This document shows, piece after piece, positions 1-49,859 of a stretch of 49,859 nucleotides of DNA. The position numbers and the translations under genes are program-made. The first letter of the stretch is position 1. Each line of letters begins with the position of its first letter. This DNA comes from Labilithrix sp. (GTDB taxonomy: Bacteria; Myxococcota; Polyangia; Polyangiales; Polyangiaceae), in assembly GCA_028287035.1 (NCBI GenBank), contig JAQBQL010000255.1, forward strand, positions 1 through 49,859, in the 5' to 3' direction. The notes below the pieces were generated by a model. The model searched no databases and was not told where the DNA came from. It worked only from the letters and a program-made list of their open reading frames with translations.

Positions 1-1432
<1,432 letters not shown>

Positions 1433-1758
1433 GCGTGGATCGCCGGTAACCCTAGGGGAGGTCGCGCCGGGAGCGAACGAATTCACGCCCGTATGCATGC
1501 GAATTCATGCGTACATTCCGCGTCGAGGTGATCTCACCTCAGAGGATTCGTCACTAGAGCAACGACTCTAGAACAAACCCGGGGGTTCTCCACGCCGCGA
1601 AATGACGCACTCGGCCGTCGTGGCAGAAAGGAGGCGTGGGGGTTGACGAGCCCGCGATCTCTCGCCCTCGATCCGACCCGCGGGACGTGTGCAATCTGCA
1701 CGTTCGCGGCTCTCCACTATTTAGGTGCGCGTGCGCTTGGTTGTATAGTCTGAGGCCC
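1433..1758. other. Divergent intergenic region with two inverted repeats
   Basis: This 326-base spacer between the divergent kinase and SRPBCC genes is clearly less GC-rich than its flanks. It holds two short inverted repeats. One has arms AGGTGA/TCACCT at 1526-1531 and 1534-1539 with a 2-base centre, operator-like. The other has arms CTAGAG/CTCTAG at 1554-1559 and 1566-1571 with a 6-base loop. A possible -10 hexamer lies at 1744-1749. A minus-strand reading frame here (1554-1808) overlaps the SRPBCC start and has no support. Confidence 0.5.
1744..1749 (+). promoter_or_regulatory. Candidate -10 element (TATAGT) of the SRPBCC gene
   Basis: TATAGT ends 9 bases before the ATG at 1759. With a normal 6-base discriminator, transcription would start near 1756 and leave a leader of about 3 bases, i.e. 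a nearly leaderless mRNA. No convincing -35 or Shine-Dalgarno sequence is seen. Inferred from spacing only. Confidence 0.35.
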
Positions 1759-2682
1759 ATGAAGAGGGAGGCCCTCCGCGTCACGTCCACCATCCCCGTG
1801 GCGCCCACGACCCTGTATTTCGCCTGGATCGACAGTGATCATCACTCGTCGATGACCGGGGCGCCCGCCAAGATCGAGCCCACGGTCGGCGCGAAGTACA
1901 CGGCGATGGACGGGTACGTCACGGGAAAGCTCGTCATCCTCGACCTCGGGCGACGCATCGTCATGAGCTGGCGGACCACGGATTTCCCGCGGGAAGAGGC
2001 CGATTCCCGGGTCGAGGTGCACTTCGAGACGCTCGGCGCGAGCACCCGCCTCCTCATCCTCCACACGGAGATCCCGGAGGGTCAGTCCGAGAAGTACAAG
2101 GCGCTCTGGAACGAGAAGTACGTCGGCCCGATGCGGGTCTACTTCAGCAAGTTCCTGCCCGACCCCCGCAATCCCCCGGTCCGCCGCCCGCCGCCTCCCA
2201 TGCCCGAGGGCGAGGAGAACGGAAACGAGGAGCCGCAGAAGCCGAGGAGCAAGCTTGCCCAGGTGAAGGCCGAGAAGGCCGCCCAGAAGGCCGCGGCCGA
2301 GCTCCGCGCCGCAGAGCAGAAGGAGCGCGCGCGCGCCAAGGCCGCCAGCAAGCCGCCGCCGTCTCCCGTCAAACCGCCCCCGCCGCCGCCCGCGGCGAAG
2401 CCCGAGAAGCCGGCGCCCCCCGCGAAGCCGGCGAAGGCCGAGAAGCCCGCCAGCGCGCCGGTCGCGAAGAAGGAAAAGGCCGCCGCCGCGCCGGCCAAGA
2501 AGGCCGCGCCTGCCAAGAAGGCTGCGCCCGCCAAGAAGAAGGCGGCGGCACCCCCGCCGAAGAAGACGAAGGCGGCGCCGGCGAAGAAGCCCGCTCCTGC
2601 GAAGAAGAAGACGGCCGCCGCGCCCAAGAAGAAGGCGGCTCCCGCTACGAAGAAGAAGAAGGCTGCGCCGAAGAAGAAGTAG
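1759..2682 (+). CDS. SRPBCC/AHSA1-like domain protein with histone-H1-like Lys/Ala/Pro tail
   Basis: 307 residues. Residues about 5-140 resemble the AHSA1-like branch of the SRPBCC (START-like) fold, which binds hydrophobic ligands or acts as a co-chaperone module; conserved-looking stretches include FAWIDSD, GYVTGKLV and IVMSWRTTDFP. From about residue 145 the protein becomes low-complexity: a Pro-rich hinge, an Ala/Lys/Glu coil (165-195), then Ala-Lys-Pro repeats such as PAKKAAPAKKKAA to the end, like the tail of eukaryotic histone H1 or bacterial H1-like proteins. The ATG at 1759 is chosen because the SRPBCC domain begins there; the in-frame extension back to 1636 is unlike a protein. The stop is two bases before the aminopeptidase GTG, so the two are probably cotranscribed. 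Function is not known; DNA or RNA binding by the tail is inferred from its charge. Confidence 0.85.
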   Translation: MKREALRVTSTIPVAPTTLYFAWIDSDHHSSMTGAPAKIEPTVGAKYTAMDGYVTGKLVILDLGRRIVMSWRTTDFPREEADSRVEVHFETLGASTRLLILHTEIPEGQSEKYKALWNEKYVGPMRVYFSKFLPDPRNPPVRRPPPPMPEGEENGNEEPQKPRSKLAQVKAEKAAQKAAAELRAAEQKERARAKAASKPPPSPVKPPPPPPAAKPEKPAPPAKPAKAEKPASAPVAKKEKAAAAPAKKAAPAKKAAPAKKKAAAPPPKKTKAAPAKKPAPAKKKTAAAPKKKAAPATKKKKAAPKKK

Positions 2683-2684
2683 CC

Positions 2685-4001
2685 GTGAGCGACCCCGTTC
2701 TCTCCGATCTCCTCGCGTTCCTCGGCGACTCGCCGACCCCCTTCCACGCCGTCGCGAGCGCCGTCACCCGCCTCCGCGCGGGCGGCTTCCGGACCATCGC
2801 CGAGACCGACGACTGGTCGCGCCTCGCCCCCGGCCGCTACGCGTTCGTCCACGGCGGCTCGAGCGTCCTCGCGTTCGTCATCCCGAAGAAGAAGAAGCTG
2901 CGGGGCTTCCGCATCGTCGGCGCGCACACCGACAGCCCGAACCTGCGCCTCAAGCCGAACCCCGAGTACACGAAGGAGGGCTACGCCCAGCTCGGCGTCG
3001 AGGTGTACGGCGGCGTTCTCCTGAGCTCGTGGCTCGACCGCGATCTCTCCCTCGCCGGCCGCGTCTTCCTGAAGGACGGAGGCGACGGCGACGAGCACGG
3101 TCTGGGCTGCGGCCTCGTGAAGCTGACCGATCCCGTCCTGCGCGTCGCGCAGCTCGCCATCCACCTCGATCGCGACGTGAACGACAAGGGGCTCGTCCTC
3201 AACAAGCAGGAGCACCTCGCGCCGATCTTCGGACTGGCGCGCGCCGATGCCCCGACCCTCGTCTTCATGCTCGCCGAGGAGCTAGAGATCCCGAAGGAGC
3301 GCATCCTCGGCAGCGACCTGATGCTCTACGACGTCGTCAAGCCGACGCTCGGCGGGCGCGACAGGGAGCTCGTCTTCTCGGCGCGGCTCGACAACCTGGC
3401 GATGTCTCACGCAGCCATCCACGCGCTCCTCCAGCCGGAGGGCGAGTCCGAGGATCTCGTCCCGGTTGCCGCGCTCTTCGACCACGAGGAGGTCGGCAGC
3501 GAGAGCGCGTACGGCGCGCATTCCGGGTTCCTGCCGCGCGCCCTCGAGCGCATCGCCATGGCCCGCGGCGCGACGCGCGAGGACTACCATCGCATGCTCG
3601 CCGGCTCGCTCTGCGTGTCGGCCGACATGGCGCATGCGGTTCATCCCAACTACGAGTCGCGGCACGAGCCTCGCCACAAGCCCGTCCTCAACGGGGGACC
3701 GGTCATCAAGATCAACGCTCAGCAGCGCTACGCGACGTCGGGCGGGACGGCGGCGCTCTTCCGGTCGCTCTGCGCGCAGGTCGGCGTGCCCGTACAGAAC
3801 TACGTGAACCGCACCGACATGCCCTGCGGCTCGACCATCGGGCCCATCGCATCGACGCTGCTCGGCATCCGCACCGTCGACGTCGGCAACCCGATGCTGA
3901 GCATGCACTCGATCCGCGAGCTCGCCGGCGCCGCGGACCCCGCGATGATGACGCGCGTGCTCTCCGCGTTCTACGGCTGCGACGACCCCGGCCAGCCTTG
4001 A
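2685..4001 (+). CDS. apeB: M18 family aminopeptidase (aspartyl aminopeptidase type)
   Basis: 438 residues, the usual length for the family; GTG start two bases after the preceding stop. M18 enzymes are cytoplasmic dizinc exopeptidases that remove N-terminal residues, often acidic ones, and usually form dodecamers. Visible motifs are the zinc-site AHTDSPN (H81), a bridging Asp in ARLDNL, the catalytic pair in DHEEVGSES (E268-E269), SADMAHAVHPN, TSGGTAA and the C-terminal NPMLSMHSIRE with the last His ligand. No signal peptide is present. The stop codon overlaps the TTG start of the next gene (TTGA), suggesting translational coupling. The family assignment is firm; substrate preference is not shown by sequence. 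Confidence 0.95.
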   Translation: MSDPVLSDLLAFLGDSPTPFHAVASAVTRLRAGGFRTIAETDDWSRLAPGRYAFVHGGSSVLAFVIPKKKKLRGFRIVGAHTDSPNLRLKPNPEYTKEGYAQLGVEVYGGVLLSSWLDRDLSLAGRVFLKDGGDGDEHGLGCGLVKLTDPVLRVAQLAIHLDRDVNDKGLVLNKQEHLAPIFGLARADAPTLVFMLAEELEIPKERILGSDLMLYDVVKPTLGGRDRELVFSARLDNLAMSHAAIHALLQPEGESEDLVPVAALFDHEEVGSESAYGAHSGFLPRALERIAMARGATREDYHRMLAGSLCVSADMAHAVHPNYESRHEPRHKPVLNGGPVIKINAQQRYATSGGTAALFRSLCAQVGVPVQNYVNRTDMPCGSTIGPIASTLLGIRTVDVGNPMLSMHSIRELAGAADPAMMTRVLSAFYGCDDPGQP

Positions 4002-4705
4002 ACTCCGCGCGCCTCGCGCTCCTCGCCTGCGTCCTCGCGGCCTGCGGCGGAAAGAAGGTAGGCGCCGCCTGCAAGCCAGGCGAGTCGATGTGCAACGGCA
4101 AGGACGCGGCCCTCGCCTGCCGCGACGGCCACCTCGCCGCCGTTCCCTGCCGCGGCGCGCTCGGTTGCGGCGACTACCAGGGCAAGGCGAGCTGCGACGA
4201 CTCGCTCGCCTCGGCGGGCGACCCTTGCCTCGCCGAGAGCGACGAGGAGCTCGCCTGCACGCTCGACAAGAAGCAGGTGGTCGTGTGCCGGGGCGGCACG
4301 TTCGTCCCGCACCTCGAGTGCCGGGGCAAGCTCGGGTGCTCGCCGCTCGGCAAGCAGGTGTCGTGCGACACGTCCATCGCGGTCACGAGCGATGCATGCA
4401 AGATGCAAGGATCATCGGCGTGCTCCGAGGACCGCAAGGAGCTGCTCGTCTGCCGCGACGGCCACTTTGCCCACCATCGCTTCTGCCGCGGCGACGCGGG
4501 CTGCTTCTTCCGTGACGACGCGCCGACGTGCGACGAGACGCGCTCGCGCGAGGGCGACGAGTGCGGCGTCCCCGGCTACGTCGTGTGCTCGGTCGACGGC
4601 AAGAGCGAGCTCCTGTGCCAGGGCGGCCGCTTCGCGTTCTCGCGCGCGTGCAAGAGCACCTGTCAGGTCGTGAACGGCGGCCGCGGCGGCATCGATTGCC
4701 GTTGA
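3998..4705 (+). CDS. Lipoprotein with four tandem six-cysteine repeats
   Basis: 235 residues from a TTG start that overlaps the apeB stop as TTGA. The short leader ends in a lipobox, LAAC, with Cys16 as the lipidated residue. The rest is four degenerate repeats of about 50 residues, each with six cysteines: C25/32/41/51/57/66, C77/87/97/108/114/123, C134/142/152/163/169/178 and C189/197/207/218/222/234. The core is C-[RQ]-[DG]-G-[HTR]-F followed by C-[RK]-G/S and C. The even number suggests three disulfides per repeat in an envelope protein. I do not recognise the family. The last 43 bases overlap the convergent nitronate monooxygenase gene. Confidence 0.85.
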   Translation: MNSARLALLACVLAACGGKKVGAACKPGESMCNGKDAALACRDGHLAAVPCRGALGCGDYQGKASCDDSLASAGDPCLAESDEELACTLDKKQVVVCRGGTFVPHLECRGKLGCSPLGKQVSCDTSIAVTSDACKMQGSSACSEDRKELLVCRDGHFAHHRFCRGDAGCFFRDDAPTCDETRSREGDECGVPGYVVCSVDGKSELLCQGGRFAFSRACKSTCQVVNGGRGGIDCR

Positions 4706-5766
4706 GGCGCGAGGCGCTCGAGTGACTCACGCGCGAGACGCGCGGTGAGCTCGGCGGCGGGCTCCTCGGTGCCGAGCGACGCCGCCTGACCGGCCCAGAG
4801 ATTGGCGAACTCCCGGGCGCCGTTCGGCGTCGCGCGAAGGGGCGCGAGCGCGCCGCCAGCGAGTGGAAAAGGAGGCGCGAGCGGAGAGAGCGGCCCCACC
4901 TCGCGCACCAGGCGGCTCGCGATGCTGCGGGCGGGCCGGCCCGTGAAGACGTTCGTGATGACCGTGTCGTCGTTCGAGCTCGCGAGCGCCCTCCGGTGCT
5001 CGGGCGTGACGGTCGCCTCCGGGCAGCGCAGGTAGGCGGTGCCGAGCTGCACGCCCGAGGCGCCGAGCGCGAAGGACGCGACGATGCCGCGCGCGTCGCC
5101 GATGCCCCCCGCGGCGATCACCGGGACGGCGACGGCATCCACGACGCGCGGAACGAGCGCCATCGTGCCGACCTGCGAGGCCATGTCGAGATCGAGGAAC
5201 GACCCGCGATGGCCGCCCGCCTCCGCGCCCATCGCGATGACCGCATCCACGCCGCGCTCGGCGAGCCACCGCGCCTCACGGACCGTCGTGGCCGAGGAGA
5301 GGATCGTGGCGCCCGTCGCCTTGACGCGCGCGAGCAGCGGCGCAGCGGGCAAGCCGAAGTGGAAGCTCACCACCTCGGGACGCGTCTCCTCGACGAGCGC
5401 GCAGAACGTGTCGTCGAAGGGCGCGCGCGTGGAAGGGGCGAGCGGCTGCTCGGGGTCGAGGCCGTTCTCGACGAAGTAGGGCGCGAGCCGGGCGCGCCAC
5501 GCCTGCTCGATGGCCGGGTCCGCCGTCGCCGGCGCATGACAGAAGAAGTTCAGGTTGAGCGGCCGGGCCGACTGCTCGCGGAACGCCGCGATCGCAGCAC
5601 GCGTCGTGGCGAGCGGCGCGAGCGCACACGGCCACCCGGCGAGGCCGCCGGCCCGAGCGACTCCCAGGCACATCGCGACGGTGGTGACGCCGGCCATCGG
5701 CGCTTGCAGGATGGGGTGCTCGATCGCGAGCAGATCGAGCAGCCGAGAGTCGGGCCAGGCAGTCAT
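4663..5766 (-). CDS. Nitronate monooxygenase (2-nitropropane dioxygenase family)
   Basis: 367 residues, ATG at 5766. This FMN-dependent TIM-barrel family oxidises alkyl nitronates to aldehyde or ketone plus nitrite. Motifs seen are the N-terminal QAPMAGVTT, the FMN loop GAEAGGHRG containing the His usually cited as catalytic, VIAAGGIGD for phosphate binding, and GVQLGTAYLRCPE. No signal peptide. It starts 20 bases after the SUMF1-fold gene and is the last gene of the run from the kinase at 8016. The name is by family; many relatives are enoyl reductases or of unknown substrate, so the true reaction is uncertain. The C-terminus overlaps the convergent lipoprotein gene. Confidence 0.9.
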   Translation of the reverse strand: MTAWPDSRLLDLLAIEHPILQAPMAGVTTVAMCLGVARAGGLAGWPCALAPLATTRAAIAAFREQSARPLNLNFFCHAPATADPAIEQAWRARLAPYFVENGLDPEQPLAPSTRAPFDDTFCALVEETRPEVVSFHFGLPAAPLLARVKATGATILSSATTVREARWLAERGVDAVIAMGAEAGGHRGSFLDLDMASQVGTMALVPRVVDAVAVPVIAAGGIGDARGIVASFALGASGVQLGTAYLRCPEATVTPEHRRALASSNDDTVITNVFTGRPARSIASRLVREVGPLSPLAPPFPLAGGALAPLRATPNGAREFANLWAGQAASLGTEEPAAELTARLARESLERLAPQRQSMPPRPPFTT

Positions 5767-5786
5767 CGATCGGTATCCTCGGCAGA

Positions 5787-6542
5787 CTACCTGGCGTCCG
5801 CGCAGCAGCGGAAGCCGGTCGAGTAGTCGTGGTAGCTGACGTCGTGGGCGGTCGTGCGGTACGTGCAGCCGTCGCCGTTGAGATGGGTGTCCTGGTAGTA
5901 GCCTCCGCGAAACGTGCCGCGCGAGCCGTCGTGCACGTCGGCGATCCACTCGTGAAGATTGCCGACCATGTCGAAGACACCGAAGGCATTGCGGCAGTGC
6001 GGGAAGCTGCCGGTCGGCGCGACCGTGTTCGGGGCCTTGTTGATGCGCGGATCGTTCATCGCGGCCGGCGACGCGTACACGTTCTCGCCGAGCTCCGGGT
6101 AGAGCGATGCGAGCGGCGCCCTCCCGCTGTCGTTGCAGTACCCAGCTTTGCGGTCGTCGCCGTAGGGGAACGCGGTCGGCTTCTTCCCCCGGCACGCGCG
6201 GTCCCACTCGTCGCCCGTGCAGAGCCGCTTGTGCGAGCGCTTGCACGCCGCCTCGGCCTCGTTCTTCGAGATGTAGCCCTGCGGGATGGCTCCCGGACGC
6301 GTGACGGCACGCACGGTGAGGCCGGTCACCGGCGTGGTCGGCGCGTGCGGCGCCTCGCTCTTGCCGTTCACCTCGAGGACCTCGGCCTCCCACCGGTCGA
6401 TGCAGTAGGGCGTCACGTCGGGGACGGAGACGAGCGCCATGTTCGCCGGACACCCGCTCCCCTTCCCCACCGCGTCGGTGGGCGCCGCGGCCACGCCGAC
6501 GAGCGTCGCGACGAGCAGGACGAGCACGAGGCGCCTGCTCAT
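5787..6542 (-). CDS. Exported SUMF1 (formylglycine-generating-enzyme fold) protein
   Basis: 251 residues from the ATG at 6542; a GTG directly upstream at 6545 would add one residue. A GAAGGG Shine-Dalgarno lies upstream. Residues 1-25 are a signal peptide. The rest has SUMF1/FGE hallmarks: RLCTGDEWDRACRG, FPYGDD, GNLHEWIADV, RGGYYQD and GFRCC. In true formylglycine-generating enzymes two active-site cysteines sit about five residues apart before the YR motif. Here only the later one seems present (GDGCTYRT), so enzymatic formylglycine formation is doubtful and a binding or structural role is more likely. It starts 13 bases after the kinase stop, which suggests a shared transcript and perhaps a signalling link. 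Confidence 0.88.
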   Translation of the reverse strand: MSRRLVLVLLVATLVGVAAAPTDAVGKGSGCPANMALVSVPDVTPYCIDRWEAEVLEVNGKSEAPHAPTTPVTGLTVRAVTRPGAIPQGYISKNEAEAACKRSHKRLCTGDEWDRACRGKKPTAFPYGDDRKAGYCNDSGRAPLASLYPELGENVYASPAAMNDPRINKAPNTVAPTGSFPHCRNAFGVFDMVGNLHEWIADVHDGSRGTFRGGYYQDTHLNGDGCTYRTTAHDVSYHDYSTGFRCCADAR

Positions 6543-6555
6543 CACGCGCCGCCCT

Positions 6556-8016
6556 TCAATGGTGAGGAATGAGGCCGGTGAACCAGGCGGCGGCGCCGGC
6601 CGCGGCGACCACGAGGAAGAGCACGACGCCGAGCGCCGCCCCGCCGGGACCGCCCGCCTTGCCCGAGCCGGGACGGGCCGGGAACTGACCGGAGCGCTGC
6701 GACGACGCGGGACCGCCCGGGGAGGAGGCCGGGGCCATCGGCAGCGAGCCGGGCGGCGCCGAGCGGTACGAGGGCGGCGGCTGGTGCGGGCCGGTGCGGC
6801 TCGAGGACGGCATCGGGTCCGCGTCCTCGAGCGCCGAGAGGTTCCCCTGCTCGAACACCTCGGGCGGGAGCGAGGCGCGCAGCGGATCGTAGCCGGGGCG
6901 CTTCACCTCCCCGATCGCGATCTCGTTCGCCCAGTTCGTGGGATCCACGAACGAGTCGGTGTTGAGAGGCGCTGCGGCCGCGGTCTTCATGTTGCCGGAG
7001 GCGGGCGCGCCGTCCTCCTTCAGGGAGGTGAACTCGAAGAGGGCCTCCTCGATCAGCTTGTCGATGATCGAGCCCTGCGGCGGCCGCACGCGCTGCTTCT
7101 CGCGCATCGTGCTCTGCACGATGGTCGCGACGTCGTAGCTGCTGATCGGCTGGCCGAACGAGAACATGAACCGGGACAGATCCTGCCCCAGCTCCTGCGA
7201 GGTGCCGTAGCGGGCCTTCATGTCCCTCGCGAGAGCCTTGTTGACGATGCGCTCCAGCTCGGGCGGGACCTTGCGGTTGATCTGCGAGATCGGCGGCACC
7301 GACGCGATCTGCACCTTCTTCACGGTCTGGAAGTCGGTGTCGCCGAGGAAGAGCCGCTGCCCCGCGAGCAGCTCCCACAGGATGATTCCGACCGCGAAGA
7401 TGTCGGTGCGCTTGTCGACCTCCTGGCCGAGCGCCGCCTCGGGCGACAGATAGGAGAACTTGCCCTTGATGATGCCGGGCTCGCTCTTCTCGAGCTGCGA
7501 GCTCGCCTTCGCGAGCCCGAAGTCCACGATCTTCACCTCGCCGTACTTCGTGACGAGCACGTTCGGCGGGGACATGTCGCGATGAACGAGGTTCATCGGC
7601 ACGCCGTTCGGGTCGGCGAGGTCGTGGGCGTAGCTGAGGCCCTTGCAGATCTCGTGGGCGATCCACGCCGCGGCCTGGACCGGGAAGTCCTTGCCCTGCT
7701 TCTTCACCGACTCGGCGATCCCCTTCAGGTTCGCTCCGTCGACGTACTCCATGACGATGAAGAACGCGTTGTCGCCGACGCCGATGTCGAACACCTGCAC
7801 GCAGTTCGAGTGCGAGAGCTGCGCCGACAGGCGCGCCTCGTCCAGGAACATGGCGATGAACTTCTTCTTCTCGCTGAGGTGCGGGAGGACCCGCTTGATC
7901 GCGACCTGCTTACGGAAGCCTTGCAGGCCCTCGCTCTCGGCGCGGAACACCTCGGCCATACCGCCCGACTCGAGCTTCTCGACGACGCGGTAGCGCTGCT
8001 GAGCAGATTCGGTCAT
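6556..8016 (-). CDS. Ser/Thr protein kinase with C-terminal membrane anchor
   Basis: 486 residues, ATG at 8016. The kinase domain spans about residues 8-290: glycine loop ESGGMAEVF, VAIK (K41), HRDMSPPN (D147, N152), DFGLAK (D165), then YLSPEA in place of the common APE. As in the kinase at 1432, the Lys two after the catalytic Asp is Ser. A Pro/Ser-rich linker (about 395-460) leads to one helix near the C-terminus (LGVVLFLVVAAAGAAAW) with only a few residues beyond it, so the enzyme is tail-anchored with the kinase in the cytoplasm and no sensor domain outside. It heads a likely operon with the SUMF1 and nitronate monooxygenase genes. Confidence 0.95.
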   Translation of the reverse strand: MTESAQQRYRVVEKLESGGMAEVFRAESEGLQGFRKQVAIKRVLPHLSEKKKFIAMFLDEARLSAQLSHSNCVQVFDIGVGDNAFFIVMEYVDGANLKGIAESVKKQGKDFPVQAAAWIAHEICKGLSYAHDLADPNGVPMNLVHRDMSPPNVLVTKYGEVKIVDFGLAKASSQLEKSEPGIIKGKFSYLSPEAALGQEVDKRTDIFAVGIILWELLAGQRLFLGDTDFQTVKKVQIASVPPISQINRKVPPELERIVNKALARDMKARYGTSQELGQDLSRFMFSFGQPISSYDVATIVQSTMREKQRVRPPQGSIIDKLIEEALFEFTSLKEDGAPASGNMKTAAAAPLNTDSFVDPTNWANEIAIGEVKRPGYDPLRASLPPEVFEQGNLSALEDADPMPSSSRTGPHQPPPSYRSAPPGSLPMAPASSPGGPASSQRSGQFPARPGSGKAGGPGGAALGVVLFLVVAAAGAAAWFTGLIPHH

Positions 8017-8105
8017 CGGCGGTCAAAACCCACAAAAGAGCGTGCCACCCCCGAGAGCATCACGTCAAGAAGCCTCCGGCGATCGCAGGTTTTAGGGCTT
8101 CGCGG

Positions 8106-8134
8106 TTGACACGACGGCCGGGCTTCCGGATGGT
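8106..8134 (+). promoter_or_regulatory. Candidate promoter (TTGACA-17-GATGGT) for the outer-membrane barrel gene
   Basis: A perfect -35 hexamer TTGACA (8106-8111) is followed after 17 bases by GATGGT (8129-8134), a weak -10 match. Counting 7 bases on puts transcription start at 8141, which is the GTG start codon itself, implying a leaderless mRNA. The -35 match and spacing are visible; activity is inferred. Confidence 0.45.
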
Positions 8135-8140
8135 GGCCGC

Positions 8141-9646
8141 GTGCGGAGGCCTGGGGCGGCGATCGTGGGCGTGCTCCTCTGCGCGCTCGGCCGTCAGGCG
8201 GCGGCCATGGAGCCCGAGATCACCTCGGACACCGCGGCGCAGTTCTACGACGTCCGGAGCCCCACCGGCGAGACCGTCATCACGCGGCGCCGCCTCACGA
8301 CCAGCCTCGGCGTGAGCGCCTACGATCTCTACGCCGACGAGGACCCGCGGGGACCGAGCGTCACGTTCCGGGCGCGCCTCCGCTACGACGCCGATTACGG
8401 GGGTGATGCCGCCGCGACCACGCCCACGAGCGCCCGCCTCGTGCCCGGCTTCGACCGTGGGCCCGTCGACCTCATGTACGGCTACGTCGAGGGCCGCCGC
8501 TTCCTGAAGGGGTGGCTCGGCTTCAAGCTCGGTCGGCAGTACGTCGTCGACGCGCTCGGCTGGTGGTCCTTCGACGGAGGCGAGGTGAAGATCACGGCGC
8601 CCCGCTACGTGGCCCTGGAGCTCTTCGGGGGCCTCGAGCAGCGCGGGGGCATGCCCTTCTCGACGCCCCGCTTCGAGCGGGACGGCGTGTGGCGCGGGGA
8701 CCGGAGCGGCTACGACCCGTCGGTGTATCCGTCGTTCCAGCCGAGCGACGTCGCGCCCGCGTACGGCGCCGCGCTCGAGTCGACGGGGAGCAACTGGCTG
8801 CACAGCCGGCTCACCTACCGGCGCGTGTACAACACGGGCGGGTCCAACGTGACCCAGTTCGCGAGCGGGACCACCGCCCCCTTCGCCTACCGCGGCTCGC
8901 GCATCTCGTCGGAGCGCGTGGGGTGGGGCTTCGACGGCACCCTCCCCAAGGCGGGCGGCGTGAAGGGCGGCCTCCAGTACGACGTCTACAACGCGAAGAT
9001 CGCGAACGTGTTCGCCTCCGTCGACGCGTACGTCGGCAAGCGGCTGACGCTGAGCCTCGACTACGAGTATGCGGTCCCCACGTTCGACGCCGACTCGATC
9101 TGGAACTTCTTCCTCGCCATGCCGATGAACGACCTCGGCCTCCGCGCCTCGTACGACGCGAGCGATCACTGGGCGCTCGGCGGCGGCGTCCGCGCGCGCG
9201 CCTTCGGCGTTCAGACCGCGCCCGAGACCGGGCTCACCGAGCCGACCTCGCCCAACGCGCTCACGACGCAGAGCTACTACCCGGCGGGGAGCCTCGACGT
9301 CATGGGCGGCGGCGACGTGTCCGCGCGCTGGCACTTCGGCGAGGGGTCGGTGGGGGTACGCGCCAACGCCGACGTCGCGCGCACCGGCGACCGCATCGGC
9401 GCCGATCTCCAGGCGGAGCGCACCCTCGAGACCCGCTTCCTGCTGAGCGCCCGGACCGGCGTGTGGCAGTGGAGCGACGACCAGCGCGAGGGCCGCGACG
9501 CGACGAGCTTCCAGTACGTGGTCGGCGCAGGCTACAAGCTCCGCTCGCGGTCGCTCGTGTACGTGGATTTCGAGCACGACATGAACCGCCTCGCCGGGCA
9601 TCGCCTGCGCGGGATGCTGTGGCTCAGCGTGGCGGTGACCAAGTGA
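8141..9646 (+). CDS. Outer-membrane beta-barrel protein, partner of the 13-haem cytochrome
   Basis: 501 residues from GTG 8141, with a signal peptide cut after about residue 22 (RQAAA|ME). The mature protein is rich in alternating hydrophobic and polar strands with aromatic girdles (LSLDYEYAV, ARWHFGEGSVGVRAN, RSLVYVDFEHDM), as in large transmembrane barrels. It does not end in the common C-terminal Phe, and no named porin family is obvious to me. Its stop overlaps the GTG of the multihaem cytochrome gene (GTGA), so the two are coupled. By analogy with porin-cytochrome pairs of metal-reducing bacteria it could sheath the cytochrome across the outer membrane; this is inferred from context. Confidence 0.75.
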   Translation: MRRPGAAIVGVLLCALGRQAAAMEPEITSDTAAQFYDVRSPTGETVITRRRLTTSLGVSAYDLYADEDPRGPSVTFRARLRYDADYGGDAAATTPTSARLVPGFDRGPVDLMYGYVEGRRFLKGWLGFKLGRQYVVDALGWWSFDGGEVKITAPRYVALELFGGLEQRGGMPFSTPRFERDGVWRGDRSGYDPSVYPSFQPSDVAPAYGAALESTGSNWLHSRLTYRRVYNTGGSNVTQFASGTTAPFAYRGSRISSERVGWGFDGTLPKAGGVKGGLQYDVYNAKIANVFASVDAYVGKRLTLSLDYEYAVPTFDADSIWNFFLAMPMNDLGLRASYDASDHWALGGGVRARAFGVQTAPETGLTEPTSPNALTTQSYYPAGSLDVMGGGDVSARWHFGEGSVGVRANADVARTGDRIGADLQAERTLETRFLLSARTGVWQWSDDQREGRDATSFQYVVGAGYKLRSRSLVYVDFEHDMNRLAGHRLRGMLWLSVAVTK

Positions 9647-10911
9647 AGGCGCGCTGGCTCTTCCTCCTGATGGCGCTGGTGCTGCTCGCTGCGTGCACGG
9701 CGCTCGCGCAGGACCAGGCGTCCGGCCCTCCGCCGCCGCCTCCGCCGGTGGCGGTGAAGGCGCTCCCTCCCGGCGCCGACCCCGGAGATCCGGGGCCGAG
9801 CAAGGCGATCTTCCCGCCGCAGAAGCTGACCATCCGGTTCGACCACAAGCTTCATGCCGCGCAGGGCGCGTCGTGCACCACGTGCCATCCCGGCGCGGTG
9901 ACGAGCACGAGCGTCGCCGACCACCTGACGCCGAAGGGCACGACGTGCGACGGCTGCCACGGCACCAAGCACGACGACCCGAACCACGTCGCGGCGGGGC
10001 CCGAGGCGAACGGCGCCTGCGTGACGTGCCACCTCGGCTACCACGAGGGCGACGGCAACAAGGTCGCTCGTTTCGAGATCCCACGCGCCAACATGCGCTT
10101 CGATCACCGCACGCACGCCGCGCGCAACATCGGATGCGCGCAGTGCCACGGCGACGTGCAGGAGATCGATCTCGCGACGCGTGACCAGCTGCCCCGCATG
10201 CGCGGCTGCATCGGCTGTCACCAGCATCCCGACGCGGCGGCCCGCGGTGACGCGAAGGCGGCGTGCGAGACCTGCCATCTTCCGGCGGGTCCGCAGGAGG
10301 GCGGGCGCATCCGCACCATGTTCCCGAGCGGCACCCTCGAGCCGCCTCGCTGGCTCCACAACGCGCAGCACACGCCGGACTTCCTCCAGCGCCACAAGCT
10401 GGTCGCCGCGAGCGACTCGCAGTTCTGCGCGAGCTGCCACAAGGAGGAGTACTGCACGGCGTGCCACGACGGCCGCGTGCGTCCGCGCAGCATCCATCCG
10501 AGCGACTACCTGAACATGCACGCGGTCGAGGGCCGGCTCGCCACGCAGAAGTGCACGAGCTGCCATCAGGAGCAGAGCTTCTGCCTCGGCTGTCACCAGC
10601 GCGTCGGCGTCGCGACGAGCGGCGGCGCCAAGGACTCGGGGCGCTTCCATCCGCCGAAGAGCATCTGGAGCGATGCGCCGCGAAGGCCCGGGCACCACGC
10701 CTTCGAGGCGAACCGGAACCTCAACGCCTGCGTCAGCTGCCACATCGAGCGCGACTGCGTCGTCTGCCACGGCGGCCAGGGGATCGGCGGCGGCTTCAAC
10801 CCGCACGGCGGCGGGTTTGTCGGCGGTTGCGCAGCCCAGCTCCGGCGAAATCCGCGGCCTTGCTACGTCTGCCACGACCCGGGTGCGGCCGTGCTGCAGA
10901 GGTGCAAGTGA
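9643..10911 (+). CDS. Exported 13-haem c-type cytochrome (cytochrome c3/c7-like), probable lipoprotein
   Basis: 422 residues, GTG start overlapping the previous stop. The leader ends LLAAC, a lipobox, though signal peptidase I cleavage after TALA is an alternative. I count thirteen CXXCH haem-attachment motifs in order: CTTCH, CDGCH, CVTCH, CAQCH, CIGCH, CETCH, CASCH, CTACH, CTSCH, CLGCH, CVSCH, CVVCH and CYVCH. Histidines preceding the first haems (FDHKLH, FDHRTH) match the distal-ligand pattern of class III cytochromes, so bis-His haems are likely. A Pro-rich linker of about 20 residues separates the anchor from the haem part. No enzyme domain is seen; the role is most likely long-range electron transfer in the envelope. 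Whether it reaches the surface is unknown. Confidence 0.95.
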   Translation: MKARWLFLLMALVLLAACTALAQDQASGPPPPPPPVAVKALPPGADPGDPGPSKAIFPPQKLTIRFDHKLHAAQGASCTTCHPGAVTSTSVADHLTPKGTTCDGCHGTKHDDPNHVAAGPEANGACVTCHLGYHEGDGNKVARFEIPRANMRFDHRTHAARNIGCAQCHGDVQEIDLATRDQLPRMRGCIGCHQHPDAAARGDAKAACETCHLPAGPQEGGRIRTMFPSGTLEPPRWLHNAQHTPDFLQRHKLVAASDSQFCASCHKEEYCTACHDGRVRPRSIHPSDYLNMHAVEGRLATQKCTSCHQEQSFCLGCHQRVGVATSGGAKDSGRFHPPKSIWSDAPRRPGHHAFEANRNLNACVSCHIERDCVVCHGGQGIGGGFNPHGGGFVGGCAAQLRRNPRPCYVCHDPGAAVLQRCK

Positions 10912-10931
10912 CGTGGCGCGGGCTAATTCCG

Positions 10932-10961
10932 TTGCGTCGGGAAGGCGGCGGAGACTATATC
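10932..10961 (+). promoter_or_regulatory. Weak candidate promoter upstream of the 84-residue gene
   Basis: TTGCGT (10932-10937) and TATATC (10956-10961), 18 bases apart, lie in the 105-base gap after the cytochrome gene. Matches to consensus are partial, and read-through from upstream is equally possible. Confidence 0.25.
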
Positions 10962-11004
10962 GGCGGTTCGCAGCTACGCGACACTTCGTCCCTCGTTCGG
11001 CCTG

Positions 11005-11010
11005 AGGAGG
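11005..11010 (+). promoter_or_regulatory. Strong Shine-Dalgarno (AGGAGG) fixing the GTG at 11017
   Basis: A full AGGAGG ends 6 bases before GTG 11017. It is the best ribosome-binding site in the window and supports the small gene being real. Confidence 0.8.
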
Positions 11011-11016
11011 CTCCCC

Positions 11017-11271
11017 GTGAAAGAGCTCGTGCGGTACCTCTTGGACAATCTCTACTTGGACTTCCAGGGCGAGATCTCCCTCGACAACGTGCGTCAGTTC
11101 CTCCGGGGCGACGACAGCCGCGAAGCGAAGGCTCTCCTCCAGAAGCTGATCGAGGACAAGGGCGTCGACGACCTGCTCATCACGCTGGCGGACGTGCTGA
11201 AGGAGCACCTTCGCACGGGCGTCAACGAGCAGGTCATGCGCGAGCAGCTCTCGATGTACTCGGACAGCTGA
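11017..11271 (+). CDS. Small conserved-looking cytoplasmic protein, unknown function
   Basis: 84 residues, GTG start behind a perfect AGGAGG. It is acidic and mostly helical, with no cysteines, signal peptide or membrane segment. Sequence features include LLDNLYLDFQGEISLDNVRQ and a C-terminal helix ending QLSMYSDS. The composition fits a folded helical-bundle protein. The stop TGA overlaps the probable CTG start of the following lipoprotein. I do not recognise the family. Position between a multihaem cytochrome and a lipoprotein with a haem-like motif suggests, but does not show, a link to electron transfer. Confidence 0.8.
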   Translation: MKELVRYLLDNLYLDFQGEISLDNVRQFLRGDDSREAKALLQKLIEDKGVDDLLITLADVLKEHLRTGVNEQVMREQLSMYSDS

Positions 11272-12344
11272 GTCGCTCGGCGGGCCTCCGGCTCGCCACC
11301 CTCACGAGCTTCGCGCTCCCGCTCGCTCTCGGCGCGGGATGTGACGTCGGCACGCAGAGCAACCAGGACACGGTCGGACCCAGCGTCCACGTGGTCGGGG
11401 TGAGCGTCGGCAGCGATCGGCCCATGCCGGCGGACGGCGCGGTGCAGATCGCGTTCGACCGCTACCTGCTGCCGTCGACGGTCAACCGTCAGTCGATCAT
11501 CGTCGTGGACGGCGCGAACCAGCCGCTGCCTCCCGAGCTGACGCCCCTCGTCCTCTACGACCCGATCGCGCGGACCGTCACCCTCGCCCCGCCGCGCCAG
11601 CCGTGGCTCGCCGAAGGGCAGATCTACAAGCTGCTGCTCGGCATTCCCGAGGGCGATGCGGACACCGGTGGCCTCCGCGCCGTCGACCGCGCCACGCTCG
11701 ATCCGGCGGCGCAGCGCCAGTATGCATTCGCGGTCGGGCCGAAGAGCGGCGCGCCCTTCGAGCCGCCGGTCAGCTTCTGCCGTGACGTGCTGCCGGTCTT
11801 CGCCGCCAAGTGCAGCGCGCCGACGTGCCACGGCAGCTACGATGCCGCCGCGGCGGGGCTCCGGCTCACGACGAGCACCGACGTCGCGCGGACCGCGCTC
11901 GGTCGCGTCGCCCAGGGCGCGAACCTCGGCCCTCACGCGAATCTGGTCACGACGAGCGAGCGCCGGTTCGGCGTCGACATGCCGCTCGTCGACCCGGGCA
12001 GCCCGGGCAACAGCTGGCTGCTCTACAAGGTGGAGATCGCGCCCCTTCCAGCTCCGGTCCCGAACCCGCGGCCCGTCACGTGCGAGGCGGCCCGCTCCGA
12101 GGCTCCTGCGTCGCCGTTCGCGCCCCTCGTCCCCGGCGCGGCGGGCCCGGCGAGCGAGGCCGAGCGGGGCGTCCTGAGCGACCACGTGCAGGGCCAGCCC
12201 ATGCCTTACCCGGTGCTCGCACCGGCCGCCTACCGCGACGCGGCGCTCACCTGGGACGAGCGCGAGAAGCTTCGCATGTGGATCCAGCAGCTCCCGACCG
12301 GCGGCAGCGTGCCGGAGTGCGGGGCCTGCGGCACGGCCCCCTGA
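11268..12344 (+). CDS. Lipoprotein with N-terminal Ig-like (SbsA/Big_5-type) domain and CX4CH motif
   Basis: 358 residues if translation begins at CTG 11268. No ATG, GTG or TTG occurs in this frame near the signal sequence, and the CTG overlaps the preceding stop as CTGA. The leader ends in the lipobox LGAGC. Residues about 40-150 look like the SbsA-type Ig domain (PADGAVQIAFDRYLLPSTV... TVTLAP). The second half has DVLPVFAAKCSAPTCHGS, a CX4CH motif typical of myxobacterial secreted proteins related to planctomycete-type cytochrome domains, followed by MPLVDPGSPGNSWLLYK. Whether haem binds at CX4CH is uncertain. The C-terminus has two more cysteines (ECGACG). It is probably an envelope partner of the 13-haem cytochrome. 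Confidence 0.78.
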   Translation: MSRSAGLRLATLTSFALPLALGAGCDVGTQSNQDTVGPSVHVVGVSVGSDRPMPADGAVQIAFDRYLLPSTVNRQSIIVVDGANQPLPPELTPLVLYDPIARTVTLAPPRQPWLAEGQIYKLLLGIPEGDADTGGLRAVDRATLDPAAQRQYAFAVGPKSGAPFEPPVSFCRDVLPVFAAKCSAPTCHGSYDAAAAGLRLTTSTDVARTALGRVAQGANLGPHANLVTTSERRFGVDMPLVDPGSPGNSWLLYKVEIAPLPAPVPNPRPVTCEAARSEAPASPFAPLVPGAAGPASEAERGVLSDHVQGQPMPYPVLAPAAYRDAALTWDEREKLRMWIQQLPTGGSVPECGACGTAP

Positions 12345-12362
12345 GCGGCCGCTCGCGCGAAC

Positions 12363-13313
12363 CTACCCGACGACGCGGTTCCGGCCCGCCGCCTTCGCAG
12401 CGTAGAGATTCTTGTCGGCGAGCTCGTAGAGCATCTGCGGCGACGTGATGGTCGCCGCGAACGTGATGACGCCGATCGACACGGTGCAGCCGAACTCCTT
12501 GTTGTCGACGAGGAAGCGCGCGCTCTCGACGATCGCGCGGACCTTGTCGGCGGCGATGCGGGCGCCGACGTTCTCGACCTCGGGAAGGAGCACCGCGAAC
12601 TCCTCGCCGCCGACGCGCGCGAGCACGTCCTGGCTGCGGAGCCGCGGCTTCACGACGAGCGAGAGCTGCCGGAGCACGCTGTCGCCGGCCACGTGCCCGT
12701 AGGTGTCGTTGATCTTCTTGAAGTGGTCGATGTCGAAGAGGATGAGCGACAGCGAGCGCCGGTAGCGGAGGCTGCGGTTGTACTCACGCTCGAGCGCCTC
12801 GTTGAAGTAGCGACGGTTGTGCGTCTGCGTGAGCGCATCCATCGTCATCAGGCGATAGATCTCTTCGTGGTAGTTCGCCTCGATGTTGTCGCCGGCCATG
12901 TACTTGAGGATGGAGCGACCCAGCTTGACCTGGTCGCCGTCCTTCAGGACCTGCCGCTTGACGTTGGCGTCGTTCACGAACGTCCCGTTCGTCGATCCGA
13001 GATCCTCGATCGCGTGCCGCTGCCCGTCGAAGGTGATGCGCGCGTGGTGACGGCTGATGCTCTCCTGGTCGATCGCGAGGTCAGAGCGCGACGAGCGCCC
13101 GATCTCGAAGGTCGCCTGGGTGAGCGGCGCGCGCCGCCCGAGCTCCGGACCGTAGATGACGACGAGGCACGCGCGGTCCGGCGACGCCGAGACCTGGTTG
13201 AAGCTCACCATCTCGATCGCGGTCACGCGGTCGAACGCGGCGGACGCCCGGTCGGGCTTCTCGGTGATCTCGACGCTGGGGAGCGGGTTGAACCTGGGGT
13301 CTTTCGGGTCCAC
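12363..13313 (-). CDS. FHA-GGDEF diguanylate cyclase
   Basis: 316 residues from GTG 13313. An FHA domain (about 55-140) has the phosphothreonine-binding signature GRSSRSDLAI, SISRHHARI and LGSTNGTFVN. A GGDEF domain (about 155-316) follows, with DALTQTHNRRYF, FDIDHFKKINDTYGH, the active-site loop GGEEF (235-239) and VSIGVI. An inhibitory I-site RxxD (R226-D229) lies five residues before GGEEF, so product feedback by cyclic di-GMP is expected. No membrane segment, so it is cytoplasmic. The FHA domain would let a Ser/Thr kinase, of which four lie nearby, direct cyclic di-GMP synthesis; that link is inferred. Confidence 0.94.
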   Translation of the reverse strand: MDPKDPRFNPLPSVEITEKPDRASAAFDRVTAIEMVSFNQVSASPDRACLVVIYGPELGRRAPLTQATFEIGRSSRSDLAIDQESISRHHARITFDGQRHAIEDLGSTNGTFVNDANVKRQVLKDGDQVKLGRSILKYMAGDNIEANYHEEIYRLMTMDALTQTHNRRYFNEALEREYNRSLRYRRSLSLILFDIDHFKKINDTYGHVAGDSVLRQLSLVVKPRLRSQDVLARVGGEEFAVLLPEVENVGARIAADKVRAIVESARFLVDNKEFGCTVSIGVITFAATITSPQMLYELADKNLYAAKAAGRNRVVG

Positions 13314-13321
13314 GTGCCGGG

Positions 13322-13327
13322 ATCCTA
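13322..13327 (-). promoter_or_regulatory. Candidate -10 element (TAGGAT) of the FHA-GGDEF gene
   Basis: On the minus strand TAGGAT ends 8 bases before GTG 13313, so transcription would begin about 2 bases upstream of the start codon. It lies immediately after the stop of the lipoprotein gene upstream. No -35 was seen. Confidence 0.3.
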
Positions 13328-14467
13328 TCAGGGTACGCAGCCCTGACCGCCCGGGAACTTCATGGTGATGTCCGTTACCCAGTGCGCCTCGGCGGAGCCG
13401 CCCGTGCCGCCCGTGAATCCCCACTGTCCGACGCGCGGCTTGGCGGAGGGAAGCGCGAGACCCGACACGTAGCTCACGTTGTCGATCCAGACGCTGACCT
13501 TGTTGCCGGTGTCGAGGGTGACGCGCAGGAGGTGGTTGTGCGCGTCGCGCACGTTGGGGATGGGGTACTTGCCGAGCGGGGTGACCGGGCCGGCGTCGAG
13601 GACGAGCAGGTACGGGACCGGCGGGTCGCCGGGGTTCTGGAAGGTGTCGATGGCCACCGCGTACCCGGGCAGCGAGCCGGCGCCGTAGTAGCTCCCGTAT
13701 CCGAGCGCGGTCGGCACGCGGCCGTCCATCCAGACGAATGCCATGCCGTCGGCGCCGTCGGCCTTGCTCTCGATCCAGAACGTGGCCGACATGTCGAAGA
13801 CGTCGAAGGTGTACGCGGCGTCCCACCAGAGCGCGCCGACGCCGCCGTTCGCCTGGGTGAGCTGCGCCCAGCCCTGCACCGGCGCGCCGGCATTCGCGAT
13901 GAGCGCGGTGCCCGCGGTGCGCCAGTGCGCGTCGGGCGGCGCGGTGAGGTTGCCGGTGATCGACGCGGGGCGATCGTCGACCTTGCCGTTGCAGTCGTCG
14001 TCCTTGCCGTTGCACGTCTCGGCGGCCCCGGGATGGATCTGCGGGACGGTGTCGTCGCAGTCGACGGGGATGGTCTCGGCGTCGCCCGCGCCGGCATGCG
14101 CGCAGGCGTAGAAGCCGTCGTTGTCCTCGTCGAAGCCCTCGTCGACGACGCCGTCGCACGTGTCGTCCTTGCCGTTGCACGTCTCGGCGGCGCCGGGGTG
14201 CACGAGCGCATCGTGGTCGTCGCAGTCGGCCGGGGTGCTGCCGACCGCGCAGCTCGGGACGCCGTCACCGTCGCTGTCGAAGCCCTCGTCGATGCGGCCG
14301 TCGCAGTTGTCGTCCTTGCCGTTGCAGGTCTCGATGCCCGACGGGACGCACGCGGCAGCGGCGTCGCTGACCTCGGTGGGCGCGGCCGGATCGTCGCCTT
14401 GCGCGCACGAGGCGGCGAGCAGACCGAGGCCCGTCGCGACGAGAGCCAGGGAAAGGAGGCGAAGCAT
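13328..14467 (-). CDS. Lipoprotein with three MopE-type Cys/Asp repeats and an L-type lectin-like domain
   Basis: 379 residues from ATG 14467; an in-frame GTG at 14491 would add eight residues. The lipobox is LLAASC. Residues about 40-160 hold three copies of the MopE-type motif CNGKDD-x-CDG-x(2)-DEGFD, each followed by DxDxDG-like acidic loops (DSDGDG, DEDNDG) and DCDD. In MopE of Methylococcus these are described as metal or calcium binding. The last 210 residues resemble a concanavalin-like (legume-lectin type) beta sandwich: ATFWIESKADGADGMAFVW, YAVAIDTFQNP, LLRVTLDTGNKVSVWIDN, GQWGFTGGTGG. It is likely a surface glycan- or metal-binding lipoprotein; ligands are unknown. The stop abuts the promoter of the FHA-GGDEF gene. 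Confidence 0.88.
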   Translation of the reverse strand: MLRLLSLALVATGLGLLAASCAQGDDPAAPTEVSDAAAACVPSGIETCNGKDDNCDGRIDEGFDSDGDGVPSCAVGSTPADCDDHDALVHPGAAETCNGKDDTCDGVVDEGFDEDNDGFYACAHAGAGDAETIPVDCDDTVPQIHPGAAETCNGKDDDCNGKVDDRPASITGNLTAPPDAHWRTAGTALIANAGAPVQGWAQLTQANGGVGALWWDAAYTFDVFDMSATFWIESKADGADGMAFVWMDGRVPTALGYGSYYGAGSLPGYAVAIDTFQNPGDPPVPYLLVLDAGPVTPLGKYPIPNVRDAHNHLLRVTLDTGNKVSVWIDNVSYVSGLALPSAKPRVGQWGFTGGTGGSAEAHWVTDITMKFPGGQGCVP

Positions 14468-14492
14468 CGATGGAGAAGGTAGCGCTCGCACG

Positions 14493-15524
14493 ATGGGCCG
14501 TCATGCCGCGCCTTTCCGATTGAATCGATCGGGCGGCGGTGCGTCGATCACCGCCTTGAGACGCTCCTCTTCCGCCCTTGCGTCACCCTCGGTCCGCGCG
14601 CTCGCCTGCGCGGCGCCCCTGTTCTTGCTGCCGGGCACGGCGGCCGCCCAGTCCACCGCGCCTGCGTCGCCGCCTGCCGCGAGCACGCCGGTCGCCGTCG
14701 CGCCTCAGGTCACCGCGCCACCCGTCGCCGGTGCGCCGCTCACGTGCGGCGAGACGAGCTGCGCGAAGGACTGCACCTGCGAGCCTCCGCCTGCTGGAAA
14801 GGGCGCGTGCCGCTGCAAGACGCCGACGCTGAGCCCCTCCGTGATCGGGCTCCGGCCCTCACTCACGCACGTCGCGACCGGCACCGTGAACGACTCGGCA
14901 TTCGGCGTCGCCCTCGCGGGAGCGGTCGACAGCTACGCCCTCGACGGCGGCTCGCACGCCTCGATGTTCTTCGCGCTGGGCGGCGGGTCGGCGGGCTTCG
15001 AGGGCGCGTTCGGCGGCACCATGGACCTCGGCTACCGGCTGCCCGTCGCCCCCGACCACGGCCCGTTCGGGCGCATCGGGCTCGGCGGCCGCCTGCAGGG
15101 CAACGACCTCCTCTACTTCTCCGTGTTCGAGCTGCCGCGCCTGTCGCTCGGCTACCAGTACCTGCACGGAAAGACCGTCGCGGAGATCGGCGCGCGCGGC
15201 GGCGCGGTCCTCGCGGGGCTCTACGATCCCGGCGAGGACGGGCGCCGGAAGCTGAACGGCCTCGAATGGGGAGCCTTCGCGGCGGCGCAGGTCGAGTACC
15301 TCCGCTTCGAGGTGAGCGCGACGCGCATCGAGGCCCGGAAGACGCTCACGGGCGAGCCGGTCGACGTCGCTCAGGGAACGTTGTGCTTCGTCGCGGGCCG
15401 GCTCGGCGCCTGCGCAGACGCCATGCTCCTGCACGGCGACGCAGAGATGCGCGCGAGCAGCGGCGGCGTCCGCAGCACGACGTCCGAGTACGTGGGTCTC
15501 ACGCTCGGCGTCGCGGGCTGGTGA
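14493..15524 (+). CDS. Secreted beta-rich protein, possible outer-membrane barrel
   Basis: 343 residues from ATG 14493. A TTG at 14556 would give a more typical signal peptide (hydrophobic CAAPLFLLPG, cut after GTAAA|QS), so the true start could be either. After an Ala/Pro/Val-rich segment comes a compact Cys cluster (CGETSCAKDCTCEPP... CRC, seven cysteines). The remaining 220 residues are glycine-rich alternating strands (FGGTMDLGYRL, FGRIGLGGRLQG, LSLGYQYLHG) ending in VGLTLGVAGW, as in small barrels of outer membranes. I do not recognise a named family. It is divergent from the MopE/lectin lipoprotein with only about 25 bases between. Confidence 0.75.
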   Translation: MGRHAAPFRLNRSGGGASITALRRSSSALASPSVRALACAAPLFLLPGTAAAQSTAPASPPAASTPVAVAPQVTAPPVAGAPLTCGETSCAKDCTCEPPPAGKGACRCKTPTLSPSVIGLRPSLTHVATGTVNDSAFGVALAGAVDSYALDGGSHASMFFALGGGSAGFEGAFGGTMDLGYRLPVAPDHGPFGRIGLGGRLQGNDLLYFSVFELPRLSLGYQYLHGKTVAEIGARGGAVLAGLYDPGEDGRRKLNGLEWGAFAAAQVEYLRFEVSATRIEARKTLTGEPVDVAQGTLCFVAGRLGACADAMLLHGDAEMRASSGGVRSTTSEYVGLTLGVAGW

Positions 15525-15539
15525 CGCCGCCCGGGCCGG

Positions 15540-16655
15540 TCAGATCGCGACTTCCTTCACGGTGATCTTCGCGCGGTCGCCCACGCCGAGACCGAGATCC
15601 GCCGCGGCCTTGATGTACGCCGGCTCGCGGCCCGCCTCGGTGAGCGTCTTCAGGTGCAGGTCGGCGCGGAGCTTCTCGACGATCTCCCAGCCGACCGTGT
15701 CCATCGCGACGGGATCGGTCGTGACGTAGACCGCCTCGTGCGGCTTGACCGCCTCGGGGCGCTTCCAGAGCGGGCCGCCGTCGGCCATGACCTTGTAGCC
15801 GTCGGTGATGCAGAGGCGGATGCGGCTCTTGATGACGTCCTGCGCGTACATCTGGGCGATCTGCGGCGACGCATGGTGCACGTGGAAGTCGTGCGGGTTG
15901 ATGCTGCAGCCGTGGGTCATGTTCTTCAGCTGACCCGTGTAGCCGCAGATGCCGTGGTCCTTGATCAGCGAGAAGCTGATCGCGGCGGTCGCCTCGGTGA
16001 GGTAGCGGACGAACTTGGTGCTCGTTCCGGTGCCCGGGATGAGGCGGTAGTCCATCGTGGCGTTGCCGTTGCCGTGGGTGACGACCTTCACGCCCGCCGG
16101 CACGTTGCTCGCGTTGACGCGCGTGCCCGAGAGGAAATCGCCGTACTGCTCCATGACGGTGATGTGATCGGCCGGGATGCCGGCGGCGATCATGCCCTCG
16201 AGGAACGGCAGGACGAGCTCCTTGTTGGTGCCCATGTTCTGCTTCGCGATGCCATTGAGCTTCACGAGGACGATGTCGTCCTTGTGGACGAACTGCTGGA
16301 TGGCGGTCGTCAGATCCGGCTTGCCGGTGAGCTCCATCAGCGCGCGCGTCAGCATCTCCTTCGCCGCGTCGGGCTTCGGGTAGAGCTGGTTCGCCTGGAG
16401 GGTGTCCTTCTTCGACACCTTCACGATCTTGCCGGGCGCCGAGAACGGCGCGAAGCCGGCGGGCGGGGTCGCCGCGAGGCTCTTCGGCAACGGGTTCGGC
16501 GCGGCTTCCGCCGTGCTCGACACGAGCGACGCGCCCGCGGCTGCGGCGACGGCCGCGGTGCCGAGGAACGTGCGCCGTCCCATCCCGTCTTCGCTGGGGG
16601 TGAGCGCGCTCTCGATGCGGGCCACCTGCACTGCTTCGTCCGATCGATCGGCCAT
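15540..16655 (-). CDS. Tat-exported DUF362 protein
   Basis: 371 residues, ATG at 16655 behind a GGAGG Shine-Dalgarno 5 bases upstream. The N-terminus carries a twin-arginine signal (GRRTFLGTAAVAAAAGASL), so the protein is exported folded, possibly with a cofactor. The rest matches DUF362: DDIVLVKLNGIAKQN, HITVMEQYGD, FSLIKDHGICGYTGQLKN, ITDGYKVMADGGP and YVTTDPVAMDTVGWEIVE. Many DUF362 proteins are fused to ferredoxin domains; this one has none, though it has a few cysteines (HGICG, HGCSI). The molecular function is unknown. It is divergent from the ComEA-like gene across a 209-base gap that contains a strong hairpin. Confidence 0.92.
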   Translation of the reverse strand: MADRSDEAVQVARIESALTPSEDGMGRRTFLGTAAVAAAAGASLVSSTAEAAPNPLPKSLAATPPAGFAPFSAPGKIVKVSKKDTLQANQLYPKPDAAKEMLTRALMELTGKPDLTTAIQQFVHKDDIVLVKLNGIAKQNMGTNKELVLPFLEGMIAAGIPADHITVMEQYGDFLSGTRVNASNVPAGVKVVTHGNGNATMDYRLIPGTGTSTKFVRYLTEATAAISFSLIKDHGICGYTGQLKNMTHGCSINPHDFHVHHASPQIAQMYAQDVIKSRIRLCITDGYKVMADGGPLWKRPEAVKPHEAVYVTTDPVAMDTVGWEIVEKLRADLHLKTLTEAGREPAYIKAAADLGLGVGDRAKITVKEVAI

Positions 16656-16759
16656 CGTGTCCTCCGTCAGCCTCTACGCCTAGCACGGCGGCCGAGGAGC
16701 GGACAAACCCGCATGTTCATGGATCTTTCGGCGCGCGTGAGCGCGAGCACGCGCCGCAG

Positions 16760-16793
16760 CTGGCCCGGCCACCCCGCGGCCTGGCCGGGCCAG
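16760..16793. repeat. Perfect 12-bp inverted repeat (hairpin) between divergent genes
   Basis: Arms CTGGCCCGGCCA (16760-16771) and TGGCCGGGCCAG (16782-16793) are exact reverse complements around a 10-base loop. The hairpin lies between the DUF362 and ComEA-like genes. It is not followed by a T run on either strand and lies upstream of both genes, so it is not a simple terminator. It could be an operator, an mRNA leader structure or a REP-like repeat. Confidence 0.7.
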
Positions 16794-16864
16794 GCGACCG
16801 GCGCGCGAACCTCGCGGAATCGCTGGCGAGCGGCGCCGGCGCGGGACCCGCAAAGGCGCCCGGC

Positions 16865-17440
16865 ATGTCAGGCTCCAAGCTCCCCTCCTCTCCTCGTTCC
16901 GGCGGATCGCCCGCCGCGCCGTCCTCCCCTTCCTCGTGGACGCCGCTCCTCCTGCGCGCATCGGCGGTGCTCGTCGCCTTGTTCGCGCTCGCGTGGATCG
17001 GGCGGACCGCCGCGGCCGGGCCGAGCTCGGTCCCCGCGGCCGACGCGCTCGACGCGGGTGGCCTCCTGCCGCAAGCGCCCGCGTCGCCGCTCTCCGCGGG
17101 CGATGCATCCACGACGTCGACGGCGCTGCCCCTCGAGGTGCCGGCGGCGCCCCCCGCCGCGCCCGCGTCGGGAGTCACGCGCGGGCGCGCGACGCCGAGC
17201 GAGCCGGTCTACCTGAATCACGCGAGCGTCGACGAGCTGCGGCGCCTGCCCGGCGTCGGGCCGAAGCGGGCGGAGGCGATCCTCGTGCTGCGGCAGAAGG
17301 TGGGCCGCTTCAGCCGCGTCGAGGACCTGCTGCGCGTGAAGGGCGTCGGCCGCGGGGCGGTGAAGAAGTGGAGGCCACTCGTGCGCCTCGATGCTCCGCC
17401 GGCACCGGGCGACGGGGATGCCGGCGCAGGCTCAGGCTGA
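16865..17440 (+). CDS. ComEA-like helix-hairpin-helix DNA-binding protein
   Basis: 191 residues, ATG at 16865. A single membrane helix (about 28-48, LLLRASAVLVALFALAW) is followed by a long Ala/Pro/Ser-rich stretch. A C-terminal ComEA-type double helix-hairpin-helix domain (about 122-178) shows VYLNHASVDELRRLPGVG, KRAEAIL, GRFSRVEDLLRVKGVG. ComEA binds double-stranded DNA during uptake for transformation; the anchored form with a linker fits that role. No other competence genes are in the window. The 3' end is 5 bases from the convergent hisG stop. Confidence 0.9.
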   Translation: MSGSKLPSSPRSGGSPAAPSSPSSWTPLLLRASAVLVALFALAWIGRTAAAGPSSVPAADALDAGGLLPQAPASPLSAGDASTTSTALPLEVPAAPPAAPASGVTRGRATPSEPVYLNHASVDELRRLPGVGPKRAEAILVLRQKVGRFSRVEDLLRVKGVGRGAVKKWRPLVRLDAPPAPGDGDAGAGSG

Positions 17441-17445
17441 TGCGC

Positions 17446-18138
17446 TCACGTCGCGAGGGCCGCGCGGAGGGCGTCGACGAGCGGTCCGACGATCGCGAGG
17501 CGAAGCTTGTAGGATGCACGGTTCGCGACGAGCAGCGTCGAGATCCCGAGGATCTCCTCCTGCACCTCGAGGCCGTTCTCGGCGAGCGTGGTGCCGGTCT
17601 CGACGAGGTCGACGATGACGTCGGCGAGGCCGGTGAGCGGCGCGAGCTCCACCGAGCTCTGCACGTTCACGATCTCCACCTGGACCCCGCGGCTCGCGAA
17701 GTGCGCGGCGGCGGCGCGCGGATACTTCGTCGCGACGCGCGGCATCTGGCCGGTGAACGAGCTTCCCGCGGGCACGCCCTTGCGGCCGGCGACCACCAGC
17801 CGGCAGCGGCCGATGCCGAGGTCGAGGGGCTGGTACACGTCGACGTCGCGCTCCACGAGCACGTCGCGCCCGCAGACGCCGAGATCGGCCGTGCCGTACT
17901 CGACGTACGTGGGCACGTCGTCGGGCTTCAGCAGCAGGAGCTCGAGCGCGTGCGCCCCGAACCGCGCGTGGCGGACGAGGGCGCGGCTGTCGTCGGAGAG
18001 GGCGACGTCGAGCGGACGAGGCTGCGTCCCTTCGGGCACGTCGGTGCTGACGACGCCGGCACGTTCGAGCAGCTTCGCGACCGGCTTCACGGTGCGCCCC
18101 TTGGGGAGCGCGATGGTGAGCGGTCGCGCCGGGGTCAC
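17446..18138 (-). CDS. hisG: ATP phosphoribosyltransferase, short form
   Basis: 230 residues from GTG 18138, which overlaps the murA stop (GTGA). HisG condenses ATP and PRPP in the first step of histidine biosynthesis. Motifs are LTIALPKGR at the N-terminus, [28 protein letters not shown] and the PRPP loop [11 protein letters not shown]. It ends shortly after the catalytic domains and lacks the C-terminal regulatory domain of the about 290-residue long form. Short HisG proteins normally need HisZ, which is not in this window. The murA-hisG order also occurs in many proteobacteria. Confidence 0.95.
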
Positions 18139-19421
18139 GCCTCGGCGCCCTTCACCCGCTGCACGTCGACCCCGAGGCCGTGCAGCTTCTCCTCGATGCG
18201 CTCGTAGCCGCGATCGAGATGGTAGATACGGCGCACCTCGGTCTCGTCGTCGGCGACGATGCCGGCGATGACGAGCGAGGCGCTCGCGCGGAGATCCGTG
18301 GCCATGACGGCGGCGCCGTAGAGGCGGCTCACCCCCTGCACGACGGCGGTGTTGCCACGGAGAGCGACGCTCGCGCCCATCCGCTGGAGCTCCGGCACGT
18401 GCATGAAGCGATTCTCGAAGATCGTCTCGGTGACGACGCTCTCGCCCTTCGCCATCGCCATGAGGCAGAGGAACTGCGCCTGCATGTCGGTCGGGAATCC
18501 GGGATGCGGGGCGGTGGTCACGTTGACGCCGCGGATCGGGCCGGTCCGCTTCACCCGGATGTTGTGCCCCTCGCTCGTGATTTCGACGCCCGCCTGGCGC
18601 ATCTTCACGGCGAGCGCCTCGAGGTCGCGGAGCTCGGCGCCTTCGACGAGCACGTCGCCGCCCTCGACCATCGCTGCCGCGCACATGTACGTGCCGGCCT
18701 CGATGCGGTCGGGGATGATCGCGTGGTCGAACGGAGCGAGCGCGCCGCGATCCGCACCGACGATGTGGATGACGTCGGTGCCGGCGCCGTTCACCTCGGC
18801 GCCCATCTTGTTGAGGATGCGACCGAGCTCCTCGACCTCGGGCTCGCGCGCGCAGTTGACGAGCGTGGTGCGGCCCTTGGCGAGCGCCGCGGCCATCATC
18901 AGGTTCTCGGTGCCGGTGACGGTCGGGAGATCGAACACCACCTCGGCGCCGCGGAGGCGGCCGCCGCCGCCCGGCCCCTCGGCGATGACGTAGCCGCGCT
19001 CGAGACGGATGGTGCAGCCCATCGCCTCGAGCCCCTTGAGGTGCTGATCGATGGGCCGCGCGCCGATCGCGCAGCCTCCGGGCAAGGAGACCTTCGCGCG
19101 ACCGAAGCGCGCGACGAGCGGCCCGAGCACGAGGACGCTGGCGCGCATCTGCTTGACGAGCTCGTACGGCGCCTCGGGTCGCACGTCCGATCCGGCGATC
19201 ACGTTGACCTCCGGCGCGTCGACCCGCACGTCGCGGCCGAGGAATCGCAGCAGCGCCGCCGTCGTGTCGATGTCGCGCAGCTTTGGCACGTTGCGGAGGC
19301 GGCTCGCGCCGTCGGAGAGCAACGTGGCGCAGAGGATCGGCAGGGCGGCGTTCTTCGCCCCGCTGATGCGAACCTTGCCGGTCAGCGGCTTGCCGGTGCT
19401 GCGAATGCGGAGCGCGTCCAT
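18135..19421 (-). CDS. murA: UDP-N-acetylglucosamine 1-carboxyvinyltransferase
   Basis: 428 residues from ATG 19421, chosen because [13 protein letters not shown] aligns with the usual MurA start and an AGAAG-type ribosome site precedes it; a GTG at 19439 would add six residues. MurA transfers enolpyruvate from PEP to UDP-GlcNAc, the first committed step of peptidoglycan synthesis. Visible landmarks are [11 protein letters not shown] with the catalytic-site Lys, and [15 protein letters not shown] with the Cys that phosphoenolpyruvate and fosfomycin modify; the protein should therefore be fosfomycin-sensitive. Length is typical. It is translationally coupled to hisG. Confidence 0.97.
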
Positions 19422-19484
19422 CGTGCCACTCTTCTGCACGAATCCGCGCGCGGCGCCAAGTTGCGCGCGAAAACGGCGAGCGCG

Positions 19485-21884
19485 TCAGTCGTCCTCGTCG
19501 TTCTCCTCGAGCACGTACACGTCGGTGGCGTTCCCGCTGATCGCGAGGGCGCGGCCCGTGTACGGCGTGTCCGACCACGTCTTTCCGTCCCAGTGCTTCA
19601 CGCCGGCCGTCGTGGCGGCGAAGACGTCGCTGGCCGAGCGACCCCAGAGGCCCGTCGCCGTGAAGCCGTCGTTGCTCGGCGTCGTGTTCGCGAACGAGGC
19701 GCCCCCGTCCGTCGAACGGTAGATGCCGCGTGCCGTCGCGAGGAAGATCTCGCTCCTGGCGCCGATCCAGGCGGCATCGACGACGTCATCCGACGGATGA
19801 GGTCCTGCCCCCCACCAGCGGCGCTCCGTCCAGCGCCCGCCCGCCGATCGCTGGTAGAGGCGCGACTCCGCCTCGTGGCCCTCCTCCGCGGCGTCCGCTG
19901 CGAGCAGCACCGTGTTCTTGCCGCTCCACAGCCGCTTCGGCTGCACGTGGGGCGCGACGGCCTCGGGTTTCCACGTCGGCTCGCCTCCGAGCAGGCGCCG
20001 ACGGTAGAGCGCCTGCCCTTCCCGGATGCCCGGGTCCTCGCCGTCGTCGTCGTCCTGAGACTTCACCGCGGGGCCGGCCCCCACGACGAGGAGATCGTCG
20101 CCCATGCCGCCGACCGCGTAGATCTTCGGGGAGGGCAGCGCGAGCTCGGTGGCGGCGGTCCCGTCCCAGTACGTCAGCGAGTCGGACGCCATCATCACGG
20201 CGCTGCGCGAGCTCGTGCCCCAGACGTTCGCGGCGGCCCCCGACCGGCGCCTCGTCACGTCGACCCACGGGCCCGAGGTCGCCTCGCGACGGTAGACGGT
20301 GGTTCCGCCCAGCCATCGGGTGCTCGCGAACACCGCCCCGTCGGGCGCCGCCCACAAGGCGCCGGCGGTCTGGCTCTCGTGCGGGGGCGACAGCGGCTCG
20401 CGCGCCGCATCGAGCGCCGTGCCGGTCAGCCTCACGACCGACACGTGCGTGACCGGGCCTGCGCCGACGGCGCACGCGAGCTCGACCCCGCGGCGCGCCG
20501 ACGCGAGCGACTCGCCGGCGACGTCGCTGGCGTGGCCCTGGCGCGCGCCGTCCATGGTGATGCGGTCGATCGCCGTCGTCGCGCCGCTGCAGTCATTCCG
20601 GCGGAGGGCGGCGAGCGCCTCCGCGGCGTCCGTCCGGCACTCCCCGTCGCGCCCGCAGTAGATCTGGAGGAGCGTGACCCGCAGCCGGGCGCAGCTCATG
20701 TCGCACGTCGCGGTCGATCCGTACACGTCGCTCGGGCTCGCCGCCGCCGGCCCCGGCGCCTCGTAGCTCGGGGCGACGTACGAGGACGACGTGCGGCCGG
20801 CGAAGATCACGATCCGCAGGAAGAGTGCCCCGAGCGACAGCACGACGCCGATGCCGATCTTGCCGCCCGCGCCGCTGTTCTTCGGCGGCGCCGGGACGTG
20901 CCACGGATTCTTCATCCGGGCGATCTCGTCGGCCTCCTTCGCGGAGAGCCGCGAGGGCGGTCCTTGCACCGTGAGCATCCAGCTGTTGTGACCGCGCCCG
21001 GGATGCGTGTCGGTGCGGTGCGCGGCGGTGGTCAGCACGTCGATCTTGTTGGCGTCACCGAGGTCGAGGCCGACGCCGAGCCAGGCTCCCGGCCCCCACG
21101 CGAGGCCGCGGACCGGCCGCTCGAGGTAGTCGATGCGCGTCGCCACTTCCGCCGCAGGCCAGGAGTACACGGCCACCGATCGTTCGGTGAGCTGCGCGGC
21201 GAGGCGCTCGCCACGCGGGTCGACACGCACGCGCACCACGCCAGTCGGCAGGTTGCGGAGGCGGGTGGGACCGGCGTCGCTGACGACGTGGATGCCCTCG
21301 CGACCCGCGACGATCCAGTTGCCGTTCGGATGCTGGACGAGGTCGCTCACGCCGCCGTGGACGACCGCGCAGAACGTCTCGACGGGCGGCGCGCCCGGGG
21401 TGGCGGAGAGAAAGCGGAGCGTGCCATCGACCGCGCCCACCGCGAGCGTGGTGCCCTCGAGCGAGAAGGCGAGTGCGCTCGCGCGTTCGGGGAGCTCGGC
21501 GCGCTCGCCGGATTGCCAGACGTGGACGCGCTCGCCCGTTGCGAGGGCGAAGCGCCCGCCGGGCCCCGCCGCCACCGCAACGGGCGCGCCGAACGGACCG
21601 AGCGCCGTCACCTCGTCACCGGACGTTCCGTCGACGACGTGGACGAGCCCGTTCGTGTCGACCGCCACCACCCACCGTGCCGCTCCGCTCTGTCGCCACG
21701 GGCTCGCGCCGCGCCCGCCCGGGAACGCGTCGAGCCCGACCAATGCGACCGCCGCGATCGGCGCCGCGAGCACGAGGCTCCACTTCGGAGCCTCGGTGTG
21801 AGCGTCGTACGCGAGGAGTGCCGCGCCGTCGTACGTCACGAGCAGGTGGTCTTCCGGCCCGTAAGCGATGGTGTCGAGCGTCAT
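19485..21884 (-). CDS. Single-pass membrane protein with beta-propeller-like domains on both sides
   Basis: 799 residues, ATG at 21884 behind a purine-rich GAGGGG site. Residues 1-310 have repeated short strands of WD/PQQ-like propellers (LLAYDAHTEAPKWSL, LVHVVDGTSGDEV, RVHVWQSGE, GTLRFLSATPG) and no signal peptide. One transmembrane helix lies at about 342-362 (KIGIGVVLSLGALFLRIVIFA). After it comes a Cys-containing segment (CDMSCARLRV, CGRDGECRTDA), then a second propeller-like region (about 480-790) with BNR/photosynthesis-stability-like repeats such as GIYRSTDGGASF, GLWGRSASDVFAATTAGVKHWDG and DVYVLEEND. I do not recognise the full architecture. Genes on both sides, murA-hisG and glmU, are on the same strand but are not obviously related. 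Confidence 0.82.
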   Translation of the reverse strand: MTLDTIAYGPEDHLLVTYDGAALLAYDAHTEAPKWSLVLAAPIAAVALVGLDAFPGGRGASPWRQSGAARWVVAVDTNGLVHVVDGTSGDEVTALGPFGAPVAVAAGPGGRFALATGERVHVWQSGERAELPERASALAFSLEGTTLAVGAVDGTLRFLSATPGAPPVETFCAVVHGGVSDLVQHPNGNWIVAGREGIHVVSDAGPTRLRNLPTGVVRVRVDPRGERLAAQLTERSVAVYSWPAAEVATRIDYLERPVRGLAWGPGAWLGVGLDLGDANKIDVLTTAAHRTDTHPGRGHNSWMLTVQGPPSRLSAKEADEIARMKNPWHVPAPPKNSGAGGKIGIGVVLSLGALFLRIVIFAGRTSSSYVAPSYEAPGPAAASPSDVYGSTATCDMSCARLRVTLLQIYCGRDGECRTDAAEALAALRRNDCSGATTAIDRITMDGARQGHASDVAGESLASARRGVELACAVGAGPVTHVSVVRLTGTALDAAREPLSPPHESQTAGALWAAPDGAVFASTRWLGGTTVYRREATSGPWVDVTRRRSGAAANVWGTSSRSAVMMASDSLTYWDGTAATELALPSPKIYAVGGMGDDLLVVGAGPAVKSQDDDDGEDPGIREGQALYRRRLLGGEPTWKPEAVAPHVQPKRLWSGKNTVLLAADAAEEGHEAESRLYQRSAGGRWTERRWWGAGPHPSDDVVDAAWIGARSEIFLATARGIYRSTDGGASFANTTPSNDGFTATGLWGRSASDVFAATTAGVKHWDGKTWSDTPYTGRALAISGNATDVYVLEENDEDD

Positions 21885-21923
21885 GCCTCTACCCCTCTAC
21901 GGCGGCGCCGAGGCGGGGCTTCC

Positions 21924-23402
21924 TCAGCCCGCGTCCTTCTTCTTCGCGGCCGCTTCCTTCTGGGCCTTCAGCTTACCGCGCAGACGCGCGCCGTACCCTT
22001 CCTTGTTCTCCTGCCGCGCGCGGCCGATGGCGAGCGCGTCGGCGGGAACATCCTTCGTGACGGTGGTGCCGGTACCGACATAGGCGCCGTCGCCGATGGT
22101 GACCGGCGCGACGAGCTGCGAGTCGGAGCCGATGAACGCGTTCGCGCCGATGCGCGTCACCTGCTTCTGGAAGCCGTCGTAGTTGCAGAAGATGACGCCG
22201 GCGCCGATGTTCGCCTTCTCGCCGACGAAGCCGTCGCCGAGGTACGCGAGGTGGTTCGCTTTCGCGCCGCGTTCGAGCTTCACCTTCTTGATCTCGACGA
22301 AGTTCCCGACGTGCGCCTCCTCGCCGACGTCCGCCTCGGGACGCAGGTGCGAGAACGGACCGACCTGCGCCCGCGCGCGGATCACCGCATCGGTGATGAC
22401 GCTGTACGGCTTCAGCGTGACGCCCTCGCCCACGTCGGCGTTCGTGAGCACGCAGCCGACGTCGACGGTCGTGCCGGCGCCGATCGTCGTCGTACCGCGG
22501 AGCACCGCGAAGCTCTCGATGGTCGCGTCCTTGCCGATGACGACGCCGTCCTCGATGCGTGCGCCGTCACGCACGGTGACGCCGGCGACGCGATGCTTCT
22601 TCAGGAGCCGCTCGCTCATCGCGCGATCGGCGAGCGCGAGCTGCGCGCGGTCGTTGACGCCGTCCATCACCTCGGGCCGGGAGCGGACGCCCGCGACCAC
22701 CTCGCCGCGCGAGGCGGCGAAGCTGACGATGTCCGTCAGGTAGTACTCGCCCTGCGCGTTGTTGGGCGTCAGCGAGGCGAGCGCCTCCTTCAGGAACCCG
22801 ACGTCGGCCGCGTAGATGCCGGGGTTCCACTCCTTGATGGCGCGCTCGGCGTCGCTCTTCAGGTCCTTCTGCTCGCGGATCTCGATCACGTTGCCCTGCG
22901 CGTCGCGCATCACGCGGCCGTACCCGAAGGGGTCGTCGGTGGTGCACGTCGCCAGGGAGACGGTCGCCCGGCCCTTGCCCTGCGCGCTGGCGACCGCGGC
23001 GACGTCCTCCGCCTCGAGCATGGGCACGTCGCCGTAGAAGATGAGGACCCGCTCGGCGTCGGCGCGCACGGCATCGAGCCCGGCCTTGGCGGCGTCCCCG
23101 GTCCCGCGCTGCTCCTTCTGGACCGCGGTCTTGACGCGCCCCGCCATGGACGCGGGGAGCCTTCCCGATGCGGCCGCGCTGGCGCCGAAGGCCTCGTCCA
23201 AGTAACGTTCGAGGTGCTCGCGGCCGTGCCCGACGACGACCACGACCTCCCCGCACCCGGCCTCGAGCGCCGCGCGGACCGGGTAGTGGACGAGCGGCCG
23301 GCCCGCAATGGCGTGGAGCACCTTCGGCAGGGCGCTCTTCATCCGGGTGCCCTGACCCGCAGCAAGGATGACCGCGGTCGTCTTCTCGAGGCCTTCAGGC
23401 AT
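21924..23402 (-). CDS. glmU: Bifunctional GlcNAc-1-phosphate uridyltransferase / glucosamine-1-phosphate acetyltransferase
   Basis: 492 residues, ATG at 23402, with AAAGG 7 bases upstream. GlmU makes UDP-GlcNAc, the substrate of MurA encoded nearby. The N-terminal pyrophosphorylase (about 8-240) has ILAAGQGTRMKSALPKVLH, QRGTGDA, YGDVPML and GVNDRAQLA. The C-terminal left-handed beta-helix acetyltransferase has hexapeptide repeats (VIGKDATIES, TIGAGTTVD) and the active-site block VKLERGAKANHLAYLGD, then NIGAGVIFCNYDG. A Lys/Ala-rich tail (KAQKEAAAKKKDAG) is longer than usual. Only 43 bases separate it from the divergent large lipoprotein gene. Confidence 0.97.
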   Translation of the reverse strand: MPEGLEKTTAVILAAGQGTRMKSALPKVLHAIAGRPLVHYPVRAALEAGCGEVVVVVGHGREHLERYLDEAFGASAAASGRLPASMAGRVKTAVQKEQRGTGDAAKAGLDAVRADAERVLIFYGDVPMLEAEDVAAVASAQGKGRATVSLATCTTDDPFGYGRVMRDAQGNVIEIREQKDLKSDAERAIKEWNPGIYAADVGFLKEALASLTPNNAQGEYYLTDIVSFAASRGEVVAGVRSRPEVMDGVNDRAQLALADRAMSERLLKKHRVAGVTVRDGARIEDGVVIGKDATIESFAVLRGTTTIGAGTTVDVGCVLTNADVGEGVTLKPYSVITDAVIRARAQVGPFSHLRPEADVGEEAHVGNFVEIKKVKLERGAKANHLAYLGDGFVGEKANIGAGVIFCNYDGFQKQVTRIGANAFIGSDSQLVAPVTIGDGAYVGTGTTVTKDVPADALAIGRARQENKEGYGARLRGKLKAQKEAAAKKKDAG

Positions 23403-23445
23403 GGCGCACCTTTCGCAGCACGGTGGATTGGAACGGGAGGCGGGT

Positions 23446-26400
23446 ATGCGACAGCGTCGGGTTACGACGGAGACAGCGCCGAAGGGCCAGTCTAAACGAT
23501 CGAAGGTGGATCGGAACGGATCCTCCAGCTATCCGCGTCGGGACACCGGCGAGGGCGCGAGCACGCCCGCCCGGACCCCGCGGACGGCGCGGTGCGTCAG
23601 CGTCCTCGGGCTCGTCGGTGTGGTCGCGCTCGCCGTCTCGGCCCAGGGCTGCTTGCCCGAGTTCGACACCTCGCGCGTCACCCCGGTGCGCGGGACCGTC
23701 GGCGAGGAGATGTACGGCGTCCTCTGCGACCGCGTCGGCGCGCAGGCGCTGCGCGAGGATCTCACGGGCGCGTCGTTCCAGGCCGTCTGCCACAAGGACG
23801 CGGCCGGCGCGTACGCCGACCAGGTCGATCAGACGAAGCTCCCGACGCTCAGCGCCTCGGCGAAGAACGAGAAGGGCGGGATCGTCCCGCTCGAGGAGCA
23901 GCAGGCCTCGCGCGACAAGGCGATCGGCCGCGTCGAGGCGATGGCGCGCCGGCGCGCCGATCTCGTGCGCGCGCTCGACGCGACGTTCCCCGAGGGCGTC
24001 AAGGTCGCGATCAAGGACCTCGACAACGGCGACGAGACGAAGTCGTGCGACGCGCCCGCGAAGAGCGGCGAGGGTCTCCTCACCCAGCAGATCGCCGACA
24101 TGCTCGGGCGCATGGGCGACCTCTACAACGACGGCACGCTCCCGCAGTCCACCGAGTCGCTCGCGCGCGTGGTCGACGCCTTCAACAGCAGCGACGAGGC
24201 GCAGGGCGCATGGGCCCGGCTGAGCGCGCGCCAGGGGTACCGGCCCATCGACACCGCGCTCGGCGTCGCCCGCCCGGTCATCGCCTACCCCCATCTGCGC
24301 GATCTCTCGAACGCGAGCCTCCGGCTCCTCTCCGCCGATTCGACGCCCTACGAGATCGACCCGAAGCACGACGACCGTGGGCAGCGAGTCCCGGTGCCCG
24401 GCCCGGGCAACGCGGCGCTCGACAAGATGCTCGAGGCCGGACACGAGGAGATGCTGGCGGTGAAGGCGGACCCGAAGCTCGCGCCGCTCGCGCTGGCGAA
24501 GGACCTCTCGGGTCGCACCGTGCTCTCGCGTCCGCGCGACAACGTCGAGATGCTCGAGCAGATGCTGTTCGCGTCCGACCCGTCGTTCGGGAACGCCGCG
24601 GCGAAGCCCACGTACATCGTGAAGCGCGACGCGCGTGGTTACGCGGCGATCGCCGGCGGCGCCGTGCCGGCTCCGTTCATCGACGCGGACGGCGACGGGC
24701 TCCCCGACGTCGACGCCTCGGGGCGATTCCTCACCACGAACAACTCGCTGGCGCCGTCGCCCTTCCCCTTCTCCGGCGGGCCCGGCGAGAAGGGCGTCCA
24801 GCGCGACGCCCAGGGCCGCGCGCTCGCTGGCTCGCAGCTCCTCTACGACTACCTCGACACGAGCCACACGTTCGCCGCCCAGATGATGGCGGACATGAAG
24901 CCGCTCGTGAACCCGGACGTCACGCAGAACCACGAGACCCTGATGGACACCCTCGGCGGCATCCAGGTCGCCGTCGGTCCGCGCGTCGATCGCACGAAGG
25001 CGTACGGCACCGGCAAGACCGTCGCGTACAAGGGCATCTCGCCGGACTCGCCGCTCCTCGATCTCGTCTACGCGACCGGCGCCATCCTCGGCGACCGCAA
25101 CGCCGACCAGACGCTCGCCCTGGTGAGCCAGCTCTTCCAGCAGAAGCCGAAGGAGATGGCCCGCGTCACCGGCGCGCTGTCGAAGGCCTTCGACGTCGCG
25201 CAGAAGCATGGTGAGGCGAAGATCCCGCGGACGTCGACCTACTGGGACGAGACCCTCGAGGCGACCTCCGCGATCGCCCACGAGCCGGGCCTCCTCGAGG
25301 ATCTGCTGAAGGCCCTCGCCGCGCCGGAGAGCGCGCAGCTCGGCACCATCTTCAGCAGCTACGCGAAGTACCGCGACGACATCGGCTACGACCCGTCGGA
25401 CATCAACGGCGCGCCGTACAACTACACGACGAAGTCGCAGGGCGAGATGTCGACGCCGGTCGACCGCACGAAGCCCGAGACGGGCAAGAACCGCAGCGGG
25501 CTCTACCGCTTCCTCGGCCTCATCAGCGACACGACCGGCGTGACCGCGTGCAACAAGAACGACGCGGTCGTCCACGCCGAGCTCGGGGGCATCAACATCC
25601 CTAGCTTCGGCCTCAAGTGGAAGGAGTGCGAGGTCTTCAAGATCGAGAACCTCGCCGCGTTCTACCTCGACTCGATGGCGAACGCGCAGCAGTACGACAC
25701 GGGCACGGTCAAGCGCGGCACGATCTACATGCGACCGGGCGTGCTCCGCGCCGCCTCGGGACCGGGCCTCATCGAGAACTCGAGCGGCATCCAGGGCATG
25801 TGGCCGGACACCGGCAGCACCATCGCGCCCACGCCGAAGTTCCTGAACCGGCTCGTCTTCTTCGACGTGAACGGCGACACGCAGAACGCGAAGACGAAGC
25901 TGTTCGTGAAGGATCTGCAGGGCGAGTTCATGGGCACGAGCGTGTGCCCGGAGCGCATCATCGACGACCCGAGCCCGGGCGCCGCCGACGCGCGGTCCGA
26001 CGGCAAGATCCGCGGCCTCCGCAGCTGTGCCGACGGGCAGTGGCTCCAGCAGCGCGGCCCCTACACGCTGTTCACGTGGGAGAACTTCGGCTTCTACGAC
26101 GCGATGCGCCCGCTGCTCGGCGCGTTCGTGAAGCATGGACGGGAAGACCTCTTCCTGCAGATCTCGAACGCGACGTACAAGCACTGGCCGGGCGCCGAGG
26201 CGACCACCGACGAGTGCCGCCTCCCCGGCAACGTGCAGTGCCCGCGCTCCGGCATGAACAGCTACTCGGCGCTCATCGCCGAGGCGTTCGCCGGCGACGC
26301 GCTCCCGGCGATCGTCGAGCTCGCGAAGGCGCTCGAGAACCTGCCCATCCAGCGGTGCGACGCGACCGACGCGAAGGGCAACTGCACGAAGGTCACCAAC

Positions 26401-27471
26401 GTGACGGGCATCGACGTCGCCGCCGCCGCGACCCGCGCGATGACCGACGCCGACTACGCGAAGACCACGCTGCAGCTCGAGGACCGCAAGGGCAACGTCA
26501 CCGCGAAGCGGAACGACGGCACCACGACCCCGCAGGTCACGCCGATGCTCCTCCTCACGAACGCGCTCGGCGGCATCGACCTCGCGTTCGACACCTACGA
26601 GGCGCAGAACCCGGGCGACACGGCCCGGCGCGCCAACTGGCGCCGCGCGCGCTCGCAGCTCGTCGACCAGTTCATGGCGGTGAGCGGCGCAAAGGCCACG
26701 TCGCAGTTCGCCAACCCGACGATGCCGAAGATGGCGCCGGTGATCGTGGAGCTGCTCCGCTCGCAGCTCCTCGCGCATTGCCCGCAGTCGTTCACGCCGC
26801 CCTACGCGAAATGCGCATGGGCGACGACCGAGCTCACGCAGAAGGCCACCGACACGCTCACCGGGCCGCTCGCCGGCGCGGGCCTCGACGTCATGGAGGC
26901 CATCCGCGCCGACCAGGACGGGCGCGTGCAGATGGAGAAGCTCCTCCAGTACCTGCTCGATGCGGCCTCGCAGAACGACGCCCTCGCGAGCGTCCTCGCG
27001 TCCAGCAACGACGTCGTCCAGATGCTCCGCGACGAGGAGAACCTCGTGCCGCTCTTCCACGTCCTCGCCTCGACGATGGACCGCTCGAAGGTGGACGACA
27101 AGGGGCGGGTCACCGAGAAGAGCCTCGTCGACGCCCAGATGGCGCTCCTCGCGCGCCTGAGCGGCAAGTACTTCGACAAGGAAGGCCTCGAGATCTGCAA
27201 GAGGGAGATCGACCCGAACCAGGTGCTGACCGCGGCGCTCGCGAACCTGGTCACGCCGATCAAGGACGGCGACTTCAACGGCCAGTCGCCGCTCGAGGTG
27301 ATCATCGACGTCATCGCCGACGTGAACCGCGTCGACCCCACGCAGAAGTACGAGGGGACGCTCGCGCGCTCCGACTACGGGTCGGTCGGCGAGAACGTCG
27401 TCGACTTCCTGACCAACAAGCAGCGCGGTCTCGAGCAGTTCTACGAGGTCATCCGCACCGGGACCCGGTAA
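23446..27471 (+). CDS. Very large lipoprotein (1341 residues), unknown function
   Basis: ATG 23446 is chosen over upstream codons because GGGAGG ends five bases before it. A long charged N-region (about 48 residues) precedes the hydrophobic core LGLVGVVALAV and a non-canonical lipobox SAQGC (Cys69). The body is all-protein-like with long helical stretches and has a Ca-binding-type loop DADGDGLPDVD near residue 413. Other segments are PIDTALGVARPVIAYPHLR, AVGPRVDRTKAYGTGK and MRPGVLRAASGPGLIENSSG. I do not recognise a domain family. Only 12 bases separate it from the FadL-type channel gene, so the two probably act together in the envelope. It ends without low-complexity sequence, so it seems intact. 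Confidence 0.88.
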   Translation: MRQRRVTTETAPKGQSKRSKVDRNGSSSYPRRDTGEGASTPARTPRTARCVSVLGLVGVVALAVSAQGCLPEFDTSRVTPVRGTVGEEMYGVLCDRVGAQALREDLTGASFQAVCHKDAAGAYADQVDQTKLPTLSASAKNEKGGIVPLEEQQASRDKAIGRVEAMARRRADLVRALDATFPEGVKVAIKDLDNGDETKSCDAPAKSGEGLLTQQIADMLGRMGDLYNDGTLPQSTESLARVVDAFNSSDEAQGAWARLSARQGYRPIDTALGVARPVIAYPHLRDLSNASLRLLSADSTPYEIDPKHDDRGQRVPVPGPGNAALDKMLEAGHEEMLAVKADPKLAPLALAKDLSGRTVLSRPRDNVEMLEQMLFASDPSFGNAAAKPTYIVKRDARGYAAIAGGAVPAPFIDADGDGLPDVDASGRFLTTNNSLAPSPFPFSGGPGEKGVQRDAQGRALAGSQLLYDYLDTSHTFAAQMMADMKPLVNPDVTQNHETLMDTLGGIQVAVGPRVDRTKAYGTGKTVAYKGISPDSPLLDLVYATGAILGDRNADQTLALVSQLFQQKPKEMARVTGALSKAFDVAQKHGEAKIPRTSTYWDETLEATSAIAHEPGLLEDLLKALAAPESAQLGTIFSSYAKYRDDIGYDPSDINGAPYNYTTKSQGEMSTPVDRTKPETGKNRSGLYRFLGLISDTTGVTACNKNDAVVHAELGGINIPSFGLKWKECEVFKIENLAAFYLDSMANAQQYDTGTVKRGTIYMRPGVLRAASGPGLIENSSGIQGMWPDTGSTIAPTPKFLNRLVFFDVNGDTQNAKTKLFVKDLQGEFMGTSVCPERIIDDPSPGAADARSDGKIRGLRSCADGQWLQQRGPYTLFTWENFGFYDAMRPLLGAFVKHGREDLFLQISNATYKHWPGAEATTDECRLPGNVQCPRSGMNSYSALIAEAFAGDALPAIVELAKALENLPIQRCDATDAKGNCTKVTNVTGIDVAAAATRAMTDADYAKTTLQLEDRKGNVTAKRNDGTTTPQVTPMLLLTNALGGIDLAFDTYEAQNPGDTARRANWRRARSQLVDQFMAVSGAKATSQFANPTMPKMAPVIVELLRSQLLAHCPQSFTPPYAKCAWATTELTQKATDTLTGPLAGAGLDVMEAIRADQDGRVQMEKLLQYLLDAASQNDALASVLASSNDVVQMLRDEENLVPLFHVLASTMDRSKVDDKGRVTEKSLVDAQMALLARLSGKYFDKEGLEICKREIDPNQVLTAALANLVTPIKDGDFNGQSPLEVIIDVIADVNRVDPTQKYEGTLARSDYGSVGENVVDFLTNKQRGLEQFYEVIRTGTR

Positions 27472-27483
27472 GCTCGCCGCCCC

Positions 27484-28935
27484 GTGAGATCCTCTGCTTC
27501 GATCCTGGCGGGCGTCCTCGCGGGCGCCGCCGTGCTTACGTCCGGCTTCGCGCCGCCCGAGGCGAACGCCGGTGGTCTCTTCACGGCCGACCGCGGCGTG
27601 CGTCCGCTCGGCCGTGGCGGCGCCTTCGTGGCGGGCGCCGATGATCTCGGGGCCATCTGGTACAACCCGGCCGGGATCGCCGACGCGGGCACGACGCTCT
27701 TCATCGACCTCGCGTGGATGAACTTCTCGTCGGAGTACACGCGGCGCACGAACGTGACCGACAACGCGGGCACGGTGCGCCGCTACGACTACGGGCGGGT
27801 GGACGGCACGACGCCGTTCTTGCCGATCCCGACGCTCGGGGGCACGTACAACTTCGGCAGCGAGAAGCAGTTCACGCTCGGCTTCGGCATCCTCGCGCCG
27901 ATGGCCTCGATCGCGAGCTACCCGCTCACGGTCAACGGCCAGCCCTCGCCGTCACGGTACTCGCTCGTGTCGCTCGACGGCTCGGCCCTGGTCGTCGCCG
28001 GCGCGTACTTCGCCTACAAGCCGAGCCCGAAGCTCCGCATCGGCGCCGGGCTCCAGGCGCTCGTCGGCAAGTTCGCGTCGCGCGTCGTCTTCAGCGCGTC
28101 GCCGGCCGACCGTGTGATCAGCTCGCCGGAGGACCCGCAGTACGACGCGCTCGCGCAGCTCGACGTCGGCCCGATCATCGCGCCGAGCGGAAACCTCGGC
28201 ATCATCTACGAGCCCGAGAAGCACGTGCGCTTCGGCCTCTCCGGCCAGCTGCCCTTCTTCATCAACGCGCCCGCCACCATCAAGGTCCGGCTGCCCACCG
28301 CGGCAGTGTTCGACAACGCGCGGCAGGAGGGCGAGGACGCGCGCGTGAAGTTCAAGCTTCCGCCGATCATCCGCGGCGGAGTCGAGCTCCGCACCGACCT
28401 CGGGGACGGCGACTGGATCCGCGTCGAGGCGGCCTACGAGCGCGAGTTCTGGAGCATGCACGAGTCGATCGACATCCGAACCGAGGACGTGAAGCTCTAC
28501 GGCGTCACCGGCTTCCCGAGCCCGTTCGGGGTCGCGCCCATCTCGCTGCCCCGCCACTTCCAGGACTCCAACTCGTTCCGTCTCGGCGGCGAGTACTCGA
28601 CGAAGAGCATCTTCGGGACGAACCGCACCGAGCTCCGTGCGGGCATCTCGTACGAAACGAGCGCGATCCCCGACGAGTGGGTCTCGCCCCTCACCTACGA
28701 CGCGAACAAGTTCATGGGCGCGGTGGGCGGCAGCCTCCACGCGGGCGACCACTGGCGGCTCGACGCGGTGGCGGCGCTCGTCCTCCTCGGCGCTACGACC
28801 GTTGCGCCCGAGGCGGCCCGCGTCCCGCGCGTGAATCCGGTGCAGGGCAACCCCACCGCCACCGAGGCGATCAACGGCGGCGACTACTCCGCGCGCGCCG
28901 TGATCCTCGGCGTCGGCGCGCAGTACACGTTCTAG
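27484..28935 (+). CDS. FadL/OmpP1-family outer-membrane channel
   Basis: 483 residues from GTG 27484, with a signal peptide cut near EANA|GG. FadL-family barrels let hydrophobic molecules such as long-chain fatty acids or aromatic compounds cross the outer membrane. The N-terminal hatch has the diagnostic GRGGAFVAGADDLGAIWYNPAG, including the conserved NPA. The barrel shows repeated strands (KLRIGAGLQALVG, HVRFGLSGQLPF, WIRVEAAYEREF) and ends in AQYTF with the C-terminal Phe needed for barrel insertion. It forms an apparent operon with the 1341-residue lipoprotein. The stop is 13 bases from the convergent transglycosylase gene. Confidence 0.93.
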   Translation: MRSSASILAGVLAGAAVLTSGFAPPEANAGGLFTADRGVRPLGRGGAFVAGADDLGAIWYNPAGIADAGTTLFIDLAWMNFSSEYTRRTNVTDNAGTVRRYDYGRVDGTTPFLPIPTLGGTYNFGSEKQFTLGFGILAPMASIASYPLTVNGQPSPSRYSLVSLDGSALVVAGAYFAYKPSPKLRIGAGLQALVGKFASRVVFSASPADRVISSPEDPQYDALAQLDVGPIIAPSGNLGIIYEPEKHVRFGLSGQLPFFINAPATIKVRLPTAAVFDNARQEGEDARVKFKLPPIIRGGVELRTDLGDGDWIRVEAAYEREFWSMHESIDIRTEDVKLYGVTGFPSPFGVAPISLPRHFQDSNSFRLGGEYSTKSIFGTNRTELRAGISYETSAIPDEWVSPLTYDANKFMGAVGGSLHAGDHWRLDAVAALVLLGATTVAPEAARVPRVNPVQGNPTATEAINGGDYSARAVILGVGAQYTF

Positions 28936-28948
28936 GCTCGCCGGCCGG

Positions 28949-30988
28949 TCACGGCAGCGGCGGCAGGCGGTCCGGAGCGGGCGGCGCGGCGAGCGGCGGG
29001 GTCGCGGTGGGACGCGGGCCGTTCGAGGCCTCGGCGGCCGGACCGGCGGCGGCGCCGGTGCCCGGGACCCATACGACGACGCGCTCGCCTTCGCCGAGCA
29101 CGTCGGTGCGCGGCCGGCGGTTGATGCGTTCCATGAGCGCGGGCGTGACGCCGTTCTTCTTGCCGATCGACTCGAGCGTGTCGCCGGCGTGGGCGGTGAC
29201 CACGAGGCGCTTCCGGCCCTTGTCGTCCCAGCTGTGAAAGAAGTCGTCGGTGCCGGCGACCACGGTCTTCACGTCCTGCTCGCCGAGCACGGCGACTCTC
29301 GAGAGATCCGCGGCCGGGGGCGCGAAGATCTGCATGCTCATGCCCTCGACGAGGCGCGCCGAGGGATCGATGTCGTTCCAGCGACGGAGCTCGTCGGAGG
29401 TGATCTTGAACGTTTCACACACGTCGCGGACGGTGTCGCCGACCTGCACGCGATAGAACACGCGCCGGCGATCGGGGTAGACGAACACGTCCTGCGGGAC
29501 GACCACCACGGGCTTGTCGGCGCCGCCGGGACGCGCGGCGGCACGCGGATCGGGCGCGTCGCTCTTCGGGAGCAGCAGGGTCTGGCCGCCGCGGAGCACC
29601 TCGCCGGGCGCGATCGCGTTCAGCTCGACGAGCCGCGCGACGGTCACCCTTCGTGCCTGGGCGATCTGCTCGATCGATTCACCGAATCGCACCGTGTAGC
29701 GCTCGAGCGGCGCCTCCCCGTGACGCGCCTTCGCCAGGTTCTGCGTGCACGCGCTGCCCTTGCCGGCGGGCACCTTGACCGGCCACTCGTCCTGCGTGGG
29801 CGGGGTGCGCGACGCACGGAGATCCGGGTTGAGCTGCTCGACGTCCTTCGTGGGCAGGCCGCACGCGGTGGCGACGGTGGCGAGCGCGGTGCCGGGCGCG
29901 ACCGGTACCTCGTCGGTCTCGAGCGGCGGGTCGACGGCGACGTCCTGGAAGCCGAACGCGGCGAGGTTCTTCGCCACCACGGCGGCGGCCAGGATCTTCG
30001 GCACGTAGAGCGTCGTCTCCCAGGGGAAGCTTCCCTCCAGCTTCGCCAGCGCCCAGTAGTCGTTCGTGTTGTAGCGGCGGACCGCCGAGAGCACGCCGCC
30101 GTACCCCATGTTGTACGCGGCCATCGCGAGATCCCAGCTGCCGAAGCGGCGATGGAGATCGGCGAGGAAGTCGGCGGCGGCGTCGGTCGAGGTCGCGAGG
30201 TTCATGCGCGAGTCCGACCAGCGATCCTGCGTGCAGCCGTAGATCTTGCCGGTCTCGGGCATGAACTGCCAGAGCCCCACCGCACCGACGGGCGAGCGGG
30301 CGCTCACGTCGAAGCCGCTCTCGATCATCGCGAGCCACACGAGATCCTCGGGCAGCCCCTTGCGGCGGAACGCCTTCCGGATGCCGTCGCGGTACTTGCC
30401 CGACCGGCGAAGCCAGATCGTGAGCATCGAGCGGCCACGCGGGTCGTCCTTGAAGAACTCGAGGTACTTCACGACGCGCGCGTCCCAGCGCACCGGCAGA
30501 TCCGGCAGATCGAGCTTGGCGAGCCACGCGAGATCCTTGCCCGCCTCGGTCGCGGGCGGGATCGCGGCGGGCGGCGGAGGCGGCAGTCCCGAGGCGTGCA
30601 CGCGCGGCCGGTCGCCCGACGTGGCGACCGGGAACGGCAGCTCCTGGGGCCACGGGGTGCCGGCCGCCGGGGAGGCCGGCGGGAAGAGCTCGCGCTCGGC
30701 GGCGTGGAGGGCGCGGAGCTCCGGAGTATCGGCGCCGACCGAGGTGTCGTCGAGCGTCGGGCCGCCCGCGACGAGGCGCCGGACGGTGCTGTCCTGCGGG
30801 CCCTTCGTCGACTTGCCGACCGTCCCGCGGCCCGGCGCGCCCGGATGGGTCCCGCCCTTCGAGGCGCCGGTCCGGGCCGGCACCTTGGCAGCCGCGACCG
30901 GCGGAGCGGCCGATGCGGTCCGGACGCAGATGCCGCAGAGAGCGACGACAGCCGCACAAAGCGGTAGCACCAGGCGGCGGGTCCCCAT
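28949..30988 (-). CDS. Periplasmic lytic transglycosylase (MltD-like) with LysM repeats
   Basis: 679 residues, ATG at 30988 with GGGAAG upstream; signal peptide residues 1-27 (TASA|AP). The SLT-type domain (about 190-330) has AMIESGFDVSARSPVGAVG with catalytic Glu223, LWQFMPETGKIYG and AAYNMGYGG, the standard set for cleaving the MurNAc-GlcNAc bond with 1,6-anhydro product. Three LysM modules follow: YTVRFGESIEQIAQ, YRVQVGDTVRDVCETF and VTAHAGDTLESIGKK; a fourth degenerate one may precede them (APGTALATVATACGL). The end is Pro/Ala-rich. It lies downstream of the dehydrogenase and VanW genes on the same strand. Confidence 0.94.
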   Translation of the reverse strand: MGTRRLVLPLCAAVVALCGICVRTASAAPPVAAAKVPARTGASKGGTHPGAPGRGTVGKSTKGPQDSTVRRLVAGGPTLDDTSVGADTPELRALHAAERELFPPASPAAGTPWPQELPFPVATSGDRPRVHASGLPPPPPAAIPPATEAGKDLAWLAKLDLPDLPVRWDARVVKYLEFFKDDPRGRSMLTIWLRRSGKYRDGIRKAFRRKGLPEDLVWLAMIESGFDVSARSPVGAVGLWQFMPETGKIYGCTQDRWSDSRMNLATSTDAAADFLADLHRRFGSWDLAMAAYNMGYGGVLSAVRRYNTNDYWALAKLEGSFPWETTLYVPKILAAAVVAKNLAAFGFQDVAVDPPLETDEVPVAPGTALATVATACGLPTKDVEQLNPDLRASRTPPTQDEWPVKVPAGKGSACTQNLAKARHGEAPLERYTVRFGESIEQIAQARRVTVARLVELNAIAPGEVLRGGQTLLLPKSDAPDPRAAARPGGADKPVVVVPQDVFVYPDRRRVFYRVQVGDTVRDVCETFKITSDELRRWNDIDPSARLVEGMSMQIFAPPAADLSRVAVLGEQDVKTVVAGTDDFFHSWDDKGRKRLVVTAHAGDTLESIGKKNGVTPALMERINRRPRTDVLGEGERVVVWVPGTGAAAGPAAEASNGPRPTATPPLAAPPAPDRLPPLP

Positions 30989-31047
30989 GTAGGGAGACTT
31001 CCCACTTCGAGCCGCCGCGGTCAAATTCGCGGTCGGCTCGGCCGCGC

Positions 31048-33411
31048 CTAGGGCGCCATCCCGGCGATCCACGCCTCGAGGATCGCCGCGCCCTGGTCGT
31101 CGACCACGTTGCGCGCGATCGGCGGCATGCGAAGGTCCGGATCGTTCGACTTGATGCGCGCCAGCAGCACGCTCTTGCCGGGATCGCCGGGCGCGACGAG
31201 CTTGCCGTTGGGGATGCCGAGCCGCACCGTCATCGGATAATTGTTGGCGGCCTGGTCGAGGTGACGGGCCGCCAGGTTGCCGCCGCCTACCGTCGCGACC
31301 CAGGTGTCGCCGCCGCCCGTGTAGCTCGCGCCCTCGTGATGGCAGGGCGAGCAGTTCGCCGCGAGGTAGGCGTAGGCGCGCTCCTCCGCGGTCTTCGTCG
31401 CGTCGGTCGGGCTGGCGATGACGGGCGGCAGCTTCGCGACCTCGGCGGCGTCGATCACGCCCTTGCCGGTCAGGAAGGTGCGCTGCGCCTCGGAGAGCTG
31501 CGGCCCGGTGAAGCCGAGGATGCGCCACCGGTCCTTCTGGTACTCCGCACCCTGGCGCGCGTCGTCACGGTGGCAGCTCCAGCACTGTCCGAAGCTCGGG
31601 TAGTGCCAGTTCCGCGTCTGCCCGGTGCTCTCGTCGGTGATGGTCTCGTCGGTGCCCTCGCTGACGAGGTCGGCGTCGGTGCCCGCGGCGTTCCAGCGGA
31701 ACGTGTACCCGTACGTCGTTTCGGTGCCGACGACCATCACGCGCGTCTCGAGGCGCCGCGTGCGCGCTTTCGGCTTCACGGCATCGGGCAGATCGAACTG
31801 CTTCACGAAGACGGTGCCCACCGGGAACGCCAGCGAGCCGTCGGCCTTCGTCGTGACCTTCTTGCCCTCGGGCAGGCGGATCCAGCGCTTCTTCACGGCG
31901 CCGTCCGACCAGAGCGGCGACGTGACCTCGTAGGGGACGAGGTTCGCGGCAGGCGTGAGCGAGGGAACGTCGTCGAAGAGGAACGTCTCCCGCAGCCGCT
32001 TCGGGAGCGCGTCGCGCGAGGTGTCGCGCGCGAGCTTCTTCACGTGGCCGCCGAAGCTCGCCGGATCGTTCGTCAGATCGGGCCCGTACTGCAGGATGTA
32101 GAATTCGCCCTCGTTGTCCTCGGCGATCCCCATGGGCTGCAGGCGGTACTGGTTGTCGAGGAGCGTGGTCCGCGTGGCCGGCGACTTCGTGATGTCGAGC
32201 GCCCACACCCGGTTCGAGGGCCAGTCGCTGAAGAGGTACTTCCCGTCGAGCTCGGGCAGCGCCTTGCCGCGATAGATCGTGCCCCCGAAGACCGACACGA
32301 GGTCGGCCATCTCCGCGTGCGAGTAGTAGAACGCGGGCGGGGTCGGCGTGCCCGCGACGTAGGACGTGAGCTTGGTCGTGACGCTGGCGAGCTCGCCTTC
32401 CTTGAGCGGCCACTGGTAGTTGCCGCCCTTGACGACCTTGTTGACCTCCTCGCGGAACGAGTCGCCCACGTCGCCCATCCAGAGATCGCCGGTCACCTTG
32501 TCGAAGGACCAGCCGAACGGGTTTCGGAAGCCGAGCGCGTAGAACTCCTCGAGGCCGTTCGGCACGAGCCCGACGAACGGATTGTCGTTCGGGATCATGT
32601 AGCCGGTGCGCGTGAACGGACCGTCGTGCAGCGTCGTGTGCCCGGGCGGGATCGCGTGGCTCTTCGCCGGATCCTGGTCGACGTCGATCCGGAAGATTCC
32701 CGCGAACAGCGCGTTCGTGATCGTCTGGTGGTTGTCGACCGTGTCGTCGTCGCCGTTGCCGAAGTAGAGGAAGCCGTCCGGGCCGAACAGCATCTTGCCG
32801 GAGTTGTGGACGTTCACGTACTCCCGCTCCTCGATCATCGTGAGGACCGAGCTCGGCTCGAACACGGTGCCATTCCACGTGTACCGCTGGAGCCGCTGCG
32901 AGTACGGCGTGGCGCACGTCGCGTCGCCGCACGCGTTGTACCAGACGTACGCGAAGTCGTGCGCGCCGCTGCCGTCGCCGAACTTCGGGTGCAGCACGAG
33001 GCCGAGCGCGCCTCCCTCGCCGGCGACGTGCACCTGGCTCGAGAAGTCGAGCACGTCACGCCGCGCGCTGCCCTCGATGCGCCGGATCTGGCCGGTGCGC
33101 TCGAGCACGAACGGCGCGCCGCCGAGCTTCGGCCAGGCGATCGCCGACGGGATGTCGAACACGACGCCGGGGAACGCGTCGACGAGCGTGTACCCGCCGA
33201 GCGACGGCGTCGCGAGCGGGAACTCCTTCCTCACGATGGGCCCTTCCTCGCCGTCCCCGCCCCCGTCCGCGAGCGCGCCGTCACCGTCGCCACCCGAGCT
33301 TCCGCCGGGCCCAGCGCTGTTGCCGTCGTCCGAGCCGCACGCGATCACCGCCGAGGCGATGAGGCACGAGCCGAGGAGGAGCGTGGCGAGTGCCGAACGG
33401 CGAAGCTTCAT
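31048..33411 (-). CDS. Lipoprotein fusion: PQQ-type sugar dehydrogenase propeller plus SO2930-like diheme cytochrome
   Basis: 787 residues, ATG at 33411 with AAAGG upstream. The lipobox is AVIAC, followed by a Gly/Ser/Asp-rich linker. Residues about 60-450 form a soluble-glucose/sorbosone-dehydrogenase-like propeller: AFPGVVFDIPSAIAWP, GEGGALGLVLHPKFG, NSGKMLFGPDGFLYFGNGD, ALGFRNPFGWSFD, GDVGDSFREEVN, LFSDWPSNRVWAL. The C-terminal part matches the SO2930 diheme cytochrome family (YEVTSPLWSDGAVKKRWI, PVGTVFVKQFDL, RRLETRVMV) and has two haem motifs, CWSCH and CSPCH. A plausible activity is PQQ-dependent oxidation of a sugar or alcohol with direct electron transfer to its own haems. Substrate and cofactor are inferred. 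Confidence 0.88.
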   Translation of the reverse strand: MKLRRSALATLLLGSCLIASAVIACGSDDGNSAGPGGSSGGDGDGALADGGGDGEEGPIVRKEFPLATPSLGGYTLVDAFPGVVFDIPSAIAWPKLGGAPFVLERTGQIRRIEGSARRDVLDFSSQVHVAGEGGALGLVLHPKFGDGSGAHDFAYVWYNACGDATCATPYSQRLQRYTWNGTVFEPSSVLTMIEEREYVNVHNSGKMLFGPDGFLYFGNGDDDTVDNHQTITNALFAGIFRIDVDQDPAKSHAIPPGHTTLHDGPFTRTGYMIPNDNPFVGLVPNGLEEFYALGFRNPFGWSFDKVTGDLWMGDVGDSFREEVNKVVKGGNYQWPLKEGELASVTTKLTSYVAGTPTPPAFYYSHAEMADLVSVFGGTIYRGKALPELDGKYLFSDWPSNRVWALDITKSPATRTTLLDNQYRLQPMGIAEDNEGEFYILQYGPDLTNDPASFGGHVKKLARDTSRDALPKRLRETFLFDDVPSLTPAANLVPYEVTSPLWSDGAVKKRWIRLPEGKKVTTKADGSLAFPVGTVFVKQFDLPDAVKPKARTRRLETRVMVVGTETTYGYTFRWNAAGTDADLVSEGTDETITDESTGQTRNWHYPSFGQCWSCHRDDARQGAEYQKDRWRILGFTGPQLSEAQRTFLTGKGVIDAAEVAKLPPVIASPTDATKTAEERAYAYLAANCSPCHHEGASYTGGGDTWVATVGGGNLAARHLDQAANNYPMTVRLGIPNGKLVAPGDPGKSVLLARIKSNDPDLRMPPIARNVVDDQGAAILEAWIAGMAP

Positions 33412-33427
33412 GGCGACCTTTCGGGGT

Positions 33428-35095
33428 TCAGTGGCGGAGCCACATCGTCTTCGCGGGATCCTTCTGGGATGCGTTGGGGGCGTGCGCGCCCGGCGCGTCG
33501 ACGAGCTCGAGGCCGGCGGTCTCGGCGGTGCTCGCGCCCGCCGCCGGACCACGCGCGCTCACCGGCGTCGCCGAGGGGGTTCCGCCCAGCTCCGCGTCCT
33601 CTTCGCCGGGCAGCGCGGGTAGCTGCGCGACATCGAACCCGACCGGCACGTTGTAGATCTCGACGGTCGGCGGGTAGAAGTCGGTCGCCTCTTCCTTGCG
33701 CTGGGTGCCGTCGGCGTACTTGAGGAGGCGCGAGCGCTTCACCTTGAAGCCCTTGATCCCGTGCTGCTTCACGACGACCTTCTTGCCGGTCAGCGAAGGC
33801 TCCTCGATGACCTTCCGCTTGTAGGGGATGGTCGATTCGAGGTCGCGGCCGAAGCTCACCGTGACCGGCTTCGTCTTGCCGAGGAGCTCGACGTGGAGCT
33901 TGCCGCCCTCGGTCTTCGCGTGGACGACCACCGGGAACGGATGCGGGTTCCGCATCTTCAGGTCGACGCCGGGGTAGACGACGGTGGAGTCGAGGCCCAT
34001 CGGGATGTACGCGCTCGGCCTCGAGTGGGGCAGCCGCTCGAGGACGTCGAAGCCGCCGAAGAACGCCGCGGCGTGGAACGTGGAGGCGACCTGGCAGGTG
34101 CCGCCGCCGACGCCCTCGACCATCTCGCCCTTGAAGATCTCCCAGCTCTTCTGGAAGCCGTTCGCCTCGCTGCGCTCGCCGACGACGGTGTTGAAGCTCA
34201 CCATCTCGCCGGGCGAGATGACGAGGCCGTCGAGCTTCTGCGCGGCGTTGTCGATGTTCTTTCCGCGGCGCTGCTGGTCGCCGCCGCGCGAGAAGAAGGT
34301 GTCGTACTCGGCGAGGACGGTCGTGATGTCGAGGTCCTTCAGGAACGCCGCCGAGATGCGCGGCGCGAACGACGCGACGGGTAGGTCGATCCGGAGGGGC
34401 CCGTTCGCCGGTCCGCGCGCCCCGCTCTCGAGCCGAGCGACCGCGCCGTCCTCGTCGACGTAGCGCCCGTCCTTCTCGGGGACGGTCTCGTGCTTGTCGA
34501 GATCGAGACGCGCCGAGATCGCCTCGGTGTCGGTGCGCTCCTTGATGGAGTCGAGCTGCGCGAAGGCGGTAGGCCGATCGACCGTGAGACGCAGCGGAAC
34601 GTCGAGCTTGCCGGCGCGCGACTCACGCGTCGCCTGCACGCGCGACCACAGGTCTCCGGTCTTCCCGATCGAGGCGGCGAGCTGCGCGGTCGCGTCCACG
34701 TCGACCCGGACCCCGAGATCGCCGAACGTCGCCTCGAGCACGGGCGCCGCTGCCCCCGGCATCGCGAGCGCCACCTTCCGCGCCGCGAGCCCCTCGGCGT
34801 GGCGCGCGATGACCGCCTTCACCGCTGCCTCGTCGGCTCCGTCGGGCAGGCGCTCGCCGTCGACCGCGAGGCCCGGAACGACCGCGCCGGACGGTAGATA
34901 GTACGCGCGGAGGCCCGCCGACGCGCCGGCGGCGACCGCGAGGAGCCCGGCGACGAGGCCGAGGCGGAGGCCCCACCTCGCACCGGGCGCGCCGCCGCCC
35001 CGGGGAGCCGAGGACGGCCGGTAGATCGCGGCCGGCGGACCGCTCGGGACGAACGGAGCCGGCGGGCGGTAGGGGGGCGGCGGGAACGACGGCAT
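33428..35095 (-). CDS. VanW-family membrane-anchored protein
   Basis: 555 residues, ATG at 35095. A Pro-rich cytoplasmic N-terminus is followed by one membrane helix (about 43-62, LRLGLVAGLLAVAAGASAGL). The outside part has two copies of the PG_binding_4-type fold (about 70-290) and then the VanW domain with SPGEMVSFNTVVGERSE, GVGGGTCQVASTFHAAAF, RLPHSRPSAYIPMG and VDLKMRNPHPFPV. Despite its name the VanW family is widespread and is not evidence of vancomycin resistance; a cell-wall role is likely. The C-terminal 80 residues are disordered-looking. The next gene starts 16 bases downstream. Confidence 0.92.
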   Translation of the reverse strand: MPSFPPPPYRPPAPFVPSGPPAAIYRPSSAPRGGGAPGARWGLRLGLVAGLLAVAAGASAGLRAYYLPSGAVVPGLAVDGERLPDGADEAAVKAVIARHAEGLAARKVALAMPGAAAPVLEATFGDLGVRVDVDATAQLAASIGKTGDLWSRVQATRESRAGKLDVPLRLTVDRPTAFAQLDSIKERTDTEAISARLDLDKHETVPEKDGRYVDEDGAVARLESGARGPANGPLRIDLPVASFAPRISAAFLKDLDITTVLAEYDTFFSRGGDQQRRGKNIDNAAQKLDGLVISPGEMVSFNTVVGERSEANGFQKSWEIFKGEMVEGVGGGTCQVASTFHAAAFFGGFDVLERLPHSRPSAYIPMGLDSTVVYPGVDLKMRNPHPFPVVVHAKTEGGKLHVELLGKTKPVTVSFGRDLESTIPYKRKVIEEPSLTGKKVVVKQHGIKGFKVKRSRLLKYADGTQRKEEATDFYPPTVEIYNVPVGFDVAQLPALPGEEDAELGGTPSATPVSARGPAAGASTAETAGLELVDAPGAHAPNASQKDPAKTMWLRH

Positions 35096-35171
35096 GCCTG
35101 GGGAACGCTCCTCGCAGTATCGGTCATCCAGGGCCCGGTCCCAAGATCCCTGGCGCCCTCGAGCCGGCGTG

Positions 35172-35177
35172 TATCAT
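35172..35177 (+). promoter_or_regulatory. Candidate -10 element (TATCAT) for the zinc-ribbon kinase
   Basis: TATCAT lies 26 bases before the GTG at 35204, predicting a leader of about 20 bases. It stands out in the 108-base gap between the divergent VanW and kinase genes. No -35 is evident. Confidence 0.3.
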
Positions 35178-35203
35178 CGATTTTCCGCCGAGCTCGAGCG
35201 CAC

Positions 35204-36949
<1,746 letters not shown>

Positions 36950-37820
36950 GCCCCTCGAACTGCACGTCGGCCGCGTCCGCGAAGCGGCGGCGCATCGTGG
37001 CGATGGCCTCGTCCGCCGCGTCGACGAGGACGAAGCGCCGGCCACACTCGCGCGCCGCGACGCCCGTCGTGCCGCTGCCCGCGAAGAAGTCGAGGACGAG
37101 CCCGCCGGGCGGACACGAGGCGCTCACGATTCGGCGAACGATGCCGAGCGGCTTCTGCGTCGGGTACCCGACCTTCTCCTTGCCGGTGGGGCTCACGATG
37201 GTGTGCCACCAGGTGTCGGTGGGGAGCTTGCCGCGTGCGGTCTTCTCGGGGCCGACGAGCGCCGGCGCCATGTAGGCGATGCGGTCGACCTCGCGGGTGT
37301 CGAAGTGGTAGCGCGCCGGGTCCTTCACGTAAAAGAGGATGTTGTCGTGCTTGGCGGGCCACCGCGTCTTGCTGCGCGCGCCGTAGTCGTACGCCCAGAT
37401 GATCTCGTTCAGGAACGACGCGCGGCCGAAGATCGTGTCGAGCAGCACCTTGCAGTAGTGCACCTCGCGATAGTCGATGTGGAAGTAGAAGCTGCCGGTC
37501 GGCGCGAGCACGCGGTAGCCCTCGCGGAGGCGGGGCTCGAGGAACGCGAGGAAGTCGTCGAACGTGTCGCGGAACCCCGCGTCGGTCGAGACGCGCTCGG
37601 TGCGGTAGCGCTGGCCAGCGAAGCCGGTGCGATCGCCGCCGCCGTCACGCACGGTGCGCAGGCGGTCGCGCTTCTGCACGCGCCCCGTGTTGAAGGGCGG
37701 ATCCACGTACACGAGGTCGACGGAGCCGTCCGGTAGCGTGCGGAGCACGTCCAGGCAGTCGCCCTGGATGACGCGATCGGGAGCGCCACCGGCCGAGATC
37801 GCCCGCTCGCGCATGGCGGC

Positions 37821-37830
37821 ACGATATCAT
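37821..37830. promoter_or_regulatory. Back-to-back overlapping -10 elements for two leaderless genes
   Basis: The ten bases acgatatcat contain TATCAT on the plus strand (37825-37830) and TATCGT on the minus strand (37826-37821). Each hexamer is exactly 6 bases from a start codon: GTG 37837 for the DUF6986 gene and ATG 37814 for the methyltransferase. Both transcripts would begin at the first base of the start codon. No Shine-Dalgarno is present for either gene, which fits. This also supports the two chosen starts. Confidence 0.55.
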
Positions 37831-37836
37831 GGCGAG

Positions 37837-39180
37837 GTGACCCCGCGGCCCACACGAACGTCCCTCGCGCCGGCGCGCGCCTCCGCGCTCGTGCGCGAGC
37901 TCGCCGCCGCCGAGCGCACGCCTGCACGAGGTGCCGGGCTCGCGCCGGTCCACGTGCTCTACGGCGGCGCGCATCTGTTCAAGAAGGGCTCGCCCGCGAA
38001 GCTCGGGGCGATCGCCCGCGCCGCCATGGAGACGTACGGCGCCGACGACGAGGCCTTTGCCGAGGTGGTCGGCGCGCCCGGTGCGATCGCCGGCGAGCTG
38101 GCGGCCCGCGTGCGGGAGACGCTCGCGAACGGCGCCGTGCAGAAGAGCGTGATCGACTTCGAGGATGGCTACGGTCCGCGCCCCGACGACGAGGAGGACG
38201 CCGACGCAGAGCGCACGGGACGCGAGCTCGCCCTCGAGCACGCCGCGGGCGGCGCATCGATCCTCGGCATCCGCATCAAGGCGCTCGACGCCGCGACCGG
38301 CGCCCGCGCGGTCCGCACGCTCGACCTCTTCGTGACCGCGCTCCTCGAGGCAACGTCCGGCGCGCTGCCGCGGGGCTTCTCGGTCGCGCTGCCCAAGGTG
38401 ACGCGGCCGCAGCAGGTGGCGGCGCTCGCCGAGCTGCTCGCGGAGCTCGAACGATCGCTCGGCGTGCACGATGCACGCATCGCCATCGAGCTCATGGTGG
38501 AGACCCCGCGCGCGCTCCTCGACGAAGATGGGCGCGCGGCGCTGCCGGCGCTGGTCGCGGCGGGCGATGGCCGCGTCACCGCGGTGCATCTCGGCGCTTA
38601 TGATCTGACCGCCGCCCTCGGCATCACGGCGAGCGAGCAGCGGCTCGATCACCCCGCGTGTGACGCGGCGCGGACGCTCATCCAGCTCTCGCTCGCGGGC
38701 ACCGGCATCGACGTGTTCGACGGCGCCACGACCATCCTCCCCATCGCGCCGCACCGGGGCACCGAGGGCGCGCCGCTCAGCGAGGGGCAGCGCCTCGAGA
38801 ACGTGAACGCGGTGCGCTCGGCCTGGCAGCTCCACGCCCGGGCGGTGCGCCGCGCGCTCACGACCGGGATCTACGCCGGCTGGGATCTCCATCCCGCCCA
38901 GATCCCGGCGCGCCTCGGGGCGGTACACGCGTTCTTCCTCGGCGAGCGCCGCGCGATGAGCGAGCGCCTCGCGAGCTTCGTCGAGAAGGCCACGCGGGCG
39001 ACGCGAACGGGCCGGATCTTCGACGATGCCGCGACCGGACAGGGGCTCGTCGAGTTCTTCCTCCGGGGCGTCGCCAGCGGGGCGCTCACCGAGGCCGACG
39101 TGGCCGCGACGACGCTCACGCCGGGCGAGCTCCGCGGCCGCTCCTTCGCCGCCATCGTGGCGCGCCGGAGCGGCGCATGA
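37837..39180 (+). CDS. DUF6986 protein (HpcH/HpaI aldolase / citrate-lyase-like)
   Basis: 447 residues from GTG 37837, chosen because a TATCAT -10 places transcription start there; an in-frame ATG at 37813 lies inside the methyltransferase start. The fold is the PEP/pyruvate TIM barrel of the HpcH/HpaI group: DFEDGYGPRPDDEEDAD supplies the acidic metal site, then GIRIKALD, FSVALPKVTRPQQV, IELMVETPRAL, HLGAYDLTAALGI, and YAGWDLHPAQIP. The set matches the family I know as DUF6986, which as far as I recall is found near urate and allantoin genes in actinobacteria. The reaction is not established; a lyase acting on a C-C bond of a glyoxylate- or ureidoglycolate-related acid would fit the urate operon nearby. 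Its stop overlaps the next ATG (ATGA). Confidence 0.85.
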   Translation: MTPRPTRTSLAPARASALVRELAAAERTPARGAGLAPVHVLYGGAHLFKKGSPAKLGAIARAAMETYGADDEAFAEVVGAPGAIAGELAARVRETLANGAVQKSVIDFEDGYGPRPDDEEDADAERTGRELALEHAAGGASILGIRIKALDAATGARAVRTLDLFVTALLEATSGALPRGFSVALPKVTRPQQVAALAELLAELERSLGVHDARIAIELMVETPRALLDEDGRAALPALVAAGDGRVTAVHLGAYDLTAALGITASEQRLDHPACDAARTLIQLSLAGTGIDVFDGATTILPIAPHRGTEGAPLSEGQRLENVNAVRSAWQLHARAVRRALTTGIYAGWDLHPAQIPARLGAVHAFFLGERRAMSERLASFVEKATRATRTGRIFDDAATGQGLVEFFLRGVASGALTEADVAATTLTPGELRGRSFAAIVARRSGA

Positions 39181-39815
39181 GGCGCGCGTACGTGGCCATG
39201 CTCCCGCTGCTCCTCGCGGCGTGTCGCCCCGCGTCCTCCCCCGCTGGCGTGGCGGCCGACGAGAGCGCCGGAAGCGCGGTGACCACCGAGGAGGTCACCT
39301 ACGAGAAGCTTCCCGACGGCACCACGCGCAAGCACACGACGACGACGACGCGGTCGGTGGGCCCCGCTCCCGCGGCGCCGGCGCGGCCCGCCGATGCGTT
39401 CCCCGCCGACTCGCTCGCGCGCTACGCCGTCGAGCGCCTGAACGCCTATCGCGCCCAGAAAGGCCTGCCGCCGCTCGTCTACGATGCGCGTCTCAGCGCG
39501 TTCGCGCTCCAGGGATCGCAGCGCCTCGCGCGTGACCACGTCCCGCACGCCAACATGGCCGAGCACGGGAGCGCGCAGCACTTCGGCTCACGCACCGCCG
39601 AGAACCAGGGTGATCCGCACGGCGTGCCGGCGCTCGACCCGGACGCGGTGAAGAGCGGCCAGAAGATCATCGATCTGATGCTGAAGATGATGATGGACGA
39701 GGGCCCGGGCGGCGGGCACCACGACAACATCATGAACCCGAAGCTCCGGCGCGTCGGCGTCGGCAACGCGGTCGTCGCCGGACGCTTCTACATGACGCAC
39801 GACTTCTCGGACTGA
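39177..39815 (+). CDS. CAP-domain (SCP/PR1-like) lipoprotein
   Basis: 212 residues; the ATG overlaps the preceding stop. The lipobox is LLLAAC (Cys16), then a Thr-rich linker (THTTTTTRSVG-like). The CAP domain (about 80-212) shows AVERLNAYRAQKGLPPLVYDARLS, HANMAEHG, TAENQG and GGGHHDNIMNPKLRRVGVG, ending in FYMTHDFSD. Bacterial CAP proteins are extracytoplasmic and of varied, mostly unknown, roles. His and Glu positions usual in the CAP cavity appear present. It ends 5 bases from the convergent puuD stop. Confidence 0.9.
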   Translation: MRRAYVAMLPLLLAACRPASSPAGVAADESAGSAVTTEEVTYEKLPDGTTRKHTTTTTRSVGPAPAAPARPADAFPADSLARYAVERLNAYRAQKGLPPLVYDARLSAFALQGSQRLARDHVPHANMAEHGSAQHFGSRTAENQGDPHGVPALDPDAVKSGQKIIDLMLKMMMDEGPGGGHHDNIMNPKLRRVGVGNAVVAGRFYMTHDFSD

Positions 39816-39820
39816 GGGCT

Positions 39821-41455
39821 CTAGGGCGCCTCGGAGCGGAACGTGAAGGCAAGGGTGGCGCTCTTCCGCGCCTCGACCTTCAGCTTCTGCGTCTGCCGGC
39901 CGAAGGTCTCGGTCCAGGCCTCGAGCTCGTAGTCGCCCTCGGGCACGTTCTGCAGGGTGAACTCGCCGGCGTCGTTCGACACCGCGAAGAACGGGTGCGG
40001 GACGACGCCGAGGAACGCCGCCATCCACGGGTGCACGTCGCACTTGGCGCGAACCATGACCTCCGGCTTGTCGAAGGTCTTGGACAGCCGCATGTCCTTC
40101 GTCGGCATCATGTCGTTGAAGGGCGCGTTCTGCTCGGCGATCGAGCGCACGTTGTGGAGCACCGGGTCGCTGTTCAGGAACACCACCTTCTGGCCGACCT
40201 GCGCGCCGATGACGTGCGGATGATAGAGGCAGCCCTTCTGGTCCATGACGATCGGGGCGGCCGGCGGCTCGCCGCCCTTGTAGGACTCGAGGCCCTTCTT
40301 CACCCAGACGAATGCATTCTGCAGCTTTCCGTCCTTCACCATGACCGCGTCCGAGAAGACGGGGCCCTTCGCGTCGGTGGTGCAGGTACCGAGGTTCAGC
40401 TCCTTCGGGGCGGGCGGCTTCCCGTCGAGCCTGACCGTGCCCTTGACGGACCCGACGATCGCCTCGTTGGCGACCTTGGCGGGGCCGCCGGTGCTCTGCG
40501 GAGCGCTCGCGGTGAGCGGTCCCGACGCCGGGTCGTCCGCGGCGGGCGCCGGGTCGGACGAGGTCAGCGCGGAGTGACCGATCGTGAACGCGACGGCGAG
40601 CGCGCCGATGAGGATGCCGGGCGACAGCTCCTTCGTCTTGTTCTGGAGGTGCCGGATGCCCGCGCCGAGCAGCATGAGGCCGCCCAGGATGATCCAGTTG
40701 TACTTGCTGCCGTACGCACCCGGGAAGTGGTTCGACAGCATGGTGATCACGACCGGATAGGTCATGTAGTTGTTGTGGCGGGAGCGCGTCTTCGCGTGCT
40801 TCGCGAGCTTGGGATCGGGCTTCGTCCGCGCGTTGACCGAGGCGACGAGCGCCTTCTGCGCCGGGATGATGTGCACCCAGACGTTCGTGGCCATCCACGT
40901 TCCCATCATCGCGCCGGTCATCAGGTACGCGGCGCGGCCGCTGATGACGTGGGAGAGGTGCCACGTGTTGCCGATGACGAACACGTACGTGATGAGCGCG
41001 CCGACGTAGACGTTCTTGACGAGCGGCGAGCGCCACAGGAGGTCGTAGACGAACCACGAGGCGATGAGCCCGCCCACGCAGACGAGGCTTGCGACCGTCG
41101 GGCTGATGCTCGACACGTTGGGATCGACCAGGGTGACGCCGCCGCCCTGGAAGAACACGATGTCCATCAGCACCCAGCCGGTGAGCAGCGTGAAGCCCGC
41201 CTCCCACTTGAACCAGTGCAGGCGCTTCGGCATCGCCTCGGGCGCGATGAGCTTCTTCTCCACCTGGTAGAAGCCGCCCGAGTGGACCATGTAGAGCTCG
41301 CCCTCGACGCCCTTGCGCGACGCGTCGTCGACGTGGTCGAGATGGCTGTCGAGCCAGTTGAAGAAGAGCGAGCTACCGATCCACATGATCCCGCTGATGA
41401 CGTGGGCCCAGCGGACGAAGAGGTTCAGCCATTCGGTGACGGTCGCAGCAGACAT
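39821..41455 (-). CDS. puuD: Urate hydroxylase PuuD membrane domain fused to a cupredoxin-like domain
   Basis: 544 residues, ATG at 41455, 14 bases after uraH. Residues 1-300 are the PuuD (DUF989-type) membrane domain with about 7-8 helices: VRWAHVISGIMWIGSSLFFNWLD, the loop GGFYQVEKKL, LHWFKWEAGFT, GNTWHLSHVISGR, and MTYPVVITMLSNHFPGAYG. PuuD oxidises urate to 5-hydroxyisourate and in the described enzymes passes electrons to its own C-terminal cytochrome c. Here there is no CXXCH. Residues about 335-544 instead form a cupredoxin-like plus carboxypeptidase-regulatory-like module: QKGCLYHPHV, NSDPVLHNV (H434), KCDVHPWM (C472, H475, M478), PHPFFAVSNDAGEF. His-Cys-His-Met in this order fits a type 1 copper site. 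Copper use is inferred. Confidence 0.9.
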   Translation of the reverse strand: MSAATVTEWLNLFVRWAHVISGIMWIGSSLFFNWLDSHLDHVDDASRKGVEGELYMVHSGGFYQVEKKLIAPEAMPKRLHWFKWEAGFTLLTGWVLMDIVFFQGGGVTLVDPNVSSISPTVASLVCVGGLIASWFVYDLLWRSPLVKNVYVGALITYVFVIGNTWHLSHVISGRAAYLMTGAMMGTWMATNVWVHIIPAQKALVASVNARTKPDPKLAKHAKTRSRHNNYMTYPVVITMLSNHFPGAYGSKYNWIILGGLMLLGAGIRHLQNKTKELSPGILIGALAVAFTIGHSALTSSDPAPAADDPASGPLTASAPQSTGGPAKVANEAIVGSVKGTVRLDGKPPAPKELNLGTCTTDAKGPVFSDAVMVKDGKLQNAFVWVKKGLESYKGGEPPAAPIVMDQKGCLYHPHVIGAQVGQKVVFLNSDPVLHNVRSIAEQNAPFNDMMPTKDMRLSKTFDKPEVMVRAKCDVHPWMAAFLGVVPHPFFAVSNDAGEFTLQNVPEGDYELEAWTETFGRQTQKLKVEARKSATLAFTFRSEAP

Positions 41456-41469
41456 CGATCGGTTTTCCC

Positions 41470-41808
41470 TCAGCTACCGCGGTACGTGGAATAGCCGTAA
41501 GCGCTGAGCAAGAGCGGTACGTGGTAATGGGAGGCGGCGTCGCGGATGGTGAACACGATGCTCGCCTCGGGATAGAAGCCCTCGACGCCCTGCGCCGCGA
41601 AGTACGCCGCGGTGTCGAAGGTGATGCGATACACGCCGGTCTCGAGCTGGCCCTCGGGAACGAGCTCCTTCACGCGGCCGTCGGCGTCGGTGCTCGCGGC
41701 GAGCACCTGGGCGTAGGCCGCGCCGTTCTTCTTCTCGAGGACGACCGGCACGCCCTGGGCCGGACGCCCGCGCGTGATGTCGAGCACGTGCGTCGAGACC
41801 GACCTCAC
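41470..41808 (-). CDS. uraH: 5-hydroxyisourate hydrolase (transthyretin-like)
   Basis: 112 residues from GTG 41808, overlapping the stop of the fusion gene (GTGA). The enzyme hydrolyses 5-hydroxyisourate, the PuuD product, to OHCU. Diagnostic features are STHVLDITRGRPA with the catalytic His near the N-terminus, ETGVYRITFDTAAYF, YPEASIVFTI, HYHVPLLLSAYGYSTY and the invariant C-terminal YRGS. Length is normal for the cytosolic tetrameric enzyme. There is no signal peptide. It is transcribed between the fusion gene and puuD. Confidence 0.97.
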   Translation of the reverse strand: MRSVSTHVLDITRGRPAQGVPVVLEKKNGAAYAQVLAASTDADGRVKELVPEGQLETGVYRITFDTAAYFAAQGVEGFYPEASIVFTIRDAASHYHVPLLLSAYGYSTYRGS

Positions 41809-43394
41809 CGGAGCACCAGCTTCTCGAGACGGAGCTCGGTGATCTTGCGCTGCTCGTCGACGGCGCGACGGAGCTCGGTCTCGGGATCGTTCTGCATGCG
41901 TTCCTTCGCGATCTCGAGCATCTCCTCGATGCTCTTGCCGGTCGCGCAGACGATGTAGATACGCGAGAACCTCTCCTCGTATGCGCGATTCGTCTGCTGC
42001 AGCGCGTCGCGCGTGGCCTGGCTCGCGGCGTCGACGGACGACTGCTCGCCCTTGCTCCAGGCCTTCGCGGTCGCGCTCTGCGTCGCGGCCGCCTTCTGCT
42101 CGCCGATGCGCGGATGCGCGCGGAACGCCTCGTCCCAGTCGGTCGTGGCGAGGCGCTGCCAGATCTGCGCAGCGCGCTCCTTCAGCGAGGCGAGCGTCGC
42201 GAAGGCAGCCGGGTCCCGCTGCCGCTCGGCCGCGAGCTCGCGGACGAACCGCGAGGAGCCGCAGCACGAGGTCAGCGCCGCCACGAGCTCGGGCTCCGGC
42301 ATCGCACGGAGGTACTGCATGCCGGCGCGCTCGCGCCCCTGGTCCGTCGCGAGCCCGAAGAGCCGCAGGCGCGAGACGCCCCCGTCCGGCCAGATGCGCA
42401 TGCGCACGTGCGTGGCGGGAGTGTGGCTGCCGGGGAGGGCGGCGAGCTCGTCCTCGAAGACGTGAGGCGTGTGCGGCTGGAGGCTCGTTCGCGCGAGCAG
42501 CGGCACCCATCCTTCGTCCTTGCTGCCGTCCGGGTCCGGGGCGCCCGGGGGAACGCTCGCGACCTCGAGCGACGCGAAGTCGGGCGCGTTGCCCTTGAAG
42601 TGCAGCGTGTCGAGCACGACTCGCTCGATGAGGCCCTCGGTCGCGAGCCGCGTGACGACCCAGTCCGGGCCGGGCCGGCGCCCGCGCTTCGTCTCCCAGC
42701 CGTCGCCCATGTTCACGCCGCGGCCCGGCATGATCAGGTTGTGGCGCGAGCCGAAGAACATGTCGTTGCACGCGACGACCAGCGCGCCGTTCTCCGCGGC
42801 GGCGAGGTCGACGAGCTGCGGGCGCGCGCGGCTGCCCAGCCACCGCGCGCTCGGCAGGACCTCGCCGTGCACGCGGAGCCGCGCCACGCCGCCATCGGGA
42901 TAGATGTGGAAGCGCAGGTGCGTGAAGCGCCGGCTCGCGCCGGCGATCTCGAAGTAGTTCTTCGAGCCGCCCTTCAGGGTGGCCTGCTCGCGCGGCAGGA
43001 TCGGCGTCCACGTGATCGCGTCGCTCAGCAGCGTGGCGAGCGACGGATGGCCCTCGATGCTCGCGCCCTCGAGCGCGCACGCCTGCGGATAGTTGCCGGT
43101 GAAGAACGCGGTATCGACGACCACCGCGCGCACGAGGCCGGGCAGCCCGAGGCGGATGATCGCCGAGTCGAAGTCGGGATGCGGGCCGGGGGTCGTGAAC
43201 GCGTAGTCGCGGCGGCGGCGGGACTCCCAGCCGTCCATCCACTTGCCGCGGTCGGTGTACTTGCCTTCGATGAAGACCGCCTCCTGCGGCTTCAGCAGGT
43301 TGTCCTTGCTCGCGAAGAAGTCGTCCGAGGCCCACAGGACCGAGCCGCCGAGGCGCTCCGCGGCGAGGTCGACGAGATGCGTGAGGTCGCTCAT
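41805..43394 (-). CDS. alc-uraD: Allantoicase fused to OHCU decarboxylase (UraD)
   Basis: 529 residues, ATG at 43394, 9 bases after allB. Residues 1-350 are allantoicase, a duplicated jelly-roll (about 17-178 and 202-348) with GGSVLWASDDFFASKDNLL, GKWMDGWESRRRR and the mirrored FFGSRHNLIMPG, GDGWETKRGR; it splits allantoate to ureidoglycolate and urea. Residues about 360-529 are OHCU decarboxylase: SSRFVRELA, AHPRIGE with the catalytic His427, AYEERF, YIVCATGKSIEEMLEI, RMQNDPETELRRAVDEQRKI. That domain converts OHCU to S-allantoin. The two steps are not consecutive, since allantoinase acts between them. Each half has full family length, so both are probably active. No frameshift is involved. 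Confidence 0.93.
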   Translation of the reverse strand: MSDLTHLVDLAAERLGGSVLWASDDFFASKDNLLKPQEAVFIEGKYTDRGKWMDGWESRRRRDYAFTTPGPHPDFDSAIIRLGLPGLVRAVVVDTAFFTGNYPQACALEGASIEGHPSLATLLSDAITWTPILPREQATLKGGSKNYFEIAGASRRFTHLRFHIYPDGGVARLRVHGEVLPSARWLGSRARPQLVDLAAAENGALVVACNDMFFGSRHNLIMPGRGVNMGDGWETKRGRRPGPDWVVTRLATEGLIERVVLDTLHFKGNAPDFASLEVASVPPGAPDPDGSKDEGWVPLLARTSLQPHTPHVFEDELAALPGSHTPATHVRMRIWPDGGVSRLRLFGLATDQGRERAGMQYLRAMPEPELVAALTSCCGSSRFVRELAAERQRDPAAFATLASLKERAAQIWQRLATTDWDEAFRAHPRIGEQKAAATQSATAKAWSKGEQSSVDAASQATRDALQQTNRAYEERFSRIYIVCATGKSIEEMLEIAKERMQNDPETELRRAVDEQRKITELRLEKLVLR

Positions 43395-43403
43395 GATCGC
43401 TTT

Positions 43404-44771
43404 TCAGTTCCTCTTCGTGAGCTGCCCGCGCGGCGCGCCGGTGAAGCCCTGGCCACGTTCGTAGATGGTCTCGCCGCGCAGGATGGTGCGATGGACCTGC
43501 CCGAGCAGCGTGCGCCCCTGGTAGGGCGTGATCTTGTGGCGGTGCTCGAGCGTCGCCGCGTCGATGACGTGCGCGGCCTCGGGATCCCAGAACACGAGGT
43601 CGGCGTCGTGGCCGGTGGCGATCGCGCCCTTGCGACCGTCGAGGCCGGCGAGGCGGGCCGGCGCCGCGCTCATCCATTCGACGAGGTCCCGTACGGTGCG
43701 CCCGCGCGAGCGCGCCCCGGTCCACACCGCGGCCAGCCCGATCTGGAGCGACGAGATCCCACCCCACGCCTTCATGAAGTCGCCGGAGCCGGAGCACTTC
43801 ATCTCGGCCGATGACGGCGAGTGGTCGGTGACCACCTGATCGATCATGCCTTCGCGGAGCGCCTCCCACAGGAGCTCGCGGTTCGACGACTCGCGGATCG
43901 GCGGGGCACACTTGAAGGCCGTCGCGCCGTCGGGGATCTCCTCGGCGGCGAACGTCAGGTAGTGGGGGCACGTCTCGACGGTGAGCGGCACCTTCGCGTC
44001 GCGGGCGCGCTTGATGGTGGCGAGCGCGTCGGACGACGAGAGGTGCACGATGTGCGCGCGCGCTCCCGTCTCGCGAGCCAGCCGGAGCACGAGCTCGACG
44101 GCGGCGTTCTCGGCGGCCCGCGGACGTGACTTCAGGAACGTGTGGTAGCTGCGCGGATCGAGGCCGAGCGCGGCCTTCTCGCCGTCCGAGAGCGGACCGG
44201 GAAGCTCGGCATGGACGAACAGCGGCGCGCCGGTCCTGGCAATCTCGTGCATGCCGGCGCGGAGCTCGCTCTCGTGCACGTGCGAGAACTCACCGACGCC
44301 GCTCTCGGCAAGGAAGCACTTGAAGGCGAGCGCGCCCTCGCGAAAGAGGTCGGCGAGGCCGCCGTTCGGTCCCGCGTTGCCGGGCACGAGGCCGCCGCAG
44401 AGCGCGACGTCGACGCGCGCCTTCTCCTCGAGCGCGCGGACCTTGGCGTGGAGGCCGTCCAGCGTCGTCGTCGGCGGGATGCTGTTGAGCGGCATGTCGA
44501 CGAGCGTGGTGACTCCGCCCGCCGCCGCCGCGCGCGTCGCGGTCTCGAAGCCCTCCCAGTCGGCGCGGCCAGGATCGTTGATGTGGACGTGCGTGTCGAC
44601 GAGGCCCGGCAGTACGCACAGCGTGCCCGCGTCGAGCGTGGCCATCCCCTCGGGGACGGCGGCGCGCTCGACCACGCCGGCGATGCGTCCGTCCTTGATC
44701 AGCACCGCGCCGTCCCGCTCGCCCACGGGTGTGAAGATGCGGCGCCCGACGATCGCTAGCTCTCCAGGCAT
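43404..44771 (-). CDS. allB: Allantoinase (cyclic amidohydrolase)
   Basis: 455 residues, ATG at 44771. It opens the hydantoin ring of allantoin to give allantoate. The dinuclear metal site is complete: DTHVHIN (H61, H63), the lysine normally carboxylated in AFKCFL (K151), FVHAE (H187), IVHLSS (H243) and VTDHSPS (D316). No signal peptide, so it is cytoplasmic. It is the first gene of the four-gene urate operon; the next start is 9 bases downstream. Dihydropyrimidinase is the main alternative in the superfamily, but neighbours and motifs favour allantoinase. Confidence 0.95.
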   Translation of the reverse strand: MPGELAIVGRRIFTPVGERDGAVLIKDGRIAGVVERAAVPEGMATLDAGTLCVLPGLVDTHVHINDPGRADWEGFETATRAAAAGGVTTLVDMPLNSIPPTTTLDGLHAKVRALEEKARVDVALCGGLVPGNAGPNGGLADLFREGALAFKCFLAESGVGEFSHVHESELRAGMHEIARTGAPLFVHAELPGPLSDGEKAALGLDPRSYHTFLKSRPRAAENAAVELVLRLARETGARAHIVHLSSSDALATIKRARDAKVPLTVETCPHYLTFAAEEIPDGATAFKCAPPIRESSNRELLWEALREGMIDQVVTDHSPSSAEMKCSGSGDFMKAWGGISSLQIGLAAVWTGARSRGRTVRDLVEWMSAAPARLAGLDGRKGAIATGHDADLVFWDPEAAHVIDAATLEHRHKITPYQGRTLLGQVHRTILRGETIYERGQGFTGAPRGQLTKRN

Positions 44772-44781
44772 TTCGGGACGC

Positions 44782-44787
44782 AGTCTA
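44782..44787 (-). promoter_or_regulatory. Candidate -10 element (TAGACT) of the urate operon
   Basis: On the minus strand TAGACT ends 10 bases before the allB ATG (44771), giving a leader of about 4 bases. It lies in the 83-base gap shared with the divergent NlpC/P60-like gene. No clear -35 or regulator palindrome was recognised in the gap. Confidence 0.3.
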
Positions 44788-44854
44788 GGGTCGGCGGGCC
44801 GCGGGACGAAAGGATTGTGCGCAACCCGCCCGGCGAGGGGCCGACCGACCGCCC

Positions 44855-45901
44855 ATGACCATCTCGGGCCTGAACGCCGACCTCCGGACCGCCCGCCTCC
44901 GCGACGAGAACGACGCGAGGACTGCACCGACGACGACGCGCTCCGCGCCTTCGCAGGCGGAGCGCGACGCGCGCGCGCAGGATGCCATCGAGCGGCTGCC
45001 GGCGCCGGCCATCGACTACGCGGGCCTCGCCGCGGCCTCGGGCGTCGCTCCGCCGGACCCGCAGGCGGCCCGCGAAGCGGCGGTCCGGGCGCGCATGGAC
45101 GCGTGCCGTGATGCCGCCAGCGGACCGTACCTCGTCGAGGGCCAGGCGGTGGCCGCGGCGCCGATGTTCCGGATGACCGCGCACGTCATCGACAAGAAGA
45201 CGCTCGCGGAGCTCCAGACCGTGGCGAAGGGCGCCGGGCTCGAACGCGAGCTGCAGTCGATGAAGGTCGGGCAGCCGCGGGCCTCTGCGCTCGTGAAGAT
45301 GACGCAGGCGCTGATCGATGCCGGCAAGCTGCCGGCCGAGCCGCGCGATCCAGCGCTGCGGGTGAAGGCGATGCAGTGGAAGTACGGGATCGGCTTCGAC
45401 TGCGCCGGCTACTCGAAGGAGGCCCTCCGCAGCGCCCACGGGTCGCGCCTCGCGTTCCATGCGCCGGGCATGGAGAGCTTCCGCGACCTCGACACCGACC
45501 GGAAGGGCCAGTACGCGAGGGTGCCGCTCGCCAGCGCGCGCCCCGGCGATCTCCTCACGCTCGATGCCGCGGCGGGCGGCACGTACGGCCACAACGTGGT
45601 CGTCTACGACAACCGCAAGGAGGACCCGGCGGCGCGCGCGGCGCTGGTCGCGGCGCACGGACCGGCGATGGCGGCCTTCCTGTCGCCGCCCGGCGCCTCG
45701 CGCATCCTGCAGGTCGACTCGTCGTGGGGCGCAGGCACGGACGGCGCCAAGGAGGGCGGCTACCGCCGGGACACGTGGCTCTACAACGAGCAGACGAAGG
45801 AGTGGGCGTCCTTCCGCCCCGGCACGACGCCTCCCGAGCTCGTCGTTTCGCGCGAGGGCCCGTCCGAGGACCGTTACCATGGAGTCTACCGGCCCCGATG
45901 A
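44855..45901 (+). CDS. NlpC/P60-like (papain-fold) cysteine peptidase or amidase candidate, no signal peptide
   Basis: 348 residues, ATG at 44855. No signal peptide or membrane helix. The first 170 residues are polar and helical (AELQTVAKGAGLEREL, SALVKMTQALIDAGKLP). A C-terminal region looks like the NlpC/P60 or CHAP fold: nucleophile Cys in GIGFDCAGYSKEAL, then ASARPGDLLTL and GGTYGHNVVVYDN with the His, and a possible polar third residue in LQVDSSWG. Such enzymes usually cut peptidoglycan peptides, yet this one would stay in the cytoplasm unless carried by another secretion route. Its stop overlaps the start of an exported protein gene (ATGA). The assignment rests on short motifs. Confidence 0.65.
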   Translation: MTISGLNADLRTARLRDENDARTAPTTTRSAPSQAERDARAQDAIERLPAPAIDYAGLAAASGVAPPDPQAAREAAVRARMDACRDAASGPYLVEGQAVAAAPMFRMTAHVIDKKTLAELQTVAKGAGLERELQSMKVGQPRASALVKMTQALIDAGKLPAEPRDPALRVKAMQWKYGIGFDCAGYSKEALRSAHGSRLAFHAPGMESFRDLDTDRKGQYARVPLASARPGDLLTLDAAAGGTYGHNVVVYDNRKEDPAARAALVAAHGPAMAAFLSPPGASRILQVDSSWGAGTDGAKEGGYRRDTWLYNEQTKEWASFRPGTTPPELVVSREGPSEDRYHGVYRPR

Positions 45902-46902
45902 GACGCTCCTTCTTCCACGCGGCGCTGGCCGCGCTCCTCTTCGTCGTCGCGCCGCTCTCCGCCAACGCCGCGCCGCCCGCGAAGGCGCAGATCAGGGATC
46001 TTGCCGTCGCCGCCCCGATGGGCGTGACGCTCGCGCCGCTCCAGCCGCCCGGCCCCGAGCATCCCGAGGGCACGCTCGCCGCGGCCTGGTACGAGAGCGA
46101 GGGCGCGGACGATGGCGTGGTGAAGGCAGCGGCCTGGGACGTCGCCACTGGGCGGCTCGGCGCCGTGCGTACGCTGGTCCGCGAGAAGGCGGTGGGCGGT
46201 CCCACGGTGCAGCTGCTCCGCACCGCCGACGCGCTCTTCGTCATCCGCGCGACCTCGCTCGACGCGGCACCCATCGAGCTGCTCCGCGTCGACCTAGACC
46301 TGCGGGTCCGTGACCGCGTGTCGCTCGCCGAAGGCTCGCTCGCCAGCATCGCCGCGGACGGGCCCTACGTCGCCGTCGCGAGCATCGAGGAGGCGGGCTA
46401 CCACGTGCGGCTCTTCGATGCCTCGAGCCTCGCCGTGATCGCGGCACGCGTCATCCAGGGCAGCGGAAGGCTGACCGCGTGGCCCTCCGCGGAACGCTCC
46501 GGCCGCGCGCTCCGCTTCGAGCGGCACCGCCTCCTCGTGGCGCTCGCCGACCCCGCGAACCCCGTGTTCCTCGGCCTCCGTCTCCCCTCGCTCGCGACGG
46601 AGCTCTCGGGGAGGTTCGTGACCCCGCGAAGCGCTCGCTGGTACTACACGAGCGCGAGCTTCGTGCCGGCGCCCGGCCCGCTTGCGGTGGACATCCCCGA
46701 CGTCGGCCGCCGCGCGCTCTCGCCGACGTTGCAGCCGGCCGGCAGCCTGCCGTACGTCCCGGATACGAGGCGATCCGATGGGCTCGAGACCCCGGAAGGA
46801 GCCGAGGCCTCGAGCGCGGTGATGGGCGGCCGCCGCTTCACGACCGGCGTGCGCGAGGATGGCCGCTGGGCCGTCGCGATCACACCCGACCGCGCGCCCT
46901 GA
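45898..46902 (+). CDS. Exported protein with propeller-like strands, unknown function
   Basis: 334 residues, ATG overlapping the previous stop. Signal peptide residues 1-24 (LSANA|AP). The mature part has regularly spaced beta strands of propeller type: LAAAWYESEG, VVKAAAWDVATGRLGAVRTL, LFVIRATSLDAAP, YVAVASIEEAGYHVRLFD, and RWAVAITPD. There are no cysteines in the mature region and no membrane helix, so it is probably periplasmic or secreted. I do not recognise the family. Coupling to the NlpC/P60-like gene suggests a functional pair. Confidence 0.75.
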   Translation: MRRSFFHAALAALLFVVAPLSANAAPPAKAQIRDLAVAAPMGVTLAPLQPPGPEHPEGTLAAAWYESEGADDGVVKAAAWDVATGRLGAVRTLVREKAVGGPTVQLLRTADALFVIRATSLDAAPIELLRVDLDLRVRDRVSLAEGSLASIAADGPYVAVASIEEAGYHVRLFDASSLAVIAARVIQGSGRLTAWPSAERSGRALRFERHRLLVALADPANPVFLGLRLPSLATELSGRFVTPRSARWYYTSASFVPAPGPLAVDIPDVGRRALSPTLQPAGSLPYVPDTRRSDGLETPEGAEASSAVMGGRRFTTGVREDGRWAVAITPDRAP

Positions 46903-46932
46903 CCGTCGCTACCGCGGGCGCGCCGCCCGGCG

Positions 46933-46938
46933 TAGGAT
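46933..46938 (+). promoter_or_regulatory. Candidate -10 element (TAGGAT) of the SsnA-like gene
   Basis: TAGGAT ends exactly 6 bases before ATG 46945, so transcription would start on the A of the start codon. No -35 was seen. Same arrangement as at 37821-37830. Confidence 0.35.
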
Positions 46939-46944
46939 CACAGG

Positions 46945-48318
46945 ATGGTCGGATCCGAGAGCACCCTGCGCTCGGCGGCGCCGAGCACGGCCGACGCCGA
47001 GGCGCTGCTCGCGGAAGACGAGCACGCTGTGGTGATCGCCGGGGGCACGCTCGTCGAGGTTCATCCGCCTCGGCTCGGCACCGCCGACGTCCTCGTGCGC
47101 GGCGACCGCATCGTGCAGGTCGGCGGCGTCATGCCGGAGGGCCTCGCCCGCGTCGATGCGAGCGGGTGCCTCGTCACCCCGGCGTTCGCGATCGCCCACA
47201 CGCATCTCTACATGTCGCTGACGACGGGGATGCCTCCGCCCCCGGCGCCGCCCCGGACCCTCACCGACTCGCTGCAGTGGGTGTGGTGGGCCCTCGACCG
47301 CGCGCTCGACGACGACCTCGTGCACACGTCCGCGCTCGTCGGCGCGGCGCTCGCCGCCAAGTCCGGCGTGGCCTGCGTGGTGGACCTCCACTCGTCGCCG
47401 CGGGCCATCGACGGCGCGCTCGACCGCGTGGAGGCGGCGCTCGACGAGGTGGGCATCCGCGGCGTGCTCGCGTACGAGACGAGCGATCGCGACGGACGCG
47501 GGCGGCGCGACGGCGGGATGGCCGAGAACCGCCGCTTCCTCGACAAGGTGAAGAAGGGCTTCTCGAAGCACCGCGCGCAGGTCGGCGCGCACGCGATGAT
47601 GACGCTCAACGACGACACCCTGGACGCGCTCCGCGACCTCGCCGACGCGAGCGGCGCCGGCTTCCACATCAAGGTCGCCGAGGACCTCACCGATCTCCTC
47701 GACGCGGAGCGAACGCGGAAGACGACGCTCGCGAGACGCATCGAGCGGCTGGGCCTCGCCCGGCCCGGATCGGTGGTGGCGCATGCCGTGCAGCTCGACA
47801 CCGCGCAGGCCGATCAGCTGCTGTCGGCGGGCGCCACGATCGTGACGAACCCGCGATCGAACATGGCGCATGGCGTGGGCCTCTGCGGGATCTCCGGCGG
47901 GAGCGTCGCGCTCGGCACCGACGGCGTCGACGGCGATCTGCTCGCCGAGGCGCGCGCCTATTTCCTGAGGCACGCCGAGGCGCGCGACGGGCTCGCCCGC
48001 GAGACGGGCCTGCGCATCGCCGCCGGGCAGGAGCTCGCAGCTCGGCTGTTCGGAGAGCGGGCATCACCCCGCATCGCACCGGGTGCGCGCGCGGATCTCG
48101 TGGTCCTCGACTACCCCTCGATGACGCCGATCACCGCGTCGAACGTCATCGAGCACGTCGCGCGCGGATGGACGAGCGCGCACGTCCGGGACACGATGGT
48201 GGGCGGACGATTCGTGGTACGAGATCGGGTGCTCGTGAACGTCGACGAACGCGAGCTCCGCGTCCGGGCGCGCGCCGCTGCGGGACGTCTCTGGGAGAGG
48301 ATGCAGGGTTACACCTGA
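46945..48318 (+). CDS. SsnA-like aminohydrolase (amidohydrolase superfamily) with altered metal ligand
   Basis: 457 residues, ATG at 46945. It follows E. coli SsnA closely in order of motifs: AHTHLYMSLTTG (H85, H87), a WWALDRALDDDLV segment, YETSDRDGRG, VVAHAVQL (H280), NPRSNMAHGVG and LGTDGVDGDL (D326). SsnA belongs to the deaminase/chlorohydrolase branch and in E. coli sits in a purine-related gene cluster; its substrate is unproven. The usual beta-5 motif H-x-x-E reads K-V-A-E here (HIKVAED, K243), so a zinc-binding His is replaced by Lys. Proximity to the urate operon supports a purine-related role. Inactivity or altered metal use is possible. Confidence 0.85.
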   Translation: MVGSESTLRSAAPSTADAEALLAEDEHAVVIAGGTLVEVHPPRLGTADVLVRGDRIVQVGGVMPEGLARVDASGCLVTPAFAIAHTHLYMSLTTGMPPPPAPPRTLTDSLQWVWWALDRALDDDLVHTSALVGAALAAKSGVACVVDLHSSPRAIDGALDRVEAALDEVGIRGVLAYETSDRDGRGRRDGGMAENRRFLDKVKKGFSKHRAQVGAHAMMTLNDDTLDALRDLADASGAGFHIKVAEDLTDLLDAERTRKTTLARRIERLGLARPGSVVAHAVQLDTAQADQLLSAGATIVTNPRSNMAHGVGLCGISGGSVALGTDGVDGDLLAEARAYFLRHAEARDGLARETGLRIAAGQELAARLFGERASPRIAPGARADLVVLDYPSMTPITASNVIEHVARGWTSAHVRDTMVGGRFVVRDRVLVNVDERELRVRARAAAGRLWERMQGYT

Positions 48319-48340
48319 CGCGCCGAGAAGCCTGAACCCG

Positions 48341-49859
48341 ATGCCCGCCACCGCCCCCGACTTCCAGCCCGGTCAGCTCCTGCCCGGGACCAAGTACCGC
48401 GTCGTCCGGCAGATCGGCGCGGGCGGGATGGGCGTCGTCTACCAGGTGGTGAAGCCGCCCGAGATCCAGGGCGTCCTCAAGCTGATGAGCAGCGAGCTCA
48501 CCGCGCACGAGGAGTTCCGCACGCGCTTCCTCGACGAGGTGCGCGTGCTCGCGCAGCTCGATCATCCGAACATCGTCCGCGTGTTCGACTACGACTCGCT
48601 CACCGACGGCACGCCCTACTACGTGATGGAGCTGCTGCACGGGCGCACCGTGCGCGACGCGCTCGCGACGATGGGGACCATCCCGCCGCGCGTCGCCTTC
48701 GAGATCACGCGCCAGCTCTGCGAGGCGCTGCACTGCGCGCACACGAACTCGATCCCGGTCGTGCACCGGGACATCAAGCCCGAGAACATCTTCCTCCACT
48801 CGCCGCGTCACGGAGAGCCGGTGGTGAAGCTCATCGACTTCGGCGTCGTGGCCGTCGCCGACCGCAAGCACGATGGCACCTTCGTCGGCACCTGGAAGTA
48901 CGCGGCGCCCGAGCAGATCCGCGGCGAGCGCGCGCTGCCGGCGACCGACCTCTATGCCGTCGGCCTCGTCCTGTACGAGATGCTGTGCGGGGTCGGGCCC
49001 TTCGAGCAGTACGACACGGGCCCGCTCATCTCGCGCGCGCACGTCTTCGAGGAGCCGCCGCCGGTGTCGCGGTTCGCGCCGTGGGTGCCCGCGTCGATCG
49101 TGCAGCTCATCGACGCCGCGCTCGCGAAGGATCCGCGGCGAAGGCCTCGTGACGCGTATGCGTTTGCAGAGCGACTCTACGAGCTCGAGTTCGCGAACGA
49201 CGGCAACCGCGCCAAGGACCCGACGACAGAAGGGCCGCTCGCGACGATCCTGAGCACCGCGTCCCGGGGGGCCTCGCCCGCGCGCGGGCCGAGCAGCCTG
49301 GTGCCGGGCGGCGGGCTCCATCCGACGCGCAATGCGCCGCTCTCGCCGCCGGTCCCCTTCGCGGCCGCTCCTCCGTCGGCGCCGACCAGCACGCTGAAGG
49401 GCGTCGGGCAGCAGGCGGCGCAGGCCCACGAGACCATCCCCGGGGAGGACGAGCTCCTCGCCGGGCTCGCGCAGGCGCCGGACGCGAAGCCGCTCTCGCG
49501 AAGGGCGCGGCAGACCGGGCCCGACGGGGTTCGCGCGGCGGCGAGCGACACGGGCGGCGACCCGCTCGCGCTCACGCCGCACATGCCCGATCGCGTGAAC
49601 CGCCCCGCGCGCGTGAGCCTGGACGCGCCGACGCTCGACGCGCCGCCGAGCGCGCCGAGGATCTCCGCCACGCCGGCGCCGCCGCTCACGCGCAGCAGCA
49701 GCGCGGGCGGGGTCGACACCGATACGTTCGCGACGCAGGAGTCGGACGCCGCTCGCGCACCGCGGCGGACGCGCGGCCGCCTCGTTCCGGTCGTCGCGGC
49801 ATGCCTCCTCGCGCTCGGCGCCCTCGGGCTCGTCGCGGCGCTGCGTTCGCGCGGCGCGC
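48341..49859 (+). CDS. Ser/Thr protein kinase, membrane-anchored (3' end beyond right edge)
   Basis: 506 residues visible from ATG 48341; the gene continues past the edge. The kinase domain (about 18-285) has GAGGMGVVYQV, a VLK lysine (K47), canonical HRDIKPEN (D144), DFGVVA and a GTWKYAAPEQ activation segment. A long Pro/Ser/Ala-rich linker (about 300-480) leads to a membrane helix at the edge (LVPVVAACLLALGALGLVAAL), so any outside domain is not visible. It starts 22 bases after the SsnA-like gene and could be cotranscribed. No SD is obvious. The cytoplasmic kinase with outside sensor layout is typical of the family. Confidence 0.94.
   Translation, partial: MPATAPDFQPGQLLPGTKYRVVRQIGAGGMGVVYQVVKPPEIQGVLKLMSSELTAHEEFRTRFLDEVRVLAQLDHPNIVRVFDYDSLTDGTPYYVMELLHGRTVRDALATMGTIPPRVAFEITRQLCEALHCAHTNSIPVVHRDIKPENIFLHSPRHGEPVVKLIDFGVVAVADRKHDGTFVGTWKYAAPEQIRGERALPATDLYAVGLVLYEMLCGVGPFEQYDTGPLISRAHVFEEPPPVSRFAPWVPASIVQLIDAALAKDPRRRPRDAYAFAERLYELEFANDGNRAKDPTTEGPLATILSTASRGASPARGPSSLVPGGGLHPTRNAPLSPPVPFAAAPPSAPTSTLKGVGQQAAQAHETIPGEDELLAGLAQAPDAKPLSRRARQTGPDGVRAAASDTGGDPLALTPHMPDRVNRPARVSLDAPTLDAPPSAPRISATPAPPLTRSSSAGGVDTDTFATQESDAARAPRRTRGRLVPVVAACLLALGALGLVAALRSRGA

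What the first reader, a model, noticed from the sequence alone, without database searches (positions are those of the whole stretch)
39821..41455. PuuD urate oxidase with a cupredoxin-like domain in place of cytochrome c
Seen: the membrane domain of PuuD is intact, but there is no CXXCH anywhere. The C-terminal 210 residues carry H434, C472, H475, M478 in cupredoxin order, plus QKGCLYHPHV and a carboxypeptidase-regulatory-like end. Known: described PuuD proteins are cytochrome c urate oxidases. Inferred: this enzyme sends urate-derived electrons to a blue-copper centre instead of haem, i.e. a different electron outlet for the same chemistry. The Cys-x2-His-x2-Met spacing is tighter than in plastocyanin and would itself be worth structural study.
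Basis: partly seen in the sequence, partly recalled or inferred. Interest (0 to 1): 0.78.

Follow-up and report, generated by a model that had tools for sequence, protein, structure and literature searches.

The report
Urate oxidase with blue-copper domain
Some bacteria make a membrane urate-degrading enzyme in which the usual haem-carrying end has been exchanged for a copper-carrying one, which suggests that the same chemistry can hand its electrons to either metal.

The parts
39821..41455 (-). PuuD-type protein with C-terminal cupredoxin, 544 aa
   Evidence: ORF; PF06181 E 3e-102; 120 listed homologues over most or all of the length
40571..41455 (-). membrane domain, residues 1-295: eight long helices and a conserved hairpin (VHSGGFY, residues 57-63)
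   Evidence: AlphaFold models; invariant residues in A3 and by carrier type; hairpin
39836..40453 (-). C-terminal domain, residues 335-540: cupredoxin followed by a carboxypeptidase-regulatory-like sheet
   Evidence: homologues, conservation, model pLDDT mostly 90-98
39998..40258 (-). cupredoxin core, residues 400-486
40154..40156 (-). H434, predicted copper ligand
   Evidence: 140/140 and 68/68; aligned with the amicyanin HNV histidine
40040..40042 (-). C472, predicted copper ligand
   Evidence: 140/140 and 68/68; aligned with the amicyanin cysteine
40031..40033 (-). H475, predicted copper ligand
   Evidence: 140/140 and 68/68
40022..40024 (-). M478, predicted axial copper ligand
   Evidence: 140/140 and 68/68
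41470..41862 (-). 5-hydroxyisourate hydrolase (transthyretin family), the stretch tested
   Evidence: PF00576 E 7e-38, TIGR02962 above cut-off
41805..43394 (-). allantoicase fused to OHCU decarboxylase (URAD)
   Evidence: PF03561 and PF09349; TIGR02961 and TIGR03180 above cut-off
43404..44927 (-). allantoinase AllB
   Evidence: TIGR03178 E 5e-167, above cut-off

Best explanation
This is a membrane urate oxidase of the PuuD kind in which a type-1 copper cupredoxin replaces cytochrome c as the built-in electron carrier. The membrane domain oxidises urate on the cytoplasmic side (inferred from the PuuD literature and from the conserved residues). Electrons cross to the periplasmic face and reduce Cu(II) held by H434, C472, H475 and M478 on the tethered cupredoxin. 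The copper site then passes them one at a time to a soluble respiratory partner, much as amicyanin takes electrons from methylamine dehydrogenase and gives them to a cytochrome c. Shown by computation: the fusion, the gene run, the predicted fold, the invariant ligand set, the repeated exchange of carriers. Inferred: copper occupancy, urate activity, electron direction, the downstream partner.
Against: No experiment. No coordinates were available, so ligand convergence was not measured. Fifteen of 154 PuuD-like genes have no attached carrier and no cupredoxin gene in the fetched stretch, so an attached carrier is not needed everywhere. Four of 24 fused loci showed no urate gene in the stretch fetched (L006, L044, L157, L218). 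Outside the survey centre itself no Acidobacteriota genome had the fusion. The fold of the membrane domain and its electron path are unknown. In PuuD itself electron transfer to cytochrome c is inferred and not measured, and azide gave no specific inhibition (PMC4562309, sections 8 and 9 read; the same text reports that ccmC mutants of Sinorhizobium are impaired in purine use).
Confidence: 0.75

Rival explanations
1. The cupredoxin binds copper but is an accessory part (for example a scavenger of superoxide or a copper buffer) and not the electron outlet of urate oxidation; the membrane domain uses oxygen or quinone directly.
For: Fifteen of 154 PuuD-like genes have no attached carrier. Doniselli et al. 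themselves raise superoxide scavenging for the cytochrome domain, though they prefer electron transfer.
Against: Ligand invariance, exchange with another one-electron carrier at the same place, and pairing of the same cupredoxin family with non-urate DUF989 genes fit electron transfer better.
Confidence: 0.15
2. The protein is not a urate oxidase any more: the cupredoxin-bearing DUF989 acts on another substrate and sits by chance in a urate operon.
For: Mid-length and short DUF989 genes paired with this cupredoxin lack the HxGxFY hairpin, and no urate gene was seen in the stretches fetched around them.
Against: The window protein keeps the hairpin and the residues conserved in PuuD; the gene run holds HIU hydrolase, URAD, allantoicase and allantoinase; 20 of 24 fused loci have urate-pathway genes; no uricase in 24 of 24 genomes.
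Confidence: 0.07
3. An assembly or gene-prediction chimera of a PuuD gene and a separate cupredoxin gene.
For: None found. Two-gene versions of a DUF989-cupredoxin pair do exist (L036, L278, L279).
Against: 120 listed homologues from many contigs share the fusion at 55-85% identity.
Confidence: 0.01

Closest known systems
PuuD cytochrome c urate oxidase (Doniselli et al. 2015, PMC4562309; COG3748, DUF989/PF06181)
   Same: Eight-helix membrane domain, conserved residues, urate gene context, C-terminal carrier after helix 8 on the predicted periplasmic side
   Different: Carrier is a cupredoxin and not a CXXCH cytochrome; the paper states strict conservation of CXXCH in all PuuD sequences (passages)
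Amicyanin (Paracoccus), type-1 copper carrier
   Same: Ligand order His ... Cys-x2-His-x2-Met and fold
   Different: Free soluble protein serving methylamine dehydrogenase; about 25% identical over the core; here tethered, and followed by a carboxypeptidase-regulatory-like sheet
Stand-alone 'plastocyanin' / 'carboxypeptidase regulatory-like domain-containing' proteins of Omnitrophota, Acidobacteriota, Calditrichia and others
   Same: Same whole domain, about 42-52% identical, same ligands
   Different: Separate genes, some with a lipobox pattern; I looked for no paper on them beyond the searches listed
Purple cupredoxin of Nitrosopumilus (PDB 5fc9) and copper oxidases with cupredoxin domains (9cck, 6hbe)
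   Same: Among the best profile and Foldseek matches
   Different: In the alignment shown for 5fc9 Arg stands where M478 does

Membership tests
PuuD cytochrome c urate oxidase | full-length Urate_ox_N / DUF989 domain | tested here: met
   PF06181 342 bits, profile 2-286 of 295
PuuD cytochrome c urate oxidase | eight membrane helices | tested here: met
   eight helices of 16 or more residues in both models; no dedicated membrane predictor was run
PuuD cytochrome c urate oxidase | C-terminal cytochrome c with CXXCH | tested here: not met
   no CXXCH, no cytochrome Pfam match
PuuD cytochrome c urate oxidase | gene context with HIU hydrolase and OHCU decarboxylase | tested here: met
PuuD cytochrome c urate oxidase | oxidises urate | not testable with these tools
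   needs an assay
type-1 copper cupredoxin | Greek-key cupredoxin fold | tested here: met
type-1 copper cupredoxin | His, Cys, His, Met ligand set in order | tested here: met
   invariant, aligned with amicyanin ligands
type-1 copper cupredoxin | ligands converge in space | not testable with these tools
type-1 copper cupredoxin | binds copper, band near 600 nm | not testable with these tools
   needs protein
amicyanin | Cys-x2-His-x2-Met loop | tested here: met
   CDVHPWM against CTPHPFM; ligand numbers in PMC12723479
amicyanin | sequence relation | tested here: inconclusive
   phmmer E 0.08-0.6, profile E about 0.01 to 0.35
amicyanin | partner of methylamine dehydrogenase | not tested
   mau genes were not searched for

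The most novel reading that the evidence does not exclude
DUF989 is not a urate-specific domain but a general membrane dehydrogenase core that exports electrons to a plug-in periplasmic carrier. Evolution has repeatedly swapped that carrier between haem c and type-1 copper, as a fusion at either end, as a divergent or directly following gene, or as a lipid-anchored neighbour. Urate oxidation is one use among several.
Probability: 0.5. Interest if true: 0.78.

Novelty: new variant of a known kind. Interest (0 to 1): 0.62.

Why it matters
The one detailed description of PuuD found here treats cytochrome c as invariant and essential, and traces the enzyme to a fusion with cytochrome c. A copper version with an unchanged catalytic domain would show that the enzyme needs a one-electron carrier and not haem as such. 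It also gives a practical handle on how electrons leave the enzyme, still unknown: a copper site can be followed near 600 nm without haem background, and the natural swap is a built-in control. The parallel pairing of other DUF989 genes with the same cupredoxin, or with a monohaem cytochrome, makes that uncharacterised family testable as an electron-exporting module.

Tried and rejected

Rows dropped before counts: duplicate loci (same gene fetched twice); L116 (frame broken by a stop) and L290 (a stop inside) were not counted as full-length; four Myxococcota genomes whose genes are partial or split (G241, G206, G187, G100) were not fetched or classified; L278-L280 scored under 290 with my membrane profile and count as mid-length; the second copy in G1282 was not fetched; in the trees, rows under 268 bits were left out, rows with under 120 aligned residues and identical rows. 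The 20 short Myxococcota loci are the first 20 of the listed ones by E-value, not a random draw.

Full report
What is there. The minus-strand ORF 39821-41455 (544 aa) carries a near-complete Urate_ox_N domain (PF06181, residues 5-290, E 3.2e-102). No CXXCH or CXXXCH occurs in it. It is the last gene of a same-strand run: allantoinase AllB (43404-44927), an allantoicase-URAD fusion (41805-43394), HIU hydrolase (within 41470-41862), then this gene.

The enzyme part. In a 34-row alignment of cytochrome, cupredoxin and carrier-free types, R15, W16, H18, H58, G60, G61, F62, Y63, H80, W81, F82, E85, W134, Y137, D138, N191, P198, Q200, R224, S225 and N228 are among the invariant residues. Over 155 rows, 19 positions are at least 97% identical within every type, gaps aside, and no position met my criterion for differing between types. 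The HxGxFY hairpin is present in 31 of 31 C-terminal fusions, in the N-terminal fusion and in the neighbour variant, in 89 of 94 cytochrome rows and in 23 of 27 carrier-free rows. So the chemistry side looks intact.

How common. PF06181 was sought in 377 Myxococcota, 297 Acidobacteriota, 294 Planctomycetota and 194 Verrucomicrobiota genomes and in 142 genomes of the class of G020 (the tool names no genomes, and the phylum names come from the titles of the loci that led there). Of 154 PuuD-like genes that scored 290 or more with my membrane profile, 121 have CXXCH after the membrane domain, 17 a fused cupredoxin, one a cupredoxin gene next door (L036), 15 no attached carrier and no cupredoxin gene in the fetched stretch. 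By group: Myxococcota 83 cytochrome, 10 cupredoxin, 1 neighbour; Acidobacteriota 0 cytochrome, 1 cupredoxin, 13 neither (one of these, L136, lacks the hairpin and may not be PuuD); Planctomycetota 3 cytochrome, 6 cupredoxin; Verrucomicrobiota 8 cytochrome, 1 neither; class of G020 27 cytochrome, 1 neither. The five centre genomes are in these counts and three of them (G001, G008, G009) were taken because they have the fusion; without the five centres it is 120 cytochrome, 14 cupredoxin, 1 neighbour, 14 neither of 149, and no Acidobacteriota genome has the fusion. [quoted passage not shown]

History. On a tree of 155 membrane domains the C-terminal cupredoxin label needs 7 changes; well-supported branches force at least 3. 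On a careful 62-row tree the cupredoxin label needs 4 (well-supported branches force 2), and none of 200 bootstrap trees makes it one group. Holding all 22 cupredoxin rows together is rejected (p-AU 0.0019); holding the 28 cytochrome rows together is borderline (p-AU 0.0487). The window lies in a starred cupredoxin clade whose named rows are Myxococcota. Direction of change cannot be read from an unrooted tree. Within one small clade the cupredoxin is C-terminal (L012, L240), N-terminal (L159) or a divergent separate gene (L036). In the cupredoxin tree L036, L012 and L240 again group together (99*; L159 stands elsewhere there, on a long branch in an open fork).

Topology. Both termini of an eight-helix domain face the same side. 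L159 carries its cupredoxin at the N-terminus behind a signal-like stretch (by eye), so N- and C-terminal versions put the carrier on the same, presumably periplasmic, side. In the window protein loop 5-6 has 3 K/R against 1 D/E, while loop 1-2 is balanced (6 against 7; approximate loop ends), so the charge evidence is weak.

Beyond urate. Shorter DUF989 genes lie beside separate genes of the same cupredoxin family: 12 of 21 Planctomycetota loci with only 1.5 kb flanks, and two more at about 1.3 kb by coordinates (G725, G830). These genomes hold 1 to 7 matches to the cupredoxin each (61 in 21 genomes), so by my own rough estimate chance would give well under one such pair. It is 1 of 17 in Acidobacteriota. 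In Omnitrophota it is 6 of 21 loci, chosen by the cupredoxin. In two Myxococcota loci (L278, L279) the cupredoxin gene directly follows, with overlapping open frames. In 20 Myxococcota loci with short DUF989 genes none has the cupredoxin, but 13 have a homologous monohaem CXXCH protein nearby. None of these DUF989 genes shows the hairpin: 0 of 21 Planctomycetota loci (one masked), 0 of 17 Acidobacteriota, 0 of 20 short Myxococcota, 0 of 6 Omnitrophota, and neither L278 nor L279. The same alternation of copper and haem thus appears outside urate metabolism. Of 22 separate cupredoxins beside a DUF989 gene, 10 match a strict lipobox pattern.

Mechanism and doubt. The best reading is a tethered copper carrier as electron outlet of urate oxidation. 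No uricase (PF01014) was found in 24 of 24 genomes with this form or its neighbour variant (completeness not told); FAD-dependent urate oxidases were not searched. The host encodes a multihaem frame, so the swap is probably not forced by lack of haem c. What stays open: whether copper is bound, whether electrons flow as proposed, what takes them next, how the carrier-free PuuDs manage, and why H487 and the W-H-E motif (T515 in the window) are conserved away from the copper ligands.

Novelty. JGI already labels many such proteins 'uncharacterized membrane protein/plastocyanin' and NCBI labels several 'urate hydroxylase PuuD', so annotation has brushed against it. I found no paper that describes it in the searches (open-licence PMC only; most hits seen as listings).

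Noticed in passing
L160-L180, L034, L041, L047, L060, L062, L079, L148, L278, L279: Short and mid-length DUF989 genes without urate genes in view lie beside a separate gene of the same cupredoxin family (12 of 21 Planctomycetota loci).
   Followed up: partly
L241-L260: Short DUF989 genes of Myxococcota have instead a homologous monohaem cytochrome (CXXCH) gene nearby in 13 of 20 loci.
   Followed up: partly
L018, L023-L026, L063, L122-L133 (Acidobacteriota), L024, L033, L038 (Verrucomicrobiota or similar): PuuD genes with the hairpin but no attached carrier, many of the Acidobacteriota ones beside urate-pathway genes; no recurrent carrier gene seen in the stretches read.
   Followed up: partly
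L159: 556-2310: Planctomycetota PuuD with the cupredoxin fused at the N-terminus behind a signal-like stretch.
   Followed up: partly
window 37627-39180 (+): DUF6986 (HpcH/HpaI aldolase-like) gene near the urate run; a homologue lies in 22 other loci of the 320 fetched (one of them a duplicate), so it may belong to purine or ureide breakdown.
   Followed up: partly
window 8407-10908 (+): 834-residue open frame with 13 CXXCH motifs: probably a multihaem cytochrome in the same organism.
   Followed up: no
window protein residues 487 and 514-516: H487 (140/140) and a W-H-E motif are conserved away from the copper ligands; the window has T515 in place of His (134 of 140 fused rows have His). Possible second site or structural role.
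   Followed up: no
L212, L213, L214, L206, L102: Some cytochrome-type PuuD open frames hold two CXXCH motifs about 105 residues apart after the membrane domain.
   Followed up: no
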